This document shows positions 1-41,653 of a DNA stretch of 41,653 nucleotides, one piece after another. Position 1 is the first letter of the stretch; each line of letters starts with the position of its first letter. The notes under the pieces were generated by a model, which did no database searches, had not been told where the DNA came from, and was given only the letters and a program-made list of their open reading frames with translations. The DNA is taken from assembly GCA_014695345.1 (NCBI GenBank), contig JACJOC010000091.1, positions 1-41,653 on the forward strand. Reading direction: 5' to 3'. This DNA is from Cyanobacteria bacterium FACHB-471. Its GTDB lineage: Bacteria > Cyanobacteriota > Cyanobacteriia > Elainellales > Elainellaceae. The position numbers were made by a program, and so were the translations under genes.

Positions 1-128
1 CTTAAGCAGAGGCTGCCAGAGCGTCGGCGTTTTTGTCGTCCCTCTCCTAAAAGTTGCTGCTGCCACTGGCGTTCAAACCACTGGCAAAAATCATCGACAT
101 GACAAAACAGGGATTCTAAACTAAGCAG
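1..128 (-). pseudogene. IS982-family transposase, N-terminal part (runs off left edge)
   Basis: Reading the minus strand from about 128 down to 1 gives an open frame with LESLFCHVDDFCQWFE followed by a basic stretch (KRRR) and LCL. This matches from memory the conserved N-terminus of cyanobacterial IS982-family transposases, including the CHVDDFC segment. No ATG precedes it in frame: the nearest in-frame stop is a TGA near 163 and the likely first codon is a CTG at 126-128, so it may be a decayed copy or use a non-standard start. The rest of the transposase lies outside the window. Family assignment is recognition without a database search. Confidence 0.7.
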
Positions 129-215
129 GGGGTGGTTAGATTGGTTGAGGAGTAGGTACTTTCAACTCTATCTGTTCCACCCCTCCTTATCCCGAACTCA
201 CGTTAATTAGAAGAG
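129..215. mobile_element. Probable end region of the IS982-like element
   Basis: The stretch just upstream of the transposase frame should contain the outer terminal repeat of the element. A C-rich and then mixed sequence up to about 215 precedes the first clearly chromosomal HIP1 site at 222-229. Only one IS end is visible, so neither the terminal inverted repeat nor a target duplication can be confirmed, and the boundary is approximate. Confidence 0.3.
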
Positions 216-287
216 GGTTTGGCGATCGCTACCTAAAGTCAAGACTTAGAGCAGACCTAAAGACACCTAATCTGTTGCCCAGCCAGC

Positions 288-359
288 GTAGGGGCTTAGC
301 ATTCGGGCAAAGTCTCCGAGACTGTTCCGGGGTTTATCTGCCGAATGCTAAGCCCCTAC
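288..359. repeat. Long inverted repeat, 19-bp perfect arms
   Basis: Arms at 288-306 and 341-359 are perfect reverse complements (GTAGGGGCTTAGCATTCGG and its complement), separated by 34 nt. The loop holds a second small hairpin, AGTCT-CCG-AGACT. It lies between the IS remnant and the 3' end of the DUF255 gene. Short GTAGGGGC...GCCCCTAC palindromes are commonly dispersed in cyanobacterial genomes; this one is a longer version that could act as a transcription barrier or be a small non-autonomous repeat. Confidence 0.85.
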
Positions 360-429
360 AGGGGGACTCTCCACTGTTACCAAGTCAGAGATTAGGAACG
401 AGAAATCCGTAAGGCTCAGGAAACACTAA

Positions 430-2490
430 CTATCCTTCTCGCACTTGGCTTTGCGCGATCTGCTGCTGTAATTGTGCTTCACTCAGAGCTGGTTCCTTGC
501 AGCTCAAGCCCTGACACACCAGTCCTACTGCCTGTTGAGGCAAATTGGTTTCCAACATGTAAACCACCGTAGGGCTGTACTGCCTGATCAGCGCCTCAAT
601 TTGCTCATCAGTAGTACGAACCAAAGTGTAGTTGCGATACCAGTCAAGCGCTGTGAACAGGGTCGGACAAGCCTGGGGCGAACGGCTCATGATGCCGCCA
701 AATGCTTGAAGTGCCTGTTCGGCTCGATCGAGATACTGCAAGTCTTCGGTTCGCAGGGCAAGTCGTACCAGGTTGGCGATCGCCACTCCATTAGCAGACG
801 GGGTAGCGTTATCGTCAAAACTGCGTTCTCGCACAACTAAATCACTGCTAGCATCCGTGTTGTAATACCCTCCTAGTTCAACGCTCCAGAGGAAGTCGTC
901 AAATTCTGTTTGGAGTTTGACGGCGTGAGTGAGGTAGGAGGATTGCGGGTTAGGAAGGGCTTGGGTGGCTTGATCAAGGTCGAGTAGAGCTTTGATGAAT
1001 AGGGCGTAGTCTTCGGACTGAGCTAAGACTGCTGGTTTGCCGTTGTAGTTGAGCCGCTGGAAGCGATCGCCCACCCGCTGATGATTCAGAATAAAATCGG
1101 CTGCCTGACTCGCCAATTTCAAGTAATCCGGCTTTTGCAGCACCGCAGCGGCTCTTGCCAGTCCTGAAATCATCAGGCTGTTCCAAGCGACGATCATTTT
1201 GGTATCGGTCACCGAGGGAATGCGTCCTGCCCAGTTTTGGGATTTGGCTTCCTGGTTGTTTTGAGCAGGCGGGAAGGTAATTACGGTTTCCGGCAGTGCG
1301 CCATAGCGGACGGCAAACAGCTTCTTCAGAATTAGCTCTGTCGTGTCGCTGAATTGTCCCGATTGGCGACGTTGCAATACATTTTGTCCTTCAAAGTTGC
1401 CATCGGCAGTGATGGTAAATTGCTCTGCTAGTTCATTCAGTTCCGCTTCACTGAGCAATTCTGATAGGTCCTGGTAGTGCCAGACGTAAAACGTGCCTTC
1501 CTCTGGTTCTACATCAGAGGGAGTGACGAAGCTGTCAGCATCCTGAGCGGCGTAGAAATAGCCTTGAGGGGAAGTCATTTCTCGCTTCAGCCATTCGACG
1601 GTTTGGGCGATCGCCCGTTCAAAAGCGGGTTCCTCAAACCCAGCCCTCCAAAGGTTTGCTAGATACTCAACAATCTGCCCATTGTCGTAGAGCATCTTTT
1701 CAAAATGGGGCACTGTCCAGGTCGAGTCAACGGTATAGCGATGAAATCCGCCCGCAACGTGATCAAAAATTCCACCTAGGGCCAGGTCTAGCCCACGCTG
1801 CTGACAGGCTGTGGCTGCATCATATCTAGAGTTAGCAAAATGAAACCGCACGCCCCGCAAAGCTGCTTCGGCATAGGGAACCATTGGAAAGCTGTTACCC
1901 ATACCTCTAGAGCTAAGAATTCCAGCGCTGTACTCCAACCCTAGCCGCAGCAAATCTTTTCCGAGTTCACCTGCCGCCGACTGCACCGCCGCACTCTGTA
2001 GATTCGTCAGGATTTCTGCTTTGACAGACTCTACTTTCTCTGTTTCGCTGTCATAAAAGCGGCGGATGGCTTGAAGCACCTGAAGGAATCCAGTCCGCCC
2101 GTACTTTGCCTCTAGTGGAAAGTAGGTGCCTCCATAAAAAGGGACTAGATCACCGGGAGTGAGAAATATATTCAACGGCCAGCCGCCTTGCCCAACCATC
2201 ATTTGCAGCGCTTGCATGTAGATGCTGTCGAGGTCGGGACGCTCTTCCCGGTCTACCTTGATCGGCAGGAAGTTGGCATTCATATAGTCGGCGATCGCCT
2301 CATCCGAAAACGCCTCGCCTTCCATCACCGTGCACCAGTGGCAGCTAGAGTAGCCGATGGACAAGAAGATCGGTTTGTTTTCTCGCTTTGCCGTCTCCAG
2401 GGCTTCATCGTCCCAAGACCACCAGTTGATTGGATTTTCGGCGTGTTTGCGGAGGTAGAGGCTCTGTGCCTGAGCAAGACGATTTGGCAT
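430..2490 (-). CDS. Thioredoxin domain-containing protein, DUF255/YyaL (SPATA20-like) family
   Basis: A 686-residue protein, the usual size for this family. The N-terminal region (about 1-165) is a thioredoxin-like fold with a CHWC motif at residues 50-53 and the family hallmarks NPINWW and GGWPLNIFLTP. The rest is an (alpha/alpha) toroid resembling glycoside-hydrolase or epimerase domains, with HFEKMLYDN near residue 260. The family is widespread, but no reaction is established; a redox or N-acylglucosamine-epimerase-like role has been suggested from fold alone. The gene stands alone. It is divergent from rplU, with about 220 bp between them. Confidence 0.93.
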   Translation of the reverse strand: MPNRLAQAQSLYLRKHAENPINWWSWDDEALETAKRENKPIFLSIGYSSCHWCTVMEGEAFSDEAIADYMNANFLPIKVDREERPDLDSIYMQALQMMVGQGGWPLNIFLTPGDLVPFYGGTYFPLEAKYGRTGFLQVLQAIRRFYDSETEKVESVKAEILTNLQSAAVQSAAGELGKDLLRLGLEYSAGILSSRGMGNSFPMVPYAEAALRGVRFHFANSRYDAATACQQRGLDLALGGIFDHVAGGFHRYTVDSTWTVPHFEKMLYDNGQIVEYLANLWRAGFEEPAFERAIAQTVEWLKREMTSPQGYFYAAQDADSFVTPSDVEPEEGTFYVWHYQDLSELLSEAELNELAEQFTITADGNFEGQNVLQRRQSGQFSDTTELILKKLFAVRYGALPETVITFPPAQNNQEAKSQNWAGRIPSVTDTKMIVAWNSLMISGLARAAAVLQKPDYLKLASQAADFILNHQRVGDRFQRLNYNGKPAVLAQSEDYALFIKALLDLDQATQALPNPQSSYLTHAVKLQTEFDDFLWSVELGGYYNTDASSDLVVRERSFDDNATPSANGVAIANLVRLALRTEDLQYLDRAEQALQAFGGIMSRSPQACPTLFTALDWYRNYTLVRTTDEQIEALIRQYSPTVVYMLETNLPQQAVGLVCQGLSCKEPALSEAQLQQQIAQSQVREG

Positions 2491-2569
2491 GGGGGCAGTT
2501 AGAACTCGTCGGGGGTGTCTTTTCCGAGTCTAAGAAATTTGACTCAATTCAACATGCATCCAACTTTGC

Positions 2570-2599
2570 TTGACACTATCCCTTTAAATTAGGCATTAT
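2570..2599 (+). promoter_or_regulatory. Candidate sigma70-type promoter for rplU-rpmA
   Basis: TTGACA at 2570-2575 and CATTAT at 2594-2599 are separated by 18 nt and lie about 110 nt before the rplU start. The -35 matches consensus and the -10 is moderate. It implies a leader of roughly 100 nt. Confidence 0.5.
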
Positions 2600-2602
2600 G
2601 GT

Positions 2603-2681
2603 TAACTGGTTGTTTACTTGCTCGGATCAGGTTCTTCAAAGCCTTAAAACTGGTGTTTAGCTGAGAGATATAAGCCAGTTA
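2603..2681 (+). promoter_or_regulatory. Structured leader of rplU
   Basis: Within the leader, AACTGG at 2648-2653 can pair with CCAGTT at 2675-2680. A second AACTGG copy at 2603-2608 competes for the same partner, so two mutually exclusive stems are possible. The same arms recur as a UUCG-capped hairpin between rplU and rpmA. Ribosomal protein operons are often autoregulated through such leaders; no recognised Rfam leader is claimed here. Confidence 0.4.
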
Positions 2682-2710
2682 CCTGTACGGCATCCATTAG
2701 GACGAATTTT

Positions 2711-3142
2711 ATGGCTTACGCAATTATTGAGACGGGCGGCAAACAGTTACGGGTTGAGCCGGGTCGCTTTTACGATGTCGAGCGGCTTGCAGTTGACGAA
2801 GATGAGCAGGTCACAATCGAGCAAGTTCTGTTTATCGATCAGGACGGAGATGCTTCGGTAGGTCAACCTCTAGTTGAGGGTGCCACGGTAGAAGCAACTG
2901 TGCTACGTCATCTGCGGGATCGCAAAATCATCGTTTACAAGATGCGTCCCAAGAAGAAAACGCGCAGAAAGCAAGGACATCGTCAAGAACTCACCCGCTT
3001 GATGATTCACTCCATCAGCTTGAATGGTTCTGTCATCGCAGGTGAGAGTCCAAAGGCAACTTCTTCTAAAGAGACTGCTTCTAAGAGCGCTGAAGTTGAA
3101 GCAGATGCAGCAGAGGAAGAGGCACAGGATTCAGAATCCTGA
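2711..3142 (+). CDS. rplU: 50S ribosomal protein L21
   Basis: Large-subunit ribosomal protein that binds 23S rRNA. The first ~105 residues contain the standard L21 core: [18 protein letters not shown] at the start, then [23 protein letters not shown]. At 143 residues it is longer than the bacterial norm of about 103. The extra C-terminal ~38 residues are acidic and rich in Ser, Ala and Glu, an extension seen in cyanobacterial L21. It is followed 95 bp downstream by rpmA, the near-universal L21-L27 pair, and is probably co-transcribed with it. Confidence 0.98.
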
Positions 3143-3173
3143 TAGCCCTTTAGTCTCTAATTTGCTTACGGGA

Positions 3174-3189
3174 AACTGGTTCGCCAGTT
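3174..3189 (+). promoter_or_regulatory. Intercistronic hairpin with UUCG tetraloop
   Basis: AACTGG-TTCG-CCAGTT forms a 6-bp stem closed by a stable UUCG-type tetraloop between rplU and rpmA. There is no T-tract, so it is not a terminator. It may stabilise or process the dicistronic RNA, or bind a ribosomal protein. The same stem sequence occurs in the rplU leader. Confidence 0.6.
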
Positions 3190-3237
3190 AAGCTTAAGTT
3201 AGATAAATACGTGTAGATAGCGATCGCAGGAACGATT

Positions 3238-3522
3238 ATGGCTCATAAGAAAGGAACAGGTAGTACCCGTAACGGTCGTGACTCTAATGCTCAACGCCTG
3301 GGAGTCAAGCGTTATGGCGGACAGGTTGTCAGAGCAGGAAACATCTTAGTACGTCAACGTGGCACTAAAGTTCATCCGGGTTCAAACGTAGGTCGAGGCA
3401 ACGACGACACGCTGTTTGCTCTGATTGATGGAGTCGTCACATTTGAGCGTCGGGGTAAGAACCGCAAGAAGGTAAGCGTTTACCCAGTTGCAGTTTCCGA
3501 ACCCGCAGCAGTATCAGCATAG
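3238..3522 (+). CDS. rpmA: 50S ribosomal protein L27
   Basis: L27 sits at the peptidyl-transferase centre, with its N-terminal tail reaching towards the P site. The 94-residue product starts [20 protein letters not shown] and contains [10 protein letters not shown] and [20 protein letters not shown], all diagnostic. The N-terminus has no cleavable Firmicutes-type extension. An AGGA Shine-Dalgarno lies about 8 nt before the ATG. It is the second gene of the rplU-rpmA operon and ends just before a strong terminator. Confidence 0.98.
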
Positions 3523-3523
3523 G

Positions 3524-3557
3524 CTCGCGTAGTAAATACACTCGCGTAGCAAATACA
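3524..3557 (+). repeat. Tandem duplication of a 17-mer
   Basis: CTCGCGTAGTAAATACA at 3524-3540 is followed immediately by the same 17 bases with one change (T to C) at 3541-3557. It lies between the rpmA stop codon and the terminator and looks like a recent slippage duplication. Confidence 0.85.
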
Positions 3558-3565
3558 ATTCGATC

Positions 3566-3612
3566 AAGTCCGAGTCTGTCATGTCCTTTCATGGCAGACT
3601 CGGACTTTTTTG
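3566..3612 (+). terminator. Rho-independent terminator of rplU-rpmA
   Basis: Arms AAGTCCGAGTCTG (3566-3578) and CAGACTCGGACTT (3595-3607) pair perfectly, with a further CATG/CATG inner helix, and are followed by a run of T. It lies about 45 nt after the rpmA stop. Confidence 0.92.
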
Positions 3613-3683
3613 TAGGTTAATGGCGACCGCTAAAATTTGTTGCATTTGTGCAAATCGTCCGGATGGGAATGTGAAGGGTAAGA

Positions 3684-3713
3684 ATTCAGGAATTTATGGG
3701 CGAAATCCTGAAT
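3684..3713 (+). other. Hairpin upstream of the small ORF at 3740
   Basis: ATTCAGGA (3684-3691) is the reverse complement of TCCTGAAT (3706-3713), giving an 8-bp stem with a 14-nt loop, 26 nt before the ATG at 3740. Its role is unknown; it could be a 5'-UTR structure. Confidence 0.45.
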
Positions 3714-3739
3714 CTTCATTTACCTCTACCTGAACAAAA

Positions 3740-3970
3740 ATGTTTGCGAATGTCAGCAGCGCTTTGCGGAACAGCCCCGATGCCAACCTTGAATTTTGTG
3801 TACGCAATGCCCTAGCGACCGGAGAATTGTCTCCCGCTACCCATGCCTACATTCAGCAAGTAAGCGGCACAGCCAATTTGACAAGGCGCGATCGCACACT
3901 TCTAGCTATTTTGAAAGATGCGATCCGAGACGGTTGTGTGCAGCAGGTAGAACCAAATACTCAACCTTAA
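3740..3970 (+). CDS. Small conserved-looking hypothetical protein
   Basis: A 76-residue soluble protein with no signal peptide or membrane segment. It appears mostly alpha-helical: a helical N-terminal half with one Cys (EFCVRNALATGELS) and a helical C-terminal segment (RRDRTLLAILKDAIRDGCV). The compact, charged composition, the ATG start and the placement between a terminator and a convergent gene support a real gene. Overlapping frames in the same interval look non-coding. I do not recognise a named family, so no function is assigned. It is convergent with the CPBP gene, 9 bp away. Confidence 0.65.
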   Translation: MFANVSSALRNSPDANLEFCVRNALATGELSPATHAYIQQVSGTANLTRRDRTLLAILKDAIRDGCVQQVEPNTQP

Positions 3971-3979
3971 TACTCAGCC

Positions 3980-4558
3980 CTAGTGTTTCACTTTCCACAT
4001 ACAGCTTGAAATCAAATTCGTCGTGATATGAGCCACGATGGGAACCAGCAAGTTTCCTGTTTCTAGAGCGCTGATCCCCAGTACGCCCCCAATAACTGCC
4101 GCCCAAATGACGTAAGCCCACTGCTGTGAACCGCTGTAGTGAAGCACTCCAAAACAAACGCTAGAAACAAAAACCCCAAAAGGATTTAGCCCGATCGCAG
4201 GCAACATCACTCCACGAAACAGCAATTCCTCGCTTAAACCGGGCAGCAACCCCAGCCAGATCAAATCAAACCAAATTAATGGTTTAAGCACCAATTCTAG
4301 ATAATAATCGGCACTCTTTTGATAGCTAGACCAGAGGCGATAAACAATCGCACTAGCGGTCGTGATCCCCAATCCTATCCCCAATCCTATCAGTAAGGCA
4401 TTGACGGATAGATTTACCGCTAACAGGGAAACAGAGTCAAATAGTAGCCACAGTCGGGCGACAAGCAACAAAATGATAGCTGTCACCGCCATTGCTACCA
4501 GGATTTGCACACGGGTTAGAGACTCTACAGTTGGCTCTTGAGGAAGCTGCTCAGTCAC
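3980..4558 (-). CDS. CPBP family intramembrane metalloprotease
   Basis: A 192-residue integral membrane protein with about five to six hydrophobic segments. The CPBP (CAAX protease and bacteriocin-processing, Abi) motifs are all present: EE...R in SEELLFRG (residues 109-116), FGVLH at 136-140 and HITTN at 177-181. In this family these residues form the glutamate/histidine active site used to cleave membrane-associated substrates; in bacteria many members have unknown substrates. It is at the short end of the family and is probably a single transcription unit. The ATG at 4556-4558 is the first in-frame start. Confidence 0.9.
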   Translation of the reverse strand: MTEQLPQEPTVESLTRVQILVAMAVTAIILLLVARLWLLFDSVSLLAVNLSVNALLIGLGIGLGITTASAIVYRLWSSYQKSADYYLELVLKPLIWFDLIWLGLLPGLSEELLFRGVMLPAIGLNPFGVFVSSVCFGVLHYSGSQQWAYVIWAAVIGGVLGISALETGNLLVPIVAHITTNLISSCMWKVKH

Positions 4559-4799
4559 AATAGATAGAAAAATTAAGAAAGTTGAGTGCTTACAAAGATA
4601 GAGTTTGCGAAGAACGTCTTTTCTATTTCAAATCCATTTCAAACGAAATCTATTTGAAGCAATAATCGCTCAACCCAATGACTTTACTCGCAGTACTCGA
4701 AAGATAGCGCAAGATCAGCTAGTTGGGACTCAAAACCAGGATTTAGAAAGTTTTCTTCTTAGCAATTTTTCGATCTGTTACGGGTAATAGACCTACCTT

Positions 4800-5858
4800 T
4801 CAAAGCAGCTCTATTGAGCCCATTTGAGGTTGTAAGGCAGCAGGGCTGATGCCAGCTCGATGGGACACCAGCACACCTAATGCTTCCAGATAAGAATTGA
4901 CCTGAAGGGCTGAAATTCCTAAAGCGTCTGGATAAGACTGCATCCGAGTTTTGTTATCGTGAACTGCAATGATCTGGGCAGTGTGACTCAGACTGAGAAC
5001 AGCGCTGCCACCACAGGCACTCGACGGAACAATCAGCGCATCCACCTGAGCTGCCCATAGGTGATCGGGTTGAGCTAACAATTGGGCTGAAGATTTCACA
5101 AACTGTGGGGCACGGCTCAGACCCACTAAAACGCAAGGTAGGAAGGTGTAACCCACCTCCTCGGCAGCTGAGCGCGGAGATAGCTTTGGGTCAAGCGGCA
5201 GGGGAGAAAGGGCCGGAGCATGGGCACAAGGGATTTGGAAGGTTCGTACTACCAGATGGCTAATCACTGCCTCTGCACCTGCCAGGGGATCAACGCCCTG
5301 ACCGTGACGATAGGCTTGCAGGGCTTCACTTCCTGTGTCATCGGGAAACCGAGCAACGACGGCGATCGCCTCTGCACCTGCCTGTTTGATCAACTTCTCC
5401 GTTGCTCGCAGCAAGCTATCTGGATGCTGAATCGTTCCCCAAGTTGCACCAGAGGCAGCCTGACGTAGCTCTACCCCCAATGGCATATCAGTCACAACAT
5501 AATCAGTCAGAGATAAACCTAGTGTGGCTCTAGTGGCATCTGCAACTTGGAGGTGCCTTAGCCGCAATTCTGGTTCAATGCCCTGATCCAAAACCAACCC
5601 TACTCGGTTTTGATGGACGGGTCGCAATCCCCAGTTGCCTGCTGCAAACTGATCTAGCCCATACCCCTCTACATAGAAAGCGTTGGGTAAGGGCCAGTAA
5701 AGCTGTGCGCCATTGAGGACATTAGGATGAGTAATCAGGCGATCGCTGACCTGGGCGATCGCTCGAGCCACGGGCAGTGCATCCCCTGCGTATCCCCCAA
5801 CAGATGCCCCGATCCCTGTCGGAACAATTAAAACAGTCGTATACAAACGCTGGCTCAA
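4800..5858 (-). CDS. DUF3326 domain-containing protein
   Basis: A 352-residue soluble protein beginning MSQRLYTTVLIVPTGIGASVGGYAGDA, the signature start of DUF3326 proteins in cyanobacteria and plants. It is rich in Gly, Ala and Pro and contains a DMPLGVELR segment and a central GAEAIAVVARFPDD segment. No catalytic function is established for the family. It is immediately downstream (4 nt) of a 65-residue ORF on the same strand and is almost certainly translated from the same mRNA. Confidence 0.9.
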   Translation of the reverse strand: MSQRLYTTVLIVPTGIGASVGGYAGDALPVARAIAQVSDRLITHPNVLNGAQLYWPLPNAFYVEGYGLDQFAAGNWGLRPVHQNRVGLVLDQGIEPELRLRHLQVADATRATLGLSLTDYVVTDMPLGVELRQAASGATWGTIQHPDSLLRATEKLIKQAGAEAIAVVARFPDDTGSEALQAYRHGQGVDPLAGAEAVISHLVVRTFQIPCAHAPALSPLPLDPKLSPRSAAEEVGYTFLPCVLVGLSRAPQFVKSSAQLLAQPDHLWAAQVDALIVPSSACGGSAVLSLSHTAQIIAVHDNKTRMQSYPDALGISALQVNSYLEALGVLVSHRAGISPAALQPQMGSIELL

Positions 5859-5862
5859 ACAA

Positions 5863-6060
5863 TCAGCCCTGTTGCGCTAGAGTTACATCCTCTGTCGTGA
5901 CAACTGCTTCAACCCGTACCTTTTGGGTTGCTACATCTACAGCCGTCACAGCCCAACGCAGCGGCTCTCCCCGCTTTTGCAGCTCAGCCTCAATAGCTCG
6001 ATGCATTTCAACAGGCGATTCTTGAATCGCAACCTCGGCGTCAATAAAATGAGTCGTCAT
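5863..6060 (-). CDS. Small hypothetical protein preceding the DUF3326 gene
   Basis: A 65-residue protein with a predicted helix (EMHRAIEAELQKRGEPLRWAV) followed by two beta strands (VDVATQKVRVEAVVTTE), resembling a small alpha/beta module. The 4-nt gap to the DUF3326 gene and the absence of a terminator between them argue for a two-gene operon, so it may be a partner of that protein. No family was recognised. The overlapping antisense frame is Ser/Thr-rich and not credible. Confidence 0.75.
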   Translation of the reverse strand: MTTHFIDAEVAIQESPVEMHRAIEAELQKRGEPLRWAVTAVDVATQKVRVEAVVTTEDVTLAQQG

Positions 6061-6221
6061 ATAGCTAGATCAACTGAATGAACTGAATTGAAAGATGAGT
6101 GAGTCAGCCGAGCCAATTATTGTCGAACGGTTACTCACTGTCAAATGTCGTTTACCGTCCGTGTGCCATCGAGTAGCGATCAAACAGTCGGTCTACGACT
6201 GGTGATAGCAACTTATAGCAG

Positions 6222-6551
6222 CTACTTGCGCTGTTGAAACTGGCCAAACTGGAGGTGATAGACGACCTCTTCTTTTTCGGTCTCAATTTTTAGATCAGAA
6301 CGAGGATAAGCTACACACAGCAGCGCATAGCCCTGCTCTCGGATCTCAGGGCTGATCCCCATGCCGTCGCTTTGGTCTACCATTCCTTCCAAAATTTGAG
6401 CAGCGCAGGTCGTACAGACTCCTGCACTGCAGGAATAGGGCAAATCTAGCCCTGAAGCCTGAGCAGCTTCCAAGATTGTTTGATTTTCGGGCACTGTCAG
6501 GGTTTTAATTGCGCCTTGGTGGTAAATCTCGACAGTATGCGTCTTAGTCAT
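6222..6551 (-). CDS. [2Fe-2S] plant-type ferredoxin with C-terminal extension
   Basis: A 109-residue electron carrier. The cluster ligands are Cys41, Cys46, Cys49 and Cys79, in the C-x4-C-x2-C-x29-C spacing of plant-type ferredoxins (PYSCSAGVCTTC and ALLCVAYP). After the core it carries about 20 extra residues (EKEEVVYHLQFGQFQQRK), unlike the ~97-residue photosynthetic PetF, so it is probably one of the minor cyanobacterial ferredoxin paralogs rather than the main photosystem I acceptor. It is a single gene with its own upstream region. The redox partner cannot be inferred from context. Confidence 0.93.
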   Translation of the reverse strand: MTKTHTVEIYHQGAIKTLTVPENQTILEAAQASGLDLPYSCSAGVCTTCAAQILEGMVDQSDGMGISPEIREQGYALLCVAYPRSDLKIETEKEEVVYHLQFGQFQQRK

Positions 6552-6800
6552 AAATCATTAAATGGTCAGATTGAATCTTGCCTGTTGGTTGCGTCTTTTA
6601 AACTGCGGCTTCTCTATTCTTTCACGGAATTTCCAAGACTTGTCTTTATAATCCGTCCGTTAGGGTTTTAGACCTAGGGTTTTAGACTCGCATAAGCCAA
6701 GAATAGGCTGACTTAAATTTCAGCTCTTATGAACTTATAAATCTTAGATTTTTTGATAAAGAGTTCCACCAAAGAGTAGTCAAGAACGATTTGGCAGGCA

Positions 6801-6885
6801 TATAATTCGGGCAAGTCGTAAGTAACTTTAGAGCGATTAACAGCCTATATTCTTGCTTTTTCTCTAGAAGCAGGCTTTTTTTCGC
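6801..6885 (+). ncRNA. Candidate small RNA (promoter plus terminator, no ORF)
   Basis: A consensus -10 (TATAAT, 6801-6806) has only a weak -35 about 17 nt upstream. A start near 6813 and the T-run ending near 6882 would give a transcript of about 70 nt with no start codon or ORF. It does not resemble the Yfr1 or Yfr2 motifs I know. This is prediction only. Confidence 0.3.
6842..6882 (+). terminator. Possible intrinsic terminator
   Basis: TGCTT (6854-6858) pairs with AAGCA (6868-6872), and AGCCT (6842-6846) can pair with AGGCT (6872-6876) with a bulge. Seven T residues follow directly. The stem is imperfect but the T-run is good. No annotated plus-strand gene ends just upstream, which is why a small RNA was considered. 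Confidence 0.4.
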
Positions 6886-7059
6886 AAATTATCTCGCGTT
6901 TCAGCCAGGACTCAATACCGTGAAAGGATGAAGCCTACCTAGCTTGGTTCGCTCGAACGGTAGAGGGAGTTAGAGCTTTATTCTGCTTAAACTAATAGTT
7001 AAGTTATAAGCTCCAGCCGAGGTAGTTTAACGTCCTTCGAGTCCATTCATTCTATCGTG

Positions 7060-7458
7060 ATGCTGCCCTACAAACATTCTAAGCTTCGTGTTCTTGTTGC
7101 TGATGACCATGAACTTGTGCGTTTTAGCTTAAAGCTGGCGCTACAAAGACAGCCTCATATTGAGTTAGTCGGTCTGGCTAGCAATGGTCAGGAGGCGATC
7201 GAGATGGTACAACAGCATCGACCCAATGTGGTAATTCTCGATCTCCAAATGCCGATTATGGATGGTCTAAGTGCCTCTAACCACATTAAAAGTCTGTATC
7301 CCAATGTCCAGATCCTTGCTTATTCATCAGTGAAAGATCCACAGGTGGAGGTGATGATTCAAACTGCTAAAATTGATGCCTTTTGTGAGAAGGCAGTACC
7401 GATTCAAGAGCTAGTTGATGTTGTTAATCAACTGGGTGAACGCGCTATTAATCGTTAA
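7060..7458 (+). CDS. Single-domain (receiver-only) response regulator
   Basis: A 132-residue CheY-like receiver with no output domain. Counted from the ATG, the acidic pair is Asp15-Asp16 (VADDHE), the phosphoacceptor is Asp61 (VVILDLQMP), and Ser89 and Lys111 are the switch residues. The sequence resembles receivers of NarL/FixJ-type regulators (DHELVRFSL), but the helix-turn-helix is missing. It probably acts in a phosphorelay or by protein contact. A GTG three bases earlier could also serve as start. No histidine kinase is adjacent. Confidence 0.92.
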   Translation: MLPYKHSKLRVLVADDHELVRFSLKLALQRQPHIELVGLASNGQEAIEMVQQHRPNVVILDLQMPIMDGLSASNHIKSLYPNVQILAYSSVKDPQVEVMIQTAKIDAFCEKAVPIQELVDVVNQLGERAINR

Positions 7459-7666
7459 CGCAGGGTCAAAAATATTAGAAAAGCACCATACTCTGCTAAA
7501 TCTTTCAGCCTAAGGTTTGAAGGCTAAACTTCTTCAAATTTTAAGGTAGTATCCTTGAAGCATCAGGCGCGATCGCATCACAAGGCAGAAGTCATTTTGC
7601 TTGCTCTCTATACACCTGCGCTAATTCGTTAATTGATTCAAATTGATACTGTTCCTAGCAAAGCTG

Positions 7667-7714
7667 CATATTTTGGAGCCTAACTCGCGTAAACGGGTTA
7701 ACCTCCAAAATATG
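7667..7714. terminator. Strong hairpin between the response regulator and the small helical gene
   Basis: CATATTTTGGAG (7667-7678) is a perfect reverse complement of CTCCAAAATATG (7703-7714), and an inner TAAC/GTTA pairing adds stability. It lies between convergent genes: about 200 nt after the plus-strand gene and 43 nt after the minus-strand gene. The A/T-rich base of the stem gives U-rich tails in either direction, so a bidirectional terminator is the likely role. Confidence 0.65.
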
Positions 7715-7756
7715 AAGCTTTAAGCTTTAAAGGGAATTGAAATAACCTAAATTACG

Positions 7757-7942
7757 TTAATTAAGCTCACTTTCAGGAAAAGTTCGTTTGAATTCGTCAA
7801 TCAGGTCGTCGATCTCTTCAAGTGCCTGATTAACGTCAATTCTCAACGTGCCTAAGTCTGGCTGTTCTAACAATCTCAGCAGAGATTCACGCTTACTTTC
7901 AATTAGCTTGATTCTTTCACGAAGGGTTTGGGGGTCTAACAT
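7757..7942 (-). CDS. Small helical hypothetical protein
   Basis: A 61-residue protein starting MLDPQTLRERIKLIESKRESLL. It is highly charged and almost wholly helical or coiled coil (ESKRESLLRLLEQPDLG, then VNQALEEIDDLIDEFKRTF). The ATG at 7940-7942 was chosen because GGAG lies about 8-11 nt upstream; the longer reading from 8029 adds 29 residues of unrelated character. The pattern suggests a small dimeric adaptor or structural protein, but I do not recognise the family. Confidence 0.7.
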   Translation of the reverse strand: MLDPQTLRERIKLIESKRESLLRLLEQPDLGTLRIDVNQALEEIDDLIDEFKRTFPESELN

Positions 7943-8157
7943 CGATACTATTCTCCGCTGATGCTGTTCTGGGAATAAGTTGGATGCTTCTTTGAAAGAA
8001 GAACCTTTGGTAAAGGGCGATCGCCACATCAGGTTCCTAAGAGATCACATCCAGTGGTCATTGTAGCTGGGTTGCATTCATCCCGTCATTCAGAGACGAT
8101 GAACAAGTGCATGGCAAACAACCGCTGAATTTATCTTAGGCTGCGAACTTACTAATT

Positions 8158-8721
8158 ATGTTGCGTCAAGTTTCTCTAGGAACGTTAGGTTTAATTGTGG
8201 GCGGTATTTTATCTGTTACGGGGTTTGTGGCCTATTTCTCAGCCAATGCCACTCTAAATCTAGTTGGCTTCTTTTACGGCATTCCAATTTTGTTAGGCGG
8301 ACTGGCGCTCAAAGCTGCTGAGCTAAAGCCTGTGCCGCTTGTCACTGCCTCACCGTCCGTTGTGGCATTACGAGAACAGCAGGCTACCTCGACTCAAAAT
8401 CAGATTCGCAAAGATGTGACTCGCTTTCGCTATGGGCAGGAAGCGCATCTAGATAGCTCTCTGGAGCATTTAGGACTCAGTCCCACGGATGAAGAACGGC
8501 CTGTTCTCGAACGTTTGCGAGAGGAAGACATGGCAGGAGCCTATGCGCTGATTCTAGAGTTTGAGTCGCCGCTGATTTCGTTTGAAACTTGGCAGAAAAA
8601 GCAAGACAAGATGGAGCGTTTTTTTGGGCCGGGCTTACGGGTTGAGCTAACCCAGCCAGAGGAGGAACGGGTCGATGTAGCGCTCGTTGCTGCGACAGCC
8701 GAGCCCCCCACCCAGGCATAG
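8158..8721 (+). CDS. DUF2854 domain-containing membrane protein
   Basis: A 187-residue protein with two N-terminal hydrophobic segments (about residues 5-27 and 32-51), including ATLNLVGFFYGIPILLGGLALKAAELKP, the recognisable core of DUF2854, found in cyanobacteria and chloroplast-bearing eukaryotes. The soluble remainder has LDSSLEHLGLSPTDEERP and a FE(S/T)W motif. Function is not established; thylakoid or plasma membrane location is inferred. It is convergent with the CRR7 gene, with only 1 bp between the stop codons. Confidence 0.88.
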   Translation: MLRQVSLGTLGLIVGGILSVTGFVAYFSANATLNLVGFFYGIPILLGGLALKAAELKPVPLVTASPSVVALREQQATSTQNQIRKDVTRFRYGQEAHLDSSLEHLGLSPTDEERPVLERLREEDMAGAYALILEFESPLISFETWQKKQDKMERFFGPGLRVELTQPEEERVDVALVAATAEPPTQA

Positions 8722-8722
8722 T

Positions 8723-8980
8723 CTACTTCTCTAGACGCACTACGTACCATTGGAGAAATTCGTCTGGGCCGACATCCAGTTCACAAGAGGTTTCCATCAG
8801 GTATTGAGCCTGCGCGTCTACGCTATCGAACCGCTGTAAGTCTCTAGGCAAGTCGTCCTGCCGCTGTGCCAAAACTCCTTTGAGTTTTTCAAGTAGCTCT
8901 GCTGGCGTAAAAAACTGTTCAGGCTGGTTGGTTTCCAGTACGACATATGCGTCTTCCTGATACATGATTGGGTCTGGCAT
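8723..8980 (-). CDS. CRR7-family protein (chlororespiratory reduction 7; NDH-1 assembly/stability)
   Basis: An 85-residue soluble protein. MYQEDAYVVLETNQPEQFFTPAELLEKLK, the DLPRDLQRFDS segment and the closing EFLQWYVVRLEK match the CRR7 family as I remember it. In Arabidopsis CRR7 is needed for accumulation of the chloroplast NAD(P)H dehydrogenase-like complex, so a role with cyanobacterial NDH-1 is inferred. GAGGAG lies just upstream of the ATG. It lies downstream of pdhA on the same strand, but a strong terminator separates them, so it is probably transcribed independently. Confidence 0.8.
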   Translation of the reverse strand: MPDPIMYQEDAYVVLETNQPEQFFTPAELLEKLKGVLAQRQDDLPRDLQRFDSVDAQAQYLMETSCELDVGPDEFLQWYVVRLEK

Positions 8981-9012
8981 TTTGGCTCCTCTAAACTTCG
9001 AGGGTGTTCTTT

Positions 9013-9059
9013 AAAAATTTTGAGATGTGAAAACGAATCTTTCACGTCTCAAAATTTTT
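9013..9059 (-). terminator. Terminator downstream of pdhA
   Basis: The 20-nt arms 9013-9032 and 9040-9059 pair throughout, with one G-U position, around a 7-nt loop. The outer stem is A/T-rich, so the minus-strand transcript ends in U residues. It begins about 17 nt past the pdhA stop and separates pdhA from the CRR7 gene. Confidence 0.9.
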
Positions 9060-9075
9060 GTGGCTTCATCAATGC

Positions 9076-10107
9076 CTACTCATCTTCTGCGAAGACGTAG
9101 CGGTAGAGATCTTTGGGGTCAGGTTCGGGGCTGTCTAATCCAAACTGCACCGCCTCTTCAATCGTTGCTTGAATGCGGCGATCGATCTCCTTTAGCTCGT
9201 CCTGGTTGACCAAATTTTGCTCAATCAGGTGTGCCGCAAGTTTCTTGATCGGATCGCGCGAAAACCAGAACTCTTTCTCGGCTTTAGAGCGCAGTTCGTC
9301 TGGATCTGCCAGAGAGTGTCCACGAAAACGGTAGGTGAGCGCTTCGATTAGCGTTGGGCCTTCGCCAGCACGAGCACGAGCAACTGCCTCTTGAGCGACA
9401 GCCCGCACCGCCAAGACATCCATACCATCTACTTCTACTCCGTGCATTCCAAACACACTAGCTTTTTTGTAGATTTCTGGCTGAGAAGTGGCTCGTTCGT
9501 GCGCCATGCCGATCGCCCACTTATTGTTTTCCACCACGTATAAAATTGGCAACTTCCACAGAGCCGCCATATTCAGACATTCAAAAAATTGGCCGTTGTT
9601 AGCTGCACCGTCGCCGAAAAAGCAAGCTGTCACCTGATCAGCCGTGCGATCGCCCAACGCCTCTTTTCTATATTTAGATTGAAAAGCTGCGCCTGTAGCG
9701 ACAGGAATTCCCTCAGCCACAAAAGCGTAGCCGCCTAGCAGGTTGTGTTCAGCAGAAAACAGGTGCATCGACCCGCCCCGACCTTTACTACAACCCGTCA
9801 CTTTGCCAAATAGCTCAGCCATGATCTCACGGGGCGGAACTCCAGCACTGAGAGCATGAACGTGTTCTCGGTAGGTGCCGCAGACGTAATCATCTGAGCG
9901 CATCGACTTGATTACACCCGTCGAGACTGCTTCCTGCCCGTTGTACAAGTGGACGAACCCAAACATTTTGCCCCGATAGTACATTTCGGCGCACTTGTCC
10001 TCAAAGGTGCGCCCTAAAACCATATCTTCGTAGAGCCGCAGTCCTTCGTCACGGGTTACAGAGGTTGAAGCAGCCGAAATAACTGGTAATGTTCGTTCTT
10101 GAACCAT
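9076..10107 (-). CDS. pdhA: Pyruvate dehydrogenase E1 component, alpha subunit
   Basis: Thiamine-diphosphate-dependent subunit that decarboxylates pyruvate and passes the hydroxyethyl group to E2 lipoate, feeding acetyl-CoA synthesis. The 343-residue length fits the family. Visible motifs are [17 protein letters not shown] near residue 45, GGSMHLF near 117, the TPP-binding [12 protein letters not shown] through YVVENN near 170-200, and the phosphorylation-loop-like region [15 protein letters not shown]. The E1 beta, E2 and E3 genes are not in this window; dispersed pdh genes are usual in cyanobacteria. It is transcribed away from zipN. Confidence 0.96.
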
Positions 10108-10553
10108 TGATTTACAGTATCCTCGCGGAATAGCGCATTAATTCTTTATACCCTGACGGGTGGCTGATTTTAGAATGGGGATTAGAGGCTGAGGATCAGG
10201 TGAAGAGTTGCGTGACCATCCCTTATTCGCGACATTTCTCTATCTTTCTCGATGTGCAATCTTCGTTTATATGCAATCCTCATTTATGTGCAATTTTAAC
10301 TAGCCCTGCTCCCTAACTCCAAACCCCCAAGCCCCAAAAATCCAAGTTAACATCCCAACTGGGTAAAACTTATGTTAAATTTAGCCGTTTTTTGACTATG
10401 CTGAGGAGTAAATTTCTGCAAACGATGCCAGTTATGATAGTGACACTATCCTGATGGCACGTGATGCCCGTTTTAAAGGCATGTAGTGGTTGCTGATGGC
10501 TTGGATGCGATACCTTTATCTGATCGAGTTGCTCGTTGCTGGGGAAGTGGACT
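10108..10553. other. Divergent intergenic region pdhA-zipN
   Basis: This 446-bp region separates pdhA and zipN. It holds a T-rich stretch, a possible -10 (TATGAT, 10433-10438) for zipN and the 15-bp palindrome described in the next entry. A 38-codon ORF starting at 10496 overlaps the zipN start and is not considered real. Nothing else was recognised. Confidence 0.5.
10436..10450. promoter_or_regulatory. 15-bp palindrome upstream of zipN
   Basis: GATAGTG-A-CACTATC is a perfect palindrome about 105 nt before the zipN start and overlaps the end of a possible -10 element. That position is typical of an operator for a dimeric regulator. Which regulator is unknown. Confidence 0.45.
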
Positions 10554-12971
10554 GTGCGAATTCCGCTCGACTATTACCGAATACTAGGCTTACCGATTCA
10601 GGCCACTGCTGAACAGTTGCGGCAGGCTCACCGCGATCGCGCGCTCCAGCTTCCTCGCCGGGAATATTCAGAGGCGGCGATCGCTGCCCGCAAGCAGCTT
10701 TTGGATGAGGCTTATGCCGTCTTGTCTGACTCCGACCAGCGGCGCGATTATGATGCAGGCTTTTTGGCAAAATCCTACGATTTGGAAGCGGGCAGAGTTG
10801 ATGCGGCTGATGGGAATGTCGGGGGAACAGCGATCGCCACTGACCCTACTGCTGACCCTTACACTCCCAGCATTGAGATTCAAGACAGTGAACTGGTTGG
10901 CGCTCTGCTCATCTTGCTTGAGCTAGGCGAATATGAATTGGTGCTAAAGCTAGGTCGTCCTTACCTTAGCAGCGGCAGCGTTCCCCTTAAGAATGGACGG
11001 TTTGGCGAGCCCGATATCGTTTTAGCTGACATTGTGTTGACAGTTGCCTTCGCTTGCCTGGAACTAGGGCGAGAACAGTGGCAGCAAGGGCAATACGAAA
11101 ACGCTGCAGAGTCACTCGAAACGGGACAGGAACTTTTGCTGCGAGAGGGTATTTTTGCCAGCGTCCGGGGAGAAATGCAGTCTGACTTATTCAAGTTGCG
11201 CCCCTATCGCATCTTAGAGTTGTTAGCCCTGCCAGAGCATCACGAAACCGAGCGACGACAGGGGCTGAAGCTGCTGCGCGACATGCTGCAGGATCGAGGC
11301 GGCATCGATGGCACCGGTGATGACCAGTCAGGGCTAAACATTGACGACTTCCTGCGATTTGTCCAGCAGTTGCGCGGTTATCTCACGGCAACTGAGCAGC
11401 AAACGCTATTTGAAGCCGAAGCCCGTCGTCCTTCCGCAGTAGCCACCTACTTAGCAGTCTACGCATTGCTAGCAAGAGGATTTGCCCAACGTCAGCCCGC
11501 TTTGATTCGTCGAGCCAAGCTGATGCTCATTCGCCTAGGTGCCCGACAGGATGTGCATTTAGAGCAAGCGGTCTGTGCGCTGCTGCTGGGGCAAACTGAA
11601 GAAGCTAGCCGCGCTCTAGAACTGAGCCAGGAATATGAATCGCTAGCCTTCATTCGCGAACATTCTCAAGGGTCGCCTGACTTACTGCCAGGGCTGTGTC
11701 TGTACGGCGAACGCTGGCTACAAAACGAAGTCTTTCCCCACTTTCGTGACCTAGCACGACAGCAAGCCTCACTGAAGGATTACTTTGCCGATGAGCAGGT
11801 GCAGGCTTACCTCGAGGAATTGCCCAATGAGCCAGAACCCGCAAACCAGTGGACATCGGTTAAGACGGCTACTGTACCTTCCTATAGACAAACACCTGTC
11901 GGTCAGGCAGGCAGTATCTCTGATATTCGGACACGCACTGTTGGGCAAACGGTAGGGCAGAATAGCATTTCGACTGCTACACCTGCGGCGACTGCGACCA
12001 TCGACTCTAAAGCAGCCTACGCGGAGACAGGTACGAATGGGACAACGATGCCAGCAGCAGAGCGGGTTTCACAACTCTCACCAGACGCAAAAAACGGAAA
12101 CGCCACTGCGAATGGAGGAAAGGGAGGGCGGCCCCTTACGGGTATTGCTTCGCGATCGCCTTCTACCCCTAACCCTGCTGAGCGGAAGCGAGGGCTAATT
12201 TCAAATGGACTTTCATCCACTGAAGCAGAACTAACTCCAGCCCGCCGGATAGGAGGTAATCGCCGTCCCAAACTCGATCGCCTGCTATTCATCGCCGCGA
12301 TTGGGCTGTTGAGTTTTGTTATTCTGGGATTTTTGCTTAGCCGAGTTTATGGCTTGCTGTTCAACCGAGGTCCCTCATTACAGGGAGAGCAGCTTCAAAT
12401 CCAGATCAGTCAGCCACCCGTACCCATTCCAGAAGTAACGGCTGAAGCGCAAACGCCGAATGATCCGAATGCGCCGATGACTGAGGAAGTCGCCCAACAG
12501 GTGATTGCGACTTGGCTATCCACCAAGTCGCAGGCTCGTGGCTCAGACTATGCGATTGATCAACTCAGTCAGATCCTGACGGGAGAAGCGCTATCTCAAC
12601 AGCAATACTTTGCGGAGGAACTACGGCAAACTAGCTCATATTGGGAATATGAGCATGAGATTGTCTCAGTACAGGTTGAGGGAGCCGAACAGAGTGGAGT
12701 CGGAAGCGCAACCGAAGGCGCAACCGAAGGAGAATCTAGTGCTACACCTGATGCATCTGCGGTCGGCAGCGCCAGCCCAACCGACACCGTTCCAGCGAGT
12801 AGTGCCAGTTCAGCCGAAGCTCAGATCGTGGCAGAGGTGTCTGAGGTCGGCGAACTTTATCAGAACGGTCGGGTTAACCTCAGCCAATCCTATGACAGCA
12901 CGGTGCGGGTACGTTATGACCTGGTACGCCAGCCAGAAGGATGGCGGATCGAAAGTATTGAGCAGCTTTGA
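10554..12971 (+). CDS. zipN: Cell division protein ZipN/Ftn2 (ARC6-like)
   Basis: Membrane-anchored organiser of the FtsZ ring, the cyanobacterial ancestor of plastid ARC6. The order of parts fits: a degenerate J-domain at about residues 5-70 (IPLDYYRILGLP, AHRDRA, DSDQRRDYDAG), a long helical region to about 430, a low-complexity Ser/Thr/Asn/Gly linker, one membrane segment near 575-597 (LLFIAAIGLLSFVILGFLLS) and a C-terminal IMS/ARC6-like domain ending GWRIESIEQL. The GTG at 10554 gives the family-typical MRIPLDYYR start with GGGGAAG just upstream; a TTG six codons earlier is less likely. Length is about 805 residues. Confidence 0.92.
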   Translation: MRIPLDYYRILGLPIQATAEQLRQAHRDRALQLPRREYSEAAIAARKQLLDEAYAVLSDSDQRRDYDAGFLAKSYDLEAGRVDAADGNVGGTAIATDPTADPYTPSIEIQDSELVGALLILLELGEYELVLKLGRPYLSSGSVPLKNGRFGEPDIVLADIVLTVAFACLELGREQWQQGQYENAAESLETGQELLLREGIFASVRGEMQSDLFKLRPYRILELLALPEHHETERRQGLKLLRDMLQDRGGIDGTGDDQSGLNIDDFLRFVQQLRGYLTATEQQTLFEAEARRPSAVATYLAVYALLARGFAQRQPALIRRAKLMLIRLGARQDVHLEQAVCALLLGQTEEASRALELSQEYESLAFIREHSQGSPDLLPGLCLYGERWLQNEVFPHFRDLARQQASLKDYFADEQVQAYLEELPNEPEPANQWTSVKTATVPSYRQTPVGQAGSISDIRTRTVGQTVGQNSISTATPAATATIDSKAAYAETGTNGTTMPAAERVSQLSPDAKNGNATANGGKGGRPLTGIASRSPSTPNPAERKRGLISNGLSSTEAELTPARRIGGNRRPKLDRLLFIAAIGLLSFVILGFLLSRVYGLLFNRGPSLQGEQLQIQISQPPVPIPEVTAEAQTPNDPNAPMTEEVAQQVIATWLSTKSQARGSDYAIDQLSQILTGEALSQQQYFAEELRQTSSYWEYEHEIVSVQVEGAEQSGVGSATEGATEGESSATPDASAVGSASPTDTVPASSASSAEAQIVAEVSEVGELYQNGRVNLSQSYDSTVRVRYDLVRQPEGWRIESIEQL

Positions 12972-13031
12972 TTCGCGGGGCTTTTCTGAGTAAGCTACTT
13001 TGTAGCTGATATTCTGTATCTTTTACACGGC

Positions 13032-14087
13032 ATGACAGATACCCTGTTTCAGGCTTACGTTCCGCTGCTGTTTTGGACTGGACTAGGGTTACTGTTATTT
13101 CGCTTTTTGCCTGATTCGCTGCCCCGTTTTTTGGGACGCAGCCTTTATTGGGTTGGTATTCCACTAGAAATTCTGGCTCTAGCACGGCAGACCAACTTTG
13201 CCGATCAGATTGGCTTAGCACCCCTGGCAACGATCGCCATTCTAATCTGCGGGTTAGTTTTAGCCTGGACTAGTCTTCAGATTGTCAGAAAAACTGCCTC
13301 TAACACGCGTTTGAATAGCGGTGAAACGGATGCTCCTGTACAGGAGGCGATCGCAGAAAAATCTCTACACGCGATCGCCACTTCCTCTATTACTGAACAA
13401 CCCGCCGTCAATTTTTGGGAAGCGCGATCGCGTCAAGGCAGCTTCATTCTGTCATCCATGTTTGGTAATACAGGCTTTGTGGGACTGGCGATCGCCCCTG
13501 CTTTTGTCTCAGAGGATTATTTGGGCTGGATTGTGTTTTACAGCATTACCCACAATGTAGTCGGCACCTATGGAATCGGCGTGTTTCTGGCAAGCTATTT
13601 TGGGCGATCGGTGCATCAAATTAGTTGGCGCACCCTGGTTCGAGATATCTTAACCGTGCCGTCGCTCTGGGCATTCACAGTGGGATATCTGACTCGTGCG
13701 GTCGAGTTACCTTCCATCCTGGAGTCAGGGCTGCATTCCTGTATTTGGGTAATTATTCCAACCGCGCTGCTGCTGATGGGGATGCGGCTAAGCCAGCTTC
13801 AGGGGTGGAACAGTTTACGGCTAGCACTGGTGCCAGCCGTTCTTAAAGTGTTTGTAGTTCCGAGTTTAGTCGGTTTAGTCGCTACGCTAGCTGGATTGCC
13901 AGCCGAGCCACGACTGGCACTGGTGCTGATGTCAGGAATGCCAACAGCCTTTGCCGGTTTAATCTTGGCTGAGGAATATGAACTCGATCGCGATCTGATT
14001 GCGAGCAGCATTGTTCTAACAACAATTATGCTGTTTGTGACGATCCCCATTTGGCTATTTTTATTTGGCGATCGCCCTGTTTTCTAA
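13032..14087 (+). CDS. AEC family transporter (auxin-efflux-carrier-type permease)
   Basis: A 351-residue integral membrane protein with about ten hydrophobic segments in two groups, separated by a hydrophilic stretch at about residues 88-130. Features of the PIN/AEC fold are an N-terminal block (LLFRFLPDSLPRFLGRSLYWVGIPLEILALARQ), the FGNTGFVGLAIAP region near 140, and a C-terminal SGMPTAFAGLILAEEYELDRDL, which corresponds to the conserved crossover motif. Substrates in bacteria are usually organic acids or are unknown. It starts 60 bp after zipN on the same strand and could be co-transcribed with it. Confidence 0.85.
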   Translation: MTDTLFQAYVPLLFWTGLGLLLFRFLPDSLPRFLGRSLYWVGIPLEILALARQTNFADQIGLAPLATIAILICGLVLAWTSLQIVRKTASNTRLNSGETDAPVQEAIAEKSLHAIATSSITEQPAVNFWEARSRQGSFILSSMFGNTGFVGLAIAPAFVSEDYLGWIVFYSITHNVVGTYGIGVFLASYFGRSVHQISWRTLVRDILTVPSLWAFTVGYLTRAVELPSILESGLHSCIWVIIPTALLLMGMRLSQLQGWNSLRLALVPAVLKVFVVPSLVGLVATLAGLPAEPRLALVLMSGMPTAFAGLILAEEYELDRDLIASSIVLTTIMLFVTIPIWLFLFGDRPVF

Positions 14088-14412
14088 AGCAATCGAAACC
14101 TTAAACGTAACGATCTATGACAGAAGTTTATCGTGATCCCGTTCAGATAAACTTTCCTAACTAAGCGATTATGCCAAGTTAGGGTCGGGTTAATCTGAAG
14201 GTATAGCAGGAGACAGAAACTCCATTTACCAAGCTACAGACCAAACACAGATCTATTTCATGCATCAGCGCTTCAGCACCATTTTGCTGAGATTAGGTTT
14301 CTGTCAGGCTATTTAATTTGCAGTTAGGTTTGCTTCATTTCAAATAGGCAGTGAAATAAATTCCTGCCTCACTTTCTGTACCCATTTTATTTAGAACGGG
14401 AGTGAGCATCCT
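14088..14412. other. Intergenic region before the EF-G-like gene, with a hairpin
   Basis: AAGTTTATC (14124-14132) pairs with GATAAACTT (14146-14154), a 9-bp stem with a 13-nt loop about 37 nt after the permease stop. There is no T-tract, so termination is uncertain. The rest of the 325 bp is AT-rich and presumably holds the promoter of the next gene. Confidence 0.5.
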
Positions 14413-16479
14413 ATGAACGAAAGAGTATTTTCTGGCTCACGAAATGTGGCGATCGTCGGTCCCTATCTCAGCGGTAAAACCACACTATTAGAGAGTTTGC
14501 TATCAGTAACGGGAGCAATTTCTCGCAAAGGCAGGGTGGTTGATGGCAACACCGTCGGGGATAGCACTGCTGAAGCCCGCGATCGCCAGATGACTGTAGA
14601 AATTAATGCCGCCAGTACTGAGTACGGCGGCATTCGTTTTACGTTCCTCGATTGTCCAGGTTCGGTTGAATTTGCTCAAGAAACTTACAACGCTTTGATC
14701 GGTGTGGATGCAGCGGTCGTTGTGTGTGAACCCGATTGCGATCGCGTCCTCAACCTTTCCCCCCTATTTCAATTTTTAGACGATTGGGAAATCCCCCACC
14801 TGATTTTCCTCAACAAGATGGATCGTGCCCACTCCAACATTGCCGAAGTGCTTCAGGCATTGCAGTCAGTTTCCAGCCGTCCGTTGGTGCTGCACCAGTA
14901 TCCAATCAAGCAGGGTGAGCAGATTACAGGCTTCATTGATTTGGTGAGCGAACAGGCTTACCAATATCATCCCGGTGCCCCTGCCAATCCAGTACCGCTA
15001 CCCGATGCACTTAAAGATCAGGAACGGGCAGCCCGTACTGAAATGCTGGAAACCCTAGCAAACTTTGACGATCACCTCTTAGAAGAACTCTTAGAAGAAA
15101 TTGACCCACCCCAGGAAGAAATCTGGCAAGACCTGAAGATGGAACTGGGCGCAGACTTGATTGTGCCTGTGTTTGTCGGCATGGCAGAGCAAGATTTTGG
15201 CGTGCGGCCACTACTGGATGCCCTACTGCGTGAAGCCCCTGCCCCCGAAGCAACCACTAAACGACGGGGCATCACGATGGCTGGAGCCAATCCATTAGCA
15301 CAAGTGCTCAAAACCTACTGCACTCCCCAGGGCGGCAAGCTCTCTCTTGTCCGAGTTTGGCAGGGTGCTATCAATGATGGAGCAGTTCTTAACGGGGTAC
15401 GAGTTGGCGGCATCTATCAGTTGATGGGACAGCAGCAACAAAGCCTGACCACAGCAGCAGCAGGGGCGATCGTAGCTCTGGGTCGTTTGGAAGGCATTAA
15501 AACTGGGGATACGCTCAGCACTGACGCGCAACTAGCCAATGCCTTACCTAAAGCAGAACGAATTGACCCGGTCTATGCTCTAGCGCTGACTCCAGAAAAA
15601 CGCAGCGACGAGGTAAAGCTGAGCAGTGCGATCAACAAACTGGTGGAGGAAGATCCCTCTCTGGTGTGGGAGCAGCACGGCGATACGCATGAGGTGATTC
15701 TCTGGGGACAAGGTGACATTCACCTGCTCGTGGCGCTCGATCGGCTGAGGCGCAAGTATGGCTTGCCGCTCTCAACCCATCTGCCTCAGGTGCCCTACAA
15801 GGAAACGATTCGGCGATCGGCTGCCTCGGTGCATGGTCGCTATAAGCACCAAACGGGCGGTCACGGGCAATTTGGCGATGTCTACTTGGAAATCAAGCCG
15901 CTGGAAAGAGGTGAAGGGTTTAATTTTAATGAAACGATTGTTGGTGGAGTCGTGCCTAGACAGTACATTCCTGGGGTGGAAATGGGAGTGCGGGAATATT
16001 TGGCGCACGGTCCACTAGGCTTCCCAGTGGTGGATGTAGCAGTGACGTTGACGAATGGTTCCTATCACTCGGTAGACAGTTCTGAGCAGGCGTTTAAGCA
16101 GGCGGCTCGAATTGCTATGCAGGAAGGATTGCGACGGTGTGAACCCGCTTTGTTAGAACCTGTGGTGGCGATCGCCATCTCCGTTCCTACCGACTTCACC
16201 TCCAACGTGCTGCGCCTGATCAGCACCCGTCGGGGACAAATTTTAGGCTACGAGGCTAAACCCAACTGGCGCAGTTGGGATGAAGTATCTGCCTACCTGC
16301 CCCAAGCTGAAATGCATGACCTGATTGTAGAATTGCGATCGCTCACCCAGGGCGTTGGTTCTTTCCGCTGGCAGTTTGCCCACCTCCAGGAAGTACCCGA
16401 TAAATTGATGGATCGAGTACTAGCAAAGAGTGGCAACGGCAACGGTAAGACAAATGGGAATGACAACGGTAACCACTAG
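14413..16479 (+). CDS. Elongation factor G-like GTPase (EF-G paralog)
   Basis: A 688-residue translational GTPase with the five-domain order of EF-G. The P-loop is GPYLSGKT (16-23), G3 is DCPGS (80-84) and G4 is NKMD (134-137). In canonical EF-G, G3 is DTPGH, whose His activates water for GTP hydrolysis; here it is Ser84, so ribosome-stimulated GTPase activity is probably weak or different. Domain IV (VPRQYIPGVEMGVREYLAHGPLGFPVVDV) and domain V (RRGQILG) are present. It is not next to rpsL, rpsG or tufA, so it is not the main EF-G. The last ~15 residues are an Asn/Gly repeat (GNGNGKTNGNDNGNH). Confidence 0.92.
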   Translation: MNERVFSGSRNVAIVGPYLSGKTTLLESLLSVTGAISRKGRVVDGNTVGDSTAEARDRQMTVEINAASTEYGGIRFTFLDCPGSVEFAQETYNALIGVDAAVVVCEPDCDRVLNLSPLFQFLDDWEIPHLIFLNKMDRAHSNIAEVLQALQSVSSRPLVLHQYPIKQGEQITGFIDLVSEQAYQYHPGAPANPVPLPDALKDQERAARTEMLETLANFDDHLLEELLEEIDPPQEEIWQDLKMELGADLIVPVFVGMAEQDFGVRPLLDALLREAPAPEATTKRRGITMAGANPLAQVLKTYCTPQGGKLSLVRVWQGAINDGAVLNGVRVGGIYQLMGQQQQSLTTAAAGAIVALGRLEGIKTGDTLSTDAQLANALPKAERIDPVYALALTPEKRSDEVKLSSAINKLVEEDPSLVWEQHGDTHEVILWGQGDIHLLVALDRLRRKYGLPLSTHLPQVPYKETIRRSAASVHGRYKHQTGGHGQFGDVYLEIKPLERGEGFNFNETIVGGVVPRQYIPGVEMGVREYLAHGPLGFPVVDVAVTLTNGSYHSVDSSEQAFKQAARIAMQEGLRRCEPALLEPVVAIAISVPTDFTSNVLRLISTRRGQILGYEAKPNWRSWDEVSAYLPQAEMHDLIVELRSLTQGVGSFRWQFAHLQEVPDKLMDRVLAKSGNGNGKTNGNDNGNH

Positions 16480-16550
16480 TAAGGTTCAAGAGTCTTGTGG
16501 GATGGACATCCTGCTCATCCAAATCGAGCAGTTACCTTCTTATTTCTCTC

Positions 16551-16574
16551 GTTACCAGCCCGGAGCTTGGTAAC
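16551..16574 (+). other. Hairpin after the EF-G-like gene
   Basis: GTTACCA (16551-16557) pairs with TGGTAAC (16568-16574) around a 10-nt loop, about 70 nt past the EF-G-like stop codon. No T-run follows. It may act with the larger hairpin just downstream. Confidence 0.45.
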
Positions 16575-16582
16575 CCAATTCA

Positions 16583-16622
16583 GAAGCTCCAGATTCCTTT
16601 GACTAAGAGAAACTGGAGCTTC
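16583..16622 (+). terminator. Possible terminator of the EF-G-like gene
   Basis: GAAGCTCCAG (16583-16592) is the exact reverse complement of CTGGAGCTTC (16613-16622), a 10-bp stem with a 20-nt loop. The following bases are only partly T-rich (CTCCATT), so termination may be weak. It lies between two convergent genes. Confidence 0.5.
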
Positions 16623-16720
16623 CTCCATTAATCGGCAAGGGTTCATTCGGGCTGCGATGCTCCAACGAGCGATCGCCAAGGCAATTCAAGAAAGGAACCA
16701 TTGTACAACCGTTAATGCTT

Positions 16721-16745
16721 GGTAGGGGCGAACGGCCGTTCGCCC
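16721..16745. repeat. Dispersed palindromic repeat, copy 1
   Basis: GGTAG precedes a perfect 20-bp palindrome, GGGCGAACGGCCGTTCGCCC (16726-16745). It sits 6 nt beyond the stop codon of the hydrolase gene. A near-identical 25-bp copy is at 19078-19102. This belongs to the well-known class of small GTAGGGGCGAACGG-type repeats in cyanobacteria. Confidence 0.9.
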
Positions 16746-16750
16746 TTGAA

Positions 16751-17497
16751 TTAGGGCTGCAATGTTTTCTGAAAAAGCTGTTGCACTTTTTCCCAGGCAT
16801 CAGCAGCGGCTTCAGGATTGTAGCTACCCCGCTGATCGCAAAAGAAACCATGATCAGCACCCGGATAGCGAAACACCTGATGAGCAATGCCGTGCTTCTG
16901 TAGCTCTACCTCAACCTGATCGACCTGCTCAACCGGAATGCTGGCATCTTCCATGCCAAAAAAGGCGTAAAGGGTGCCATTGATTTCAGCAGTGCGACTG
17001 ACTGTCGGAGCACCCCCACCTGGGGTAATTGTGGTCACCCCTGCCCCATAAAAGGAAGCTGTTGCTTTAATATCGGGCAGCGTTGCTGCCAAGTAAGCCA
17101 CATGCCCACCAAAGCAAAACCCGATACAGCCGATCGCCTCCGACTTAACTTGAGGCAGCGTTTTCAAATAATCGATCGTTGCCTGAATGTCTGCCAGTAA
17201 CTCTGTCGCTTTGGTCTTGTCTTTATATCCTCTACCGACTTGAATCGCTTCGGCGGTGTAGCCCGTTTCAAAATTGGGTTTGAGGCGTTGATAGAGAGCG
17301 GGGGCGATCGCCACATATCCTAATCGAGCAAACCGCTCCGTCACATCGCGAATGTGGCTGTTTACCCCAAAAATCTCCTGCAATACAATCACCGCCGGAA
17401 ACGAACCCATTCCAACTGGCTCAGCCTGATGTGCTGAAATCTTTAAACCTTGACTTTGGACTTCCGTGTGAGAAGTCCGAATTTCTACACTGGTCAT
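16751..17497 (-). CDS. Dienelactone hydrolase family protein
   Basis: An alpha/beta-hydrolase of the carboxymethylenebutenolidase type, 248 residues. The nucleophile is Cys128 in GCIGFCFGGH, the DLH version of the nucleophile elbow (Cys instead of Ser), with a supporting Glu41 (LQEIFG) and the His of GADHGFF near the C-terminus. Family members open dienelactones in chloroaromatic breakdown, but most genomic members have unknown esterase substrates. The ATG at 17495-17497 was chosen because AGGAG lies 6 nt upstream; the ATG seven codons earlier has no such site. It is divergent from plmA. Confidence 0.93.
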   Translation of the reverse strand: MTSVEIRTSHTEVQSQGLKISAHQAEPVGMGSFPAVIVLQEIFGVNSHIRDVTERFARLGYVAIAPALYQRLKPNFETGYTAEAIQVGRGYKDKTKATELLADIQATIDYLKTLPQVKSEAIGCIGFCFGGHVAYLAATLPDIKATASFYGAGVTTITPGGGAPTVSRTAEINGTLYAFFGMEDASIPVEQVDQVEVELQKHGIAHQVFRYPGADHGFFCDQRGSYNPEAAADAWEKVQQLFQKTLQP

Positions 17498-17864
17498 GGC
17501 ATCTCCTACCTGCGTCATGGGAATCTAGAATAGAAGTGGCTCCACGTCTGCTCTCCTTGAAACAGGCGCTACTGCCTCAAAAATGAACATCCCAACCAGC
17601 AGGAATTGAGCATTACCCAAAACCACCTGTTTAGGGGGCTCAACTGGATGAGGTATTTATTCAACAACAGAGGTACGCTGGTTTACAAATCCCTTGTTCA
17701 TTAGCTGCATTTTGCCGTAAATAGCTTTTGCAGCTTGAATCCACTCCTAAAATAAACCCCTTCTTACTCACAAGAATAGTAAGAAGTTAAGTAAGAATTA
17801 CGATATCAAGCTTGCAGTGGTAGGGCGTTTCACTCTACTTCCCAAGCTCCTCGGAGGCTCTGCG
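17498..17864. other. Divergent intergenic region hydrolase-plmA with GTAAGAA repeats
   Basis: This 367-bp region contains CTTCTTACT (17760-17768) and AGTAAGAAG (17778-17786), a perfect 9-bp inverted repeat, plus a further direct GTAAGAA at 17791-17797. All lie 65-105 nt upstream of the plmA start, where an autoregulatory site might be expected. No ORF is credible here. Confidence 0.55.
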
Positions 17865-18848
17865 ATGGTTCAATTTCACATTCAGCCCGACAGCGAAATT
17901 CCGGCATCAACCCAACTCTACAACCAGATTCGGTTTGCGATCGCCTCACGGCAGTTTCCGCCTGGTCATCGTTTGCCTAGCACCCGCCAGTTGGCAATGC
18001 AAACCGGGCTACACCGCAACACAATCAGCAAAGTCTATCGCCAGCTTGAAGAATCAGGCGTAGTCGATGCTCAGGCAGGCTCAGGAATTTACGTGCGGGC
18101 ACAAGGAGACGAGGGTGGCGCAAAATCCCGCTCTCCCATCTTGGAGCAACATCCACAAGCCCACAAGCTAGTGCAAAAAAGCCTGGATGATCTATTGACT
18201 CAAGGTTGCTCTTTGAGCCAGGCAAGAGAGTTATTTTTGGCAGAAATTGATTGGCGGCTGCGCTGTAGCGCCAGAGTGCTAGTCACAGCTCCCAGCCAAG
18301 ACATCGGCGCAGGGGAACTGATGGTTAGAGAACTAGAGCAAGCCTTGAAGATTCCAGTGCAGCTTGTTCCCCTAGAGGAGTTGGGTCAGATTCTAGACCA
18401 GGCACGATCGGGGACAGTCGTCACCAGTCGCTATTTCATCGGAGAAGCAGAGGCGATCGCTGCCCCCAAGTCAGTCCGGGTCATTCCGGTAGATATTTAC
18501 GATTACGGCAAAGAGCTGCACCTGCTGAGAGGCTTACCCAAAGATAGCTGCATCGGTCTGGTAAGTCTCAGTTCAGGTATTTTACGGGCAGCAGAGGTGA
18601 TCCTCTACAGTCTACGAGGCGATGAATTGCTGGTCATGACTGCCCAGGCAGAAGATGCCTACAAGCTAAAAGCAGTGGTTCGCAGTGCCCAAGTCATCAT
18701 CAGTGACCAGGCAAGCTTTGAGACGGTGAAAGCGGCTGTCCAGTCAAGCCGAGAGGATATCATCCGACCACCTCAGCTAATCTGCTGCGACAACTACATC
18801 GGCACAAAATCCATCAACCTGCTGAAGCGAGAGCTAGGTCTAGAGTGA
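17865..18848 (+). CDS. plmA: GntR-family regulator PlmA
   Basis: A 327-residue cyanobacterium-specific GntR regulator. The winged helix-turn-helix is at about residues 10-75 (ASTQLYNQIRFAIASRQFPPGHRLPSTRQLA through YRQLEESGVV). The C-terminal ~230 residues (LFLAEIDWRLRCSARVLVTAP, ELMVRELEQ, SVRVIPVDIYDYGKEL, RPPQLICCDNYIG) match PlmA of Anabaena as I remember it. PlmA affects plasmid maintenance and forms a complex with PII and PipX, linking transcription to carbon/nitrogen status. The ATG at 17865 follows GGAGG by 7 nt; the upstream GTG at 17817 is less likely. Its stop codon overlaps the next gene. Confidence 0.85.
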   Translation: MVQFHIQPDSEIPASTQLYNQIRFAIASRQFPPGHRLPSTRQLAMQTGLHRNTISKVYRQLEESGVVDAQAGSGIYVRAQGDEGGAKSRSPILEQHPQAHKLVQKSLDDLLTQGCSLSQARELFLAEIDWRLRCSARVLVTAPSQDIGAGELMVRELEQALKIPVQLVPLEELGQILDQARSGTVVTSRYFIGEAEAIAAPKSVRVIPVDIYDYGKELHLLRGLPKDSCIGLVSLSSGILRAAEVILYSLRGDELLVMTAQAEDAYKLKAVVRSAQVIISDQASFETVKAAVQSSREDIIRPPQLICCDNYIGTKSINLLKRELGLE

Positions 18849-19078
18849 AGCAAACTTGGGTGGGAGTGAGGGCGATCGCCACGCTTATCGTAGTCCTGAC
18901 ATTTACAGTTGCTCAGGCTCAGCAATCCTGCGACTCTAGCTATCCAAGTGTCTGCATTGCGCCTGCACCACCCGACCTGGACTGTAGCGATATTCCCCAT
19001 CGTCGCTTTGAGGTACGCCTCCCGGCTCCACACAGGTTTGACAGCGACCTGGATGGAATCGGCTGTGAGCAAGACTAG
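18845..19078 (+). CDS. Small secreted Excalibur-domain protein
   Basis: A 77-residue protein with a signal peptide (hydrophobic ATLIVVLTFTVAQA, probable cleavage after AQA near residue 25). The mature part contains four Cys and ends DSDLDGIGCE, the Asp-rich calcium-binding signature of the Excalibur domain, preceded by DCSDI. It starts at a GTG whose last two bases are shared with the plmA TGA stop (GTGA overlap), implying translational coupling to plmA. Function is unknown; calcium binding is inferred from the motif. Confidence 0.8.
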   Translation: MKQTWVGVRAIATLIVVLTFTVAQAQQSCDSSYPSVCIAPAPPDLDCSDIPHRRFEVRLPAPHRFDSDLDGIGCEQD

Positions 19079-19102
19079 GTAGGGGCGAACGGCTGTTCGC
19101 CC
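19078..19102. repeat. Dispersed palindromic repeat, copy 2
   Basis: The same 25 bp as at 16721-16745 with one difference in the centre (GGGCGAAC-GGCT-GTTCGCCC at 19083-19102). It begins at the last base of the Excalibur stop codon, so it forms the hairpin at the 3' end of the plmA transcript. Confidence 0.9.
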
Positions 19103-19139
19103 TCCCAAGCTAGAGAATAATTCCCTTCCTAAAAATGTC

Positions 19140-20018
19140 TTAAGCAGGTGTTGCCGAGCTATTGGGCAGTTTCAGAAACTCTCTCACATGACGTAAGTAA
19201 GTTTCTGGATCTTCCAGCATCGGAAAGTGGGAAGTCTCAGGCATAACAATCTGCTCTACCTTGTTGCTCAGAGCAGCCGCCTGTCTACCCATTTCTGCTG
19301 GAATAATCTGGTCATATTGCCCTGAGATAATTAGCGTCGGTACGGTTAAACGAGCAAACTCTTGAGGCATTACCTCAGTCGCCTTTTTGCTCACCGCCGT
19401 GTAGACTGTCCCGATCGCTGCCTCGTAGTCTGCCATCAGAAAGTCTTCCAAGAAAGCGCGGCTAACTACATCAGGCAAAGAGCGATGCAGGAAACGCGCC
19501 ATAAACAGGCGGTTCACAAATGGAATTTTAGCTAGCCAAGACGGGCGAAAACTAACAACATATCCGCCGAATTTATAGAAAGCGTTAAACGCTTTTTCGT
19601 CATACTCAAAGATACCGCTACAAGTCAGAATGGCTCGCTCAACCCGCTCTGGATAAAGGTTGAGGAAGAAAACGGCAACCGATGAACCCGTTGAATGAGC
19701 GTTGAGAAAAACTCGCTCAAGCCCCAAAGCATCCAGCAACAAAGCCAGGTCTTCTGCGTAACTTTCTAGCTCATAGCCCAGATCTGTCACTGATGGAACA
19801 GAGGGAGAAGGCAGGCGCGATCGCCCAAACCCTCGCATGTCGTACAGTAAGCAGTCAAACTGTTCGACCAACTTTTGGGCTGTACTTTCCCAATAGCGCC
19901 CCGAACCCGCCCAGCCGTGAATAAAAACCATCACAGGCTTAGTCGAAGCAGCAGTCCGTTCTGATTTGGTAATCCACTCGTAGTAGTGTGCAACCCCACG
20001 AATCTCGATATAAGACAT
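19140..20018 (-). CDS. Alpha/beta hydrolase
   Basis: A 292-residue single-domain hydrolase. The oxyanion-hole motif is IHGWAG (33-38), the nucleophile Ser109 lies in NAHSTGS, and the acid and base are in ISGQYDQIIP and PETSHFP near the C-terminus. There is no signal peptide. The substrate is unknown; the fold covers esterases, haloperoxidases and related enzymes. The gene is alone, about 70 bp beyond clpX on the same strand, so read-through from the tig-clp operon is possible. Confidence 0.9.
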   Translation of the reverse strand: MSYIEIRGVAHYYEWITKSERTAASTKPVMVFIHGWAGSGRYWESTAQKLVEQFDCLLYDMRGFGRSRLPSPSVPSVTDLGYELESYAEDLALLLDALGLERVFLNAHSTGSSVAVFFLNLYPERVERAILTCSGIFEYDEKAFNAFYKFGGYVVSFRPSWLAKIPFVNRLFMARFLHRSLPDVVSRAFLEDFLMADYEAAIGTVYTAVSKKATEVMPQEFARLTVPTLIISGQYDQIIPAEMGRQAAALSNKVEQIVMPETSHFPMLEDPETYLRHVREFLKLPNSSATPA

Positions 20019-20091
20019 TTTGAAATTTTGAACTGATCCTCATCCTCTATTCAAACAGGTTTGAGGCTCAGTATGACGTTCTAATGAGGTT

Positions 20092-21429
20092 CTATGCTGA
20101 CTCTGGTTTGGGCAGAGAGGAAGGATGCAGCAACAGCTCAGCGGTGGAGCGTTTTTCGACCATCTCGCGAGTGATCGTACATCGAGTTACGTCCTTGCGA
20201 GAGGGCAGTTCGTACATCACTTCCAGCATCAGTTCTTCGACGATGCCGCGTAGCGCTCTGGCTCCGGTTTTACGACGATAGGCTTCTTTGGCGATCGCCT
20301 TCACCGCTTCAATCTTAAACTCCAGATGCACATTGTCCATCTTCAGCAGCTTTTGATACTGCTTCACCAGAGCATTTCGGGGCTCAGTCAAGATTGCAGC
20401 CAAAGCTTCCTCATCCAGCGGATCAACTACCGCTACGACGGGGACTCGTCCAATAAACTCTGGGATCATGCCAAACTTAACCAGATCTTCCGGTTCAAGA
20501 TGCTGAAGCACATCTGCCGCTCGTTTCTCTTTGGGCTGGCTTTCACCCGGCTGAATAAAGCCCATCGACTTTTTGCCGATCCGCTGTTCAACGGCTTTGT
20601 CTAATCCAACAAAGGCACCGCCACAGATAAACAGAATGTTACTCGTATCAATCTGAATGCAGTCCTGATAAGGATGCTTGCGTCCACCTTGAGGAGGCAC
20701 ATTGGCGATCGTGCCTTCCAGCATCTTCAGCAACGCCTGCTGTACCCCTTCACCAGAGACATCACGAGTAATTGAAGGATTCTCACTCTTGCGGGCAATC
20801 TTATCAATTTCATCAATGTAGATAATGCCACGCTGCGCTTCTTCCACGTCCAGATCAGCGACCTGTAGCAGACGCAGGAGAATATTTTCTACATCTTCAC
20901 CGACATATCCAGCTTCGGTCAGCGTTGTAGCATCTGCAACCGCAAAAGGAACATCGAGAATTTCTGCCAACGTCTGCGCCAAAAGCGTCTTTCCGCAGCC
21001 CGTCGGACCAATCAATAAAATGTTAGATTTTTGCAGCTCTACAGAATCATCTGCTTTGCTGCTGCCCTTTGCTTGAACAAAGCTAAGCCGTTTGTAATGG
21101 TTGTAAACTGCAACGGATAAAACCTTCTTAGCTTCATCCTGACCAATTACATGCTCGTCTAAATGCTTTTTGATCTCTCTGGGCTTAGGAATTTGATTGA
21201 GAGAAATGTTAGCTGAACGGGCCTGCCGCTTTTCGGGCTGCTGTTCCCTTCGCGGAGTAGGTTGAGGAACCGCTGAACTGGAGTCAAACAGTTCCTCATC
21301 CAGAATCTCGTTACAGAGATCTACGCACTCATCGCAAATGTAGACTCCTGGACCAGCAATCAATTTGCGGACTTGCTCCTGCGACTTACCACAGAAGGAA
21401 CATTTGAGATGAGAGTCGTATTTAGACAT
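20092..21429 (-). CDS. clpX: ATP-dependent Clp protease ATP-binding subunit ClpX
   Basis: AAA+ unfoldase that delivers proteins to ClpP. The 445-residue protein has the N-terminal zinc-binding domain with Cys10, Cys13, Cys32 and Cys35, then a linker, Walker A GPTGCGKT, Walker [11 protein letters not shown] and the sensor segment [13 protein letters not shown]. The IGF-type ClpP-contact loop is present as RIGKKSMGF. It begins 9 nt after clpP and is the last gene of the tig-clpP-clpX operon, a conserved order linking nascent-chain folding and degradation. Confidence 0.98.
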
Positions 21430-21438
21430 AGTCGCCTC

Positions 21439-22116
21439 TTATTTCAATGCAGTAACAGTCTCTCTCGCTGCAGGCAGGTTCTGCCGAGAGATAACTTGAT
21501 CGATTAGACCGTAGTCTTTAGCCTCTGCTGCTGACATGAAAAAGTCGCGTTCCGTATCAGCCTCAATTTTGTCGAAGGGTTGACCCGTGTGATGAGCCAA
21601 CAACTCATTGAGCTTGCGCTTATGGTAAAGGATTTCCCTTGCCTGGATCTCGATGTCAACTGCTTGCCCCTGTGCTCCACCAAGAGGTTGGTGAATCATA
21701 ATGCGAGAACTGGGAAGCGATAGACGCTTGCCTGCTGCACCGCCTGTCAGGAGAAATGCGCCCATACTGGCAGCCAGACCAAAACAGATCGTAACAACGT
21801 CAGGGCGAACTTGCTGCATCGTGTCATAAATCGCCATACCTGCAGTTACAGAACCACCCGGAGAGTTGATATAGAGTTGAATATCTTTCTCGGGATCTTC
21901 AGCATCCAGGAACAGCAGTTGCGCCACGATGGAATCAGCAACCTCGTCATTGACCTGAGTTCCTAGAAACACGATGCGCTCTCGCAGCAGTCGTGAATAG
22001 ATGTCAAACGCCCGTTCACCTCGACCAGATTGCTCGACCACCATCGGAATCACAGAATCGATTTCTGGTGATCGAGTGCTGGTTAAAAGAGGATCAGAGA
22101 ACTGAGATACAAGCAT
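21439..22116 (-). CDS. clpP: ATP-dependent Clp protease proteolytic subunit
   Basis: Serine protease subunit forming a tetradecameric chamber. The nucleophile Ser is in GLAASMGAF, the His in [10 protein letters not shown], and the Asp follows in the C-terminal third, giving a complete catalytic triad. The 225-residue length includes about 24 residues before the usual MVVEQ start, as in cyanobacterial ClpP encoded next to clpX (often called ClpP2). The first ATG is retained since neither candidate start has a clear Shine-Dalgarno. It lies between tig and clpX. Confidence 0.97.
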
Positions 22117-22274
22117 ATAGAAGTAAGGCAGCGGTAGGTGATGTGATCAACACTAGGCAAATGAACGAGCAGAAATCGGACTTAGAGGGGTTCGATCGCC
22201 AGGTCGCCTATATTCGCCATTATGCCTCAACTAACCTGGGACTGACTGGAAAATCGGCAGAGGCGATTCAAAGG

Positions 22275-23867
22275 CTATTTAGATTTTGCTTTAGAAGCCT
22301 TGCCTGTCTTACCTGCTGCACCTTCGTCCTCAGCTGCTGAGTCAGTATTTGTTGCGGCTTCTTCCGCTTCTGCCTCGTCTGTTACGACTTCAGCAGTTGT
22401 ATCCACGGTTGTCGGACTGCCTGAAACAGCTCTTTCTTCAGACTGCTCATCAGATGATTCTGCATCTGATTCTAGTGCGGTTTGCGCTGCTTCTAGGGTA
22501 TCCGCATCTGCATCTGATTCAAGCGTCTCAGGAGGCGTTAATGACCCTTCTGGAAACAGCTCAACGGTAGCATTCTCTTCTAGCCAGGACAGAATCTTCT
22601 CTCTCAGCAAGTCATCTTCGACCGACTGCCGAAGCCGATCCATATCAATGTCTTGAGTCTGGTCAGCATATTGCTCCAGGATCTCATCGACCTTTGCTAC
22701 TACCTCTGCTTCCTCAACCTTAATAGACTCGCGCTTGGCGACTTCTCCCAAAGCAAGCGTTCGCTGAATGCGAACGATCGCATCAGGGCGCGATCGCTCC
22801 CGTAACTGCGGAATCACTTCCTTCGTCATCAGTCGCTTAACGTCTAATCCCTGATTGCTCAACTGCATCGCAGTCTGAGTGATCATGTAATCCACTTCCT
22901 GCTTCGTCAGAGTTTCAGGAATTTCAACTTCAATGTGCTTGACTAACTCATCAAGCAACGCCTGCTCTTTGTTTGCCTTGGTCTTTTGCTCAGCTTCCTG
23001 CTTGAACCGAGATTCCAGAGATTCTCGCCACTCAGTCAGGGTTTCAAAATCGCTTACATCCTGAGCAAAATCATCATCTAGCTCGGGCAATTCTTTCTCT
23101 TTCAGTTCCTTCAGGGTGATAGTAAACACCGCTGCTTTACCCGCCAAATCTTGCTGCGGATAGTCGTCAGGGAAGGTAACAGAAACATCCTTTGTCTCTT
23201 CCAGGCTCATACCAATGATGCCATCTACAAAGCCTGCAATGAATTTGCCTTCCACAAGCTCAATTTGGAAATCTTCAGCACTGCCACCCGGAATTTCAGC
23301 AGATTCGGCTTCGACTTCCTCGCCCGTCAGCCGCCCTTTGAAATCAACAACTGCTACGTCTCCGGTTTGCGCTGCCCGTCCATCTACAGGCACTAGCGTT
23401 GCAGATTGGTTACGGTAATTTTCTAGTACCTCATCAACCCGCTCTGAGGCATAAGTTACTTCTTCTGCCTTGACTTGCAGCCCTTTGTACTGGCTGAGTG
23501 TCACTTCTGGCGGTACATCTACCACTGCAGAGAAAACGAGAGCAGAACCTGGCTCAAATTGGCTGACCAACTCTTCAAACGAGGAACGAAGTTGGAAATT
23601 GCCGAGCGCCTCAATTTTTTCCTGCTCGATTGCCTGCTTGAGGCTATTTTCAATCAACTCCTCAATTGCAGCGGCTTTGAGTCGGCTAGAGCCAAATCGT
23701 TGAACTAAGACCTGGCGCGGCACTTTACCTTTACGGAACCCAGGAATGTTTGCAGCACGGGTGAACTCTTGCAGGGTTTTTTCGTAAGCCTGCTTTGACA
23801 TTTCGGGGGGAATTTCAATCTCTAGACCAACCTGGCTAGCGGGAAGCTTTTCCTGAGTAACTTTCAT
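22275..23867 (-). CDS. tig: Trigger factor (ribosome-associated chaperone/PPIase)
   Basis: Binds at the ribosomal exit tunnel through L23 and shields nascent chains. The N-terminal ribosome-binding domain has the signature FRKGKVPRQVLVQRFG; the FKBP-like domain starts around QTGDVAVVDFKGRL (about 160-250); and the C-terminal helical arms follow. At 530 residues it is about 100 longer than the E. coli protein: the last ~100 residues are low-complexity acidic (Asp, Glu, Ser, Ala, Thr) and end in KSK. First gene of the operon with clpP and clpX. Confidence 0.96.
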   Translation of the reverse strand: MKVTQEKLPASQVGLEIEIPPEMSKQAYEKTLQEFTRAANIPGFRKGKVPRQVLVQRFGSSRLKAAAIEELIENSLKQAIEQEKIEALGNFQLRSSFEELVSQFEPGSALVFSAVVDVPPEVTLSQYKGLQVKAEEVTYASERVDEVLENYRNQSATLVPVDGRAAQTGDVAVVDFKGRLTGEEVEAESAEIPGGSAEDFQIELVEGKFIAGFVDGIIGMSLEETKDVSVTFPDDYPQQDLAGKAAVFTITLKELKEKELPELDDDFAQDVSDFETLTEWRESLESRFKQEAEQKTKANKEQALLDELVKHIEVEIPETLTKQEVDYMITQTAMQLSNQGLDVKRLMTKEVIPQLRERSRPDAIVRIQRTLALGEVAKRESIKVEEAEVVAKVDEILEQYADQTQDIDMDRLRQSVEDDLLREKILSWLEENATVELFPEGSLTPPETLESDADADTLEAAQTALESDAESSDEQSEERAVSGSPTTVDTTAEVVTDEAEAEEAATNTDSAAEDEGAAGKTGKASKAKSK

Positions 23868-24423
23868 CGAACCTCTTATGGCACAGTTGCAAAGATGCTG
23901 AAAACAGTTCAGCGCTGCTGCAATTAGCTATGTTAGCTGATCCTGAACAGACATAAATGTCGCAGGGACAAATCTCATTAACTCATTACACCTTAACTCT
24001 AGTAGCATCCTCACTTCTGTCATCAGGGTACTCTGCCAAAAAATTTCAATTACCAGGGAAATCCACTTACATTTATTCACATTTGTTAAGACTGATGCTC
24101 GATCCGCTATGATTCAGAAAATATTTTACTTTCTGATGCCCTTTCAAAGGGTTGATTTTTAGAAATAAAATTTTACAAAAGCCTTCTTCAGCTTGAATCG
24201 CTTCTACCTTGTCAAAAATTTTTATCTTTAAGAATCTTGCGGGTTACTTACTGTCGGTCTACAAAGCAGTAAAGCTTTTTCTCAGAATTTGTACAGGTAC
24301 CTGCAATTCAGTAAGCACTTCGAGATCTAGACCGTTCGCATCATTTCGCCTTGAACAGGCTTGAACTGCAGATTCTTTTCTAAAAGCTTGGAATTACAGC
24401 TACATCACTTGGAGGAAGTTAAC
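23868..24423. other. Divergent intergenic region tig-asd
   Basis: About 555 bp of AT-rich DNA without a credible ORF. It must hold the divergent tig and asd promoters. A 13-bp palindrome CCCTTT-C-AAAGGG is at 24139-24151. I see no riboswitch consensus. Confidence 0.4.
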
Positions 24424-25476
24424 TTGCCACAAACTTATCGAGTTGCAATTTTGGGGGCAACTGGAGCGGTCGGAACTGAACTGTTGCAACTATTGGAAAG
24501 CCGCAACTTTCCGATCGCCCACCTGAAACTATTAGCCTCTCCCCGCTCTGCCGGACAAAAACTGTCCTTTAAGGGAGAAGAGCTAGAGGTTGAGGCAGTA
24601 AGCGATCGCGCTTTTGATGGCGTTGATCTAGTTTTGGCCTCAGCCGGAGGCTCTATTTCTAAAGCTTGGGCAGAGAAGGCGATCGCCGCTGGAGCAGTAA
24701 TGATCGACAACTCTAGTGCCTTTCGGATGCAGCCTGACGTACCCCTGGTTGTGCCAGAGGTCAACCCAGCAGCAGTTGCCTCCCATCAGGGCATTATTGC
24801 CAACCCCAATTGCAGCACCATTTTGATGAACGTCGCCGTCTACCCGCTACATCAGGTTCAACCTGTGCGGCGAATTGTTGTCTCGACCTACCAGTCCGCA
24901 AGTGGAGCCGGCGCACGCGCCATGGAGGAGGTCAAGCAGCAAGCTCAAGCAATCTTGCGGGGAGAGGAGCCTGTTACCGAAATTTTTCCGTATCCTCTCG
25001 CTTTCAACTTGTTTCCTCACAATACGCCGATTAACCAGCAGGGCTATTGTGAAGAAGAGATGAAGATGGTCAACGAAACTCGAAAAATCTTCGATGCCCC
25101 AGATTTACGGGTGACTGCTACCTGCATTCGGGTACCCGTTTTGCGAGCCCATTCGGAAGCGATTAATCTAGAATTTGACCAACCTTTTAGCGTTGCTGAG
25201 GCAAGAGAAATTCTGAGCCAAGCACCAGGTGTCAAACTAGTAGAAGATTGGCAGGCAAATTACTTCCCGATGCCAGCAGAAGCATCAGGGAAAGATGACG
25301 TTTTGGTCGGACGTATCCGGCAAGATATCTCCCATCCCTGTGCATTAGAGCTTTGGCTCAGCGGCGACCAGATCCGCAAAGGAGCAGCGCTCAATGCAGT
25401 GCAAATTGCCGAACTTTTAGTCGCTCAAAACCTGCTGCCGTCGGTGCAGCGCGAATTTGTAGGGTTTAGGGGATAG
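24424..25476 (+). CDS. asd: Aspartate-semialdehyde dehydrogenase
   Basis: Reduces aspartyl phosphate to aspartate semialdehyde with NADPH, at the branch point to lysine/diaminopimelate, threonine and methionine. The Rossmann motif is GATGAVGTEL near residue 11, the catalytic Cys130 lies in NPNCSTI, and SGAGARAMEE and the His of VPVLRAHSE are present. The TTG at 24424 was chosen because GGAGG ends 8 nt upstream and the protein then begins MPQTYRVAILGATG, as homologs do (350 residues). The longer TTG-initiated reading adds 21 unrelated residues. Followed by dapA. Confidence 0.95.
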   Translation: MPQTYRVAILGATGAVGTELLQLLESRNFPIAHLKLLASPRSAGQKLSFKGEELEVEAVSDRAFDGVDLVLASAGGSISKAWAEKAIAAGAVMIDNSSAFRMQPDVPLVVPEVNPAAVASHQGIIANPNCSTILMNVAVYPLHQVQPVRRIVVSTYQSASGAGARAMEEVKQQAQAILRGEEPVTEIFPYPLAFNLFPHNTPINQQGYCEEEMKMVNETRKIFDAPDLRVTATCIRVPVLRAHSEAINLEFDQPFSVAEAREILSQAPGVKLVEDWQANYFPMPAEASGKDDVLVGRIRQDISHPCALELWLSGDQIRKGAALNAVQIAELLVAQNLLPSVQREFVGFRG

Positions 25477-25563
25477 GAGTTGGGGTTTGGAGATGTTTCT
25501 ACTTGAGTTCCCTTGTAAATCTCCTGCCCTGAATACCCCAATAGTTGAGGAGTGAGTCTGAGT

Positions 25564-26478
25564 GTGAGCAATTTTGGTAGGGTTTTGACGGCGATGATTA
25601 CGCCGTTTAAGGCAGATGGCAGCGTGGACTATGCTGTAGCTGAAGCGTTGGCAGCGCATCTGGTAAACCACGGCACAGATAGTTTAGTGATATGTGGCAC
25701 CACGGGCGAGTCACCTACGCTAAGCTGGGACGAAGAGTATGAGTTGTTTAAGGTTGTTCAACAAGCAACCGCAGGAAAAGCTAAGATAATAGCAGGGACG
25801 GGTTCAAATTCTACTCAAGAAGCGATCGCAGCTACCCAAAAAGCAGATAAGCTAGGTCTGGATGGGTCATTGCAAGTTGTTCCTTACTACAACAAGCCAC
25901 CGCAAGCTGGGCTATATCAACACTTTCGGGCGATCGCTGAGGCAACCCCTGATTTGCCAATTATTTTGTACAATATCCCCGGTCGGACTGGACAAAATCT
26001 CCTTCCTGAGACCGTCGCTCGTCTGGCTGAAATCCCAAATATCATTGCAGTCAAGGAAGCGAGCGGAAATCTCGACCAGGTTAGCCAGGTACGGCGATTG
26101 ACACCCGCAGAATTTAGCATTTACAGTGGCGATGACTCCCTTACCTTGCCGATGTTGGCAGTTGGCGGACAAGGGGTGATCAGTGTTGCTAGCCACTTGG
26201 TGGGCGACCTACTCCAGCAGATGATCCAATCCTTCGCAAACGGTCAAAGTCAAACTGCAATTCAAATTCATCTGCAACTCTTCCCTCTGTTTAAGGTTCT
26301 CTTTGCTACGACCAATCCCATTCCTGTAAAAGCTGCACTGAGGCTACAGGGCTGGCAGGTTGGCACTACCCGTCTACCGTTAGACGATGATTCGAATGAG
26401 ATTGAGTCGCTGCTTCAGCCGGTGATGCATGAGCTGGCTCTATTGCAGGCTGATCGACGAACTAGTCAAATTGCCTAA
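25564..26478 (+). CDS. dapA: 4-hydroxy-tetrahydrodipicolinate synthase
   Basis: Condenses pyruvate with aspartate semialdehyde, the product of the preceding gene, in lysine and peptidoglycan precursor synthesis. The (beta/alpha)8 enzyme has GTTGES at 45-50, Tyr136 (LYNIPGRTG) and the Schiff-base Lys164 (VKEASG). The GTG at 25564 is preferred: GAGGAG ends 11 nt before it, while the GTG at 25552 overlaps that site. Length is then 304 residues. It lies 87 bp after asd and probably forms an operon with it. Confidence 0.95.
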
Positions 26479-26677
26479 TCAAGTTTTCCGACAACTAAAT
26501 AGCCCCGCTTAATTGTCATAGATACAGAGACTAGCTCATCATCCGGCTTGTCTACACCACTGTTGAACCTTAGCAACTGAGTCGTTTTGTGCAACTTAAT
26601 GCACCGTCAGTATCGCTAATTCCTATACAAACTTCAGCGCCATACAAATTCTTCAAAACCTGTTCTTAAGGATCTAC

Positions 26678-28435
26678 ATGAGTCAAACCGAATCTTCAAC
26701 AGCCCTTAAAATTATTCCTCTGGGCGGCCTACATGAAATTGGCAAAAACACCTGCGTATTTGAAATCAACGATGAAATCGTTTTGCTCGATGCAGGGCTG
26801 GCATTTCCGACAGATGGAATGCATGGGGTGAACATTGTTCTGCCTGACATGACCTATTTGCGTGAAAATCGCCACAAGATTAAGGGCATGATTGTCACCC
26901 ACGGTCATGAGGACCACATTGGTGGCATTCCGTTTCACCTCAAGCAGTTTGACGTGCCGGTGATCTATGGACCTCGGCTAGCAATGGCTTTGCTAGAAGG
27001 CAAGTTAGAAGAAGCAGGAGTCAGCGATCGCACCGAGTTAAGAACAGTTCGCCCACGCGACATGGTGCGAATTGGTAATTCCTTCTTTGTTGAGTACATT
27101 CGCAACACTCACTCGATCGCTGACAGCTTCACGGTCGCTCTACACACCCCCGTCGGTGTAGTCATTCACACAGGAGACTTTAAGATTGACCACACCCCCG
27201 TTGATGGCGAGTTTTTCGACTTTCAAAGGCTCGCCGAGCATGGTGAAAAGGGTGTCCTTTGCCTAATCAGCGACTCAACTAACTCTGAAATACCCGGCAG
27301 CACTCCTTCTGAGCGATCGGTATTTCCCAACCTCGATCGTGTCTTTAATCAAGCAAAGGGACGGCTGCTGGTCACGACCTTTGCCTCATCCGTGCATCGC
27401 GTCAACATGATTTTGGAATTGGCGAAGAAGCATAAGCGGGTCGTCTCTGTTATCGGTCGCTCGATGCTGAATGTGATTGCTCATGCCCGCAACCTTGGCT
27501 ATATCAAGTGTGAAGATGACCTGTTTGTGCCGCTCAACATGGTCAACAAGCTGCCTGACGATCAGGTGCTAATCCTCACGACTGGCTCTCAAGGTGAGCC
27601 AATGGCTGCGATGACGCGCATCGCTAATCAGGAGCACCGTCAGGTGAAGATCCGTAAGGGCGACACGGTTGTCTTCTCTGCTAACCCAATTCCTGGCAAC
27701 ACAATCGCAGTAGTCAACACCATTGACAAGCTGATGATGCAGGGAGCCAACGTTGTCTATGGTCGCGACAAAGGCATTCACGTCTCCGGTCATGGTGCGC
27801 AGGAAGACCAGAAGCTGATGATTGCGCTCACCCGTCCTAAATTCTTCTTGCCAGTTCACGGTGAGCATCGGATGCTGGTCAAGCATTCGGAGACCGCTCA
27901 GAGCATGGGCATTCCAGCAGAGAATATGGTCATTATTAACAACGGCGACGTTGTAGAGCTAACTCCTGAGAGCATTGGCATTGGGGGTAAGGTTCCCTCT
28001 GGTATCGAATTGGTAGATGCTTCCCGCTCTGGCGTGGTGCATGAACGTGTTCTCAAAGAGCGCCAGCAGCTAGCCGAAGATGGGATCGTTACCGTAGCGG
28101 CGGCAGTAGGCTGGGAAGGTAAGCTAATTGCGAGACCGGAGGTTCACCTACGGGGCGTAGTTACGTCTGTAGAAAAGTCCCGACTGGAGAAGGCGATCGT
28201 GCAGACGATTGAGGCTCTGTTGAGCGATCGCTGGAGAGAATTTATTCACAGTTTTGGCGATGGCGAAATCGACGTAGACTGGACAAAACTTCAGGCTCAG
28301 ATCGAAACTGAACTGCGGCGACTGCTTCGCAAAGAGCTTCAGAGCAACCCACTTCTGGTATTTTTGATGCAAAGCCCAACCGCATCCTCTAGACCAGCCA
28401 AACGAGAAAGAGAAACCGCCAAAGTCGCTTCATAG
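26678..28435 (+). CDS. rnj: Ribonuclease J
   Basis: Metallo-beta-lactamase/beta-CASP ribonuclease with 5'-3' exo- and endonuclease activity in RNA decay and processing. Length is 585 residues. Metal ligands are in THGHEDH (residues 74-80), with later ligands in NTHSIADS and HTGDFKIDHTP. The beta-CASP region includes STNSEIPGSTPSE and a GSQGEPMAAMTR motif, and HVSGHGAQED is near 370. In cyanobacteria RNase J coexists with RNase E. It is followed by a strong terminator and is 200 bp from dapA. Confidence 0.96.
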   Translation: MSQTESSTALKIIPLGGLHEIGKNTCVFEINDEIVLLDAGLAFPTDGMHGVNIVLPDMTYLRENRHKIKGMIVTHGHEDHIGGIPFHLKQFDVPVIYGPRLAMALLEGKLEEAGVSDRTELRTVRPRDMVRIGNSFFVEYIRNTHSIADSFTVALHTPVGVVIHTGDFKIDHTPVDGEFFDFQRLAEHGEKGVLCLISDSTNSEIPGSTPSERSVFPNLDRVFNQAKGRLLVTTFASSVHRVNMILELAKKHKRVVSVIGRSMLNVIAHARNLGYIKCEDDLFVPLNMVNKLPDDQVLILTTGSQGEPMAAMTRIANQEHRQVKIRKGDTVVFSANPIPGNTIAVVNTIDKLMMQGANVVYGRDKGIHVSGHGAQEDQKLMIALTRPKFFLPVHGEHRMLVKHSETAQSMGIPAENMVIINNGDVVELTPESIGIGGKVPSGIELVDASRSGVVHERVLKERQQLAEDGIVTVAAAVGWEGKLIARPEVHLRGVVTSVEKSRLEKAIVQTIEALLSDRWREFIHSFGDGEIDVDWTKLQAQIETELRRLLRKELQSNPLLVFLMQSPTASSRPAKRERETAKVAS

Positions 28436-28469
28436 CGAACCTAATACCGGACAAATACAAATACTAGAT

Positions 28470-28508
28470 AAAAAAAGGAGGTGGAGCTTTGCCCCACCTC
28501 CTTTTTTT
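28470..28508. terminator. Strong terminator after rnj
   Basis: A7-GGAGGTGG (28470-28484) pairs with CCACCTCC-T7 (28494-28508) around a 9-nt loop. The symmetrical A and T tracts would allow termination in both directions. It lies 35 nt past the rnj stop. Confidence 0.95.
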
Positions 28509-28707
28509 ATCCTAATCTGGAGTGATTGGCACTATACCTACTAGGCAATACTCTATCAAGCCTTCGTGAACTTCCTGAGATTCCCTTCTTCAGTCAGTAA
28601 AAGATGGGTGATATCACTCACTCAAAATCAGTTTGAGTTGGGCATGATGATCGCGTCACCCACAGGAATCCCAATTCCGTCTCTCCATTGGAATTAAGGA
28701 AGGCACA

Positions 28708-29130
28708 ATGAAGGAATCAAACTCTTCTACTCAAAGCAGTCCTGAGCAAAGCATTTTTCTTCCAGGTTGGGTTTGGCTACCCGAAGCCGATTCTAGTCAG
28801 CCACAACACTCTACTCATACAACCGAGATCTCCGCTCCTGCTACAGAACTACTGCCAAATGCCAACAATAAGATTGACCTGTTCAAACCACTGAGGCAGT
28901 GGCTCGACCAGATCGAAATTCAGAATTCTAAACTAGCGCATCTGATTTGCAAGCTGATCCCCGCCCAGTGCCCTTTTGAACGTGATGTTGTGTTGTTTGG
29001 GCGTAAGCTCCTACATATTCCACCCATGTGCAAACTCAACCCATTTTATGAGCAGGTGGTGAGTCTGCGCTTCCGGGCGTTGTGCTACCTAGCTGACGAA
29101 TGTGGTGAAGACGTAACACCGTATTGCTGA
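28708..29130 (+). CDS. Mo-dependent nitrogenase C-terminal domain-like protein
   Basis: A 140-residue soluble protein. The variable Ser/Thr/Pro-rich N-terminal ~55 residues are followed by a conserved core: LRQWLDQIEI, LAHLICKLIPAQCPFERDVVLFGR, IPPMCKLNPFYEQVV and LADECGEDV, which I recognise as the PF06967-type domain named from cyanobacterial nitrogenase loci. The name does not mean this protein fixes nitrogen: no nif gene is nearby and members occur in non-fixers. AAGGAAGG precedes the ATG. It is convergent with rpaA. Confidence 0.85.
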   Translation: MKESNSSTQSSPEQSIFLPGWVWLPEADSSQPQHSTHTTEISAPATELLPNANNKIDLFKPLRQWLDQIEIQNSKLAHLICKLIPAQCPFERDVVLFGRKLLHIPPMCKLNPFYEQVVSLRFRALCYLADECGEDVTPYC

Positions 29131-29142
29131 AATAGGGTTGAG

Positions 29143-29889
29143 TTAAAGGACGCTTGAAGATTCTGTATCACCGCTGGTTTGCTCTGCACTAGGTAGCTCT
29201 AAACAGTAACCCGCCCCGTAAACCGTTTTGATGTAGCGGGGATGGCGGGGATCAGGCTCCAATTTTGTTCTTAGATGTCGAACATGAACTCGAATGGTTT
29301 CAATATCATCATCTGGGTCATAGCCCCAAACTTCCCTCAAAATTTCGCTAGGAGACACCGTTTGTCCATGGCGCTGAAGCAAGCAGTGTAACAGTTCAAA
29401 TTCCAGGTGTGTTAGCTTGACAGTTTTGTCAAACCAAATCGCTTCAAGTCTTTCAGGTACTAAGGTAAGAGAACCATAGCTGAGAATCTCACTGTGCTTA
29501 GCAGCCTGGGGAATGCGATCGGTTCGTCGCAGCAGCGCTCTGACTCGTGCCAGCATCTCTTCAACTTCAAAAGGCTTGGTCAAGTAGTCATCTGCGCCCG
29601 CATTAAACCCTTCAACTTTATCTCGGGTCTGTCCTAGCGCAGTCAACATTAATACAGGGATGTCAGCAGTACGCTCATCACGACGGAGACGTTGGCAGAC
29701 TGTAAAACCATCTACTTTAGGCAGCATCAGGTCTAGCATGATCAGGTCTGGCAGGAGCTGTAGCGCTAAGGCCTGACCTTTAATGCCATCTGATGCTTGA
29801 CTGACATCATAACCAGCCATTTCCAGGTTGACTGCGACTAATTCTGAAATTGCAGGGTCATCGTCGATGACGAGTATCCGAGGCATCAT
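29143..29889 (-). CDS. rpaA: Response regulator RpaA (OmpR/PhoB family, circadian output)
   Basis: DNA-binding regulator driven by the SasA kinase and the Kai clock in cyanobacteria, controlling dusk-phase genes. The receiver has Asp8-10 and phosphoacceptor Asp52 counted from the second Met ([14 protein letters not shown]), plus KPFEVEEML. The winged-helix domain has [29 protein letters not shown] and [14 protein letters not shown]. The match to RpaA of other cyanobacteria, as remembered, is close over its length, better than to RpaB. Two adjacent ATG codons are possible starts. SasA is not encoded nearby. Transcribed away from the glycosyltransferase gene. Confidence 0.88.
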
Positions 29890-30237
29890 TAAATAATTGC
29901 GATGGGTGGTTTTTTGTAAACTGATCCAGAGACTTATGTAGGAAAAAGAAGATTCCTGTACAGATTATAAGCAAGGATTCTAAATTCTTTCTGAGGAATA
30001 TGGACCTAACTTAAAAGTTTTGATTTTCTAATAGAAGGATCTTGCTTCACTGTGCTTTTAGCTACTGAGAGTGGTAGCGATGGTAGTGTAAGCCTTCAGA
30101 TTTGAAGAAGCGACACCTCAGATTTGTCTGAGGTGAAACAGCAGCAAATTCTAGACTCAGGCAGAGACCTCATCAACTCGTATACGGATAAGCTAGAAGC
30201 TGAAACACCGAACTCCAGACGATGTTGAGGTAAGTTT
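29890..30237. other. Divergent intergenic region rpaA-glycosyltransferase with two hairpins
   Basis: This 348-bp region contains CTTCA-GATT-TGAAG (30094-30107) and, next to it, CACCTCAGA-TTTG-TCTGAGGTG (30114-30135), a perfect 9-bp stem with a tetraloop. Both carry the motif TCAGATTTG. They lie about 100-140 nt before the glycosyltransferase start and could be in its 5' UTR. No ORF is credible. Confidence 0.55.
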
Positions 30238-31524
30238 TTGATCCTATTGATTGCATCTGCTTTGGCTCTAATGGGAGCGCTAGCTTACTGGTCTAAGCTG
30301 CGCCACGCAATTCATGAAGCTCCTCAACTTCATAAGCGATTTAGAAGTAATGACAGAGAACTGGAGATTGTACAGAATGATCCTGTTCAGGCTGACCTAC
30401 TTGCACAGCCTAAACAGACAGAGGGCACTGTCGTTTCTGTCATCGTTCCAGCTTACAACGAGGTTGAGAATATTCAGGACTGCCTCACCTCTATTTTAGA
30501 CAGTACGGTACTCTCGGCTGAAGTTTTGGAGGTTTGGGCTGTAGATGACCAGTCTACAGATGAGACGTTGGCGATCGCCCACGCTCTTCAGCAGCAGCGC
30601 CACGATCCCCAGCTCAAGGTGCTAGCCGGACAGCCTAAACCGGAAGGGGAAGGGTGGGTAGGGAAGAATTGGGCTTGTACTCAAGCAGCTGAGCAAGCCA
30701 GGGGAGATTTTCTGCTGTTCCTAGATGCAGATGTTCGACTTAAGCCAGGAGCGATTGAAACTGCCATTCATGAAGCTCAACAAGAACAAATTGATCTGTT
30801 AAGCTGTGGTCCCGCAATCATTTGCGGTTGTTTAGCAGAATGGCTGGTACAACCGCTAATTATCAGCACGATTTTAGTTGGATTCAACTTTCAAGCGGTC
30901 AATGATCCCCAAACTGAGACAGCTTTTGCAGCTGGTCCATTCATGTTTTTTCGACGTTCTGCTTACGAGAAAATTGGTGGACATCGAGCTGTTGCGGGTG
31001 AGGTAGTCGAAGATGTAGAGCTATCGCGGCGAGTCAAATCAAGTGGGCTGAAGCTGCGCTATCTATTGGGATCAGAGCTTGCTGCTGTACGGATGTATCG
31101 CTCTTGGAATGCGCTGTGGGAAGGCTGGACGAAAAATCTGTATGCAGGTTCTGGGCGTAATTTGGGCGCAATGCTTTCCTTTATTGGACTAATTCTATTG
31201 GTCTGCACGGTGCCTTGGGCAGTGCTATTGGTTGCGCTGGTGAAGTTTCTTTGGGTAGGTTTGAGTATTAGGGAAGGACTGGCGATCGCCCTCTCTGTCA
31301 TCACAATCAGTTTGCAGTACGACGTGCGACGACGCAGTGCGACGGTTTCTCAAATTCCGCCACGTTACTGGTGGTTGACAGGGGTGGGAGGAGTGCTGGT
31401 GGGGGCAATCGCCCTCGGCTCTATCATCAAAACTGAAACCGGATGGGGATGGACTTGGCGAGGCAGGTCTTTGAAGCAAATTCAGGAGATCGGATCTAAA
31501 TTCAACTCCTCATTCATAGAGTGA
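30238..31524 (+). CDS. Family 2 glycosyltransferase, membrane-associated (CruG-like candidate)
   Basis: A 428-residue GT2 enzyme with an N-terminal hydrophobic segment (residues 1-17), a GT-A catalytic core, and three to four C-terminal membrane segments. Core motifs are VSVIVPAYNEVENI, VDDQSTDETL, GWVGKNWACTQAA, the metal-binding DAD in LFLDADVRL, and GEVVEDVELSRRVK. Proteins with this GWVGKNWAC pattern include carotenoid glycosyltransferases such as CruG and hopanoid-linked HpnB types. The adjacent crtQ block makes a carotenoid substrate attractive but not proven. The start is a TTG at 30238 preceded by GAGG; no better ATG is in frame nearby. Confidence 0.82.
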   Translation: MILLIASALALMGALAYWSKLRHAIHEAPQLHKRFRSNDRELEIVQNDPVQADLLAQPKQTEGTVVSVIVPAYNEVENIQDCLTSILDSTVLSAEVLEVWAVDDQSTDETLAIAHALQQQRHDPQLKVLAGQPKPEGEGWVGKNWACTQAAEQARGDFLLFLDADVRLKPGAIETAIHEAQQEQIDLLSCGPAIICGCLAEWLVQPLIISTILVGFNFQAVNDPQTETAFAAGPFMFFRRSAYEKIGGHRAVAGEVVEDVELSRRVKSSGLKLRYLLGSELAAVRMYRSWNALWEGWTKNLYAGSGRNLGAMLSFIGLILLVCTVPWAVLLVALVKFLWVGLSIREGLAIALSVITISLQYDVRRRSATVSQIPPRYWWLTGVGGVLVGAIALGSIIKTETGWGWTWRGRSLKQIQEIGSKFNSSFIE

Positions 31525-31626
31525 ACGCAATTCGGCGATCGGATTCAACGCCTTGAGCCCCTCTTGGATCGCCCTCAGCACGTCCACTTCTGGAATTTTG
31601 TAGATTTCCGGCAGAAGCTTTAGTTT
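31513..31626 (-). other. In-frame open extension after the SRPBCC stop codon
   Basis: Directly beyond the TAG at 31627-31629 the same frame stays open for 38 codons to a TGA at 31510-31512. It reads like protein (KLLPEIYKIPEVDVLRAIQEG, then LKALNPIAELRSLYE). It has no start codon of its own and overlaps the last bases of the glycosyltransferase gene. It may be the remnant of a longer protein or of a lost neighbouring gene. Confidence 0.35.
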
Positions 31627-32082
31627 CTAAACCTGTTCTTTTTGAGCTTGGGCATTTAGCGCATATTCCTTAAAACGCTCTAAATCTGCCTGAATGGTGG
31701 ACTCGACAACGCGTCCCAAAAAGAGGTTGTCCATCAGTCGCCCTAGCCAACCCGGAATTGCGTAGGCGACAGTTAGCTTCACGATGCTGCTGTCGCCCCG
31801 GTCATAAAAGCGGATTGCGCCTCGGTTGGGCAAGCCATCAACTGATTCCCACTCGATGATCTGGTGGGGTATGACTTTGAGAATTCGCGAAAGCCAGCTG
31901 AATTCCAAACCACCTGTGGCGAGTTTCCAGCGTGACAATTCGGGATTATCATCCAGTACTTTGACGGAATCGATCCATTTCATCCAGCGGGGCATTTGCT
32001 CCAGGTCAGACCAGAGACTCCACACCAATTCCATCGGTGTTTCTACTTCAACCTGGACGCTGTGTTCTAACCATTCAGGCAT
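31627..32082 (-). CDS. SRPBCC family protein (polyketide cyclase/dehydrase-like)
   Basis: A 151-residue START/Bet v1-fold protein. VEVETPMELVWSLWSDLEQMPRWMKWIDSVKVLDD is the typical first strand and helix of the family, followed by WKLATGGLEFSWLSRI and HQIIEWESVDGLPNRGAIRFYD. Such proteins bind hydrophobic ligands. A SRPBCC gene next to crtQ is a recurrent arrangement in cyanobacteria, so a role in carotenoid binding or desaturation is plausible but unproven. It lies 106 bp after crtQ on the same strand. Confidence 0.9.
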   Translation of the reverse strand: MPEWLEHSVQVEVETPMELVWSLWSDLEQMPRWMKWIDSVKVLDDNPELSRWKLATGGLEFSWLSRILKVIPHQIIEWESVDGLPNRGAIRFYDRGDSSIVKLTVAYAIPGWLGRLMDNLFLGRVVESTIQADLERFKEYALNAQAQKEQV

Positions 32083-32188
32083 AGGGGGGAGGGAATGAAG
32101 GATGGGGGATAAAGGATGAAAGGCAACTGAAGATTCGGAACTAGAAGCTGTCGGCAGCGAGAAATTTTCAGTTCGGCACTTTCAAATT

Positions 32189-33628
32189 TTATGGTTCCAG
32201 AATTGCTTTTGCGGCTTGCCGACCTGAAATCGTTGCCCCTTCCATGCTATCGATGTAGTCTTGCTGGGTGTAACTGCCCGCAAGGAAGAAGTTGGAGATG
32301 GGAGTTTTTTGGGCTGGGCGATAGGGGTCCATACCGGGTGCTTCGCGGTAGAGCGATTGGGCTAGCTTGACGACACTATACCAGGTCATGTTTAGCTCGT
32401 GGGAGGAGGGGAAGAGGTCATGCACCTGTTTGAGGACGTGTTGGGCGATCGCTTCATTATTCTGCTTGATGAAGGGGTCACCCGGAGTTAATACCACCTG
32501 CAACAAGGAACCCTGACCTTCGCGGTAGTAATCTCCGGGGCTGGTCAGTGCCATATCTGCAAAGCAAGAAAAGTCTGCATCCGGCGTGTACAGCAAGTTG
32601 TCCATCCCAGCGGCATGATCAAGCTGCTTGCGTTCAGCGTCGTTGTGCAGTTCTGTCACCCAGCCGTCAAAGCGAAGCTGCACTGTCGCGACTGGCACAG
32701 CATCTAATTTATAAATGTTGTCAAACTCAGACCACTGTCGCCACTCAGAAGGCAAAAGCCGTTGAATTCCAGGTACATCACAGGCGCAGACGTATTTGTC
32801 GGCCGTGATTGTTTCCTGTTCTTCTCCTTTGGCAATAACCAAACCAGTCACTCGCGTCTGTGCGCCTTCTCCTTCAAATAAAATCTGTCGTACACTTCGA
32901 CGGGTATGGATTTTGGTGCCTCGTGCTTCCAAGTAGTCAATGATGGGTTTGTGCAAATATTCGTAGGGTGACCCTTCCAGCATTCGCAAGATTGAGGCTT
33001 CCGTCTTGGCAGCAAAGAACTGGAAGATGGTCAGCATACAGCGAGCAGAAATGTTTTCCGTGTCGATGAAGCCCAACGCATAGGCGATTGGATTCCACAT
33101 GCGCTTGAGGCTGCCGTTAGAGCCACCGTGACTGCGAAACCAGTCGGCAAAACTGATTCTGTCGAGGTCACGAATGGTTTTCATTGCGCCATCAAAGTCA
33201 ATCAAACCTCGCACGAGGGGACTGGTACCGAGAGCGATCGCATTCTGAGCCTTGTCTTGAAGCGAAAGCTGGGAGGTCGTGAAAAATGCCTTTAACCCGT
33301 TGAACGGTGCCCCGGTGATGAAGCGAAAGTCTAACGCTCCGGTTTGCCCGCCCCGGTTTACAAAGGTGTGGGTGTGTTCTTTGAGGCGTAGGTTGGCGAT
33401 CGCCCCTACCTTTTCCATCAGCGCAAACAGGTTGTAATAGCAGCCAAAGAAGACATGCAGCCCCATTTCAATATGGTTGCCGTCTGGGTCCACCCAGCTT
33501 CCGACTTTGCCGCCAACAAAGGGGCGCGATTCAAAAATTTCTACCTCATGCCCGGCATCTACTAAATCAACGGCAGTCGCCATGCCTGCCAGACCTGCTC
33601 CAACGATCGCAACTCGCATTCTGTTCAT
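32189..33628 (-). CDS. crtQ: 9,9'-di-cis-zeta-carotene desaturase
   Basis: Plant-type zeta-carotene desaturase converting zeta-carotene through neurosporene to prolycopene, at the membrane. The 479-residue flavoprotein starts with the dinucleotide-binding motif [21 protein letters not shown] and FESR, then [28 protein letters not shown], which distinguishes ZDS/PDS enzymes. The C-terminus has [27 protein letters not shown], the carotenoid-oxidoreductase signature. AAAGGA lies 9 nt before the ATG. Upstream, 45 bp away on the same strand, is a TetR gene; downstream is the SRPBCC gene. Confidence 0.95.
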
Positions 33629-33673
33629 CTTTAAGATTCCTTTGCATAGTGTAGTGGAAATGGGGATTAGGGA

Positions 33674-34324
33674 TTAGGGCTTGGGAGGCGGGTCAGGAAA
33701 GAGGGGGTGCAGGTAGCGGGTTAGTAGGGTTTTGGTTTCGGACATGACTTGTTGGCGAAAGGCTTCGGTTTGGGTGAGGGAGAGAATTTGAAGTGACCCA
33801 GCAGTTTCGACGCTAATCAAGGCTACTAGTCTGATTTGTTCGGGGGAAAGGGTGGATTGCCTTGCAGCCAGAAACTTCTCCAGGTGTAGGGCAATTTCGG
33901 AGTCGAGCCGTTTGTCTAACTTCTGCAAGTCTGGTGATAGGCGCGTTTGAGCGAATACGACCTGATACCCTGGCTGAGTAATGTAAAACTGCTCGAAATC
34001 GTCAACTGCCTCATTAATTACTTGAGTTAAGGGCAAATGCGACAGAGCGGGATCAAACGCTTCTGCCAAAACTTTTCGTAGCTGCTCAGCGTAGGATTCG
34101 GCTAGGGCGTAGAGAATGGCGGACTTGTCTGGGAAGAAGCGGTAAAGGGAGCCGATTGAGGTGCTAGCTCGGGTGGCGATCGCCTCCGTAGAGGCTTTCT
34201 CATAGCCCACTTCGGCAAAGACCTGCGCCGCTGCTTCTAAAATACGGTTAAACCGTTCCTGACTGCGAGTTTGCCGAGGTAAATGGCGCAAGGATTCGGA
34301 GCCAGGTGACGGCGGAGTGGTCAT
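33674..34324 (-). CDS. TetR/AcrR family transcriptional regulator
   Basis: A 216-residue repressor-type protein. The N-terminal DNA-binding domain is at about residues 18-65 (RFNRILEAAAQVFAEVGYEKASTEAIATRASTS, then IGSLYRFFPDKSAILYALAE), typical TetR. The C-terminal ligand-binding domain is helical, with VINEAVDDFEQFY and PEQIRLVALISVETAG. The ligand is unknown. Two inverted copies of an operator-like 19-mer lie just upstream, suggesting autoregulation; because crtQ follows at 45 bp, the same promoter may influence crtQ. Confidence 0.92.
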   Translation of the reverse strand: MTTPPSPGSESLRHLPRQTRSQERFNRILEAAAQVFAEVGYEKASTEAIATRASTSIGSLYRFFPDKSAILYALAESYAEQLRKVLAEAFDPALSHLPLTQVINEAVDDFEQFYITQPGYQVVFAQTRLSPDLQKLDKRLDSEIALHLEKFLAARQSTLSPEQIRLVALISVETAGSLQILSLTQTEAFRQQVMSETKTLLTRYLHPLFPDPPPKP

Positions 34325-34347
34325 GCCAAAATTTTGTGCTCATAAAA

Positions 34348-34403
34348 ATCGTGAGGATTTTTCACGTTCTCAGCATATCACAAACATGAGAAATCCTCAC
34401 GAT
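34348..34403. promoter_or_regulatory. Two inverted operator-like 19-mers upstream of the TetR gene
   Basis: CATGAGAAATCCTCACGAT at 34385-34403 and, on the other strand, CGTGAAAAATCCTCACGAT at 34366-34348 match at 17 of 19 positions. Each has the TGA-n-TCA dyad expected for a TetR dimer. The proximal copy is 24 nt before the TetR ATG. Confidence 0.7.
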
Positions 34404-34571
34404 CTAATTCTCGCTCCTCTAGTTCTCAGTCCATCCCTTTACGGGTAAGCCTAAGAACTAGGGGAACGGTATTTCTACACGAAAAATTTATTCTGAAAGC
34501 TACCCAGGTTCAATTTTAATAAGCCAAACTAGTGGCGATCTATACCTATATTTTGGTGCTCACTTGTCACT

Positions 34572-34985
34572 ATGAAGAAAAGCCAACCTGCACGTTACAG
34601 CACACCCGATCGCCAAGCTGCAACTCGCTCTCGGCAAAATATTACTGCGTTTGCTTATCTTGCCGGTGTATTTGTAGTGGGCGTAGTTGTGATTTTATTT
34701 GTTCAAGGGCGATTGGTAATTGGGGGCGTGCCCTCGGGCATCATTATGGAATTTTTACAGGATGACCTTGCTCGTTCGGCTTACTTCAGCGGCAACAGCA
34801 CAGCACTCCACGATCGCCTGGATGAGATAGGCATCGAGGAAGCAATGAAAGATTATTACCGTCCCCAAATTTCCGATGAGGTGGTACTAGATCAACATAT
34901 CCACCAAATTTTGTATGACCGCACGGGCTATGTCGGTGAAGACTATCAGGTCAATGGCGGAGTTTTGGTGTTAAAGGACGATTAG
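34572..34985 (+). CDS. Small single-pass membrane protein, hypothetical
   Basis: A 137-residue protein with a basic N-terminus ([21 protein letters not shown]), one hydrophobic segment at about residues 25-46 ([20 protein letters not shown]) and a ~90-residue acidic, mostly helical region ([39 protein letters not shown]). By the positive-inside rule the short N-terminus is cytoplasmic and the C-terminal domain is in the periplasm or lumen. No family recognised. Its last 15 bp overlap the end of the convergent AtzH-like gene. Confidence 0.7.
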
Positions 34986-35348
34986 AGACACGTGGGCACT
35001 AACCACACGCCAGCCCTCAGGAGTTCTGAGCCAGGTTTGGCTTTGTCGCCCAATCTTGTCGGAGCCTTGCCGCTGAAATTCAGTGTTTGCAGTTGCAAAG
35101 TCTTGTCCGTATGTGGTGATCACCGTGTTCTTCAAGGCGCGACTAAGATTAGCATCAGGGCGATTAGCGCGGAAGGTGGCAATCGCCTCATAACCATACA
35201 AATTCTCAGTTACACCATAGCGAATAGTGTGAGCGCTATTCCAAAACAACTCATCTAATACAGCTACATTATTGCTAACAAGAGCAGCTTCATAGCGTTG
35301 AAAGGCTGCCGTCACTTCTGCAACCACTTCAGGGAGATTGATTTGCAT
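34971..35348 (-). CDS. AtzH-like/DUF3225 protein (HpxZ-type, NTF2-like fold)
   Basis: A 125-residue protein resembling Hpx[34 protein letters not shown], the [21 protein letters not shown] segment, and [21 protein letters not shown] at the end. It is an NTF2/SnoaL-like fold. In Klebsiella HpxZ is encoded with oxalurate-catabolism genes; in Pseudomonas AtzH stabilises or assists an amidase pathway. No amidase or purine-catabolic gene is adjacent, so the role is open. Convergent overlap of 15 bp with the membrane-protein gene. Confidence 0.85.
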
Positions 35349-35406
35349 GAATCCTTAAGGGTGAAAGTGATGACTAAAATATCATCATTCCTGTTTATAG
35401 ATAGAA

Positions 35407-35448
35407 CTGTGTGAACCGATTTTGATTAGTCAGAATCGATTCACACAG
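35407..35448. terminator. Long hairpin after the five-gene operon
   Basis: Arms 35407-35421 (CTGTGTGAACCGATT) and 35434-35448 pair at 14 of 15 positions around a 12-nt loop, 21 nt beyond the aldo/keto reductase stop. No clear U-tract follows on either strand, so it may stabilise the 3' end or be a weak terminator shared by two same-strand units. Confidence 0.55.
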
Positions 35449-35469
35449 GAAGTGTTCTCAGAAAGTGTT

Positions 35470-36450
<981 letters not shown>

Positions 36451-36515
36451 TGTTATGTTCCTATTATTTTCCTAATCGTTATGTTCCTAACTGACTCAAC
36501 AACTGACTCAGTTAA

Positions 36516-37355
36516 TTAGTGCAGTACCGCCAGTCCAGTTAACGTTTCACTCAGTTGCCAAAGTTTAGTTTGAGCTTCGCAATCATAGGCTTGAGCGATC
36601 GCTTGCTCCATATCTTTCTGGTCAAAATATTTGCCTGTCATGCCTTCCAATTCTGATGCAGTCGCAACGTAGACCACAGCATCTGCACCTGACTGTACGG
36701 TGCCCCAAGCTGAGTCAAACATCTCACGCACCATTTTGGTATCGAGACGTGATCCGGGATGTAGGCTATTGACTGTAACTTGTTCAGGCTTAAGCTGTTC
36801 AGCTAGATCAACAGTAAACATGATGAGTGCAAGTTTGCTCTGACAATAGGCTCGCATCGGGTCATACTGTCGCACCATCATGACATCATCAAAGTTGATA
36901 GGGCTTTGCCCTACAGAGGCAACATTGACAATTCGAGCAGGTGTTGTGCGGCGTAAACTGGGCAACAGCAAATGAGTCAGCAGGAAAGGGGCAAGATAAT
37001 TCACTGCAAAGCGCAACTCATGACCATCCTGGCTTAATTCACGAGTGATATCTGTGCGTTTACCTGCACCTATTCCAGCGTTGTTGATGAGAACATCTAG
37101 CTGCTCATGATCAGACTGTACTGCTTCTGATAGCTGTCTCACTTCGGCAAGGGAGGACAAATCTGCCGCGTAATGTTTCAGTTTGTTGTTTCCTGTTGCC
37201 AACTGAATCTCATGAAGTACAGATTCTGCCCGTTCTTGGTTGCGTCCGTGAAGCAGAACAGTTGCACCCATTTGGGCTAAATCATGAGCGGTTTGTTTAC
37301 CAATGCCATCCGTTGCTCCAGTAATCAGAATTGTTTGATCGGCGATCGCCTTCAT
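36516..37355 (-). CDS. SDR family NAD(P)-dependent oxidoreductase (retinol dehydrogenase-like)
   Basis: A 279-residue short-chain dehydrogenase. The cofactor motif TGATDGIGKQ is at residues 12-21, NNAG at 91-94, and catalytic Ser147, Tyr170 and Lys174 (YCQSK) are present. HGRNQ after strand 2 suggests NADP preference. The VNSLHPGSRLDTKM segment is like the plant/vertebrate WW-oxidoreductase and retinol dehydrogenase group. The substrate is unknown. It begins 3 bp after the methyltransferase stop, so the two are translationally close in one operon. Confidence 0.93.
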   Translation of the reverse strand: MKAIADQTILITGATDGIGKQTAHDLAQMGATVLLHGRNQERAESVLHEIQLATGNNKLKHYAADLSSLAEVRQLSEAVQSDHEQLDVLINNAGIGAGKRTDITRELSQDGHELRFAVNYLAPFLLTHLLLPSLRRTTPARIVNVASVGQSPINFDDVMMVRQYDPMRAYCQSKLALIMFTVDLAEQLKPEQVTVNSLHPGSRLDTKMVREMFDSAWGTVQSGADAVVYVATASELEGMTGKYFDQKDMEQAIAQAYDCEAQTKLWQLSETLTGLAVLH

Positions 37356-37358
37356 CTT

Positions 37359-38063
37359 TTATCCTCTTCTACAAACGTATTCAGCATATTCAGGCGTTAG
37401 GTAGTTCGCTGTTTCAATGGTGAATCCAGCATCAGTCAACATACGTTCAAGAATCCAGCCAAAGGTGGTGTATTCTTCACGAACGTGAGTGGCAAAATCT
37501 TGAGCAGTCCAACCTTCACCCGGAGGCTTTGCAACACGTTGAATCCAAGCATCAATGTGGATTTGATATTCCGCTGGATGAAATGAAAACACAGTGTCCC
37601 ACAGATAAAAGATGCCATTCTGTTTGAGCATGTTAGCCATGCGGAGAAATGCCACCATCTTCCAAAAATCTGGCAAGTGGTGTAAAGCGGCTTGGGTGAC
37701 GATGACATCTACTGGAGCAGCGTGTTCGTAAGTTAAGAACCCACCATGGTGAAATTCGATGCGGCTCAAAACGTCTGTCAATTGTGCTTTTTGTCGAGCG
37801 AAGGTGAGCATTGAATGAGAAACATCAATTGCATAAACATGGGCACCTGCGATCGCCGCTTGAATTGCAAAAGTTCCCGTTCCACAACCAAAGTCAATTA
37901 CAGTTTTCCCTGTTGAAATGCCTAACTGCGTGACTAACTGTTGTTCTTCCTCCACACTCGAAGAAGTTTGATTGCGGTCATAGGTTGCAACTTGAGTCAT
38001 ATCCTCAAAGTCAGTACCGACCTGCTGTATGTCGTTGTAATACCAGGCGGGATGGTCTGTCAT
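37359..38063 (-). CDS. Class I SAM-dependent methyltransferase
   Basis: A 234-residue methyltransferase. The SAM-binding motif I is VIDFGCGTGTF (55-65), with the acidic end of strand 2 as VYAIDVSHSML and motif IV VDVIVTQAALHHLPDF. The N-terminal 50 residues are a helical cap (WYYNDIQQVGTDFEDM). The methyl acceptor is unknown; small-molecule methyltransferases of this kind act on metabolites. It sits 18 bp after one SDR gene and 3 bp before another, in the middle of the operon. Confidence 0.92.
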   Translation of the reverse strand: MTDHPAWYYNDIQQVGTDFEDMTQVATYDRNQTSSSVEEEQQLVTQLGISTGKTVIDFGCGTGTFAIQAAIAGAHVYAIDVSHSMLTFARQKAQLTDVLSRIEFHHGGFLTYEHAAPVDVIVTQAALHHLPDFWKMVAFLRMANMLKQNGIFYLWDTVFSFHPAEYQIHIDAWIQRVAKPPGEGWTAQDFATHVREEYTTFGWILERMLTDAGFTIETANYLTPEYAEYVCRRG

Positions 38064-38081
38064 GGGAATTTATTGAGCGAA

Positions 38082-38831
38082 TTAACGTTCTTGCTCTGTA
38101 GGACGAATCAAGATCTCGTTCACATTAACGTGGGATGGTTGCGTTACGGCATAGGCGATCGCCACTGCAATATCCTCGCTTTCCAGGGCTTTCACCGAAC
38201 CGTAAAACTGGCGTGCCCGCTCCTTTGCACTCGGATCAGTAATATGTTGTGGTAATTCCGTTGCCACCAGTCCAGGTTCAATGATTGTGACCCGAATGTT
38301 GTTCTGATAAACTTCCTTTCGCAATGATTCTGAAAATGCTCCAACCGCCCATTTGGTAGCGTTATAGACACCCGTCCCGGCATTAGCAAATCGACCTGCT
38401 ACGGATGAGATATTCACAATATGTCCTGCCCCCTGCGCTTTCATGATTGGCAAAACAGCATGAGTGGCATACATCAACCCCAGCACATTGATGTTGATCA
38501 TGCGTCGCCAGTCTTCGGTGTTTGCCCCATCAATCATGCCTAGCAGCATTACCCCTGCATTGTTAACGAGGATATCAACCCTGCCATATTCGGCATGAGT
38601 TTTTTGCACCATTGCTTTCACCTGTGCTTCGTCTGATACATCTGCGGTGATGGATAAAACTTCTCCACCCTGGTCAAGAATACGCTTCGCTAAAGCTTCC
38701 AGGCGATCGCTTCGTCGGGCGGCGATCGCCACCGTTGCTCCCACATCCGCTAATGCCAGTGCCGTTGCCTCACCAATTCCCGAAGAAGCACCAGTCACGA
38801 TCGCAACTTTACCCGCTAGTTTGTCGGACAT
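38082..38831 (-). CDS. SDR family oxidoreductase (YdfG/clavaldehyde-dehydrogenase-like)
   Basis: A 249-residue classical SDR. TGASSGIGEA at 13-22, AARRSDRLE (NADP-type basic residues), NNAGVM at 90-95, catalytic Ser142/143, and Tyr156-x3-Lys160 (YNATK). The C-terminal YAVTQPSHVNVNEILIRPTEQ is typical of the YdfG group, which reduces hydroxy acids or short aldehydes with NADPH. Second gene of the operon, 18 bp before the methyltransferase. Confidence 0.94.
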   Translation of the reverse strand: MSDKLAGKVAIVTGASSGIGEATALALADVGATVAIAARRSDRLEALAKRILDQGGEVLSITADVSDEAQVKAMVQKTHAEYGRVDILVNNAGVMLLGMIDGANTEDWRRMININVLGLMYATHAVLPIMKAQGAGHIVNISSVAGRFANAGTGVYNATKWAVGAFSESLRKEVYQNNIRVTIIEPGLVATELPQHITDPSAKERARQFYGSVKALESEDIAVAIAYAVTQPSHVNVNEILIRPTEQER

Positions 38832-38890
38832 CTATTTCTCCTAATGGCTCTATTAATGAATGGGTAACCAAGTTAATGGCTTGTGAACAG

Positions 38891-39316
38891 CTAATTGTGA
38901 GGTTCCTCTTTATCCCGTTCAGCAAATACTTCTCCCGCTGCAGCAATCCCATTTAGAGCAGCAGGAAATCCGGCGTACACTGCCATTTGCATCAGCACTT
39001 CAATCACTTCTTCGCGGCTGCATCCTACATTCAAAGCGCCATGAATGTGAACTTTGAGTTGAGGATGGGCATTGCCTAGCGCAGCCAGAGCAGCGATCGT
39101 AGCAATTTCTCTGGACTTCAAATCTAATCCCGGACGGGAGTAAATGTCTCCAAACGGAAACTCAATAATGTAACGCCCTAGATCGGGAGCAATCTGCTGC
39201 AAGCTTTCAATCACGCGATCGCCCGCAGCCCCGTCTATCTCTTTAAGCTTACTTAAACCTCGCTCAAATCGACTGGCTTCTGATAACGATTGAGACAAGT
39301 GCTGAAAAGACACCAT
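38891..39316 (-). CDS. Carboxymuconolactone decarboxylase (CMD) family protein
   Basis: A 141-residue all-helical protein of the AhpD-like superfamily. Diagnostic parts are SREIATIAALAALGNAHPQLKVHIHGALNVGCSREEVIEVLMQMAVYAGFPAALNG (quoted in pieces: KSREIATIAALAALG, then HIHGALNVGCSREEV, then MAVYAGFPAALNG). Only one Cys is present in place of the AhpD CxxC pair, so peroxidase cycling is unlikely; gamma-carboxymuconolactone-type chemistry or an unknown role is possible. The ATG at 39314-39316 follows GGAG by 9 nt; a GTG nine codons upstream is less likely. It is the first gene of the operon. Confidence 0.9.
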   Translation of the reverse strand: MVSFQHLSQSLSEASRFERGLSKLKEIDGAAGDRVIESLQQIAPDLGRYIIEFPFGDIYSRPGLDLKSREIATIAALAALGNAHPQLKVHIHGALNVGCSREEVIEVLMQMAVYAGFPAALNGIAAAGEVFAERDKEEPHN

Positions 39317-39388
39317 AGCTAGATACTCCAATGAAATGTTCACCCTTCCACAAGAACCTTGAAACCTGTGCTTTATCTCTTTATTTCT

Positions 39389-39409
39389 TTACAACCTTTA
39401 CGTTAACGT
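39389..39409 (-). promoter_or_regulatory. Operator-like 21-mer upstream of the CMD-led operon
   Basis: Minus-strand sequence A-C-GTTAACGT-AAAGGTTGTAA matches the 21-mer upstream of merR at 18 of 21 positions and contains the palindrome ACGTTAACGT. It lies 73-93 nt before the CMD start codon, where a promoter would be. Confidence 0.7.
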
Positions 39410-39505
39410 CATAATTTGAATACAAAACAAACGTTGAAAAAATTGATAGGTAAAAGTTCAGTGAAAAGACTTCTCTACGTCAAGTTAGACTAACAGGTGA
39501 AAGAT

Positions 39506-39898
39506 CTACTGACTCTCGCTATGCTCATCGATCCATTTTTGGATACGAGTGATGTTGGTCTGTAGCTCAGAGCGAAAACGGGTCAAGCCTTCTATCTTTT
39601 CATCCGTTTCCCGCAGATGGGCATTGAGAATTTCCACAATCTTGCGTTTGCCGCTCAGCCGAGTAGGGTCTTCAAAGTAAAGTGGAATCACTGTACCGAT
39701 TTCTTCCAGGCTCAGCCCCAAACCCTTGAGGTTGTGAATCGTTTGCAGTCGAGATAGCTCAGCTTCGGTGTAATATCGAAACCCCGTCCCTTCGCGCTCA
39801 CTTGGCCCAAGTAACCCCAGGCTTTCGTAATAGCGAATCGTGCGAGGCGTAACGCCAGCCCGTTCTGCAAGTTCTCCTATCCGCATCTTTTCGTTCAC
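39506..39898 (-). CDS. MerR family transcriptional regulator
   Basis: A 130-residue MerR-type activator/repressor. The winged-helix domain starts RIGELAERAGVTPRTIRYYESLGLL and continues with GFRYYTEAELSRL (about 5-70), followed by a helical dimerisation region (KIVEILNAHLRETDEKIEGL). It has no Cys, so it is not a metal or redox sensor of the CueR/SoxR kind, and has no large effector domain. It lies 190 bp upstream of the operon on the same strand. Shared 21-mers upstream of both indicate that it controls itself and the operon. A second ATG four codons in (39886) could be the true start. Confidence 0.92.
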   Translation of the reverse strand: MNEKMRIGELAERAGVTPRTIRYYESLGLLGPSEREGTGFRYYTEAELSRLQTIHNLKGLGLSLEEIGTVIPLYFEDPTRLSGKRKIVEILNAHLRETDEKIEGLTRFRSELQTNITRIQKWIDEHSESQ

Positions 39899-39910
39899 GA
39901 TTTACTTGTA

Positions 39911-39931
39911 TCACAACTTTGACGTTAACGT
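39911..39931 (-). promoter_or_regulatory. Operator-like 21-mer upstream of merR
   Basis: Minus-strand sequence with ACGTTAACGT followed by CAAAGTTGTGA, 13-33 nt before the merR ATG. It matches the copy at 39389-39409 at 18 of 21 positions. An additional GTTAAC directly adjoins it. This closeness to the start codon implies a short leader. Confidence 0.7.
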
Positions 39932-40055
39932 TAACTTACTGACAGGATTAGATTCTACGGAAGCTGCGATCGATCAAGCAACCAACCCAAGCTAATTTTG
40001 TGTCTTAGCATTGCTAGGATAATCAACATACCTGCTCCCAGGAGGCATGGCTACG

Positions 40056-40625
40056 ATGACCATTGCATCCCCAAAAATGACGCTTGAGGAATACCTCAAT
40101 TATGACGATGGTACAGACACTCAGTATGAGCTAGAGGATGGGGAACTAGTTGTAATGCCGCCAGAGAGCGATTTGAATCGACGAATTGCATCCTTGTTAT
40201 TTGCTTTTTTCCTACAACAAAACATTCCGCCCTATCGGTTAAGGATTGGAACTGAAATTGTAGTTAGCGGTTCAAGAGCAACAACACGTTTCCCCGATTT
40301 GATGGTGCTGTCAGAAGAGTTAGCAGCAGCATTGGAAGGAGCCCGCCGGTCGACTGTAATGCCCGATATGCCTCCCCCGATGTTAGTCGTCGAGGTAGTG
40401 AGTCCAGGACAGGGAAATCGAGACTATCGCTACAAGCGATCGGAGTATGCAGCACGAGGCATTTCAGAATATTGGATTGTTGACCCAGCGCAGCAACGAG
40501 TCACAATTTTGGAATGGGTAGAAGGGCTGTACGAAGAGAAGGTGTATGAAGGAAATGTTCCGATCGCCTCTCCTCTTTTGGGAACATTGGAACTCACTGC
40601 TGCACAGGTTCTTCAAGGACGTTAA
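40056..40625 (+). CDS. Uma2 family protein (PD-(D/E)XK nuclease-like, DUF820)
   Basis: A 189-residue member of the large cyanobacterial Uma2 family. It starts MTIASPKMTLEEYLNYDDGTD, has YELEDGELVVMPPES, then the nuclease-fold core TRFPDLMVL and PMLVVEVVSPGQGNRDYRYKRSEYAARGISEYWIVD (in parts), with the Asp and Glu-x-Val expected of a PD-(D/E)XK site. Cellular function is not established. The ATG at 40056 is preferred because AGGAGG ends 10 nt before it; the ATG at 40047 is only 1 nt from that site. A terminator follows about 80 bp downstream. Confidence 0.93.
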   Translation: MTIASPKMTLEEYLNYDDGTDTQYELEDGELVVMPPESDLNRRIASLLFAFFLQQNIPPYRLRIGTEIVVSGSRATTRFPDLMVLSEELAAALEGARRSTVMPDMPPPMLVVEVVSPGQGNRDYRYKRSEYAARGISEYWIVDPAQQRVTILEWVEGLYEEKVYEGNVPIASPLLGTLELTAAQVLQGR

Positions 40626-40704
40626 ATTTGCGATTGCGATCGCTCCGCTTCATTTGGGAATACTGAATGTGTTAAGGCATAGTAAATCTCCTAATAGTGT
40701 AGAG

Positions 40705-40727
40705 AACCCGGCACGTCCGGGTTTTTC
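40705..40727 (+). terminator. Terminator after the first Uma2 gene
   Basis: AACCCGG (40705-40711) pairs with CCGGGTT (40717-40723) around CACGT, followed by TTTC. GC-rich stem plus a T-run, 80 nt past the stop. Confidence 0.85.
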
Positions 40728-40852
40728 ATTGAAATGTAAGCTCGGCTAATCGCAACATTTAACTGCAGGTGAAGGATTACTGCCAGTCTGATTGTTTCGA
40801 CTTCCCGCTCCTTAGAATAAGAAAAACCCCTTTGTATAGGGAGGAAGCTGGG

Positions 40853-41245
40853 ATGAGTGTAGCGATCGCCAAATGGACCCTAGATGAGTACCACCGCATG
40901 ATTGAGGTCGGACTTCTGGAGCACCGACAGGTAGAGTTATTAAACGGAGAAATCGTTGAAATGTCACCAGAAGGAGAACCCCACGCCTACTACTCAACCG
41001 AAGCAGATAACTACCTTAGAAAAGTACTGGGCGATCGCGCCACCATTCGCCCTGGTAAGCCTATTACAATCATCAGCAGTAATTCAGAGCCAGAACCCGA
41101 TTTGGCGATCGTGCAACCCCTCGGCAGGGAATATCTGCAACATCATCCCTATCCTGAAAATATCTTCTGGCTGATTGAATTTTCGGCGTTGCTGGATGAG
41201 GGTATGAATCATGTGGGGACAGGGACATCGCGGAACTTCAGATAG
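40853..41245 (+). pseudogene. Uma2 family protein, truncated by an insertion sequence
   Basis: The ATG at 40853 follows GGAGG and gives MSVAIAKWTLDEYHRMIEVGLL, then VELLNGEIVEMSPEGEPHAYY, and the nuclease core PEPDLAIVQP through NIFWLIEFS. Family members continue after IEFS with a conserved lysine-containing helix and EYWVVD; here the sequence switches at about 41184 to ALLDEGMNHVG... and stops at 41245 because an IS1-family element begins. About 60-70 C-terminal residues, including part of the active site, are missing, so the gene is almost surely inactive. Confidence 0.85.
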
Positions 41246-41505
41246 TGAAGTAGCAATCGAACCGAATGCTTGAGCATCTCTACGGACTTGGAATAGCACA
41301 ATGTCTTGCGATGTAAACGAGCTAGATAATGTCTCAATCGGGTATTTTCTCCCTCAACTCGAATCATGTAAGTTTTGCTCACAATTTGGTCACCTTGGGG
41401 AATAAACTTGGGATAAACGAGGTTGCCATCGGTGACATAAAAGAAGCACTTCCACAGTTTCACCAAGTTCCACAAGGGCTTAAACGTTTCGCTACTGTGG
41501 TCACC
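41185..41505 (-). mobile_element. IS1-family element, partial, inserted in the Uma2 gene
   Basis: The inferred outer end GGCGTTGCTGG at 41185 resembles the IS1 terminal GGTGATGCTG (8 of 10). Inside it lies the 3' part of an IS1 transposase gene. The other end is missing because another element interrupts it near 41505. Junctions are estimated from where recognisable protein homology stops. Confidence 0.7.
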
Positions 41506-41544
41506 CTGGCTGCCTGACAGAAGTAGGTGAAACCCAGCAGACAC
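41209..41544 (-). pseudogene. IS1-family transposase, C-terminal part
   Basis: The frame GDHSSETFKPLW, VTDGNLVYPKFIP, DQIVSKTYMIRVEGENTRLRHYLARLHRKTLCYSKSVEML (read in parts) and LLLHYLKFRDVPVPT is a clear IS1 InsB C-terminus of the cyanobacterial type. The N-terminal half, including the zinc-finger/InsA part, is absent: residues before GDHSSE (MSAGFHLLLSGSQ) look like read-through of the neighbouring element, and a stop lies upstream. The copy cannot encode an active transposase. Confidence 0.85.
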
Positions 41545-41653
41545 AAGGGAATTGGCGAAGAAGGTAGAGAGTCATGAGAGGCTAGAGTTACCACACAACA
41601 GCCCAAAATCATGACACCCTCTACCCATTTGTATGGTCAACTATTCGACCAGT
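41506..41653 (+). mobile_element. Second insertion sequence, left end (runs off right edge)
   Basis: From about 41505 the IS1 homology stops and a new sequence begins (CTGGCTGCCTGACAGAAGTAGG). About 105 nt in, a plus-strand ORF starts that resembles the N-terminus of a transposase. The terminal inverted repeat cannot be verified because the other end lies outside the window. Confidence 0.55.
41611..41653 (+). CDS. Transposase N-terminus, partial (IS4-like or IS701-like)
   Basis: ATG ACA CCC at 41611 opens MTPSTHLYGQLFDQ and runs off the window. This start resembles N-termini of cyanobacterial IS4/IS701-type transposases (MTP..LY.QL). Only 14 residues are visible, so the family is tentative. 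Confidence 0.45.
   Translation, partial: MTPSTHLYGQLFDQ

Follow-up and report, generated by a model that had tools for sequence, protein, structure and literature searches.

A contig stretch of 41,653 nucleotides from Cyanobacteria bacterium FACHB-471 (the window) carries a TetR-family gene directly in front of crtQ and, in front of tetR, a pair of inverted repeats. The locus raises the question of whether a ligand-responsive repressor ties ζ-carotene desaturation to a signal in this organism. With a probability of about 0.58 we read it as an autoregulated repressor of carotenoid desaturation that would reach crtQ by read-through, on top of expression from crtQ's own promoter.

On the minus strand the order is operators, tetR, crtQ and an SRPBCC gene (Table 1). 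The assignment of crtQ is given by a profile search (TIGR02732 equivalog, 923.6 bits against a cut-off of 622.15). The statement of the initial annotation that crtQ follows tetR after 45 bp with no visible terminator holds when the first ATG at 33628 is counted, and the terminator scan lists no terminator-like site between the two genes. The gap measures 54 bp if crtQ starts at the ATG at 33619, which is favoured because the corresponding frames in both same-genus genomes, G001 and G002, begin with MRVAIVGAG.

Table 1. Features of the tetR–crtQ locus; positions are those of the window.
Feature	Position	Strand	Remarks
SRPBCC/polyketide-cyclase-like gene	31627–32082	−	3′ of crtQ here and in G001 and G002
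crtQ, 9,9′-di-cis-ζ-carotene desaturase	32189–33628	−	start probably 33619
crtQ-proximal conserved element CTACACTATGCAAAG	33640–33654	−	−10-like TACACT at 33648–33653
Lineage-specific block	33670–34482	.	tetR, operators and second hairpin
TetR-family regulator, 216 aa	33674–34324	−	TetR_N and TetR_C_15
Paired-operator region	34348–34403	.	inverted repeat flagged in the initial annotation
Proximal putative TetR operator GTGAAAAATCCTCAC	34351–34365	−	one departure from the dyad
Candidate −10 of tetR, TATGCT	34372–34377	−	by eye; between the operators, 6 nt before the proximal one
Distal putative TetR operator GTGAGGATTTCTCAT	34386–34400	−	perfect RYGAGN5CTCRY dyad
Divergent 137-aa gene	34572–34985	+	without Pfam or NCBIfam match

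The regulator matches the TetR_N helix-turn-helix domain (PF00440, 53.4 bits, cut-off 24) and a TetR ligand domain (PF17918, 80.4 bits), and at the sequence level a palindromic putative operator lies beside its own gene, as in the TetR family. Its predicted model (pLDDT 88) shows an all-helical TetR fold whose nearest neighbours among the chains compared are EthR (Z 19.4, rmsd 3.1 over 193 residues), FasR (Z 18.6) and DesT (Z 17.2), whereas identity to these proteins is 13–20 %, and a common fold shows no function. DesT controls a fatty-acid desaturase operon. According to their titles, the structure entries of DesT and FasR contain long-chain acyl-CoA ligands; judging from the model, a long hydrophobic ligand is conceivable for the window TetR as well. 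In a tree that used ORF translations for L039, L167 and L043, the regulators of the window, G190, G147, G388 and G057 group together in a single clade (support 95/90). A scan of the named genomes with P0001 returned six remote actinobacterial TetRs and nothing else.

Two 19-mers in opposite orientation, each containing a dyad, had been described just before the TetR start, and all three details could be confirmed. The 19-mers agree at 17 of 19 positions (34348–34366 against the reverse complement of 34385–34403), both arms are dyads of the form CGTGAGGATTTYTCAYG, and they lie 24–79 nt upstream of the ATG at 34324. Taken as 34348–34368 and 34383–34403, the arms can pair at 19 of their 21 positions and are separated by 14 nt; the two 15-bp dyads occupy 27–76 nt upstream of the start, with their centres 35 bp apart. 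A comparable inverted repeat was found in none of 60 resampled intergenic sequences and nowhere in 20 resampled windows. The real window has equally good ones at three other places, so that an inverted repeat by itself is not unusual here. The 7.15-Mb genome contains the 17-mer CRTGAGGATTTYTCAYG with zero mismatches at just these two places. When up to two mismatches are allowed, four genome sites stand against six for the reversed control, and hence the exact matches alone stand out. A second pair with the central sequence of these sites was found nowhere else in the genome.

The half-site code RTGAGN5CTCAY was discarded as a regulon finder, since it returned 15 sites in the own genome against 10 for the reversed control. 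Three of the 15 form an array at 5704–5776 before a TetR paralogue (L138, G000:C11, 39 % identical), in the interval that separates it from a divergent 468-aa gene, possibly for a cytochrome P450. A lone operator-like site at C28:113800, approximately 143 bp upstream of a reading frame that presumably is msrB, was set aside as background: the counts equal the control and G001 lacks the site at that position. For the tetR promoter, the consensus scan gave no site at tetR or crtQ and did not list the candidate TATGCT; a TATAGT in the promoter of the crtI gene of G190 is, by eye, placed in the same way. A second hairpin at 34412–34468 with 18-nt arms (83 % complementary) lies within the lineage-specific block and is not listed as a terminator.

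To what extent such dyads accompany related regulators was evaluated in the 150 bp upstream of 35 homologous tetR genes, comprising the window's own and two paralogues (36–100 % identity, tblastn; starts extrapolated from the alignment). At least one perfect RYGAGN5CTCRY dyad precedes 15 of the 35 homologues, compared with 1 of 175 control stretches; these homologues are kin and the 15 are not independent events, nine belonging to one other subclade and five to the clade of the window. At least two dyads with one departure or none occur before 13 of the 35 (0/175 in the controls). In the window's clade, none of the five members lacks a perfect dyad. The distal operator 15-mer (ATGAGAAATCCTCAC on the other strand) is identical before tetR of G190, whose regulator shares 62–65 % of its residues with that of the window, and similar dyads precede tetR in G147, G388 and G057, the last with GTGAGGATTTCTCAC (TetR identity 49–51 %). 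The 20 homologues without a perfect dyad all lie outside the clade, including the homologues from G268 and G152 (50–53 % identical); several of the 20 show, by eye and uncounted, GAG–CTC dyads with a different spacer. Site totals over seven searched genomes (16 against 15 in controls) do not exceed the background, so that the case for the link to carotenoid desaturases described below is one of pairing and position. With the same or similar dyads in front of the tetR genes of the clade, the proposal that the 19-mers are TetR operators has gained in weight, and the sequence comparison suggests that the dyads are very probably the operators of the window TetR.

The linkage of tetR to crtQ was looked for at 98 crtQ loci, 98 of 117 genomes being positive at E 1e-150 or better; all 98 upstream regions were compared, 93 with at least 1 kb and five shorter, the shortest of 126 bp. 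The comparison with relatives that the initial annotation had proposed shows the gene order at one of the 98 loci, the window's own, and it is absent from both same-genus genomes, G001 and G002. One further row of the tblastn search of the 98 upstream regions with TetR (L016, 39 aa, 28 %, E 0.007) was taken as chance. Homology to G001 and G002 ends at 33669 and restarts at 34471 and 34483, respectively, so that the 0.8-kb block of Table 1 replaces approximately 3.8 kb of these genomes. In G002 this stretch holds TPR, PhoD-type phosphatase and Uma2 genes, and in G001 frames that share their beginnings with the TPR and PhoD-type genes of G002. Judged from these alignments, the crtQ neighbourhood of tetR is recent and not conserved. 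A GGGATTAGGGATTAGGG-type repeat at 33661–33680 covers the 33670 junction, a possible recombination point.

A separate strong promoter within the gap, together with crtQ mRNA unchanged by loss of TetR, had been named as a finding that would speak against control of crtQ by TetR. The first half of this was found in part, namely the conserved −10-like element of Table 1, which is identical in G002 and differs by one base in G001. Its consensus TTAAAATATGTAAAG was present with up to three substitutions within 150 bp upstream of 60 of the 98 crtQ genes, in 47 of the 60 at 10–25 nt before the extrapolated start, compared with none in 192 control stretches and none in 490 shuffles; the copies of the window and G002 carry four substitutions and are therefore outside the 60. 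The element resembles a −10 region, a conserved −35 is absent, and it may be similar to the HLR1 motif; no paper joining RpaB, HLR1 and crtQ was found in the open-licence literature. This conservation makes it probable that the gap holds a promoter belonging to crtQ itself, in which case the contribution of TetR to crtQ expression would be no more than an addition. No operator-like site with up to three mismatches was found within 33560–33760.

A different carotenoid gene appears beside the regulator in other members of the clade. In G147 and G388, two genomes of one genus from a different family than that of the window, a gene for a CrtI-type desaturase stands directly 3′ of tetR, and paired dyads 27 bp apart precede tetR. 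The G147 protein matches TIGR02734 with 412 bits (cut-off 238) and is 90 % identical to that of G388; the closest solved chain by sequence is 4dgk, a phytoene dehydrogenase. In G190, tetR is located on contig C26, where an RND efflux adaptor gene diverges from it. A second operator pair of G190 was found on contig C32, 27–78 nt before the orthologue of the G147 CrtI-type gene (415 bits, 77 % identity), with the two sites 37 bp apart at −78 and −41 from its start. The CrtI-type gene of G071 shares 82 % identity with the one in G190, but no operator at up to one mismatch precedes it and G071 gave no TetR match at 1e-52, so that this genome serves as a natural negative control. Among 191 genomes searched at 1e-120 seven contained a CrtI-type gene, G190 being found separately, and a TetR of the clade adjoins it in two of the seven.

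The desaturase link is thus seen in G147, G388 and G190, in the window by adjacency to crtQ only, and not in G057, where tetR adjoins hypD and no carotenoid gene. At that locus (L180:4831–6461) tetR overlaps the start of the hypD frame and the hypD model is matched only from position 44, as if tetR had landed in hypD, or the hypD start lies elsewhere. The proposed tie between TetR and carotenoid desaturation is supported for these members of the clade, through adjacency in G147 and G388 and an operator pair in trans in G190, and is not supported as a conserved linkage to crtQ. At the sequence level, gene order and operator position in other cyanobacteria speak well for a tie between regulators of the clade and a CrtI-type carotenoid desaturase.

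Other local regulators were also seen beside CrtI-type genes. A divergent MarR gene adjoins the CrtI-type gene in G328 and G205, and an unrelated TetR gene stands beside one on a mobilizable 22-kb plasmid of Chondrocystis sp. NIES-4102 (together the set L186, L187 and L207). The plasmid TetR, with a BLASTP E value of 0.024 and TetR_N as its sole domain match, does not belong to the clade; its gene shows no dyad at up to one mismatch, and one match with two mismatches lies over the start codon. CrtI-type genes may simply attract local regulators.

The strongest competitor to our reading is an autoregulated TetR that came to lie beside crtQ by chance, with operators serving tetR only and crtQ using only its own promoter. 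The single occurrence among 98 crtQ loci, the recent 0.8-kb replacement, the conserved crtQ-proximal element without an operator nearby and the position of tetR beside hypD in G057 are all in accordance with it; the independent ties of clade members to another carotenoid desaturase in two lineages are not, and a rough estimate puts such a neighbour at approximately 0.2 % (about ten desaturase-type genes among some 6000). Because of the results for G190 and for G147 and G388 it is no longer preferred, and we regard it as unlikely, though still to be reckoned with. Considerably less probable is control mainly of the divergent 137-aa gene, in the usual layout of a TetR and its divergent target. 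The orientation of that gene and the divergent neighbours of several more distant TetR homologues would suit this assignment, but G001 and G002 retain the gene although they lack the block and this tetR beside it, its start is approximately 170 bp from the operators, and the candidate −10 between them faces, by eye, towards tetR. An RNA hairpin, terminator or mobile-element remnant in place of an operator pair is very improbable: the arms could pair over 21 bp around a 14-nt loop, the scan calls both dyads terminator-like on the minus strand and the window holds the three equal repeats mentioned above, but the clade conserves each 15-bp dyad before tetR or crtI at spacings of 27, 35 and 37 bp with no long stem, and the exact 17-mer is found nowhere else in the genome.

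For the preferred reading, an autoregulated repressor reaching crtQ by read-through, the following course is proposed. A TetR dimer would occupy each of the two dyads, flanking the −10 of its own promoter and causing autorepression, until a putative ligand frees TetR from the DNA. The tetR transcript would then read through the gap of 45–54 bp into crtQ and the SRPBCC gene, adding a ligand-dependent supply of ζ-carotene desaturase to the basal supply from crtQ's conserved promoter. A rise of the tetR–crtQ–SRPBCC transcript upon release of TetR would be expected, since the scan detected nothing terminator-like in the tetR–crtQ gap. In this genome, TetR presumably represses rather than activates and may control crtQ through such read-through, and we infer that the ligand would be carotenoid-related or otherwise hydrophobic.

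PrqR of Synechocystis PCC 6803 is, as we assume, a member of the TetR family. Its description reports a cis sequence for auto-repression, and binding of PrqR to the prqA promoter by ChIP-PCR with repression of prqA (PMC5007503). It shows the same arrangement of a cyanobacterial regulator gene directly 5′ of its target gene; in contrast to crtQ, the target prqA encodes a MATE-type efflux protein, and the predicted PrqR site given in a figure legend, ATTTGTTTTTTCATA, is not the dyad of the window (PMC5007503). Local repressors of carotenoid genes are described for Corynebacterium glutamicum with a MarR-type regulator (PMC6739363) and for Myxococcales with CarH/CarA (PMC9304148). Unlike the regulator of the window these belong to the MarR and MerR families, act in light-responsive systems, and are neither TetR nor cyanobacterial. 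In the open-licence literature, as covered by titles, beginnings of abstracts and passages, no account of a TetR protein controlling a carotenoid desaturase in cyanobacteria was found.

A wider reading, which we put forward tentatively, is that carotenoid desaturation in scattered cyanobacteria is under the control of a TetR lineage dedicated to it, which travels as a small cassette of tetR plus operators. This lineage would normally command an accessory CrtI-type desaturase, adjacent or in trans, and would here have been recruited to the plant-type crtQ, making the core pathway ligand-responsive; the ligand would then perhaps be a carotene intermediate, an apocarotenoid or a bleaching compound. 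The question can be put to the test, since the 15-bp operator is readable, four genomes (window, G147, G388 and G190) offer candidate desaturase targets and G071 provides a negative control. If true, a core step of photosynthetic pigment synthesis would have come under a ligand-gated switch through acquisition of a 0.8-kb cassette, and the repressor might find use as a sensor of the carotenoid pathway.
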